Below are positions 1 through 64,000 of a DNA stretch of 64,000 bases, piece after piece; within the stretch, counting starts at the first letter, position 1, and every line of letters starts with the position of its first letter. The notes under the pieces were generated by a model. That model was not told the DNA's origin and made no database searches. It saw only the letters and a program-made list of their open reading frames with translations. The stretch is from Siphonodentalium dalli (taxonomy: Eukaryota > Mollusca > Scaphopoda > Gadilida > Siphonodentaliidae): positions 132,063,990 to 132,127,989 of the forward strand of contig CP136067.1 in assembly GCA_032622095.1 (NCBI GenBank), in the 5' to 3' direction. The position numbers were made by a program, and so were the translations under genes.

Positions 1-390
1 CTTTACCCAACAAACCGGCCAAAACCGGCCAAATAAAGCTTCAACAGCCTAAAATATCTTCGGTCTGTCTCAATAGAACCATACAAATATGGATATCATT
101 GGAACCGGCTCCTTGACCACATTGTGATAGTTACAGTTATGCCCTGTGCCAATGCATTCTCTTATATATGCGAGTCGACCATAGGTCGCCTCGCATATAT
201 AAGAGAATGCATTGGCCTAAAAAAAATATTTTTTTAACACTTTTTACCATTTTTTCTTACATTCTTTAACAATTTTATAATTTTTAATGTGTTAAGCCAA
301 TGCATTCTCTTATATATGCAAGGCGACCTATGGTCGACTCGCATATATAAGAGAATGCATTGGCACAGGGCCCTTCTGTTGGGTAAAGGG
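1..390. mobile_element. TTAA-flanked MITE, type 1 (piggyBac-like), copy A
   Basis: The left end is cut by the window: the terminus CCCTTTACCCAACA lacks its first two bases. The right end is the inverted TGTTGGGTAAAGGG followed by TTAA (391-394). CCC...GGG termini at a TTAA target are typical of piggyBac-like elements. The inside holds two near-perfect 70-bp hairpins (about 137-215 and 297-365), inverted relative to each other around an AT-rich spacer. It has no coding capacity. It ends 31 bp before synaptojanin exon 1. Confidence 0.8.
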
Positions 391-425
391 TTAAAAGGGT
401 TATGGTTCAATTATTTTTGTTTCAG

Positions 426-509
426 GTTATCTTTCTTGACGACGAGATTTCATCATTTATCCAGATCAGAGGATCAGTTCCTCTCTTCTGGGAACAACCA
501 GGAATTCAG
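426..509 (+). CDS. SYNJ1: Synaptojanin exon 1 in window (Sac domain)
   Basis: 84 nt, phase 0 at both ends, residues 1-28 of the partial protein. The acceptor is tttgtttcag and the donor CAG|GTATTG. It encodes [10 protein letters not shown] followed by the Sac-conserved block [16 protein letters not shown], which continues directly into [11 protein letters not shown] of the next exon, as in known synaptojanins. The intron that follows is 9.4 kb. Confidence 0.95.
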
Positions 510-3500
510 GTATTGTATAAAATTTGGTTCTTTCCTTGAGGCGGCACCAATTTTTATTAAAAAATCAAATTCGCCCATGGTGTTCAGTTTATGTAAGACT
601 TCTCATCGAACCGTTCTATCAGTAATAATAGTATGGGAAAATGAGAATAATTGAGATATTAAAGATACTCAGTCCAATCAGACGGTCCCCATACCATCAA
701 GATACAACAACAACATTTCTTCAAAATATGTTTTAGTTATCAGAATCAATTTATTGCAACATATATGTATATCTCCGTCAAAGGTATCTTGCCCTCTGAA
801 CTATATGGTATATTATCCCAAGTAGGAGGGGTTAACTCTCCGAGTTGAAAAAAACGGTACGAAATTCTATGGTACATATCCTCTGTCATGTTCATGACAC
901 GTGTAATCACGTGATTTCTGACACGTAGTGAAATATTCGCCATATTTTTTTCCCTCCTCACCATGGACGGGCGCAAAAAGAATCTCTCCAAGAATACGAA
1001 GCTAAGTTGCAGTTTGTATAGCAAAAACAGTTTTGTTTTTGTTTTATACAAACAACATTATTTCTTTGCTTATAGTTGAAAATTATGTACAATTCACATA
1101 CATGTAAAGATTACGCGGTTTGTTCCGAATATAAGATCGGAATCGGATGACTCGTTTCGTTTTAACGGACTTTGTCTTCTATAATTTTAATCGGTCAATG
1201 AATTAATATCCGTTGTTTATGCCGACGATATCAGAGTTTCTGGCCTATTAACGACAGAACATTCGAGGCACCATTGGATATGACTAAAGACGCTGATCGT
1301 TTTCTTTATAACAAATCTATGGCATACAGGTGGCGTTTAATTTAAGTTACCACGTGCGTTGACGGTGGTTAAAGGTATCACGAAATTAGGTGACTTACTT
1401 TCGAGTTCATTTTTTCGTTTTACGGCTTTATTTAGACGTTGACAATCATCGTCTGGTGTAAAACTGAAGACAAAAGCACTGTTTTAACGCTTGTGAAATA
1501 CGCTGATAGGATTGTAAAATCCTGAATGTCAATTTGAACCTTTTTAACACGGGATGATTAACAATGGAGCTGTTACTGTATTTGTGATTGTTCGTAATCA
1601 CATTAATTACTTTCACAGGACTGCTAATCGAGGTAAGAACAGGTTCATGAATCGCCTTCCCCGTAGCTCCCCTTGACGTCGTTTCCCTCGTTTCGAGGTC
1701 CCAAGAATAGAGAACGAAAATCGATATATAGGGTTCCTCTAATTGGCATAATTAGCACTCGGAGCGATAGTCACACCACACAGGACGCGGGTTGGGGCTA
1801 CCCATCGAACCCGTAGCTCACACGAGTTGCTTCCCCTAGGACACGGACAAACTCGCGGGGAAGGATCCAGAGAATTTTTGTTTGGGGACACCAGTTCTGT
1901 ATTTGAGTATGTGCCCATATAAATTTGGATGTTAAAATATTCAGTACTGGATACTTGATTGTGCAAATAAAGGCTCCATATTATAGACTATATATCATCT
2001 GCGGGCTGATGATTTGCATTACTAGTACATTTTGTTGAATTATAGAAAAATTCCTTGAAAATATGGAAGATCCAACTTGAATAAATACTATCTACATCGA
2101 ATTTGGGGACATTTGGGTCTCTATAGTTTGGGCACCCAAACCTGTAACAGGTATCAAAACATCCCTGGATCCTTCTCTGACTTGCCGATATATCGTGTTC
2201 CTCTAATTGGCGTGATTAGCACTCGGGGCGATAGTCACACCAAACAGGGCGCGGGTTGGGACTACCCATTGAACCCATTAGTCACATTGGTGCACTCCCT
2301 GGACTATCGAACGGGACGTCAATCTGCTTCCTCGGGTCGACCGTTGGCTGTTGACGTGCCCAGGACGGCTGTGATTCAGCTTTAATAACATTCAACACAC
2401 GCTGTCCATCGCTACAAGTTGTCATCTCGGGGTCAGCGCGGCTGGGGGATACACCCTCAGTGGTCCCTGACCATGCTCTCCGGTGCCTTATGATAATAGT
2501 GTGTGGGAATTTGGGCTAAAATTACTAGTAGAATGGCCATTTTACTTTGTCTCAATTCAAATTAGACATTTTCTCTAAAAATTATTAAGTTTACGCTATT
2601 ATTTGGCACCTGAAAGTTTATCCTCCATGCCTTCTGCCCCAGCTGGGCTTGGAATGGGATCACAGTTCACAGGCTTGTTTCCTCCTTATTATAAGTCACC
2701 ACTTCCGGGGGCTTGGCAGACAGGTTACTGGCCGCATTCTGGCCAACAGCTGCCAGTAACTTCGGGTTTGACTTTAAATGAAAACAAAAGATCTTGTTCC
2801 CTGACGCCATTATAGCAGGAAGCTTGCTTGGGAACTGGTACCTACTAACCTCCCATCGCCAGTTCGGTCGGTTGGATATCGGGATCGGTCGACCTGCTGC
2901 TCCATATATCTATATGTCTGTGCATGTATATGTATATATTGTAGGTTATCAGGTCAATCCAGTTCTTTGATTCAGATGCATAGCAGTGTTTTTGTTTCCT
3001 CGTGGCCTCCACCTGTTAGAAAATTCTATGCTTTACCATATAGTTCAGTGGGCAAGATACCTTTGACGGAGATACAATATTTTCCTAAATAAGTAAAATA
3101 TATATCTCCTAGAAGTATCTTGCCCACTGAAAGCTGAGCTCCCTCCCAGGGTTTCGCACCCACCCCGCTCACGAGGAATGTCCTACTGGGGATAAAAAAT
3201 ATGGCGAATACTTCACTACGTGTCAGAAATCACGTGTTTACACCTGTCATGAACATGACAGGATATGTACCATAGAATTTTGTACCGTTTTTTCAACTCC
3301 GAGAGTTAAGCCCTCCTACTTGTGATAATATACCATATAGTTCAGTGGGCAAGATACTTCTAGGAGATATATATTTTACTTATTTAGGAAAATATTGTAT
3401 TTCAGTACCATCAGTCGAAACTTTGGTTATTAAACACGACCACATATAGGTATCATTGACTCAACTATGGTATCAAATTTCCCAAAACTTGTTATTTATC

Positions 3501-6500
3501 AACAATTTGTTGAATATGGCCGTATTATCACTAAAGTATAAACAAATTTGACTGTATTACCACTTGATTTTAGAGTTATCCATCTTCATCCGCAATTTTG
3601 TCAGAGACCCTCCGTTTGGCCATGTGTTTCTGGGCCACATATTATTACACATCTCGAGAAATAACAAACTTCAAAAATCGATATCTGATCACTCTGAGCT
3701 TTGATGGGTGGGTTCCTCGACTGGAATCAAATATTTTTTACCCCCATAGCCATAGAAATAGTAATTTATGAGCGTCTGATCAGATTAAGTACCTTAATAT
3801 GTTGATTTTATTTATTTTTATTCTCAACAAATGATTTCATGTGAATATATGAGATTTACATTCACCAGGTTCTTGTGTAATAATTGCCAATTGGTATGTC
3901 TGACATCAAGCCTGAGTTTAGTGTGCCTATCATTTGCAAAATGAGATCCCCAGAGGGTGAATTTAGTGACGCTATCCCACATATCAGGCTAGCATCACTA
4001 AATTTACCCTCTGGGGATCTCATTCTGCTTAGGCCTCATCTTCTCTTGAAAATTTCTTTATTATAAATTTTTTATAGAAACTTCTTCACATAGATTCTAT
4101 ATTTTTTTTAGTTTAGTTTCTCTATATCCCCAAATTGGCAGATGACACATTGCATAATCGAGGTTCCCAATGGGTGTACATCACAATATTCACCATTTGG
4201 GAACTTCAAACTGAGTCTATATCTCCCATAGCAGATATGGCCTTACAGAATGAGGTCCCCAGAGGGTGAATTTTGTGATGTTAGCCTACTATGTGGGATA
4301 GCATCACTAAATTCACCCTCTGGGGACCTCATTCTGTAAATGACAGCCACACTAAACCCACTAAACTAGCATCACTAAATTTACCCTCTGGGGATCTCAT
4401 TCTGCTTAGGCCTCATCTTCTCTTGAAAATTTCTTTATTATAAATTTTTTATAGAAACTTCTTCACATAGATTCTATATTTTTTTTAGTTTAGTTTCTCT
4501 ATATCCCCAAATTGGCAGATGACACATTGCATAATCGAGGTTCCCAATGGGTGTACATCACAATATTCACCATTTGGGAACTTCAAACTGAGTCTATATC
4601 TCCCATAGCAGATATGGCCTTACAGAATGAGGTCCCCAGAGGGTGAATTTTGTGATGTTAGCCTACTATGCGGGATAGCATCACTAAATTCACCCTCTGG
4701 GGACCTCATTCTGTAAATGACAGCCACACTAAACCCAGGCATGTCTGACATGTCTGGGTTTTTTCCCCTCCTCCATCTAGAGATTAAAAAAAAAAATTGC
4801 TGTGGCCTTATATGTGGATATATGAGTTGATCCTATTTTTTGGTGCAACAGAATGATATCTGCTAAACTCAACTTCTCTGTTATTCGATCCTATATCTGG
4901 TAGTTTGAAATGTAATGCGTAAAAATTAGTCGCATATTTCTAGGAAATATTTCTCAGCTTAACCCTTTACCCAACAAACCGGCCAAAACCGGCCAAATAA
5001 AGCTTCAACAGCCTAAAATATCTTCGGTCTGTCTCAATAGAACCATACAAATATGGATATCATTGGAATCGGCTCCTTGACCACATTGTGATAGTTACAG
5101 TTATGCCCTGTGCCAATGCATTCTCTTATATATGCGAGTCGACCATAGGTTGCCTCGCATATATAAGAGAATGCATTGGCCTAAAAAAATCTTTTTTTTA
5201 ACACTTTTTACCATTTTTTCTTACATTCTTTAACAATTTTATAATTTTTAATGTGTTAAGCCAATGCATTCTCTTATATATGCGAGGCGACCTATGGTCG
5301 ACTCGCATATATAAGAGAATGCATTGGCACAGGGCCCTTCTGTTGGTTAAAGGGTTAAAGAGAGAGAGAGTATAACAGTACATTGGAACTGTTGTGTCAG
5401 AACTTTTCCGCAGTCACATGACATTAATAGCAACCACAAGCACACGAAGTGCGTTGGTGCTAAAACCTTAGGCGCAGGCGAATGATGACGTCATGTATTT
5501 TATTCCATATTTTCTATAGCGATGAGCCAAATTCCGGTGGCGTGTACGATTTTTTGTGAAATTGACCCGTTACTTCCGGTTAGCAACTGTGTGGAGATTG
5601 TAAAATTGCGGAATTGGAAGTGGACCAACGACATGAAAATAAAATTGTCAACTTCACAACTTCCAAAGAATTCCCATGTGATTTAGGCATATTAGTTTAA
5701 TTTAGATCAATTTCGTTAGTAACCTTAATGAAAACACCAGAGAAAACATTATGGCATGGTTCATGACGTCATTTATGCCTTGTTGGCTGTGTGGGCCAGA
5801 ATCCAGACACAATTGCACAATCCATGACAATATTTGTCCAGGGACCAGCCTAGGGGGCGACGTGGGCGAAATAGTCGCCCTGTGTGGCCGCAAGTCTCCC
5901 TGAAATGACGTCAGGGAGAAGTGGATGTCTCCCTAAAAAAATAAAAATTATTTTAGTTAAATTTTTAATCTCCCTGAATAATTGGTGACTGGATGATCTA
6001 CTGCTCAGCTTAACACTTCCAGTTTATCCTCACCCATGTAGAAAATCTATTGTGGACAATAATAACAGCTAAAACAATCAGTTCTAATGAATAGTTACTA
6101 GCGACAAATAGTCGCACTAACGCTCCACTTCTACCTGGTAAGCCCTCACTTCTCCTTATTTTTCCAAGAGGGAGAAGTCACTTCTCCCTATATTTTGACC
6201 CTTGGCTGGTCCCTGTATTTGTCATGTTGTCTCAACCGGGCCATTGCATAAATTATTCTTAGCAGTAAAAGAAAATTCGGGGTACAGCACGTATGATTCA
6301 TATTAAATGTGATGGTGCTAATTAATAGTTGTGGCACACATCTATAGAAGAGTTGGAAGCATAATATAAAATGATGCTACTGTAAAATAATTGTAGTCTC
6401 ATATCAATGTCAAGGGGTGGGATTTAACACCATGCTGCTGTGGTTCTTACATGGTACTTGAGTCATTTTGGGCTGATTGGCCACTCATCATTTTAATATG

Positions 6501-9500
6501 AATCATACGTGACACGTAGTGGAGCAACCACACATGCTGTATCCCGAATTTGCTTTTCATCACCAACGCAGGTCCCATCATAAAATAATTAATGCTGCAC
6601 CAGCACAGCTGCCGTCATGAAATGGTTAATGCTGCACCAATGCAGCTCCCACCATGGAAGGGTTAATGCTGGACCAGCACAGCTACCTGTCATGAAAGGG
6701 TTAATGCTGCACCAGCACATATCCCATCATAAAATAGTTAATGCTGCACCAACGCAGCTCCCGTCATGAAATAATTAATGCTGCACCAGCGCAACTCCCG
6801 TCATGAATGAGTTAATGCTGCACCAACGCAGCTCCCGTCATTAAATAATTAATGCTACACCAGCACAGCTCCCGCCATGAAAGAATTAATGCTGCACCAG
6901 CGCAGCTCCCGTCATGAAAGGGTTAATACTGCACCAACACAGCTCCCGTCATAAAAGGTTAATGCTGCACCAGCACAGCTCCCGTCATGAAAGAGTTAAT
7001 GCTGCACCAATGCAGCTCCCATCATCAAATAATTAATGCTGCACCAACGCAGCTCCCGTCATGAAATAATTAATGCTGCACCAGCGCAGCTCCCGTCATG
7101 AAATAGTTAATGCTGCACCAACGCAGCGCCCGTCATCAAATAATTAATGATGCACCAACGCAGCTCCCGTCATGAAACAATTAATGCTGCACCAGCTCAG
7201 CTCCCGTCGTGAAAGAGTTAATGCTGCATCAACGTAGCTCCGTCATCAAATAATTAATGCTGCACCAGCGCAGCTCCCGTCATGAGAGAGTTAATGCTGC
7301 ACCAACGTAGTTCCCATCATCAAATAAGTAATGCTGCACCAACGCAGCTCCCGTCATGAATGGGTTAATGCTGCACCCGTCATGAAATAATTAATGCTGC
7401 ACCAGCGCAGCTCCCGCCATGAAATAGTTAATGCTGCACCAAACGCGGGCTCCCATCATCAAATAATTAATGCTGCACCAACGCAGCTCCCTTCATGACA
7501 TAATTAATGCTGCACCAGCGCAGCTCCCGTCATGAAAGGGTTAATGCTGCACCAACGCAGCTCCCATCATCAAATAGTTAATGCTGCACCAACGCAGCTC
7601 CCTTCATGAAATAACTATGCTGCAACAACGCAACTGCCGTCATGGTCCCACCATGGAAGGGTTAATGCTGGACCAGCGCAGCTACCTGTCATGAAAGGGT
7701 TAATGCTGCACCAGCACATATCCCATCATCAAATAATCAATGCTGCACCAACGCAGCTAATGAAATAATTAATGCTGCACCAGCTCAGCTCCCGCCATGA
7801 AAGTTAATGTTGCACCAACGCAGCTCCAGTCATCAAATAATTAATGCTGCACCAGCGCAGCTCCCATCATGAGAGAGTTAATGCTGCACCAACGCGTAAC
7901 TCCCATCATCAACGCAGCTCCCGTCGTGAAATAATTAATGCTGCACTAGCGCAGCTCCCGCCATGAAATAGTTAATGCTGCACCAACTCGGGCTCCCATC
8001 ATCAAATAATTAATGCTGCACCAACGCAGCTCACTTCATGAAATAATTAATGCTGCACCAGCGCAGCTCCCGTCATGAAAGAGTTAATGCTGCACCAACG
8101 CAGCTCCCATCATCAAATATTTAATGCTGCACCAACGCAGCTCCCTTCATGAAATAACTAATCCTGCACCAACTCAACTACCGTCATGAAAGGGTTAATG
8201 CTGCCCAGCAGAGCTCCCGTCGTGAAATGGTTAATGCTGCACCAGCACAGCTCCCGTAATAAAAACATTAATGCTGCACTAGCGCGTCTCCCATCGTGAA
8301 AGGGTAAATGTTGCACCTACGAAGCCAACATGACGTAAATGACGTCATGAGCCGTGGCATTTCATCTCGTTGTTCCACTTCCGATTCCGCAATTTTAAAC
8401 AGTTGCTAATCGGAAGTCACGTGTCAATTTCGCTAAATAGCATACACTCTTTCCTGAAAATCGTTCCATCGTATAGAAATATATATAGAAAAATTATATG
8501 ACGTCATCATTCACACACGCCTTAGGTATAAACACCCACCAGGGTGGTTGCTATTACTTTGTGGCTGTCTATATCTTCATGCTCCCAATCAATGTTTTGC
8601 AGACTTGATGGCTAAATAAATATGATGCTGCATGGAAACTAATTTTTAATAATGGTGATGGTGCCTAAAATAGTGATGCTGTCCTTTTTATTCAAAAATT
8701 AATAAATGTGACATCACTATTATTCGGCACTCGAGAGTATCATAAAGAAATGTCACATTACCTGTTTCATTTTGCTTGTCAATTTTTTATTTTTTTTTTT
8801 AATTTCGACTATTATTTTAGACCAAGCCTTCTCAGTCCACAACAGCTTGGGATATCGGTTTGGTTGATGCGGTTTTGGACTGAGTCCCATCCCGTTACTC
8901 TTCTATAATGGAATTTATGCCCATAATCATGAGCAGGAGTTATCTTATTTGTATGTCTTCAGATTAGGCAGGGTTTCTGCTAGGGATAAAATGTTGGGGC
9001 CCCTTTTCTTGTGGTTAGGGAAAAACACAATTGCCATCACTGCCCTGGATTAGGACAAATGGAAGCTTTGCATATATGAGCATAAAGGTCAGCCTTTCCC
9101 AACCATGATGATATCAGAGGTCCATTAAATGTCAAAGCAACGAGACTTATAAGTAAATAAAGCCATGTTTCCCAGAGAATTTTGACTTGTCGCGATATCA
9201 GAAAATGCATGTAACGGTAAACAATACATCAAACGATCGTATCATCGCTATACATTTCTCTATCACGGTAGATGGTATATCATTTTGAAGACAGATTAAT
9301 CACGGACATGTCAGATGATTAATCACATTGAGGGGTTTACGTGAATGCCCGGTCTCCATGTGTACAGTAATGCCCTAATTATTCGACTTCTTAACCACAG
9401 CAGAATTATGGGTAACTTTTCAGGATTTAGTCGGAAATATGGCTTGTTGCCATTCACCGGAAAGCTCTCGCCGAGAGCTTTCCGATGAATGGCAACAAGC

Positions 9501-12500
9501 CATATTTCCGACTAAATCCTGAAAAGTTACCCATAATTCTGCTGTGGTTAAGAAGTCGATTAATTAGGGCATTACTGTACATGAACCGATATCCCAAGCT
9601 GTTGTGGACTGAGAAGAATTGGTCTACTAGTATTTGTGAATGTATTCAGATATCATCTGAAAATCTCAATGTACATGTATAAGCTCAAATGTCCTATTAT
9701 ATCTTCGATGATTGACTTTTTTTCTATGAAAATATATATATTATAATTAAAACTCATATATGATCTGCCACAGATACACTGTACCTGGTTCTATGCATAG
9801 TTTTAATAGCCATTTTGAGAAATCAGGGATTAAATTTTCTGCAGGGTTGGAGAGTTGATGGCTTAATTTTGTATTTGTGTAAATTCCACAGGTTGGTTCT
9901 CACAAAGTGAATATGTCTCGTGGTCATGAGGTCTCAGCACCAGCGTTTGAGCGGCACTTCAACATGACAAAACAACAGTACGGTGATCAGATTATCGTTA
10001 ACCTCCTCGGCAGTAAGGAGGGCGAGAGAAAACTCTCTCAGGCATTCCAGGTTTGTAATCTTGAAGGAATTATTTTCTGAATAAAAAAACATAGTATTTT
10101 TTTCAGGTTTAATACTTATAAAATGTATTAAAAATACCCATTTGTCCCATGTTAAAGCCACATGGCAGTTTGCGCTCCAAAACACACCTTATAATATTCT
10201 CTGTTGAATTTTTCCCCGTATCGAAATAGGTTGATAAATACCTGAACTACCTTTCTATGAGTGTTATATGTCCCATAAAGATGCATTAAAGTCATAAAAA
10301 ATACAACTTCGAACATGATAATAATAATAATAATAATAAATAGTTTTTATATAGCGCTTTATCCCATATGGCCCAGAGCGCTTACATTCCTACTAGTACC
10401 CTGCCCTCTATCACACGTGATATACATACATCTATACACACCACATACCTATAGATATACACATACATCAAAATAATTAAACAACATCTGATGATTTGGT
10501 CCCGATCAAATACACAGGTCCCGATCAAATACACAGGTCCCTGACATAAAATTAGTCATAACACTAAAAGTACATGGCCATTTCGATAAGAAATAAGAAT
10601 TTGTTCATGCTCACTGAGTTAAGCACATATGAAGCAATGAACACTCCGTCCGTGCTTCCATTACTGTGATATATATATTGGAAAAGGTTCCTAACTCCTG
10701 AAATGTAGAATTTCGGCATTTCCTCAAAACCATGGCCAGAAATGCAGCAATATATGAAAACAAAACAAAATAATCATAGTCATATTTTGGAATAAATAAT
10801 TGAAACAATGTTCAAATTTCAGGTAGTGTACGACCAAGTGAAAGCAATGGTGAAGTATCTTGCAAAATGCCAAAATTGTATAAGTCACCGCTAGGATACC
10901 GTCACCACAACTAACAGATGGAAATTAAATGGACCGTAACCGGATGTTGGGTCTTAATAATTTATAAATAATTTAGAGTGTATGCAAAGGGCCAAATAAA
11001 ATTTATAGCCAAAGGGTTTAATTTAGAAATTTAAATAGTGTATGTGTATGTTGCCAAAGGAGAGGAAGGCATAATGTATGTTTGTGTAGTCTTAAGAACA
11101 GTGTGTAGTATGTTCAAAAAGTCAAAATATCACCGATATAATCATCAGTTCCAACAACCAGTGACAATTCCTCTAACCCTTTACCCAACAGAAGGGCCCT
11201 GTGCCAATGCATTCTCTTATATATGCGAGTCGACCATAGGTCGCCTCGCATATATAAGAGAATGCATTGGCTTAACACATTAAAAATTATAAAATTGTTA
11301 AAGAATGTAAGAAAAAATGTTAAAAAGTGTTAAAAAAAGATTTTTTTTAGGCCAATGCATTCTCTTATATATGCGAGGCGACCTATGGTCGACTCGCATA
11401 TATAAGAGAATGCATTGGCACAGGGCATAACTGTAACCATCACAATGTGGTCAATGAGCCGGTTCCAATAATATCCATATTTGTATGGTTTTATTGAGAC
11501 AGACCCAAGATATTTTAGGCTGTTGAAGCTTTATTTGGCCGGTTTGTTGGGTAAAGGGTTAAGGGAAGAATCGGAAAGAGAAGTGATTTTAAAATGACGA
11601 TAACCTTAGTTCTTGTATCTTACAGAGTCATCACAAAGCATCTCTTTTCCACCAATCTATTCCTCACATCGCATACGATTATCATTCGGAGTGTCCGCGA
11701 GGAAACCTCAAGAACATATGGAAACTAATGGACAAACTGAAGAAATCAATCAATGAATATGAATACTTCTACAGCAAGGACGAACATATGGACAGGTAAA
11801 TAACAAGGACGAACATATGGACAGGTAAATAACAAGGACGAACATATGGACAGGTAAATAATATTGTCTTAACATATGGACAGGTAAATAATATTGTCGT
11901 AACATATGGATAGGTAAATAATATTGTAACATATGGACAGGTAAATAATATTGTCATAACATATGGATAGGTAAATAATATTGTCGTAACATATGGACAG
12001 GTAAATAATATTGTCGTAACATATGGACAGGTAAATAATATTGTCGTAACATATGGACAGGTAAATAATATTGTCGTAACATATGGACAGGTAAATAATA
12101 TTGTCGTAACATATGGACAGGTAAATATAATATTGTCGTAACATATGGACAGGTAAATAATATTGTCGTAACATATGGACAGGTAAATAATATTGTCGTA
12201 ACATATGGACAGGTAAATAATATTGTCGTAACATATATGACAGGTAAATATAATATTGTCGTAACATATGGACAGGTAAATAATATTGTCGTAACATATG
12301 GACAGGTAAATAATATTGTAACATATGGACAGGTAAATGATATTGTCGTAACATATGGATAGGTAAATAATATTGTTGTAACATATGGATAGGTAAATAA
12401 TATTGTCGTAACATATGGACAGGTAAATAATATTGTCGTAACATATATGACAGGTAAATATAATATTGTCGTAACATATGGACAGGTAAATATAATATTG

Positions 12501-15500
12501 TCGTAACATGGACAGGTAAATATAATATTGTCGTAACATATGGACAGGTAAATATAATATTGTCGTAACATGGGCAGGTAAATAATATTGTCGTAACATA
12601 TGGACAGGTAAATAATATTGTCTTAACATATGGACAGGTAAATAATATTGTAACATATGGACAGGTAAATAATATTGTCGTAACATATGGACAGGTAAAT
12701 AATATTGTCGTAACATATGGACAGGTAAATAATATTGTCGTAACATATGGACTGGTAAATAATATTGTCGTAACATATGGACAGGTAAATAATATTGTCG
12801 TAACATATGGACAGGTAAATAATATTGTCGTAACATATGGACAGGTAAATAATATTGTCGTAACATATGGATAGGTAAATAATATTGTCGTAACATATGG
12901 ACAGGTAAATAATATTGTCGTAACATATGGACAGGTAAATAATATTGTCGTAACATATGGACAGGTAAATAATATTGTCGTAACATATGGACAGGTAAAT
13001 AATATTGTCGTAACATATGGACAGGTCAATAATATTGTCGTAACATATGGATAGGTAAATAATATTGTCGTAACATATGGATAGGTAAATAATATTGTCG
13101 TAACATATGGACAGGTAAATAATATTGTTGTAACATATGGACAGGTAAATAATATTGTAACATATGGATAGGTAAATAATATTGTCGTAACATATGGACA
13201 GGTAAATGATATTGTCATAACATATGGATAGGTAAATAATATTGTCGTAACATATGGATAGGTAAATAATATTGTAACATATGGATAGGTAAATAATATT
13301 GTCGTAACATATGGACAGGTAAATGATATTGTCATAACATATGGATAGGTAAATAATATTGTCGTAACATATGGACAGGTAAATAATATTGTAACATATG
13401 GATAGGTAAATAATATTGTCGTAACATATGGACAGGTAAATGATATTGTCATAACATATGGATAGGTAAATAATATTGTCGTAACATATGGTTAGGTAAA
13501 TAATATTGTCGTAACATATGGATAGGTAAATAATATTGTCGTAACATATGGATAGGTAAATAATATTGTCGTAACATATGGATAGGTTAATAATATTGTC
13601 GTAACTTATGGATAGGTAAATAATATTGTCGTAACATATGGATAGGTAAATAATATTGTCGTAACATATGGATAGGTAAATAATATTGTCGTAACATATG
13701 GACAGGTAAATAATATTGTCGTAACATATGGACAGGTAAATAATATTGTCGTAACATATGGACAGGTAAATAATATTGTCGTAACATATGGACAGGTAAA
13801 TAATATTGTCGTAACATATGGACAGGTAAATAATATTGTCGTAACATATGGATAGGTAAAAATCATTTTATCTCAACATATGGACAGGTATGTCATTTTA
13901 TCTCAACTTATGGACAGGTAAGTCATTTTATCATAACCTATGGATAGGTGAGTTATTTTATCTCAACATTTGGACAGGTAAGTCATTTTATCTCAACATT
14001 TGGACAGGTAAGTTATTTTATCTCAACATTTGGACAGGTAAGTCATTTTATATCAACATATGCACAGTCATATCTTATAGCTTCTTATTCTTCAAATATA
14101 TGCAGAAACGACTAGGCATTCTCTGTTTCTGTATCCTGGATGGCAACAAGCCATATCATTGATGGCAATAGTGAATGTGAGTAAAAACGCTTTGCTTCCA
14201 AAAACACTTAATTTACATGGACAATTGGCGTGGATTATTTCTATTCTCTTTAACACATACAGCATACTAGTATGTCATTTCAAATCAACTGATATATTTC
14301 TGGTGGCAATGACGATAAACACTTGCATCTACAAAAACAGCAATGTTTTAATTCAGCATGTAAGCGCAAACACACTGAATCGTTGATGATGCAATGCTTT
14401 TCAGTGACACATTATGATGTCAACTGACTGGTGTGCTATTCCATCTGCGAAATAACATAGTTCCCACTCCAAAGAACCTTTTATTTGATATTCTGTAGGT
14501 TCCCGAGATTGGCATCAGATTGATGTACCTTATGTGGGCCACAAATTAACGGCAAATGCGATATGTGGTCCAAAGAAGGAGCTCAACCTAACTACGGATC
14601 TCAGAAACACACATGGTGGTGATAACCTATATGTGACCCGCCATATCAAATCCAGTCGGAAGTCGGGATTTTTTTACCCTGTGCCAATGCATTCTCTTAT
14701 ATATGCGAGTCGACCATAGGTCGCCTCGCATATATAAGAGAATGCATTGGCCTAACAATTTTTTATCATTTTTTTAAAATAAATGTTTCTGACAATTTTT
14801 AGGACATAAAATAAAAAACTTCCATTACCCTGCAGGGAGCCCCACACATATATAGAAGCATATAGAAGAGTGTCGTCTGCTCATGTTTGTCTGGGGCTCT
14901 GTATGGGTGAAATTATAAAATTGTTAAAGAATACAAGAAATAATTATTAAAATTGTAAAAAATTGTTAGTCCAATGCATTCTCTTATATATGCAAGGCGA
15001 CCTATGGTCGACTCGCATATATAAGAGAATGCATTGGCACAGGGTAAAAAAATCCCGACTTCCGACTGGATTTGATATGGCGGGTCACATATACACCCGC
15101 TTTTCAAAGAAAAGTCTAAATGAATTTTTTTTAGAATGTTCGCAATCAGGAGCCTTATATAGAGAGTTCCTCGGGTTGATTTACTGCCATAACTTATGAG
15201 AATTAAACATAAGTTCTCAGAAGAGTGTGTTATTTGTCAATGTATTCGCAACATAATCAACCACATGCCTTTAGCGATGTCCACTTCAATATCTTTCAGA
15301 ATAAGGCAAAAATTAAAAAAATTGAATATCCCCAAAGAGATTTATTGTCTCTCAAAATGCTTCATTAGTGGTCAGCGTTAACTGGCAAATGTACTTATCT
15401 TTGTTCATCAATCCCTATTGTCCACTTTGATATCTTTCAGTATTAGGAAATAAGAATTAGTTTCCCGAAGAATGGTTCAGTAATAGTCAGCGTTAGCGAA

Positions 15501-18500
15501 TAAATAAAATTATATTCCTTTATCATTTCCTATCGGTTTTGGGAGATACGTTGGTGATATAGACTTTAATCTGTGGATCGGGTATGGGAATATGTCAGAG
15601 GGGAAAAGGGCAAAGGCACCTAAAAAAACAGCCATTATCCTGCAGGGAGCCCCACACATATATAGAAGCATATAGAAGAGTGTCGTCTGCTCATGTTTGT
15701 CTGGGGCTCTGTATGGGTGAAATTATAAAATTGTTAAAGAACACAAGAAAAAATTATTAAAATTGTTAGGCCAATGCATTCTCTTATATATGCGAGGCGA
15801 CCTATGGTCGACTCGCATATATAAGAGAATGCATTGGCACAGGGTAAAAAAATGGGCTGACACGGACAATTGTCAGATTCCAAATTCAAATTTTTGTAGG
15901 TTGTCAGGCTCTGCTTTGAAACTGTCTGATATAATATCAGGTTGAAATATTGACGTATTTTAAAGGCAAATATCACTGCTAATGTGATATATTTTTCAAA
16001 ATACATTTATATAGTCTGCTGTTAATGAAATTTATTCTATTGGAGAGTAGTTTTGAAATATTTGTTTTGCCAAAATCTGGGTTTTTCAAATGTATGATTA
16101 TTAGAACTTGGATGTCTACAAATTATTGGAATTGGAAAATTTATGGAACTAGTTTTTCCTCCCGGTCAAGTTATGACATACTACTGTCCTCCGTTCTGTA
16201 CAGTCATATGTTCGTAATGATAGGCCTAAAAAAGTTACAATTGTTAAAAAGAGAAACATAATTGGGGGATAATACATCATTAGTTTCACTTGGCATTATT
16301 TTGGGTGATAAAAAAGACATGTCAGGTCTCAGTTTGAAATGTCAGACCATGTCTGTTTGGTGGCTGACAAAATGTCAGTCAGTCAAATAAAATTTATTTT
16401 AAAGCTTGCCGCTGCTCCTTTAGTGGAAATCCCTTCACAATGTTTACCACACACAAGTGAAATATACAGTAATGTCCTAAATAATCGATTATTTAGGGCA
16501 CTACTGTACATGACTCTTTATTTCTCTTGATTCAGGCATCAAACAGGAGCAATCAGGACCAATTGTCTCGACTGTCTGGATCGGACTAACGCTGTACAGA
16601 CATTAATTGCTCTCCAGGTAAAGTTTACTTGTTTGGCGATGGCAGAGGAGTATAGCTAAGTTATTAGTTACAACTAACATCATCTCTTCATGATTCATGT
16701 ATTTATTTCTGCAAATCCATATACTGATTGCTCATTTGTTATCTTGTTTGTGCTTGGGCAAGAGGTATACACATACGTATGCATAACATCCACTGTCGTA
16801 ACGTGTGCATAAGACCATCTTTCATCAACATAAAGTTATATGTGTGTGCACAATGACCAAGAAGTCCGAAACAGACATGTATGCATATAATAACCGAACC
16901 GTTATAAATGTATGTATATAGCATTATAGTTTCTTGTAGCTCAATGTGTAACTCCCTTCATGTTCATGAGATTTTCCAGTCAAACATAAACAAAATAATG
17001 GGCAAATTATAGCAACCACTAGCATGTGAAGCGCACGTTGGTGCTCTTAGGAACAGGTGATTTATGACGTCATATAATTTTTTGTCCCCCGAAAAATTTA
17101 TTTTTGGGGGACTATAGAAACGGGGTCCGTTCGTCCGTCCGTCCGTTCGTCCGTCCATTTGTCCGTCCGTTCGTCCGTCCGTCCATCACACTTTTGAGTA
17201 CCTTCATGGTGTAATCATCTCCTCCCACAGTTTTCATCCTAGAGATTTGAAACTTCAGAATATTGTTGCCCATATATTGAAGATGTGCAACATGTATATA
17301 GATGACGGAAAAATTATTTTTTGACAGAGTTATTAACCCTTTTCGACTTAGAAAATTTCAACATTTTTTATAATTTTCTGTATGAGGGTACCTTCATGGT
17401 GTAATCAACTCCTCCTACAGTTTTGATTGTAGATATTTGAAACTTCAGAGTATTGTTATCCACATATTGGAGATGTACAACATGTATATAGAGGACGGAA
17501 AAATTATTTTTTTACGGAGTTATTAACCCTTTTCGACTAAGAAAATTTCAAAATTTCAAACAAATTTCTTTAACAAAGCGGCATCGACTTGCCACTTTTT
17601 CGGGGGACACTGTGGTCAGCTGACCTTTTATTTCTATAGGGATGAGCCAAATCCTGGTGGTGTGTACGTTTTATTGTGAAATTGACACGTGACTTCTGGT
17701 TAGTATCTATCTGGAGATTACTGTATTGCGGAATCGGCAGTGGACAACGAGACGAAAATAAAATTGTCAACTTCACAACTTCCGAAGAATTCCCATGTGA
17801 TTTAGGCTTATTAGTTTAATTTCGACCAATTTCGTTAATTGGCTTAATGAAAACCAGAGAAGACGTCATGGCACTGTTCATGACGTCATTTACATCATGC
17901 TGGCTTTGCGGGCCAGAATCAAGACAAGATTGCACAATCCATGACAATACTTGTCATGTCGTCTCCACCAGGGCCATTGCATGCTGTTACATAAATTATT
18001 CTTAGTGTTATGTCGCCTCAAATGTTAGGCAGTGTGGTTGCTCCACTTCGTGTCACGTACGATTCATATTAGTCATGATCTTAGGCGCAACCTAAAGGGA
18101 ACCCCAACACGAACTACTCTCATGTATAATATTAATATATATAATGTTTATGTCTCTATAGCGATGTCACAGATGTGCGCTTCTTGCAAAACTTTCATAT
18201 CTGGTGGAATATTCCGACATAAAATCGAACCGCAAAGATGAACAAATATTCAATTTCAATAGATATTCATAACTGATTTGTCAAACCAAATATAAATTAA
18301 ATTCTATGGTCGAATCAAATATTATTTCGAATTCAAAGACATTTTAATTGTATCAGATTCTTTAAAGGTACACAATCCAATTCGATTGTCACCATATCAT
18401 CAGATTCCAACAACGACATTTTTTGAAATGCCGCTTCTGTTATCAGAATCGAATAATTGCCCAAAAAATAATGCTAACCACAGTCAACTATGGTATAAAA

Positions 18501-21500
18501 TTGACCAAAACTTGTTATTTATCAACATTTTGTTCCAAATTGTTTTGCCTGTTTGTCAAATATGTAACACAAAAAGGCATCTTGATTTTAGAGTTATCCA
18601 TCTTCATCTGCAATTTGGTCTGAGACAATTTTCTCGTTATCTGTTTACTGAGCCACTTAAAATGATCGGTGGTGAAAAATAATAGATTTCAAACATTGAT
18701 ATCCGATCACTCTGAGCTATGATGTGGGGGGGGGGGGGGTACTCGACTCAAATGAAATATTTTTTACCACTGAAGACAAGGAAATTGTAATTTGCGAGTG
18801 TTAATTCTGATTATGCATCTTTAACCTTCATCTTTATAGGTCTTACCCAAGCAATTGGAGAGTTTGGGTCTGGCAAACAAGCCACAAATGCTTGGAAGGT
18901 TTGAGGAGATATACAAACAGATATGGACGACCAATGGCGACCACATCAGTCGAATATATGCTGGTACTGGTGCTCTCGGTGGTGGTCGATCAAAGGTAGA
19001 TACTGTTAATTTGGATTAAAAATCTCACTAAATCATAGTAGAATTGTCAGTCTGAGAGTCACCAACTGATTTGACAATTTTTTGTGAGTATATTTGGAAT
19101 TGGCTGATAATAGCGAATCTGAGAACCCATTTCTTGCCATTGACAGTTTATTTCCTTGTCCATGAATCATATTTCCTTTTCTTTTTATAGGTATATTTTT
19201 GCAAATATACAGCTATGCTCTTATTAAGCGACCTGTTTAACGAGGTTATGGGCCGGTACTTACCACGGTGATACCACCAGAATACCGCGGTGATACCACC
19301 AGACTACCGCGTTTATAATTTTGTACCGCGGTGGAGGGCGGTATTATTAGGTCACCGCGTTATTGGTGCTCGTTACCGCCGTACACCGCTTTATTTTGTT
19401 CGTGACCACATGTAACCGTGTTCAATTTACCGCGAACCGCCCTCCACCGCGAAGTGAAAACATGCGTGAAACAAACTAGGCGGCCTGCAGGAATCCAATT
19501 CGTGATCTCGGGAAGTTAAAATACATTATTGTAAGGACGGTACCGCCTTCATTCTCTCTCGGGCTATGTCTATGCACGATAGCGTCACGCGGTTGGATAC
19601 ATGATGTATAACTTCAATATCTGATGCCAAAAACAAAAAATAGGTGTGTTTCCGGTATTTTGGTTTCTGGATGCCGACCCTAAACTTTTTTCCGCTACAT
19701 ATATTTTCCCGATACCAAAATCAAAACATAAAAGTGAAACACAAATAAAGCGACGTATCGTATAAACAAGGTGAAGTCCCATGCGACTTGCAGTGATACC
19801 GATATAATTTACAATCAATACTGAATTACGACTTTTGAATAGTTAAAAACAAAGCCGTGGCATCGCGGTCCTTTCTTTGATCGAGGATGAAAGGGATTCT
19901 CGAAGAGAAAGTGACACCAAGTAATCATAAATCATATTCATTCAACCAGTTACGATGTAGCAGGTGCACAATTTCTAGACAATGCTGACGTTATTCTTGT
20001 TTGATGTTACCGCGAAGTTTGTGAGTGAGAGCTACCGAAACCATGATCAACACGACACAAAAATAAGTGCACGTACATGGCGATTGGCTGGCTTAAAATC
20101 GTATATCGTTGAAAGTTATAGATAAAAGTTAAATGTTATGGACCAATTAGTCGGGAGAATGAAGTTACAGTAATTATATTTCAACGTACGAATGCAATGC
20201 AGAGATTCGAAACACTCAACGTCACGGCATGTGATTGACACACAGTAAATTACCGGTACATCAAACAATGGAGCATGTGCATGTCTCCAGATACCATGGG
20301 GTTCACGATGGGTGAAAAGTCTCCATTTAACTTTCATGTACGAATAAATTGGAGGTAAATAAAAGGGATGAACACTAAAATATATATAATTGTATGTTCT
20401 GCATTGTATGCAGGACAAAATAGCTCAAACTTATTTGGGTCCACTGCCGCTGTTTTAGTTCGAACCACAGTAAAATCTAGCAACCATATCGCAACTGAAC
20501 ATTGTAAATTCTCCGACAATAGACCGACATATTGCGCTTGGAAACTTGAAAGATTTGATGTTGCTACGTCGACAGTCACTGAGCACGTGCGCGTCCGTGA
20601 TTATTGTCGGTGGCATTGTTTGATCTCTTGCAACGTTTAGCGGTCGCATGGATTTGCTGTACTCGACAGTTCAGGGTACAAATTATTTTCACATATTCTT
20701 ATCTAATCACGATTCGGATGAAACGCATGCGTATTTGGCATTGGAAAGGGGAAACATATGCCTCTATATAATAAGTCTGTTTGGTTCGCACAAGTTAATT
20801 ACGCACAAATCTGATTATCTGAGTAACGACAATAACACTAACTAAATTGAAAGTGTTTGTTGCAACAACAAAAAAACATACTGAATTCCAAGATGATTTA
20901 AATTGTTTGTATGTTCGTTCGTTTGGTTGATGCACCCAGTCACTCGGTAAGATAATCAGCCGCACATTTTGTCATTTGGCTCACATTATTGTGTATTGGC
21001 AATACAGTTCACGGAGACTGTCGACGAACGCCATTTGTTTGCAGATTGGCAGTCACACATCGCTTCCCGTCATCAACCTCGTTAAAAAAACGCTACCGCG
21101 GTACTAGCATTCGTTACCGTTGGTAATGCGGTGGTACCGCGAACGGAACGCTACTACACCGCGGTACTAACGCATGTACACCTCGTTAAAGCAGGTAGCT
21201 TACTGTGAGCAGTACTGTAATTGAATCATTTTTCAATGATTTGTACCCTATAGAGTCAATACACCCAACAAAAGTTTTTTCTGGTTATTTTTTGGAAAGT
21301 TTTTGACATCTCTTTAATAAAACGAGAAGTAAATATTTACAATTGAGCGTAGTTCAGACAATGTTTACTATGTAGTGGTATGGCCGATTTGCTTGAGAAT
21401 TTCTGCAATGTTAGTAGAATATATGTTTTGGACGTTTCGTAGAATAGTAACAAAACTGTTGTCTAAAGCGGTATACGCTGATTACAACTCAACGGGCGTT

Positions 21501-24500
21501 AGCACGCTGTTGTATTATAAGCTAGAATAATTCAATTAAAGGGTGTCACAATGACAGCCTATTGTGACGTAGTAGAGTGAGTGAGTTAATGAGATCAGTA
21601 AACTGAGTCACTTTAGCAGCGTCTTCCAGACTGAACAGGTGTATTTCGCCAAATTTCCAGCACAGTTTTTGTGAAAACTGGGCATAACAATTAATATAAG
21701 ATTGAATGTATTTAAGATAACATGTCAAAACGTCATATAACATTTTCGAAAATTAAGATGTATAGCACTTGACATACAATGCTTCCAGAGCGTTTTGCCC
21801 AAAGGGTTTTATCTCTGGTTTAACACAGGTTGTTAAGTGTAGACTTTTGTTAGCCGGGAGCCGCTGGGTTATTTTTGTGTATTTTATATGTAACACTGTA
21901 TCAGAGTTTAGATTGTTTATAACATAATGTGTATGCCACATGGAAGCATGTCTTTTTGCTTAATTTATTAATTTGGTTTAGTCGATAAACTCTGAATCGT
22001 TCCACGGCTTCCGGTTTGTGTATGACTGTACATATCTAAATACCAATAAAGACGCACGCTATCTGCTATATATGTTTTAGTTGTATCTAGTCTAGCGTAG
22101 ACTGCAACATTCCTCCAGTTGACATAGCGCCTGAATACTATCTTATCAATTTCACGTACCCGAACAAGCCATAGCATGTCTTTAACCCTTTGAATGCCAG
22201 GTCGATTTTTTTATCAACCCATATACCCTGTGCCAATGCATTCTCTTATATATGCGAGTCGACCATAGGTCGCCTCGCATATATAAGAGAATGTATTGGC
22301 CTAACAATTTTTTATCATTTTTTTTTAAATAAATGTTTCTGACAATTTTTAGGACATAAAATAAAAAACATCCATTACCATGCAGGGAGCCCCACACATA
22401 TATAGAAGCATATAGAAGAGTGTCGTCTGCTCATGTTTGTCTGGGGCTCTGTGTGGGTGAAATTATAAAATTGTTAAAGAATACAAGAAATAATTATTAA
22501 AATTGTAAAAAATTGTTAGTCCAATGCATTCTCTTATATATATGCGAGGCGACCTATGGTCGACTCGCATATCGTGGGGTTAGAGCAACAAGGTACCATG
22601 TCGACTTTTTGATGAAAATTAGTTTTTTTGTTATTTGGGATGCAAATTAATTATACTTTCATGTGTAAAAATACTGGAGATCAATTTGACTAATTAATTA
22701 GTCTACTCATTAATTACCACAGGGTACCATCTTGGTTATTGCCAATATGGTTAGAGCAACAAGGTACCATGTGGGTATTGTTGCATGCAACAAGGTGCTA
22801 TCTTGGATATGGCACCTTGTTGCTGATAAGAAGTAATTAAATTGGTATCAATTTCTACCACTTAAAACTTATAGCACCTGGTTGTTGGCTTGTTAACAGA
22901 TATCACAACATGTGTTTTTGTATAATGATAAGGAAGCCTGTACATATAAAATCTGAGTGTTTGTTGGAATGTAACAGACATTGTTCACTTAACTAGGAGT
23001 TCACTAGGACAATGGAGTATACTACATTCTTTACCTCACACATACTAACTGACTGATTCTGAAGCACTGAAGATAAACACTGGCATTTTTAAAGGTATGT
23101 TATTATGGTTTTTATACCCTTTGTCTTGTATATTGTGCACTTCGAATGTATAATGTCCAATTAGCAGTTAATTCCAATCGGTGCTAATGGCTGACAGGTG
23201 AACTTAAAGGTATAAAACATGTGATCGCTCAATTTAATTTGGCATTTTATTGAGTGTTTACCCATTTTGTCATACTAGTAATATGCATCTATGTAATAAT
23301 CAAGTCAATTATTTTAACTTCTGCCTAAATTATGAGACCACCACCTGTAATTTACAGTAAATTTTGACGTCCATGTCAACATTTCTAGTCAATAGCTTGT
23401 TTACAATGTATATTTGTGGTAATTTGTCGTGTTGTCCCAAATATTTTCTTTAAATCTATGGTTGTGACCAATGAGATAATTTATTATTTACACTTATTAT
23501 TTCAGATGTCTGCTCAGTATCAAGGTGATGTGGATTCTGCCTGGTCAAACGTATCAGACTCTGTATTTGACGACCAGATAGATAAATTTGAGATGTCACA
23601 GAGGAGCTTGACTTCTACTCTTGATTCGGAAAGTTCGGATGATGTACCATTAGCTCGACTTGCCAAGAGACTCAAAAATAAAAAAACCGTTTCATGTACT
23701 GACGAGGATACCCAGGAGTCATTTAGCGATGACATAGAAAGATGCTGTGTACTCATCAGATTCTGACTGGTCAAACGTATCAGACTCTGTATTTCACGAT
23801 TAGATGGATAAACTTGAGATGTCATAGACGAACTTGACTTCTGCTGTTTACACAGATAGTTTGGATGATGTACCATTAGCTCGACTTGCCAAGAGACCAA
23901 TGAAAGATGATTTGAAATCATCAGATTCTGACAATGTTATACCTCATGAAAAATCGGAAAAGGTGGGACAGAGTAAAACATTTCGCAAACAGAAGCGTAA
24001 ATGCATAAAAATAAGTAAGGTTTAGTCTAAACTTTAGAGCACAAGAATTGATTTTTACCAGAATCAATCGAGTCAAAGATGAGATATATTCTGGTAAAGA
24101 ACTATTCGCGTGCTCTGACCGACTAAGAGCACAATTGATCCCACATTATGCAATCAACTGGAAATGTGCTGTTGGGCGTGTTTTGACCAAGACGCACAAT
24201 CCGTGTGCTGGCCGCGGTTGGACACAATAGCCAGTTAGCCACGCCCAACAACATGATTAACATGAACTAATCGCCATTGAATGTGAATAGATATGTCCAA
24301 AACAACACGGACTGGTCCCACTTTGAAGCGCCAGTGCGATTTGGCTGTTATGAGTTGCGTGTGCCTAACAATGGGATAATCACTGAACTATTACTTCACC
24401 AGCCTTGGGAATTGGTGTGCTTTACCAAAAATCAGGGAATGATTGCAACAATGGGATTGTGCTCTAAAAATCAATACACACCAAGTAGTTGACTCAAAGA

Positions 24501-27500
24501 TTGCGAAGAAGAAATCAAGTAGAAACTCAAAAATATGTGGTGTGATAGATAAGTATCACCATCATAGCCATGACAATTTGTTAACAAGTAATCACCGCAT
24601 CCGAGTATCAGTCAGGTCCGATGGAAACTGTTTTATGCATGCCGTTTTGCCACAGCTGAGTAATGATCAACCATCTATTAATGTCGATAGTCTTAGAGAG
24701 TCATTGTCTATTCATCTGATGGACAACTACCCACACTATAAACAGTTTGTGGTTACAGAAGATGAATCAGATGAGCGCCAGCAAGAGGACAATTACAATC
24801 ACGAAATACAAAATCTTAGGAACAATTCAACATGGAAAACAGAAAATAATATAAATATTTTGCATGAAACTTGCATGGTTAACCAATAATTATGCTAATG
24901 AATACTAATTGATCTGGTTATCTTTTTTGGCTTCAATTATGTGATGAGATGTTTGCAAAAAATGAATGCAGCAGGTGTCATGAGATGGAACCTTGTTGCA
25001 TTAAGAATATTCCAAAACGAGTTATGCAACAAGGTACTATCTTATAAATGACCTTGAATTCACGTATTACCCTTGACCGTTAACCTTCAAAATTTGGTGT
25101 AAACTAAAGTCCATCAGGGTCAATAATATGGCAACAAAGACTCAATACGCAGACCAATGGTATTTGTTAATCGATAACTTTAAACTTTGTTTTGCGATTA
25201 TCTCAGAACTTTAAAAAACCTACATGGTACCTTGTTGCTCTAACCCCACGATATATAAGAGAATGCATTGGCACAGGGTAAAAAAATCCCGACTTCCGAC
25301 TGGATTTGATATGGCGGGTCACATATACACCCGCTTTTCAAAGAAAAGTCTAAATGAATTTTTTTTAGAATGTTCGCAATCAGGAGCCTTATATAGAGAG
25401 TTCCTCGGGTTGATTTACTGCCAGTCTGCAGATGTGAGGCCTCAAAATATGGTGCAGGACATTTGCAGAATGATGTCCCCAGGGGTGAATTTAGTGACAC
25501 TAACCCATTATACTATGAACTACTCCTGACCAACCTTCAGCGGCTAGCATCTAGACCTGGACTACATACCGTAATCATAACTTATGAGAATTAAACATAA
25601 GTTCTCAGAAGAGTGTGTTATTTGTCAATGTATTCGCAACATAATCAACCACATGCCTTTAGCGATGTCCACTTTTTTTTTTACAATTTTTTACAATTTT
25701 AATAATTTATTCTTATATTCTTTAACAGACTTATTTTGTAGGTTTAGGGCCGATGAGATCGGCCCCTGGCACTCAAAGGGTTAAGGTTTTATTCCGCACA
25801 TATTGGTGTAGGCACATGCATTCAACGGAATCCCAGCCAATACATATTATTGTATACCTCTAGTGAAATACAAGCCATAACTACTTCGTGTTAACATTGT
25901 CATCAAAAAAGATTACGTAGATTACGTCAACAATCCGCTTCAGGTGATGCCCCCGATCATTACTGGTTATTCAACAGACATAAATCACAATAAAGGTCAT
26001 TATAATATCAATGAATGTGCCAGTCATGGCTTGAACTCAAGTCTGAGTTTAGTGTGCCTATCATTTGCAGAATGAGGTCCCCAGAGGGTGAATTTAGTGA
26101 CCCTGTCCTGCAAATTTCCATAGAATCTTCTTCACATAGATTCTATTTTGTTTTTAGTTTAGTTTCTCTATATCCCCAAATTGGCAGATGACACATTGCA
26201 TAATCGAGGTTCCCAATGGGTGTATATCACAATATTCACCATTTGGGAACTTCAATCTGAGTCTATGTCTCCCATAGCAGATGAGGCCATGCAGAATGAG
26301 GTGCCCAGAGGGTGAATTTGGTGATGCCAGCCATCTATTCATCCTCTGGGGACCTCATTCTGCAAATGACAGGCACACTAAACTCAGACTTGATTGAACT
26401 CATCCGACACAATCATGTTGAATAAATACAGAACACAACTTTCATCATAATCTTGAATCTTTTATCAAACTCATTGCAAACCACATATAGTACAAATTTT
26501 GCTTGAGCTCCGCTCTTGCGAAATATATCCTTGCACCATCCGCAACTTATTTGATAAAATATTCTCGATTAAGATGTGTCACAGTGGCCCGGGGAATCAC
26601 TTGGTTTTGAGGTTGGTGAGTACGGTGCATTCAAAATTGCCAAGGCGAGTGCAAATGCACAAGAACATAATATATGAGGAACTGACACAAAATATAGTAT
26701 GTTGACTCTTTCGAGCATATGCTAGTTTATTTTTAAAACAAGTTGATACCTTATTTGTTCGGAAATACTCAGTAGTTTTCTATAACATTCTGACCAAAGT
26801 TTCCAGTCGGAGGTTCGTGGAATACACCAGCCCATACATCAAGGAGAATCCTTCGACTGACAACTTTGGTCAGAATTATAGAGCAAACAACTGTGAGTTT
26901 GGACACGAATGAGGTTCCAGCTTGTTTGAAAAATTGAATAGCATATGTTCGTAGTCATCAAAATGATGTGTAATATATCATTATCCTAGTTTATTACCAT
27001 TTTCCTCATTTCTGGTGGCACTTGAGATCGCTTCGGCCATTTTGAATGCATGATACTCATCAACTCGAAACCATGTGATTCCCCACCATGTGTGTTTTGT
27101 TCTGTCTGCTAATATTACATGCTTGTTCCTTGAGTTGAGTTCATGCTGTGCCATATTTACAAATCCGTATGCCATACATATTCCATACACATCCCATTGA
27201 TGTCACGTGACATAAATGATGTTTGCCTCAAGTATGAAACTGGAACTTTAAGGGTATTTTTTCTCTTTGCAGCTCACTGATGCCAGCCGGTCTGGACAGC
27301 GAGCGATACAGAATAATTTCCTTGACAGTGGCAAACAAGACGCCATCGATGCCCTGCTAACTGGAAACACATTACGAGGAGATCTGTCTGATAAAGTACA
27401 AGCTCTGCTCGGAAACAGAGTTCTACATGGTAAATGTGAATGGATTCTCCCGTTCAGTTATAAACCAAACATTGGAATTGTCTATTCTTCATTTGTAGGG

Positions 27501-30500
27501 GTTTTTATATCATATAAGTGGTTGCATGGATGTAATTGTTTAGGATTTTTCCTGAATTCAGGATTTTCTGTACAATTCAGCTGAACAATTTGAAAAAAAT
27601 TCTTTTTTGCTTTATTTGACCCTTATGAGTTGAGAAAAGGCTCGACTTCCCAGATGTGTATGTGAATTTCTATTTTAGTGTCATCACCGATACTTCATGG
27701 GATGGTGTCAGACACTCTATATCCAGACTTGTACATGTATGTGAATTTCTATTTTAGTGTCATCACCGATACTTCGTGGGATGGTGTCAGACACTCTATA
27801 TCCAGACTTGTACATGTATGTGAATTTCTATTTTAGTGTCATCACCGATACTTCGTGGGATGGTAAATAGATACAGGGAATACTCTTTGAAATCCAAGCT
27901 GCGTATTTCTGTTGGAACATGGAATGTGAACGGAGGAAAACACTTTCGTAGCATCACGTTTAAACATCAGTCAATATCCGATTGGCTATTAGATGCCCCG
28001 AAACTAACTCAGCAAACTAACACAGGTATGTCTATTAATCTCAAACCATTCTGTTGGGGAAACTATTTGAATGATTATCAGGTTTATTTCTCCATCTGTA
28101 CAAGTTGCAGTCTCGTTGAAAAGCCGACGAAAATCCTATCAGATTTACAACTCTGGATCTGTGATTGAGATTTATATTCTAAGACGATGCGGCTTTCCCA
28201 AGATGACAAAATAAATTGTTTCCAAATATGGAGTGCACGTCTGGCATAATAAACATTTGTGAGAATCGTAGTATTTAGTTGTAGTTATAAAAACAACAAG
28301 ATGCAAAGAATAATAAGTAATAAATATTGATGACTGATAAAAACTCGAAAATTATGTCTACTATAGATTGTGATGAGTATAATGAATTATGAATATGTCG
28401 CCTGTATTCTGTATTATAAAATTTGTTATGTTTCGCTATGCATATGAAAATTGTCAACACATCATTGACTTCTGATCTCGCAATTTAAATATAACCTAAT
28501 TGATATGAGCAATGTTTGTAATTGTTATTAGCTTTTTATAGTGATTGGATTCCGCATTGAATTGATCTTTTATGTCACTAGCCAATGAAATGGAGGGAAT
28601 CCCATCAATTTAAATTGTGCCATGGTGCATGCTGACATTGGGGGGGGGGGGGGTTGCTCAGCTGGTAAGGTGAATGTAACATTAGGTATACATAATGCTC
28701 CAGCGATACCGAAGCTGGGTTGATTCCAGGGCTCATATTCACTAGTCCAAATTTAACCTTTTAATTACTGAATGGATTCACCAAGTTTCCGTCGACATAA
28801 ACTAGCTAGTGAAATCAGTTTGGATAATGCTGTTTTACGTTGAAGTCCCGTGTATATATCGTTCTGAAGCAGACTTTATGCCCAGATCCAGTGGTGGGAT
28901 ATTTCGTCGATTTTAATTGATTTTTCCCTATATATTAATACATGATTTTATATATATCGGAAAGAGTGACATCTTACGGTCATAATGATGTATTATAATC
29001 TAACTTTCATGTTAAATTATGCATAGATTATGAGTAACTTCGGTTTGTTTACATTGTACACTTACTGTCACTTCGTGATGTCAAATGAGTCGTATTCTTG
29101 TAAACATTCTTATAAAATATATTTTTCACATTTCATTTATTACTTTCAGTTGAAACTCTTTTGGATTTCCGAACAAGTATAATATTTTCTATGGAATAAA
29201 CTGGTTTACTGTCACAATTACATTTTAATACAGTTGGTGTGGGTTTTAGGTGATATTTACATCAACAACGCTAAACCCCGATATAGAATGGTATATAGAC
29301 AGGACTTTGACATAAAACAGCATTATCCCAAATGATTTCACTGGCTGGTTTACGTTTAAGGAAAGTTTGACTAATATTCACCAACTGGGTTTATATTTTG
29401 TCCAGGTAGTTTATAATGGGCGAAGCTCAACTCGAAGCTACCTGTGTTCGTTGATCGGATTAACCCTTTACCCAACAGAACGGCCCTGTGCCAATGCATT
29501 CTCTTATATATGCGAGTCGACCATAGGTCGCCTCGCATATATAAGAGAATGCATTGGCTTAACACATTAAATATTATAAAATTGTTAAAGAATGTAAGAT
29601 AAAGTGGTAAAAAGTGTTAAAAAAAGATTTGTTTAGGCCAATGCATTCTCTTATATATGCGAGGCGACCTATGGTCGACTTGCATATATAAGAGAATGCA
29701 TTGGCACAGGGCATAACTGTAACTATCACAATGTGGTCAAGGAGCCGGTTCCAATGATATCCATATTTGTATGGTTCTATTGAGACAGACCGAAGATATT
29801 TTAGGCTGTTGAAGCTTTATTTGGCCGGTTTTGGCCGGTTTGTTGGGTAAAGGGTTAACATCATGGCGGTATAGGATTTTCAAATCAATCGGATTTGATG
29901 GCTATCATAAATTGGCCTCAATTCTTCAACATTCATTCTGCAGAAAGATTTAGTCTGAGAGCTATCTACTGATTTTGATCTGATCTGTTTGTTATTGTTA
30001 TATAATATTTTAGGATTAATAAAAGATGGTGTTGACTTTAACAAGCCTGTGGATATTTATGCAATTGGCTTCGAGGAATTGATTGACTTAAATGCAAGCA
30101 ATATCATGAAAGCAAGGTAAGCACAACATCAACAAAATCTGAAATGAATTTTTTATAAATAAAAAATGCGGGAAATTTGAATATTTGCCATTAATAATAT
30201 GAATTGGACGTGACATGTAGTGGAGCAACCACACATGATGTGCCTCAAATTTATGTAACATCATGCAGTGGTCACGACGGAGACGACATGCCAAATTGAC
30301 AAGACGTATCGTGGATTGTAAAATCTTGTCTGGATTATCGTCATGACTTCTTCATTTTTTGTTTTCATTAAGCTGACCAACGAAATTGGTCTAAATGAAA
30401 TTAATAGACTTAAATCACATGTGAATTCTTCGTAAGTTCTGAAGTAGTTACTTTCATTTTTATCAGGATGCTTCATTTCCAATTCCGCGTTTTTTGCAAT

Positions 30501-33500
30501 CTGCACATGGTTGCTAACTGGAAGTCACGTGACAATTCTCCAAAATCTAAACCCGCGATCTTGAAAAATCACTGATGGATATAGAAAAAATTATATGATG
30601 TCATTCACCTGCCTTAGGTATAAGCACCCTTGGTGGTTGCTATCAAGTTCAATGACAGTTAGGCTAACCAGACAACTGAAAATAATTGAAAATCAACAAA
30701 ATATGTATCGCTATTGGGTAAAAGAAACTTAAACACCCTATATAGTAGTGGTCTTTTAGTCTTTTATGGTGTTGTCATTAAACATTGCCACAGTTAATTG
30801 GATATTGTGACATGGCTGCATTGTCCTAAGTTAATTGAATATTTTTTCAGCACAACAAATGCCAGAGAGTGGCAAAAGGAACTGCTGAAGACAATATCCC
30901 GAGATAACAGATATATACTTCTGACGAGCGTGCAGCTTGTTGGAGTCATCTTGTATGTTTTTGTCCGACCACACCTCGCTCCCTATATTAGGTAAGGGTT
31001 GTTTCTTTCAAGCAAATGTTTGAGTGAATATTTTGTCCGGAGCACCTCCTTATTATTTAGGTAACATCTGTTATTATGATTTAAAGACGGTCTATCTCTT
31101 CCTATAACACATGTTATATAGTTTCCTGCCAATTCCTGGGTATAACATAACAATTATGAATCAAAGACCCTGTCCAGAAACATTTCTATCAATTAATATT
31201 GATTTTATTTCAAATTTTCTTGTATAATACATTCAATCAATTAGGAAATTTTTATGGGATATTTTTAGAACAGGTGATCTCAGTTAGAGATATAGTTCTC
31301 CCATTTTAATTTGAATGTTTCTGCGAGGCTCGCAGTGTAGCAAGCGGGAGAACTCTATTTTGTTAGCACTTTCCACCAAGACAAAATGTAAGATAATTTT
31401 CTCTACATACAACCTCCGGAATAAACCACTTTATTTAGTGCCTTTATTGACAAATAATTTACCCAATCTTCAGTTTGTCAGTGTTTTATTCACAGAAAAA
31501 GTTATTTATAGTTGTGAAATCGAGTTTTATAAAAATTATGTTGTTGTCAGAGATAGACCATCTTTAACTTTGATGAAAAATCAACAATTATTCAATTGTC
31601 ACTGAAAATATTTCATTGTTTGCGTTGGCTCGACATTGATCTATTCTGTATTCTAACATGGGTGAGAGCAGGGAGCAAATTAATTTTGAAATATTGATTA
31701 GCAAATAACCTCACATTGACATGATTAGATAGCATTGTTCTAAAATCATATCAAATTGCATAGCTATAGTAATGTCCTAAATAATCGACTCCTTGACCAC
31801 AGCAGAATTATGGGTAACTTTTCAGGATTTAGTAGGAAATATGGCTTGTTGCCATTCATCGGAAAGCTCTTAAGTGAGAGCTTTCCGATGAATGGCAACA
31901 AGCCATATTTCCGACTAAATCCTGAAAAATTACCCATAATTCTGCTATGGTCAAGGAGTCGATTATTTAGGGCATTACTGTATTATCCATATTTGGGTAT
32001 CAAATTGTAATGCGATACCAGTTAAATTTGCTCCCTGGGGGATAGTAGACCAAGTCTTCTCGGTCCACAACAGCTTGGGATATCGGTTAGGATGATGCTG
32101 TTTTGGACCGTCCGCCCCGTTCTTCTTCTATAACGAACTTCCATTGAAAAGATGTACTACATATACATGTGGAGCCTGGGCATTCACGTAAACCCCTGAA
32201 TGTAATTCATCATTGCAAATGTCCGCAATGAATCAGTCTTCAAAATGATATACCAGTTACCAAGATAGATAGAGAAAGGTAAAGTGATGATACGATCATT
32301 TAATATATTGTTTACATTCAATTTCTGATAGAGCGAGATATCAAAATTCTGACATTCCACGGACCTCTGATATATGCATGCTTGGGAAAGGCTGTCCTCC
32401 ATGTTCATATATGCAAAGCTTCCATTATTTGATCTAATCCGAAGACATGGAAGTAAGATAACTCCCGCCCATGATTCTGGGCGTAAAGTCCGTTATAGAA
32501 GAGTTTCGGGAGGGGACTTGGTCCAAATCAGCATCAACCCAACTGATATCCCAAGCTGTTGTGGACCGAGAAGACTTGGTCTAGGGTGAGCGCTGTGAAT
32601 ATTCATTGCATGACCATACTCTATTTAATAAATGTGTTTTATGTCCTTGGAATACTTGTCATCTCAGCACACAAGCCTGCAAATAGCGTGTCTGTCATCT
32701 GCAGAATGAGGTCCCCAGAGGGTGAATTTAGTGATGGTATCCCACACAGTATCACCAAATTCACCCTCTGGAGACCTCATTCTGCTCAGGCCTCATCTTC
32801 TGGGAAGTATCTATAGTATCAAATTAACATTGTTTTAGTTATGTTTTACCTTCTCGGAAGTTTCTATATCCCCTAATTTGCAGAAGATAAAATGCATAAT
32901 CGAGGTGCCCAATGGGTGAACATCACCAACTTCAACTGGGGAACTAGGTCTACCATAGCAGTTGAGGGTCTAAGCAGAATTATATTCCCAGAGGGTGAAT
33001 TTGGTGTTTCTAGCCCACTGTGCGGGATAGCGTCACTAAATTTACCCTCTGGGGACCTCATTCTGCAAATGACAGTAATGCTATTTGCAGGCTTGTCAGC
33101 ACAAATCACTATTTTTTCCAGGGATTTAGCTGTGGATTCTGTAAAGACAGGTTTAGGAGGCGCGGCAGGAAATAAGGGCGGAGTCGGAATACGATTCCTG
33201 TTTAACAGTACGTCGATTTGCTTCGTTTGTGCTCATATGGCTGCTGGACAGTCCCAGGTGAACGAAAGGAACAGCGACTACAATGATATAACAAGAAGGA
33301 TGATGTTTCCTGGGGTGAGGTTTGATTTATACCTTTGATTTCTCAATGGATTCTTCCAGTCAGGTCTAAACATATAGATTGGAATGGTCCATTTATTTAT
33401 TGGGGTATTCAGATATTATAAGCAAACAGAAGGCGGAGAGAGAACTCCCAGTGATTCATTTGTAGGGATGGTGTTTGATTTAACAGCAGTGTTCATTCTG

Positions 33501-36500
33501 CAATTTGTCAAATGTAAGAACAATTTATAATTTGGCAATAAATATCTTCATTTGGCAAATATTTTGGCAAGAGACATCAATTTCTCAAGAAAGTTGTTGA
33601 AAATGTTGGTTGCTCAATCTATGGGAATTCCAGGGAAGTCTCACAGGTCAAGCCTGGGTATAGTGTGTCTGACATTTGCAGAGGTCCCCAGAGGGTGAAT
33701 TTAATGATGCTGCCCCGCACCGCAGGCAAGCATTACCAAATTCACCTTCTGGGTACCTCATTCTTCTTAGACCTCATTTTTTGGGAAGTATCTTTTGTCT
33801 CAAATTAACATTGTTTTTAGTTGCTTCTTCCCTTCTGTTCAGTTTCTATATCTCTTAATTTGCAGAAGAAGATGTATAATCGAGGTGACTAATGGGTGAA
33901 CATCACGAACATCAACTGGGGAACTTCAATCTGATCCTTAGTCTCCCATATCATTTGAGACCTAAGCTGAATGAGGTTCTCAGAAGGTGAATTTGGTGGC
34001 TCGTCACTGATTCGGGATAGAGAAAACTAAATTCACCCTCTGGGGACCTCATTCTGCAAATGTCAGACACTATTTCCAAGTTTGTTGTCCTTAAGTTAAG
34101 GATAACTACTCATCAATGAATATTTTATCTTATTTTGACAAATATCTGTGGGAAAAGGGTAATGAGCTTGAACCTTAAAATTAAATTGACATCAACAACT
34201 TGGACAATGAGTTGCCAATGAACCAACTACTATAATGATATGTCATCTGTGATGAATTCAGCATGTTATTGTTTCATTGTAGGGTGTACACTTTAATACT
34301 CATAATTCGAAGGTGAGACCAAGGATTTAGTTTATTAACTCCCTTGCAGTAGCTCTCCAATAATTTCATTACAACACAATTTCATGTATTTGGAAATTAT
34401 TCAACAAACTTAACCATCCACACACTCCAAAAATTGCTTAACAACTGCTTGCATCTGATCAAAATGCCACCAAGTTGAAGATGGCTTGCAAAATGCCACA
34501 ACATAATCAAGCCTGAATTTAATGTGTCTGTCGTTTGCAGAATAAGGTCCCCTGAGAGTGAATTTAATGAAGCTACCCTGCACAGCAGGCTAGCATCACC
34601 AAATTCAACCTCTGGTGACCTCATTCTGCTCAGACCTCATCTTCTGGGAAGTATCGATAGTCTCAAATTAATATTATCTATAGTTACTTTTACTCTTCTA
34701 AGAAGTTTCTATATCCCCTAATTTGCAGAATTCTGCTTAGGTCTTATCTTCTGGGAAGTATTGTTTTTATTACTTTTTCCCTTCTGTTCAGTTTGTATAT
34801 CCCCTAATTTGCAGAAGATAAATTGCATAAATCAAGGTCACTAATTGGTGAACATCATCTTCAACTAGGGAATTTCAATCTGATCCTAGGTCCCATAGCG
34901 GTTGAGTCCTCAGCAGAATGTGGTTCCCAGAGTGTGAATTTGGTGATGCTAGCATCACTAAATTCACCCTCTGGGGACCTCATTCTGCAAATGACAGACA
35001 CACTAAATTCAGTCTTGAACATAATCATTCCTATTAAGACTTAATTAGTCTGGAGTAATTAATCTCCATCTGACCATCCAAAGCTTAACTCATGACACCG
35101 CTCATTCAATTAAATTAGCGTGGACACAAAGAACCATGTGGATTTACTGATCATGTGCACAGCATCGTAATTATACCCCCACTTTCGAAGAAAATGGGGG
35201 GTATACCGGATTGACTGCGTCCGTCCATCACGCTTTCTCCCTCTGTGGTGTTGTCCGTCCGTCGAGCCGTCCGTCCGTCCGTCCGACCTCATAACTCGAA
35301 CAACTATGAACCGATTTCAATAATTTTTTGTATGCAATCTCCTTAGGACCGCCTCTCCGCATGATGCTAATTGTGGTTCTGTCCGACTTTTGTTTTTTAA
35401 ATTTACGCCTCATTTTCGTCTTAGAAAATTCTGTCCGACTTAATAACTTTAACAAATATGAACCGATTTCAATACTTTTTGGTATACATGCTGCTCACAA
35501 AACCCTCTCTACATGATGCGGCTAGGGATTGGCTCAGACTGTTTTTCGTAATATTACACTTCATTTTGCGACTTATTTTGACCGACTTAATAACTTTAAC
35601 AAATATGAACCAATTTGAATAATTTTTTCTGTACAAGCTTCTTGTGACACCATATCGATATCATTAGTCTGAATTTTTCTTTAAAGATAAAAATCTTTTT
35701 TGTTGGGTTTACGGATAATGCGGGTTGAATTTGCCATGGTGGGGGTATGCTAGCACTCGAGTGCACACCTCTTGTTATTCATTCACCAAGAAGCACTATC
35801 ATGATGTGGACCCAAAGTTGTAAAAAGAAGTGACAACATCTCATGTAATAAGAGAGCGACCAACAGGAAGATGATGTCATCTAAGTGGGATTAACTGCAC
35901 ATGCTTTCGTCAGGATTGCGGTGGTGTCAAAGACAATTTTTACCCTGTGCCAATGCATTCTCTTATATATGCGAGTCGACCATAGGTCGCCTCGCATATA
36001 TAAGAGAATGCATTGGCCTAACAATTTTTATCCTTTTTTTTTATAAATTTTTCTTACAATATTTAGGACATAAAATAAAAAACATCCATTATCCTGCAGG
36101 GAGCCCCACACATATATAGAAGCATATAGAAGAGTGTTGTCTGCTCATGTTTGTCTGGGGCTCTGTATGGGTGAAATTATAAAATTGTTAAAGAATACAA
36201 GAAAAAATTATTAAAAATGTAAAAAATTGTTAGGCCAATGCATTCTCTTATATATGCGAGGCGACCTATGGTCGACTCGCATTTATAAGAGAATGCATTG
36301 GCACAGGGTATATATATGATTGGTTTATGTTATGTAATTTATGTTAAAGTTTTGTTATGCTGTTACCCACTTGGCATTCTGTGGTATTAATTGGAGTAAA
36401 ACTAAAAAGATTTTAGACATAGGAAGATCAATCTCCCGAAATTGGAACTCCAGAAGTAAACATGTCTACTCCTGTTTGCTATTTCACCATAAACATACAT

Positions 36501-39500
36501 ATATAATTTGTGCTGATGAATTGACCTTTAGATTGAAGTACCTCATTTTGGTCTTGTTTAACCCTTTACCCAACAGAAGGGCCCTGTGCCAATGCATTCT
36601 CTTATATATGCGAGTCGACCATTTTTTTTGGCCAATGCATTCTCTTATATATATATGCGAGGCGACCTATGGTCGACTCGCATATATAAGAGAATGCATT
36701 GGCACAGGGCATAACTGTAACTATCACAATCTGGTCAAGGAGCCGGTTCCAATGATATCCATATTTGTATGGTTCTATTGAGACAGACCGAGATATTTTA
36801 GGCTGTTGAAGCTTTATTTCACATCACTTTAAATTACTATTACTTTGGCTTTGGGCGTAAATTATAGTGTCACCACTCCTAGTTAACCCTTTACCCAACA
36901 GAACGGCCCTGTGCCAATGCATTCTCTTATATATGCGAGTCGACCATAGGTCGTCTCGCATATATAAGAGAATGCATTGGCTTAACACATTAAAAATTAT
37001 AAAATTGTTAAAGAATATAAGAAAAAATGGTAAAAAGTGTTAAACAAATATTTTTTTTAGGCCAATGCATTCTCTTATATATGCGAGGCGACCTATGGTC
37101 GACTCGCATATATAAGAGAATGCATTGGCACAGGGCATAACTGTAACTATCACAATGTGGTCAAGGAGCCGGTTTCAATGATATCCATATTTGTATGGTT
37201 CTATTGAGACAGACCGAAGATATTTTAGGCTGTTGAAGCTTTATTTGGCCGGTTTTGAACCCTTTCATGACTTGAGCTTCCTGAATGTTTGCGAAACTCT
37301 GTGCCAATGCATTCTCTTATATATGCGAGTCGACCATAGGTCGCCTTGCATATATAAGAGAATGCATTGGCCTAACAAATTTTATATTGATTTTTATAAT
37401 TGTTTAAGAATGTAAGAAAAAATTTAAATTAAAAAAAAAAAATGTAAGAAATAATGACAAAAAATTATTTTATTTTTTTAAAGAATGTAAGAAAACATGA
37501 TAAAAAATGATAACATTGTTGAAGAATGTAAGGAAAAATGATAAAATTGTTAAAGAATATATGAAAAAATGATAAAAATTGTTATAGAATGTAAGAAAAA
37601 ATGATAAAAAAAATTATATCAATTTGTTAGGCCAATGCATTCTCTTATATATGCAGGGCGACGTATGGTCGACTGACATATATATAAGAGAATGCATTGG
37701 CACAGGGTCTTTAATGTTGCGCCAGTGCAGCTCTCGCCATGAAAGTGTTAAATGTTTACATGATTCTCACTTGACGTCAAGACAATCCATTACAATATAG
37801 TTAATAGTTCATTAATGTCCTATAACTTGAAATACCTGTTGCGACTGGTGAATAAGCCAAACAAGATCATAGTTTATTTCGTTGTGCTCCCTGATTGGCT
37901 AAAGTCTTATAACAGACAATCGCTCATGTAAGATTGCAGAAATCCCCATGTTTACTGGGCCTATAAAGGATTTTCCGAGTTTTCTGTATGCAGTTGCACG
38001 TGTTAGGATAAAATTGTAGTTTTTGTAGACATAAGTAGCTCTAGTCACCGACCACTTTTGGGACATGGGTCATCATTATGTTCTTCTATTCAATATAGCT
38101 TTTGATCACAAAATTAATCCCCAGTTCATTATTAACCGACTTTCTATATACATGTAGGAGAGATGCCACCTCCTCTGTGAACACAGTAATCCCATAACAA
38201 GGATATGGACGAGTAATGACAGCTGCGATTTGTTTGCATTGTTTCTGGATGCTCATGAAGAACATTAAGCAATGAAGTATATCTACCTATATTTTAGTGT
38301 GCGTTTTATTTTGGACTGTCGGATTAAACGAAAATTGGCAGAAAATATATTATTATCATTATCAATAACTAATGTTAAAGCACCAATGGATTACCATTCG
38401 TTGAAATATCAGCATTACAACCACTATTGATTAACTGTTTTCGTTTAATTATTATGGTTCTCACAAAATATTCTCTAACTATTTTAAATATCTGCACATT
38501 GCCATATTTTAAACATGCGCAGATTAAGACCAAAATAAAATGCTCAATAACATATACGTAGATATATTTTATATGTATAAGCACCCAGAGACACCAAAGT
38601 TGCATCCGTCATTACTTGTCCACTTCCTCGTTACAGGGTTCTGGGATGACTGACGCGAATGTAGGAAGTGGCAATGTCACTAGTAAAACTCTATGCACAT
38701 CAACTTATCACCTTTTGGTATCACTGGATTTAGGGAGGGAAAGCATTCGCATTTTTATAGATTACAGAATATTGTCAACCCTTTCTATACTAAATGGATT
38801 CTCTTACTTAGTTTTAAAAGTAAATATTGGAATGGTCTAGTATTCATCTGGAGGGGTGTTCAGGAAAAATAAGCAGACGACAGGTAATAAAAGTGTGGAA
38901 GGAGTCCTATTTATTGAAGGGAAAATGTTTCCAAACATTTCCAAAGGGAACTGCTCGTCAATGAGTACTTTGTATAGAGGGTTAATTGGCGAATACTTCA
39001 AGTAATCGTACAATATAATATTCCATGAAACCACACTCAGTTAGCATGAAATATACACATCATGTTTATTTTCTATTAACCCTTTCATAATGGGAGCTGC
39101 ACTGGTGCAGCATTAATTATCCTGTGCCAGTGCATTCTCTTAAATATGCGAGTCTCCAATTGGGAGCCTTGTATATATAAGAAAATGCACTGGTTTACAA
39201 GGTCAAGGTAAATATTGTTAGGCCAATGTATTCTCTTATATATGCGAGGCTCCCTATGGGAGACTTGCATATATAAGAGAATGCATTGGCACAGGGTTTT
39301 CGCAAAATTTCAGGAAGCTCCAGTCATGGAAGGGTTAACATGTTGAGTGATCTTATGAAACTGAAGCCTACACACAAATATGATTCCATGAGAATAAAGA
39401 TGTAAGTTTTAACTGCATGTACAGTAATGCCTTAAATAATCGACTCCTTAACCGCAGCAGAATTATGGGTAATTTTTCAGGATTTAGTCGGAAATATGGC

Positions 39501-42500
39501 TTGTCGAGAGCTTTACAATGAATGGCAACAAGCCATATTTCCGACTAAATCCTGAAAAATTACCCATAATTCTGCTGTGGTTAAGGAGTCGATTATTTAA
39601 GGCATAACTGTACATGTATATGATGCCATTCCACAAGGAGTGAACACAGGGTGGTTGCTAGCCCTGAGAATATGCCTGGTTATTTGCATAATGTGGTCCC
39701 CTGAAGGTGAATTTAGTGATGCTACCCCGCACAGCAGGTTTGTATCATGAATTCACCTTCTGGGGACCTCATTCTGCATAGGCCTGATCTTCTCTGGAAA
39801 GTATCTTTATTATCAAAGTATAAATAAGTTTTTTTTAATTTTCTTTTTTTGGTTTAGTTTCCTCAATATCCCCAAATTGGCTGAAGACACAATGCATAAT
39901 CGAGGTGGCCGATGGGTGGACATCACCATTTTCACCATCTGGGAACTTAAATCTTTGTCTAGGTCTCCCATAGCAGATGAGGTCATGCAGAATGAGGTCT
40001 CCAGAGGATGAATTTTGTGATGCTAGCCCACTGTGCAGGGTAGTGACACTAAATTCACCCTCTGGGGACCTCATTCTGCAAATGTCCGGCACCATATTTT
40101 CAGGCTCGGTGGATGTGATGTACCTCGAGACATTGAGTTTCATAACTGAACAATGTAATAAAAGTTTTATTTTTATCCTTTTTTTTGCAGGGAAAGCCCA
40201 TTGTATCTCATGATTATGTCTTCTGGTGCGGAGATTTTAATTATAGAATTAATATGCCGAATGATGAAGTCAAAGAGATGGTAGCTGAAATGAATTGGCC
40301 GGCACTGCATGCATGCGACCAATTAAATCAGCAGCGTGAGGAGAACAAAGTAAGTGTTGTATAAGTGCCATGGCTGAAACCACAACATTTTATATTCAGT
40401 CATTAACACCCTTTCCATACTAAATGGATCCTCCCATTCAGCTATAAAAGTATAAACTGGAAAGGTCTATTTTTCATTGGGAGGGGTGTTCCGGTGATAT
40501 AAGCAGACAACATACAATAGAGAGTGCAGAAATAATCCAACTCATTGATTAGTGTGAAATGTTCAGATAATAAGTTCAACAATGATCTATGGTCATTTGT
40601 TGAACTTATAGCAACCACAAGCGCGCGATGCGCACGTTGGTTCTTATACCTTAGGCACAGGTGAGTGATGACAACATATATTTTTTTCTATATTTTCTAT
40701 AGCGTTGAGCATTTTTTTGTGAAATTGACACGTGACTTCTGGTTAGCAACTATCTGGAGATTATTAAATTGCGGAATCTGCAGTGGACCAAACGAGATGA
40801 AAATAAAATGTCAACTTCACAGATGGAACCTTGAGTAAATAATTTGTTTTTTATCCTTTTATTTGTCAGACATTCCAAGGGTTTCATGAAGGAGAACTCA
40901 ATTTTGCACCAACATATAAATATGACCAGTTCTGTGATGATTACGATACGAGTGAGAAACATCGGACACCAGCGTGGACGGATCGAGTTCTCTGGCGCAG
41001 GATGCCGTGGCTAAAGGCTGATGGTTAGTAGTCATTTCATCGTTGGCATTTAACCCTTTCATGAATGGAGCTTCATGAAAGTTTGCGAAAACACTCTGAC
41101 AATACATTTTCTTAAATAGGGAGCCTCGCATTTATATAAGAGAATACATTGGCCTAACAATATTTACCTTGATCGTGTAAGCGAGTGTATTCTCTTACAA
41201 ATCTGAGGCTCTCTATGGAAGCTTATATGTATAAGATAATGCACTGGCACAGGGTCTTTAATGCTGCACCAGCGCAGCTCCCGTCATGAAAGGGTATAGA
41301 TGGTGTATCTCTTCTCTGAACTTTCTGTATAGAATCGGAATGTATAAAACAATAATTAAAATTGAGCAAAACCATTCAACACAAGCCAAGCATCTGTCAC
41401 TACTATAAAGGTATTCATTTTTTTCTTCAAATTATTGTTCATGATCATGGACTGAAAATGTGTCTATTTTTAGAACATTACACCATTTTTCTTTGTCTTG
41501 AAAACTTTTAATACGTGCAACATCAGATGTTTCCATTGTTTGTAATGTGCCATGAAAACTTCATAGAAATTATGTTGTTAAGTGCTATCAGGAAGCTCTG
41601 GACAGTGTATTTTTAACTTTAAAGCCACATGGAGGTTTGCGCTCCAAAATACACCTAATAATATTCGCTATCGATAAATTGCTGAACTACCTTTCTACGA
41701 CCTTTATGTCCGAGTAAGACGCAATGAAGTAATCAAAAATACAACTTCAAACACAAAAAGTGGACCCCGAGCAAAAACTGTGCCATTGTAATCATTTGTA
41801 ATCATTGGAATTCTGGAATCTGATACCGAACAACGTATATTGCGTCATCTTAACATAAAACTATTTAAAAACTTCACGCACTGCCTTCTCTTTATTTTAA
41901 TCATTGAAATTATGAAGTATCATAAACATTTTAGAGTGACGACAGCTCGAGATTTTCTTCCCATTGTCTAGAGTTGAAAATTTATCGAAAAATGTAAGTT
42001 ACAAAATGTGTTTTCAGCACTATATTGACAAACTTTTTCTGAAATCTTCCACGTATGTAAGGATATGTGATTTTTATCTTCCGATATTACTTTACTTTTT
42101 GCATCGAGTTCATTCTTCTCTGTAGATGAGAGATATGTCGTGTCAAATAAAACTAATATTGGATGCAGTGAATCATTTGTTTATATTTGAATTTTTTTTT
42201 GAAAAATGGGACGTATTATGTTATTGGTCTGTTGAGCAGTCTGTCTATGTCTATCCATTCGCTTTTTTCGTTTCTGGATGATAACTTTAGTAAGTCTGAA
42301 ATGAATGAAATGAAACTTGGTATATTATTTTACTAGCCCAAAATACAGGTCAAGTTCAACTTTGTGTTCCTCCGTCAATTTTCACCAGAGTTTTTGTCCT
42401 TTGTTTGATTTACCATGGGCATATTTGGCCACTTTGGTGATACTCTTGTTAACATTTGAGGCCCATATGTAGAGCTTTTCATTGAATTATTGGCCACAAT

Positions 42501-45500
42501 TTTCAAGTAGAGTGTTTCAGTAAATTATTGCTTGATACTTGATGTCCAGATGTAGAGTTTTTGGGAAAATGATTTGTTTACATTTGAAACCCAGATACGG
42601 AGAGCTTTTTACTAAATAAAATTATTAATTATAGTTGAGGACCCTGGATGGAACATTGGAGAACTACTGCTATACACCAGAGCTGAGCTGAGAACGTCAG
42701 ACCACAGGTATCAACAATCAACAACCATCTATATGTTCCAATGTTAATCAGCAGTTAATTATTTCCTGTCAGTCTAGTGGGCCATATAGCGAAACAAATA
42801 AATTTAGTAATAATTATTGAGCATCAAGAAGGCCAGAATATCATATAAAACTATTTCCGACTGAAATTTGGATTAAAGATTACCAGATATTCCCTTGTTC
42901 ACCTATCTTATCTCCATACCTATGTATGTATAGGTTTATGAGAAATAAACTGATTGAACTGATTGAAGGAGCCTTTCTGCACAATTGCAGTACCAGCATA
43001 CTTTGCTAATATTTTAACATATATCCCAAAGTCCTTCTTTCACATCTATCGCAGATTCGATCATTTCAACATTATGTCTAAAATATTTTGAAAAATAGAA
43101 TTTATTTTTATCTTCCTATCTGATTTTTTGATAAAATGAAAACAAATTAAATTAAAACCTATTATATTTTTCCTTTCCTACCATATTTCAAAGTACTCAA
43201 TCCAATTAAACACCCCTAAATTATTATTTCTTTGGCTTCGGGGGTAAACAATATCTGATTCTAGTTGAGGAACCTACCCATCAAAGAGTTATCAGATATC
43301 GATTTTTGAAGTTTGTTATTTCAATTGTTTATGGCCCAGAAACACGCCGTCAAAAGGATGGTCTTGGTCAAAATTGCTGATGAAGATGGATAACTCTTGT
43401 AATAGGGCCATATTTCGTTGAACAAAATGTTGATAAATAACACATTTTGGGAAATTTGATACATATTTGACAGTGGTTAGCATTATTTTGTTGCAATTGA
43501 TTCTGATAACTAAAGTGTATTTTGAAGAAATGTTGTTGTTGTTGTATCTTGATGATATGGGGACCCTCTGATCGGATTGAGTACCTTGAGTACAAAACAA
43601 TTATCCATAAACCAACATATAAGTGGCCTAAGGATGCATGTGTAAGTATGTTTAGCTAATCAATCATTTGTTGAAATTATCATACAAAGGTATCAAATGG
43701 TAATCATGAAACTGCTTGTCAGCGAGTAATTATAATAATTTATAAGTATTTAAAATTGACATAAGTAAGTTCACACAACCAAAAATAATGATTAGATATC
43801 ATGCTTTCTTTTCCAGTCAGTCAGTAATTGCACACTGTATATATTGATGACAGCAATGCTTACACAATACTGTTTTTCATTCCAGACCAGTTGTTGCACT
43901 ATTCGACATTGACGTTCTTGATATTGATGTGGCCCAGAAAGACCGTGTTTTGGAGGATGTTGTTTCACAGCAAGGCCCCCTGGACCGGACAGTAATATTG
44001 TCCATCGTGGAAGGGGGAGAATTCTCTGAATACATTGTTGATGAAATCATGGCATTATTTGGTGACCAAAGAGAAATTATTCTAGTCAGGTATAATGTTC
44101 GTTCACAATACCAAAGGTAACTCTGTGAGATAATGCCAAATAATATAAATTTGATAAAAGTCTGAAAAACAACTATCATCAACAAATACATGAAAAATTA
44201 GATTGACGTGGAATTACTGATAAAAGTCCAATTAGTCCAATAAGATACCAAAGTTTAATCAAAACGTGATGATAAACAGCTTTGAAAAATATTCTGAAAA
44301 TCATATTCAGACTAAAATATTTTAACTTACTACACGATTAACAATATTTGTTGTCAAATCACTGTAACAGATTTTTTTACATAACATTGGTTTCAACATG
44401 CAAAATCTATTTCTCCATGTTTTTACAAACTTTTAAATATTTTTTTGCACGTTTTCCCACTTGAGTACCTTTAAAAACGGAAAATAAATACAATTTGGTT
44501 GTTGGACTGCTTATGATGACTTTCTTATGTCATATGCACCTTACCAACTAAGCCATTGGTTCCCCGTTTCTTTGGTGAGAATGTATAATGCATAACATTT
44601 TATTAGGTATATACACAGCATGTAAATAGTGAGCGACAAGCAAAACACTCAACAATGTGGCGATTATTTTAGGAGAGTGATTTATGGTGACCAATTCAAC
44701 TCTGAAATATTGAGAGTTGAGGATTAGCAAATGGTATACCGGATGTTGTAAACAACTTCGTGGCATTTCTAACCAAAGTTTCAATAGTGGGGTCTTCCCT
44801 GTGCTGAGTGTTTTGCTTATCGCATACTCTTTACATACTCTTTGTTTACATAACATGTCGTTTGTTTAGATAACACAGAGTACTAACATGACAATAACAT
44901 GCCATTTTATCGATATTTATAGTCGGTATAAGAACAAAGTCTGTCTATATTTTAATATTCTTTCTCACGGTGGGAAATCATGTGGTTTCGAGGTTTGTGA
45001 GTACCACGCTTTGAAAATGGCCAAATTGAGTACAAACGTACAACAACATAATATATGAGGAACTGACACAAAACGTAGAATTTTGACTGTTATACGAGCA
45101 TATGCTAGATTATTTTTGTTCCAAAATACTCAGTAGTTTTCTATAACATTCTGACCAAAGTTGGCAGTCAGAGGTTCGTGGATTACACCAATTCATGCAT
45201 TTATAGGAGAATCCTTTGACTGACAACTTTGGTCAGAATGTTAGAACAAACAACTCTGAGTTTGGGGACACAAATGAGGTATTAGCTTGTTTAAAAAGTA
45301 GAATAGCATATCGTCGGTGGGCATCCAAAAGGACGTATACTACTTTTTGCAAATTTACAGGAGAAGAAAAAAACTTAATAAATCTAAAATGTGTTGTCAA
45401 AATAACAAGAATTATGTATATATAATAAGATCACACAATAGGGAATATGCCCACTATGGTTAGAGACATGAATTAAGAGCTTTTTTTTTTTAAATATTTA

Positions 45501-48500
45501 TTTTTATTGACATGTCACCAATTTTCGACGTACTTTTTTCTACATACGGGGTTTGGAATAACGGCGGGAATTTTTTTTTTAATTCCATAATGTCGTATGC
45601 TAAACATTAAAGCTGGATTATCTCGCTTCCCTTGAGTGTATCAGAACAGATCCTAGGTTCCCGCACCTTCCATTTGTGTGTGTGTTTGATATCCAATACA
45701 CTGAATACTCTGACCACCAAGGGTGTGTCTCCAAATAAATAAAATAGTTGTACGATATTTTGGAATACAAAAATTTCAGTCACCCAACCAAAATGAGATT
45801 ATACAATAATTTGGAAATAACAACTCAATAATGAGGGAAAAAGTATTTCCAGATGATTAAGGGGCACCCACTCTAATTATATTGTGTAATTTGACATGGA
45901 GAATCTGATTATGCAAAAAGTTTTTTCCTGCCAAAACCGGGTATACGTCCTTTTGGAAGCCCACCGACGATATGCTCATAGCTCCCAAAATACTATGTAA
46001 TATGTCGTATCCTAGTTTATTACCGTTTACCTAGTCTCTGGTAGCGTTTGCGATCGTGTCGGCCATTTTGAACGCATGCTATTCATCAACTCGAAACCAC
46101 ATGATTCCCGATTTGTTTTTTCATTTTATGGCGGTTTTAACAGATGTGACTATTTTAACAGCAATACACACTGCCTATCATATATCTAAAGGATGATGCA
46201 CTAACGGGATGTGGTTTATTTCAGGTTTGTAGATGAGGATTTGTGGTTAACTTACAAATATAGTCAGCATGCCCTGGAAGCCATTAAACTCAACCAAACA
46301 AAGGTTTGTTTTCTAACGATCACAATTATATTTATCGCAAATATTCAAGGCATTCAGCAGAAAAACATTTTTTATAAAATCACAATTTTATCCGTATTAA
46401 AGTATCGTGAAACACTCCTCTGAAGTTTTCCAGACAGAATAACGAATAATCATGCCTAAATAACTTATTTTCATAAATTTTATATCCAAATAGTCAGACT
46501 ACAGCATTATTTTTAGAAACAAATTACATGTAGTGACTACTATTTTTCCGCCAAGGAGAAGCCCTCAACTGAACTATATGGATTACGTCTCCGGCCTTGT
46601 GTCAATCAGGAGGGTTAAAATTTTATTGCTGTGCCGACCCACTCACACCCGTGTCCAGATTAGTCTCGCATGAATACACCCGCATTCTATCTATTGTCTA
46701 GTCAGTTTTTATTCCTCCTCGCCAGGACAGGATCGTTTCTATTTTCTCAAGGTTGTATCTTTCTGTGTTGCGAGTTTATCGACTCAATATTTATTGTTGA
46801 TATTACATACTTGCAATTTATTGTACCCGATAGTTAATTAATATTTCTCACATCCGAAACAGGAACTTTTTTCGTTTCACTGTATCCGTAATTTGTTTCC
46901 GTGTTTTCTGTTTTCCTCAAGACGGCTTTATCTTCCAACAATTGGCATTAAGATGGCCATCTTGACAATGACTAAAGAAGCACATAGCTTACTTGTGGCA
47001 AAACCACATAGTGCATATTGTGCCACACATACGGCGTGATGACTATCATGACTTACAATTGAGGACGCAATGTAGTACGGTATGCGATATCTCCTAATTT
47101 CGTGCTACACGTGTTTCACTTTACATAAGTTTCCGTCGACTCGCTTCGGTTATTTCGTAAGTTCCGTTGCTTTGTATCCTAATGTATACTGCCAAATCAT
47201 ACATGGCACTGCTCTGTTAATTCGCAGAAAGTTGCACAGGACAGCCATATCCTCCTTTGTAATAATTTACATGAATAAATACGAAAGATAGTACTTGTTA
47301 TCACTATCAGATGACAATTCACATTTCTTTCGACTGAGCGATCTGTAACATTGTTTTAACGATCAATACCTGCGAATCTACGCCCGCCAGTATGTATGAG
47401 CGCGTGGTCTTGTTAGCCACATGGCAAATGTAATAACACATTACATCGACTTCAAGGTATTTAGAAAATTCTGCCTTGTCTATCACGATTAAATATCATA
47501 TAACTCATTGTATCATCAGTACAATAGTTACTAACACTCCGTAACAGGGGGATGGTATTCGTTATCACATATCTAACCACACTTCAAATTGATGTGTTGT
47601 CTGACGTTCTAAATATTGTGTTGCATTCTTTACATCCATGTATGTGCAGTTTGGGTTCCTACGAACTATTGTTCACCAACTGCAATGTAGTGAAAACTTT
47701 GTAGCCTGACACTAAGCCATCTTACCGTAGGCTCTATCTAATATGCCTCGGCATGGGCGAGCTTGCAATAATGTATTGCACGCCGTAATAGTTCCATACA
47801 TTGTACATGACAGTCATATGGTATCAGGGCCCCATGTATGCTGTCAGAACTGACTACTAGTATGCTTACATATGGTGAACAGTTTTCATCCCAATACTGA
47901 CATGCTTTGCAGTTTCATCAGTGAATGATAACGGCAAACAGCGAAATAGAAAGAATACATATTGTCACGTGCTCCAGATTCACTGCCAATAGTCTTTCCA
48001 GTAGAGACAATCACTTGGCTCACTAACTTCTATTTCCACATATATCAAAACGATATTCTGCCAAATAGCTTTCACTCGTGTATGATGCGCAGTTACATGC
48101 AACACATTTATATTGCGCAGAATATCAGAAAGGACTGCATTTATATTGTTACATGTCTAAAGCGAGCTTACATGCGCAGCGTTTATATTGCGCACATCTA
48201 CTGCCAATATATTTCCGAAACCGGCCAAGACATGGCTCTTCGTCTATTGTCACATATCCACTGATTATGTGACAAAACGATTCGATACAATCATGACGAA
48301 AATGAAGGCATTCGTATCTTCACGTCCGCTGTAAGCGCACTTTCCTAAAGGAAACCGCCTAGTTCTTGCCTATGTGCATTCGGAACTCATCGTCCTCATA
48401 TACGAGAAAAGACAGTATCTTACCTGTCATAGCAGGTAAGATCACGTGGCCAGGGGTATAACGTGATTTTATATTAACCTTACTTTATCCTCAATAACCT

Positions 48501-51500
48501 AGGTTGTGTTGTGTTATGTATATTAACCTTGCTTTGTTATAACTAACAGCATGTCTTGCAGTCGAACATGATTCGAATTTGATGGCCACACACCGTGCAG
48601 GTTGCTCATTCACGGGTGTATTACTTGTTATAGTTGGGTAAGGGCATCTTAGTCAATGATTACCTACTTTGAGCAACCGTACCAGTCTTTACCTCGGGCA
48701 GGACCAGTTCTGGCCCCCCAGGTCCTGCTACGGCAGTGTGAACCAATGGTAGGCGGGTGCTGCAAGGGGTTGATTCGGGAAACCAATCTTCACGGGCGAT
48801 TGCTCCGACACCTTTCTCTCAGGTGCCTAATGGTAGTGGCAATACGATTATTAAATTTCGAAAAAAAAAAAAATTCACATCGATATACTATTATTCCACA
48901 TAGAGTGAAATTTCCATCAGTATTTTGATTTCGGCCTGGATTCCTGCCACGAAGATCTGTTTATAGGCCACCACAATTATTGGGCACCTGGGAGTAGCCT
49001 TTGGCGGCTGTTCTGGGTGGGGAAGACTCGTTGTCACGTGACGCTCTTGCTCTCATAGACATAGCGCACCAGCCAAATGGCCTTCTGACTCTTCCCCATG
49101 GTGCAGTGGCCCACATCATTACAAGATGGGGTCCAGTCGATCCCCTGGAATCGTAATACCTTCGGGATACATCCGGGCCTGCTCCTCCGCCGTCATGCGA
49201 TCATAGTGGTATGTCATCGACATTTATTCCAGTTTGGTCAGGACCACCTGCATTTGGGGGATTCCATGGAAGGGGCTTCCTCTGATCAAATGGCTCATCA
49301 GAACTTATTCCCTCTGGCCTTGGGGGCGCAGCTTGATGATGCCCCAGAATTTGAGGGGGTGACCTTGGACAGGACATAGCTACTTATCCCAAATGCAAGA
49401 GCATTTGTCTTGCGTCGAACCATTTCAGAGTAGGCCTCTTCCACGGTCTGGTATCCCAACCTGATGCAGCCAATTCTGTTGGCTGGCGTCGATCTTGACA
49501 TGCTTCTCTGCATCGCGTGGCGTCGGCAGGTTTGACGACGATGAGCAAGAATCGCGGGTCGACAGTGGGTCACCAGGCACACTGTCGGACGAGGATTCTG
49601 ATGTTACGCTGGTAAGTGATTTTGTACAGGATGAGGATACAGGTTGATATCTTATATTGCTTCATTTAATTCAACAATTTGCGAGTATTTATCTCAGTCA
49701 GGAAAGATCCAGCACTGTAGCCTTTGGAGGATGTTCTGGGTGGGGAAGTGAAGAGTTGTTGCGTGCCTCCAAGAGCTGCTCCAGCCTTCTGCCTCTTCCC
49801 CACGGTGCAGTGGCCCACATCTCCACAGATGGGGTCCAGCCACTCCCCTGGAATCGTACACCTTCGGGATACCTCTAGGCCACTCCTCCACCGGTAGGTT
49901 GAATGTTCTGGGTGGGGAAGACTCGTTGTCACGTGACGCTCTTGCTCTCATAGACATAGAGCACCAGCCAAATGGCCTTCTGACTCTTCCCCATGGTGCA
50001 GTGGCCCACATCATTACAAGATGGGGTCCAGTCGATCCCCTGGAATCGTAATACCTTCGGGATACATCCGGGCCACTCCTTCACCGGTAGGAAAGAAAGG
50101 CTGAATGATCTGGGTGGGGAAGACTTGTTGCGTGCCTCCAAGAGCTGCACCAACCAGCCTTCTATCTCTTCCCCACGGTGCAGTGGCCCACATCTCCACA
50201 CGATGGGGTCCAATCTCCTGGAATCGTAATACCTTCGGGATACCTCCAGGCCACTCCTTCACCGGTCATTTTGCAATTTTGATCATTCTGCTACATTTGA
50301 TCATTTCGAAATGTACCCGACACTCGTTATGTGCGCCATCATAGATCACTGATGCTTCTATGCTTGTTCATCAAGTCCTCAGTGGTGTTCTCTAATCCCA
50401 TATATACTGGTATGCAATGATACCTTGGATCATGATGGCGTTCCCTGCTTTCTACATTATACGAGGCTGGAGTACAGATGTGTGGCATGATATAATGAAA
50501 CCTCATACCTCGCTATGATATCTGCAGCATATCATTTTTATATCTGGTTTGTGTATCACAGGGAGCAATTTACTTTCGATATCTGATTAGCAAATAATCT
50601 CACATTGACATGATTAGATAGCATTTTTATAACATCATACATGTATAAAAAATTCCTCGCTATTACCGGTATTCACATTTCAGTGGCAAATCGCGATGCG
50701 ATTCCAGTTAATTTGCTCCCTGGTGTATCATAAGCATTCTGATATCTTATGGCATACACAATGGCTGCATGTGACATCAGTTCATAATGTGAACTGTCGA
50801 GAGAGCGAAGAAGATAACAAAGAGAATAGGATGCAGCAAAGTTATACTTGCTCGGTTGTCTCGCTAGCATGAATTCTATGGCACTACCTGGGATGTTTAT
50901 TCCAAAAACAAGGGGGGGGGGGGTACACATTTGAGCAATGTCGTAATCTGAATTGGGAGCTCTTTCACGTAACATAATCATATCTGATTCATGACTAAAT
51001 CACATTTACATGAATCCTGTTTCGGAAGAGTACATTCCCATCGAATTTGGATATTAATTAACTTTATTGCTCGTGCCTCCTCCTGGGCTTGCATTCTAAT
51101 CCATATAGTTCAGTTGAGGGCTTCTCCTTGGCGGAAAAATATAATATTTATAAATAATATTACTTTTTCCTTAAGGGAAGCCCGAAACTGAACTATCATA
51201 GATCCCTCCCATGGTGGTGCCATTCCCAACCCCGCGACTCGCAAATCTCATGATTAAGTCGGAAATAAAAAACTGACTAGACAATAGATAGAATGCGGGT
51301 GTATTCATGCGAGACTAATCTGGACACGGGTGTGAGTGGGTCGGCACAGCAATAAAATTTTAACCCTCCTGATTGACACAAGGCCGGAGACGTAATCCAT
51401 ATAGTTCAGTTTCGGGCTTCCCTTAAGGAAAAAGTTATATTATTTATAAATATTATATATCTATAGACCCAATTATTATCGTAATGTTTATGTCTAATAA

Positions 51501-54500
51501 CGCGTTCCGAAAAAAGTAATAAATTAACCGTTGTGTACTCTGAAATGGTACAGTCTATGTGGTTGGAATTTTCAACTATCTTAATTGTATATCAGTTTTA
51601 TTCCCTGAAGTAATTCCATAATATGTCTTTAAAGGATTAGACCGGTGTAGTTTTTCTCAGTCATTATTGAAGCCCGCTAATCAACTGATCAGTTGCCGAA
51701 AAGATTTTTGTGATAGGCCACCCGTAACTGAAGTAATGCCGATTCAAGTGATTGAATATTCCATCATGGAATATGCAGTCTGGATCGTTAATGTTCCCTC
51801 TTGTTATGTCACAAGAGGGACTAGGTATTGGCTTTTATCTACTGATGGTAATCAATAACTGATTGTTTATTCAGAAACGGCTGAACCCTCAGAGCTGAAA
51901 TATTTTACAAATGGGTAATTCTACCCAGTGAATCATATTAGATAGGTCCCATTGATACCAGATGTATTAGAAGGGCACAAATAATTAATTTAATGAAATA
52001 ATTAATTATATACCTAAAATTGTTGCAATCTGGTCAGTGAAAACACGGGGATAAATTGTCCCATAGAGTGTAACGAGATAGATGCCATTGATCTCAGACA
52101 ACTTAAAGGGTAAATATGAGCAATAAAGAGCATTCCTTGTCTATATGCAGCTGCTTATAAGTGACCCGCCATATCAAATCCAGTCGGAAGTCAGGATTTT
52201 TTTACCCTGTGCCAACGCATTCTCTTATATATGCGAGTCGACCATAGGTCGCCTCGCATATATAAGAGAATGCATTGGCTTAACAATTTTTTATCATGTT
52301 TTTTAAATAAATGTTTCTTACAATTTTTAGGACATAAAATAAAAAAACATCCATTACCCTGCAGGGAGCCCCACACATATATAGAAGCACATAGAAGAGT
52401 GTTGTCTGCTCATGTTTGTCTGGGGCTCTGTATGGGTGAAATTATAAAATTGTTAAAGAATACAAGAACAAATTATTAAAATTGTAAAAAATTGTTAGGC
52501 CAATTCATTCTCTTATATATGCGAGGCGACCTATGGTCGACTCACATATATAAGAGAATGCATTGGCACAGGGTAAAAAAATCCCGACTTCCGACTGGAT
52601 TTGGTATGGCGGGTCACATATATGTATTTGTAATTAGCTGTGTGCGAACATTGGGCTGCATTTCACGATATGTTGTGAGTGATCTTTCCTTTGCTTCTTA
52701 ACAGAAGAGGAAACACTATAAATATGATAAAGCAACATTTATTCCAAGCCTGAGTTTAGTGTGTCTGTTATTTGCAGAACGAGGTCCATACTCTGGGGAC
52801 CTCATTCTGCTTAGGTCTCATCTTCTCTGGAAAGTTTCTTTATTATCAAATTTCTTTAGAAACTTTTTCACATAGATTCTATTTCTTTTTCAGTTTAGTT
52901 GCTCTATATCCCCAAATTGGCATACGACACATTGTATAATCAAGGTTCCCAATGGGTGTACATCACAATATTCACCATTTGGGAACTTCAGTCTATGTCT
53001 CCCATAGTGGATGAGGCCATGCAGAATGAGGTCCCCAGAGGGTGAATATGATGATGCTAGCCCGCTATGCGGGATAGCGTCACTAAATTCACCCTCTGGG
53101 GACCTCATTCTGCAAATGACAGGCACACTAAACTCAGACTTGATTTATTCTCCAATATGCATGTATCTCAACAAGGCTATGTGTTTTCTGTTTACATATT
53201 TTCATCCCGTACATGTTTTTCTCAGCAGGGTTGTTCTATTTTTTATTTACTGTTTTCAGACCAATACATTTTGTGTTACAGGTCGTTGATGTGACCATCG
53301 GGGTAGTGTTAAGAACTCCAGAATGGCCGGTAGAGATCTATAAAGAACTCGACATGTGTGCCATGAATACTGGGGCTCTTTTCAACAACATCACTAACAG
53401 CTTGCTTGGGGAAGATTTCGACAGTCAGGGCTTAGATTTTGACAGTGGTAAGATCTTCAGTAATGATACTCACAAAATTTGATATGCCCGTTCTGAAAAA
53501 AAATGGGACAGATTATGTTATTGTTCAAGCCGTCCATCGGAGCGTCAGTCCATTTGCTTTTTTGGTTTCCGTTGATAACTTTAGTAATTCTAACCCGAAT
53601 GAAATGAAATTTTGTATCTCCGTCAAAGGTATCTTGCCCACTGAACTATATGGTATATTATCCCAAGTAGGAGGGGTTAACTCTCCGAGTTGAAAAAAAA
53701 AACGTACGAAATTCTATGGTACATATCTTCTGTCATGTTCATGACCCGTGTAATCACGTGATTTCTGACACGTAGTGAAGGAATCGCCATATTTTTTTCC
53801 CTCCTCACCAGGACGGGTGCAAAAAGAATCTCTCACGAAGAATACGAAGTTGCAGTTTGTATAGCAAAAACAGTTTTGTTTTTGTTTTATACAAACAACA
53901 TTATTTCTTTGCTTATAGTTGAAAATTATGTAACGATTCACATAAAGATTACGACGGTTTGTTCCGAATATAATAATATCGGAATCGGATGACTCGTTTC
54001 GTTTTAACCGACTTTGTCTTCCATAATTTTAATCGGTCAATGATTTAATATCCGTTTTCTGTGCAGACAATATGCAACGTTTCTGGCCTATTAAAGGCAG
54101 AACATTCGAGGCACCATTGGATATGACTAAAGACGCTGATCGTTTTCTTTATAACAAATCTATGGCATACAGGTGACGTGTTATTTAAGTTACCACGTGC
54201 GTTGACGGTGGTTAAAGGTATCACGAAATTAGGTGACTTATTTTCGAGTTCATTTTTTCGTTTGACGGCTTTCTTTATACGTTGACAATCATCGTCTGGT
54301 GTACAACTGACGGAAAAAGCAGTGTTTAAACGCTTGTGAAATAGGCTGATAGGATTGTAAAATCCCGAATGTCACTTTGAACCTTTTTAACCCTGGATGA
54401 TTAACAATGGGGCCGTTACTGCCTTGGTTGCCACATGGTAACATAACACAACAGGTGTATTTGTGATTGTTCGCAATCACATTAATTACTTTCACAGGAC

Positions 54501-57500
54501 TGCTAATCGAGGTAAGACCAGGTTCATGAATCGCCTTCCCCGTAGCTCCCCTTGAAGTCGCTTCCCTCGTTTCGAGGTCCCAAGAGTAGAGAACGAAAGT
54601 CGATATATAGGGTTCCTCTAATTGGCGTAATTAGCACTCGGAGCGATAGTCACACCACACAGGACGCGGGTTGGGGCTATCCATCGAACCCGTAGCTCAC
54701 ACGAGTTGCTTCCCCTAGGACACGGACAAACTCGCGGGGAAGGATCCAGAGAATTTTTGTTTGGGGACACCTGTTCTGTATTTGAGTATGTGCCCATATA
54801 AATTTGGATGTTAAAATATTCAGTACTGGATACTTGATTGTGCAAATAAAGGCTCCATATTATAGACTATATATCATCTGCGGGCTGATGATTTGCATTA
54901 CTAGGACATTTTGTTGAATTGTAGAAAAATTCCTTGAAAATATGGAAGATCCAACTGGAATAAATACTATCTACATGGAATTTGGGGACATTTGGGTCTC
55001 TATAGTTTGGGCACCCAAACCTGTAACAGGCATCAAAACATCCCTGTATCCTTCTCTGACTTGCCGATATATCGTGTTCCTCTAATTGGCGTAATTAGCA
55101 CTCGGGGCGATAGTCACACCAAACAGGGCGCGGGTTGGGGCTACCCATTGAACCCATGAGTCACATTGGTGCGCTCCCTGGACTATCGAATGGGACGTCA
55201 ATCTGCTTCTGCGGGTCGACCGTTGGCTGTTGACGTGCCCCGGACGGCTGTGACCACTGAGCTCTACTAAAACACTCGACACACGCCGTCCATCGCTACA
55301 AGTCGTCATCTCGGGGTCAGCGCGGCTGGGGGATACACCCTCGGTGATCCCTGACCATGCTCTCCGGTGCCTTATGATCATAGTGTGTGGAAATTTGGGC
55401 TAAAATTATTAGTCGAATGGCCATTTTACTTTGTCTCAATTCAAATTAGGAGACTTTTTCTCAAATTATTACATTTACGCAATTATTTGGCACCTGAAAG
55501 TTTATCCTCCATGCCTTCTGCCCCAGCTGGGCTTGGAATGGGATCACAGTTCACAGGCTTGTTTCCTCCTTATTATAAGTCACCACTTCCGGGGGCTTGG
55601 CAGACAGGTTACTGGCCACATTCTGGCCAACAGCTGCCAGTAACTTCGGGTTTGATTTTAAATGAAAACAAAAGATCTTATTCCCTGACGCCATTATAGC
55701 AGGAAGCTTGCTTGGGAACTGGTACCTACTAACCTCCCATCGCCAGTTCGGTCGGTTGGATATCGGGATCGGTCCTGCTGCTGCTCCACCCCGAGATGTA
55801 CAGGCTCGGGACATTCCTCCGGGGTCCCCAATGACCAGACCTCACATGCAATTAGAAATGAAGCTTGTCGTGGTGTATTGTGCTGTTAACACTCCATCGA
55901 CGGATGGAGATCAGGATCAGATCGAGCAGTCGCTCCAGCACGAGGTGAAAGGGCTTTCGACATTCCTTTCGGGTCACCTTTACATGCGCTTACGAGGGAG
56001 CTCAGTTAGTTGTTCTGTGTTCTCTGATGCAGCCAAGCGCAGGAAGAAAATTAATGTCGAATTTTGATTAGCAAATAACCTCAGATTGACATGATTTGAT
56101 AGCATTGTTCTACAATCATTTACAATTTAACAGAACATCAGAGTGCTTTCCCTTGTTTCGAGGGTTCCAAGGAAGAGATAGAAACCTTTACGACCAGGAC
56201 ACTGTCACTTGTCGATGTATAGTGTTCCCTTCATTGGCGTAATTGGCACTCAGGATGATAGTCCCACCAAACAGGTCGCGGGTTGGGGCTACCCATCGAA
56301 CCCATTGGCCGCATTTGGTGGGCTTTCTGGACTATCGACAGGGACTCCAAGTCGGATACTACGGGACGACTGTTGGCATACCCTGGGACAGTCAAATGAG
56401 GAAATAGGATACAAGTTGCATGGCTTTTGTTAGCATTTGGGTAGCAACTTGCCCTGTGATGCCGGTCAGTTTGTACCCTGCCTAACGTCGTCAGAAATGG
56501 GTGGTTATGCCATCGGACTGCACACTTGGCGACCTGGGTTCGACCATCCTGAGAGGTATTCAACCATTTTACTGTTCACGGGTTGGGATGTGTTCAACTT
56601 CTTGCTTTATAAGTGGTTGCTTCTTTCCATGTTCCATCCAGCTCTTTCATGGTCACGGGCTTTGCTGGAGAATGTCTATAGTCATTCATATCACTAGATT
56701 AGTATATGACTCTCGCCCTTTCATTTTCCTGACTTTTTAAGACGTGTTCTGGACTGGTTCGGGTGCTCGATAGGGTAAATATTTACATCTCGATTTGGGA
56801 CGCAAGAATCAGAGATAAACAAGCATACATGCTTTATCTCCGACCTCGCTGTGTTTCCGTAATAGATACGAATGACATATATTTTGTCTTCAGGTTGCTT
56901 TCAGTGCTAACTCAACATGGATTTCACTTTTGTTGTCCAGTCATACATAGATGAGTCCATTATCCATGGTTCGACATATGCTCAATTTCAGAACACTGTT
57001 GACATGAGGTCTAGTTCAGCACCCCACTCGGTCCTTTGCTGACCTCAGCGATTGCCAATGCAGGATAATGTTGCACCTGTGGGGCAGCATATGAATCGTG
57101 TTGGGCACAATTCATAAAGCCGGATGAAAATTTATGCCAGATGCTTCTCCTCGTGCGAGATTCATTAGCATTGGGTATCGGATGCCAGATCATATGATCC
57201 GCCCTCTCGATTCGCACTTCGGGCGATGGTTGTCTCCGGAACAGGGTCCCATTGGAGGGGCACCCCATCCTTACCAGAAGAGATATCTTGCGCCATCGAC
57301 TCATCGGGGACCAGTCAGCAGAGCTCGAACAGTTGGGGCGCGGTGGCCCTTGGTCTGCTTTTCATTACATACCTGCCGTCGGTTTCTGCTGGTTTTGGGC
57401 TTGTGCCACAATCCTGATGCATCGTTAGTCCAATTTTTGTTTTTGTGGATTTCCACCTTAACGACATTGGAATTTCGGTTCCTGGCTGTCTTTCTGTCAT

Positions 57501-60500
57501 GGATTCAGTAGACTGTGATTGGTCAGTTGGGTTTAACTGTGTTGGTGGGCATTTCCACATTTGGGAACGTCATCGGGGAAAAATGTCATGGCTTATTACA
57601 TCTTAGTCGGTCATATCTCGAACTCCAGGCTTCAAACTAAGTTTTCTGCTGTGAAACTCCAATTCTGAGCCCTGTTCTTCATACGGCCTGAGCCTTGCAA
57701 CGTATGTCTGTGTAATACCAATTCGCTTCCCGGTCAGGCTATGGGTCAATGATACCTCCTCCTTATCGACAATGGCATGTCTCCAAGTAGTTGGTGTCGG
57801 GCCCTTTCTTGGGAGCTTGCAGCTGGTTTTTCATCGGGCTCTCATCGTGTACTGGGACACGGCCCAACCCACTCAAGATTTGGTTCGGGGGTTGGTTCTA
57901 TTGTTTTTAAGGGGGGTCTTCGTTATTACTTGCGGCTTTTGCTGCCTGGGTTAGCCTGTTAGGTGCGGTATTAGTATTTAGCCATCCCTGGGTTTATAAT
58001 ACCCGGCTGGGGATTTTTTGTCAACGGGTATTTTTCTATTTCCATTTCCTTAGAACATGGATGCTTCTCCCCTTTCGTGGGGGGGGGGGGGAGCCCTAAG
58101 TTCCGATGCGAATGTCGTATCCATCTCCAGGTCTTCTGAAGCTATTTACTTTACTTGCAGGGGTCTTAAACTCTTAAGTGGCCACTTTTTGTTTGTTTGA
58201 GAGTGCTGACAGGTATTAGTTTAGGATGGAATATTACATTGGCTTATGGTTTTATTGTGCATGTGTGTATATATATATATATGTATATACATATATATCT
58301 ATATGTCTGTGCATGTGTATGTATATATTGTAGGTTATCAGGTCAATCCAGTTCTTTGATTCAGATGCATAGCGGTGTTTTTGTTTCCTCGTGGCCTCCA
58401 CCTGTTAGAAAATTCTATGCTTTACCATATAGTTCAGTGGGCAAGATACCTTTGACGGAGATACAATATTTTCCTAAAAAAGTAAAATATATATCTCCTA
58501 GAAGTATCTTGCCCACTGAACGCTGAACTCCCTCCCAGGGTTTCGCACCCACCCCGCTCACGAGGAATGTCCTACTGGGGATAAAAAATATGGCGATTCC
58601 TTCACTACGTGTCAGAAATCACGTGATTACACGGGTCATGAACATGACAGAAGAGATGTACCATAGAATTTCGTACGTTTTTTTTCAACTCGGAGAGTTA
58701 ACCCCTCCTACTTGGGATAATATACCATATAGTTCAGTGGGCAAGATACTTCTAGGAGATATATATTTTACTTTTTTAGGAAAATATTGTATTTGGGCTT
58801 ACTAGTACAAAAATACAGGTCAAGTTAAAATTTGGGTTCTGCCTGCTAATTTTCACCAAATTTATGGCCATTTTTGTTGGAATTTGCACTCATTTTTCAT
58901 TTCCGGATGATAAATAAGTCGGAACTAAATGAAATAAAATTTTGTTTGTGGGATTACTAGCACAAAATACAGGTCATTTTCAATTTGTGTTCTGCCGGCC
59001 AATTTTTACCAGAGTTATGGCCCTCTGTTGAAATTATCAAAGGTTTGTTTTGCCACCCCCTACCAATGCTCTTGTTAAGAAATGAGAGAGGGGGAGTGGG
59101 GTATACTAGATTTTATCCACCTGTCTGACTGTTTATCTGTTCATATTGATATCTCAGCTATAGATTATCAGATATATATTAAAGCTTGGGAATGATATTT
59201 ATGTATTGACTTGTTTCACTCGATCAAATGTAAATTAACCCTTTTATGATGGGTGCTGCGCTGGCGCAACATTAAACACCCTGTGCCAATGCATATTAGA
59301 GGTGCCACGATTATTGATAATCAATAATCAGTCATCAATAATCAACTATAATCGATTAAATGTACCTAATAGCATCAGTGGAAGTATTCCATAATATGGC
59401 CTATTGGCTGGGTGCTGGTTAACTGCACTGTCGTTGGTTGTTTGAGGCATCGGCTGATGTAATTTTTACGTTAATAAAGTGCATCATAAACCACTGTTAA
59501 TGACCAATGAACACAATGTATTGAATACCAGCACAGTTCTAGGTGATGTTATGGTATAATATTTGTGAGTTCATTAGAACGAATGTAGCGATTAATTTCA
59601 GTGTTATGAATAGCCAAACATACAAACATTATAAAAGTAGGAATTGACAACGGATGGCCGGCGGTTCCTAAAAAAGTAAACTATAAGTTTTATCGAACTT
59701 CCAGAGCGTGGATAACAATCACAAAGGTGTGCCCCCACCTGCAAATTGCAGGACTCAGAACAAGTTAAGTATTTGATAATATCGAGTTTCATTCAGCATT
59801 CATTGAATGATACGAGATAGACTGTACTAGTAACATCTAAGTATACTTATGCAAACAAAGTATAGTCGCAAATGACATCGCAGAGAACATCGCTGATTAA
59901 AATGCTGTAGGTTCCCTGGTTTCCAGAGAATGTCAGTCAACTCCCCACTGGTCCAATCAGATTCAAGGGCGAGTGTATTCAGTTCATTTGAACACGGTGG
60001 GAGTCGGCATATTTCAAAGACATAGTGCCGCCTTTCAAGTATAAATATACAACGACATCGCCATAAGTTCAAAGCTGCAGTGCCGCCAATTTGTAGAATA
60101 TAGAATGGCCGATGAGTAACCAAGTCGCATCATCAAATGAACTGCCGACTGTTTGCAACATAAGTTGGTAGTACTCATGTTGTCGAAATCTCTTTGATAC
60201 ACGATCAAAGGTTGTTAACCCTTTGGTTGTAGATTAAACTGTGTAAAACAAACACAGTATTCAATAATATCCGTCATTTTCCGATGCCCAAAATAAATAA
60301 CGCAGATTAATCAACTATGGAAATGGTAATCGATTATTGGCTTTATCAACGGTTCATCGATTATACAATTAATTGTGGCACCCCTAATGCATATCCATTA
60401 GCCTAACAATTTCTTATAATTTTTTATAATTTTTTATTACATTCTTATAACAATTTTTATCATTTTGTTTATCATTTTTTCTAACATTCTATAACAAATT

Positions 60501-63126: not shown

Positions 63127-63794
63127 GTAAGTTTCCTCTGTTTTCCTCTGCAAGATAACCAATGGACAAAATTTTTTAAATGAATTTGTAATTTTCATTC
63201 TTCGATTTTAAGGCACACAATTGCTGTTGCATGCATGCCTGGAATAGAAAAGTTTTGCACCTCACGATCTTGGTTGAGTTGATTCAATAATTAGCTAGTA
63301 AAATTCAGCACAGTAAGGGCTGGGTTAACACCGATCGTCTGAGATGTCACAGCATCAAAGGTTATACAAGGAAGTGTTTTTGAACGTGTCACAGTCAGAG
63401 CATGCTGTTCAATGTTTGTGAGTCGCTGACATTCAAAGAGACAACGTTGTCAAAACAATTAGTGATATTGCGACATAATCAATCATTTTAGTAAGCACGT
63501 GGGAGGTAGATTCATAATACCCAATGCAACAGACAATGTCCGACATGGGAAAGAGGAAATGTACGGGTTACCAATTCACCATAATGATTAATCCAAGTTA
63601 TCCGCGACTTTCTGTGACCTGAATATCAGACTCAATTCCCTCTTGGTAATCTCATGTGTTATCCCCTACAGTGATTATTTCACAATGAAGTTGGCTCCCG
63701 CTCCCCAAATATGATCATGGGGTATGACCATAACAGCGGGGCCAAATCCGTTGCGTATTACCAAACTCCTCATTAAATATTCAGACAAACACTA
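63127..63794. other. Intron 19 stretch, nothing recognised
   Basis: About 670 bp without visible elements or further exons. Confidence 0.5.
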
Positions 63795-63913
63795 CAGTGA
63801 TGCCCTCAGAGAGAGCTTTCCGATGAATGGCAACAAGCCATATTTCCGACTAAATCCTGAAAAATTACCCATAATTCTGCTGTGGTTTCATTGTCCATTA
63901 TTTAGAGCATTAC
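63795..63913. mobile_element. Palindromic TA-MITE (CAGTAATG), copy 4, mostly one arm
   Basis: CAGTGATGCCCTCAGAGAGA, then GCTTTCCGATGAATGGCAAC and the right arm to GAGCATTAC. The left arm is almost wholly deleted. It is followed at once by a CAGGGTTTCCGCTA motif. Confidence 0.7.
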
Positions 63914-64000
63914 CAGGGTTTCCGCTACTACGGCAGGCCGGCCGTCCAGCGGCCTCATTCCCCTCCCCAACCTTGACTTAATATTAGGGACCGACAAATC
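63914..64000. mobile_element. Possible start of a hAT-type element, cut by the window
   Basis: CAGGGTTTCCGCTACTACGG resembles a hAT terminus, and a similar CAGGGTTTCTGCTA occurs at 8973. The other end is not in the window, so this is only a suggestion. Confidence 0.3.

Follow-up and report, generated by a model that had tools for sequence, protein, structure and literature searches.

Minisatellite-like duplications of exon/intron boundaries, both 5' and 3', have been described in amphioxus under the name of 'mirages', and AG/GT is retained in many, but not all, of their units (PMC3087553). Amphioxus genes with mirages are Adh3, BflGb6 and BflGb9, to which TnC and PGBD5 were added by a further paper (PMC3087553, PMC3902484). 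According to the first report, the Adh3 data and RT-PCR of globin genes suggest that mirages leave regular splicing intact, but their AG/GT signals could still serve as cryptic sites; in addition, the Adh3 mirage shows somatic instability, and one globin mirage is stated in a supplement legend to be aberrantly assembled in the draft genome (PMC3087553). In human IFI6 (6-16/G1P3), a minisatellite supplies several donors, two of its downstream units serving in splicing, according to a paper that cites Turri et al. 1995 for this minisatellite (PMC4526556). Tandem duplication at exon-intron boundaries can also lead to intron gain or lengthening (PMC4974935, PMC2812944, PMC3087553).

Here, we describe a donor minisatellite in a synaptojanin gene. 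The sequence-only reading of this DNA, which knew of no described donor minisatellite of this size in a conserved neuronal gene, is not upheld on this point, because the amphioxus mirages (PMC3087553, PMC3902484) and the human IFI6 donor minisatellite precede it. The synaptojanin array was not found in the open-licence literature searched, in which the one paper that combines synaptojanin and minisatellite concerns a mouse model of Down syndrome and uses each term once.

Synaptojanin gene and its two duplicated boundaries

A tblastn search of the window (the whole 64-kb stretch of DNA that was analysed) with human synaptojanin-1 yielded the ordered exons of a synaptojanin gene on the plus strand, besides weak chance matches. 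The first seven exons, joined by splicing donor 1 to 16536, form 332 codons with no stops and match Syja_N and SAC1 structures, and their last part matches human synaptojanin-1 5-phosphatase structures; the array exon (11626-11795) searched alone had no match among solved structures. Exo_endo_phos2 was matched by all three of the 5-phosphatase exons submitted to Pfam, and DUF1866 by one later exon. The order of SAC domain, inositol 5-phosphatase and DUF1866, as given by tblastn, is that of synaptojanin, and the assignment of the gene made from the letters alone is thus borne out by the domain and structure matches. The exon that carries the array had been called exon 3. The array does start at its boundary with the intron, but the exon is the third only among those inside the window. 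The features around the array are as follows:

9892-10050, plus strand: exon upstream of the array exon
11626-11795, plus strand: SAC-domain exon from which the array was founded; length 170 nt, phase 0 to 2, bounded by AG and GT, with an open frame; one of the joined exons that together match Syja_N
11796-11803, plus strand: authentic donor GTAAATAA, the only in-frame donor; U1 duplex -8.3 kcal/mol
11796-11853, plus strand: pair of fresh units of 29 bp, both identical to the exon over its last 21 bases
11854-13855, plus strand: units 3-69, the homogenised body, with a unit length of 30 bp, or of 27, 31 or 32 bp in variants
13856-14061, plus strand: transitional unit 70, the older units 71-76 with the old spacer TCATTTTATCTC, and a decayed end
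16536-16617, plus strand: next exon, with the SAC catalytic motif; joins donor 1 in frame

TRF reported a minisatellite at 11783-14041 with a period of 30, 75.6 copies and 93% matches. The array starts in the last bases of the exon, spans 11796-14061 in the intron and occupies 48% of this 4.7-kb intron. Its units, which comprise 27 different types, span the exon/intron boundary, with between 13 and 21 bases of the exon followed by the beginning of the intron. The commonest unit is AACATATGGACAG/GTAAATAATATTGTCGT (the slash marks the boundary), in which 13 exon-end bases are followed by the donor and then by a spacer. Exact copies of 21 exon bases followed by GTAAATAA are carried by the first two extra units, whereas later units share only the 13 exon bases, some with changes. 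The earlier description of the first units as repeats of the last 20 coding bases needs correction, in that the exon part is 21 bases long and of this length in the first two extra units only.

A scan allowing up to three substitutions identified 76 donor cores, one of which is the authentic donor, with first intron bases from 11796 to 14038. This count replaces the sequence-only one of 70-75, and the picture of dozens of competing donors in a row is supported. GT is kept in all 76 donors, AG/GT in 75 and AG/GTAA in 71, in line with the statement that almost every later unit keeps AG/GTAA. The 19-base consensus core had 61 matches in the window (at most two mismatches), all of them inside the array, and a mean of 0.00 in 100 shuffled sequences. 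The hexamer AGGTAA occurs 85 times on the plus strand of the window, including 14 times outside the array. Long open frames of up to 540 aa are present on the minus strand at 11769-13867.

The same gene contains a second boundary duplication, a 3'-boundary mirage at 27657-27864:

27657-27814, plus strand: two extra 79-bp copies of the acceptor TTTCTATTTTAG and the exon start, with acceptors before 27679 and 27758
27837-28025, plus strand: exon with duplicates of its start and acceptor upstream of it (tblastn, frame check)

The two copies are identical to each other at 78 of 79 positions, and the three acceptors are identical in sequence, with AG kept in all three. Only the last acceptor keeps the frame; the two extra ones break it. 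At both the donor and the acceptor mirage, the viable site adjoins the full exon and gives the longest intron.

Duplicated junctions are not unusual against the background of this window, in which tandem repeats are abundant (33 TRF rows). When a duplicate was defined as a copy matching at least 26 of 30 bases within 3 kb, one of the 15 donors and one of the 13 acceptors had one nearby, compared with 151 of 1,000 random positions; several exon ends in these junction lists were set by eye. With the stricter requirement of 30 of 30 bases, the numbers were 2 of 27 junctions and 26 of 400 random positions, one acceptor in the set being misplaced. Splice junctions in this window are not duplicated more often than random positions: two boundaries caught in repeats are within what chance allows, and an attraction of duplication by splice sites finds no support here. 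The array unit had no match in viral contigs.

Other repeats were also observed. A palindromic element with arms CCAATGCATTCTCTTATATATGC has 51 matches on both strands between 149 and 62016 of the 64 kb (at most two mismatches); in several places, two palindromes lie about 148 bp apart, and the element resembles a very dense MITE. A slightly longer form of it had no match in viral contigs. A near-perfect inverted repeat is located at 9361-9581 (110-nt arms, 98% complementary, 1 nt between them), and TRF detected a tandem duplication at 3989-4737 (377 bp, 2.0 copies, 99% matches) and a large minisatellite with a 37-bp unit at 6561-8325, which lies in the intron before exon 9892-10050 and touches no located exon. 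An open frame in a synaptojanin intron (24443-24886) matches an OTU-like cysteine protease (Pfam, E 1.5e-05, 25.9 bits, cut-off 23.3) and is possibly a mobile-element remnant.

Layers of the array and conservation of its donors

The origin of the repeat from the exon end, as originally proposed, is supported by the exact exon-end copies that adjoin the exon and by the start of the array inside the exon. The two 29-bp units next to the exon represent a recent duplication at the boundary. In units 3-69, one unit type is present in 23 identical copies and another in 16, and a higher-order FRFD/FRFJ pattern is seen in units 47-57. Units 71-76 have a spacer different from that of the body, and the donor is CAG/GTAAGT in four of these six. 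The homogenised interior with diverged edge units (70-76) is the pattern of concerted evolution also described for mirages.

The old and young consensus sequences agree in all 17 columns of the exon end plus GTAA and differ in 6 of the 13 spacer columns, as counted by eye from the unit alignment. The contrast between the 17 and 13 columns gives a Fisher value of 0.003, to be read as that of a contrast picked after looking, with columns treated as independent. Agreement in the core with divergence in the spacer would be expected if the exon end, which is selected both for its coding content and for its donor, were the recurrent template, and this is the simplest interpretation.

Comparison within layers (units 3-69 and 71-76) revealed no clear extra conservation of the array donors relative to the spacer. 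Across the array, only 1 of 304 cells in the AG/GT columns is changed, but nine spacer columns of units 3-69 likewise have no change in 67 units. In units 71-76, 8 of 102 cells are changed in the 17-column core and 5 of 78 in the 13-column spacer (by eye); AG/GT is changed in none of 24 cells, whereas the remaining columns have 13 changes in 156 cells, and these AG/GT counts are too small to exclude a degree of constraint. The array donors may simply persist because their units are of recent origin and have been homogenised, and because the founding exon end is under selection.

Donor choice and competing explanations

Reading past donor 1 gives AGG TAA, with the TAA at 11797-11799 directly after R. 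Explicit splicing of donors 2, 3 and 4 led to this same stop codon in all three cases, and donors 5-76 must share it because the TAA precedes donor 2. The prediction that donor 1 alone keeps the frame is therefore correct. When donor strength was expressed as the pairing energy with the 5' end of U1, 47 of the 76 donors, including donor 1, were equal to donor 1, 24 were weaker and 5 were stronger. The five strongest donors (units 72-76, 13918-14038, -10.6 to -12.1 kcal/mol) are also the nearest to the next acceptor. Since 46 later donors are equal and five are stronger, strength cannot explain the choice of donor 1, which is probably favoured by position. The discriminator is likely to be exon definition, because the exon measures 170 nt with donor 1, compared with 199 nt with donor 2 and 2.3-2.4 kb with the strong distal donors. 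Predicted local RNA folding was not convincingly better than that of shuffled sequences in either of two stretches (z -0.77, with 42 of 200 shuffles as good, and z -1.60, with 8 of 100 as good).

We consider it fairly probable (roughly 0.75) that the array is a mirage that arose from the exon end and its 5' splice site, was expanded by repeat turnover and has no selected function, the first donor being used through exon definition. A tandem duplication of the exon end with its donor would have started the minisatellite, and ordinary repeat turnover would then have expanded and homogenised the units. Exon definition would pair donor 1 with the acceptor that lies 170 nt upstream of it; the spliceosome would then take donor 1, the remaining array would be removed with the intron, and leakage would be limited to a small fraction sensitive to NMD, if any. 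The array is thus most likely a mostly silent intronic repeat. In favour of this explanation are the anatomy and frame of the array, the failure of donor strength to single out the first site, the lack of clear extra conservation of the donors and the core-spacer contrast between the old and young consensus sequences. Further points in its favour are that amphioxus mirages of the same anatomy are reported to be spliced normally and that a second boundary, an acceptor, is duplicated in the same gene. Classical experiments with duplicated 5' splice sites can favour the intron-proximal site; such a preference would here select a poisonous donor and counts against our main explanation.

Regulated or length-dependent poison splicing, in which later donors are used, the AGG TAA stop leads to degradation and the repeat number tunes the synaptojanin dose, was another possibility raised from the sequence alone. 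The position of all 75 later donors behind one in-frame stop, the better U1 pairing of five distal donors than of the authentic one and the unchanged AG/GT (0 of 24) of the six old units would fit this explanation. However, the strong distal donors would require an exon of 2.3-2.4 kb, clear selection on the array donors was not observed, and amphioxus mirages are reported not to disturb splicing (PMC3087553, PMC3902484). We therefore regard it as unlikely. A splicing rheostat, in which donors would compete by number and by strong distal U1 sites so that the repeat number sets the productive fraction, or an AG/GT ladder in which wrongly chosen donors would be corrected through a further splicing step that restores the exon end, is improbable. 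If the rheostat were true, the productive fraction of synaptojanin mRNA would depend on the number of repeats, which might differ from cell to cell, as is reported for Adh3 (PMC3087553).

Recursive or corrective splicing would operate by joining donor 1 to the AG of a unit, which regenerates the exon end and a donor; mis-splicing at donor k could then be corrected in a further step that joins donor 1 to the AG at the junction. AG/GT in 75 of the 76 units would permit this, and the sequence ahead of the AG in units 71-76 has a pyrimidine share (0.65-0.70) within the range of the 13 acceptors located in the gene (0.45-0.90). In units 2-69, however, this share averages only 0.49, a purine-rich stretch lies between the pyrimidines and the AG, and a 4.7-kb intron has no need of such a process. 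Exon-junction complexes, moreover, suppress re-splicing of this kind, and we consider this explanation very improbable. We give equally little credence to an assembly error, by which the array would be absent or wrong in length or unit order. One globin mirage was indeed reported to be misassembled in the draft genome (PMC3087553), but the 27 unit types, the layers of divergence and the patterned higher-order repeat fit biological turnover, although the exact copy number is doubtful. Finally, a protein-coding array, suggested by minus-strand open frames reaching 540 aa, is rejected as extremely unlikely, because a consensus unit without TTA, CTA and TCA on the plus strand opens the minus frames automatically and the 27-, 31- and 32-bp units shift frames.

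Comparison with known systems

The array represents a natural competition assay with 75 further donors in a row behind one exon, of which 46 are equal to the first in U1 pairing and five are better, while the first alone is viable. The fidelity of donor 1 use would gauge how far exon definition or position prevails over the strength of donors, and the acceptor mirage would make 5' and 3' choices comparable in one transcript.

In IFI6, the alternative donors encode isoforms, whereas every later synaptojanin donor sits behind a stop. The IFI6 minisatellite has a unit of about 12 bp in about 26 copies. Cases of intron gain or lengthening by duplication share with the array a duplicated segment that carries a (proto-)splice site (PMC4974935, PMC2812944, PMC3087553). 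In the synaptojanin gene, by contrast, an existing intron has been lengthened and no new exon or intron was seen.

The amphioxus mirages resemble the array in being boundary-spanning tandem repeats with AG/GT kept, a concerted interior and excluded cluster edges (PMC3087553, PMC3902484). Polymorphism, somatic instability and splicing have been reported on the amphioxus side; the synaptojanin array is described from one sequence. BflGb6 has six and three units in two haplotypes (PMC3087553, PMC3902484), compared with 76 donors in synaptojanin; the array is thus long relative to these globin mirages. The synaptojanin gene also differs in having a separate acceptor mirage beside the donor array in one gene. 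The array is therefore of a kind already known, the mirage, and what is new is its number of units, the gene in which it lies and the pair of mirages.
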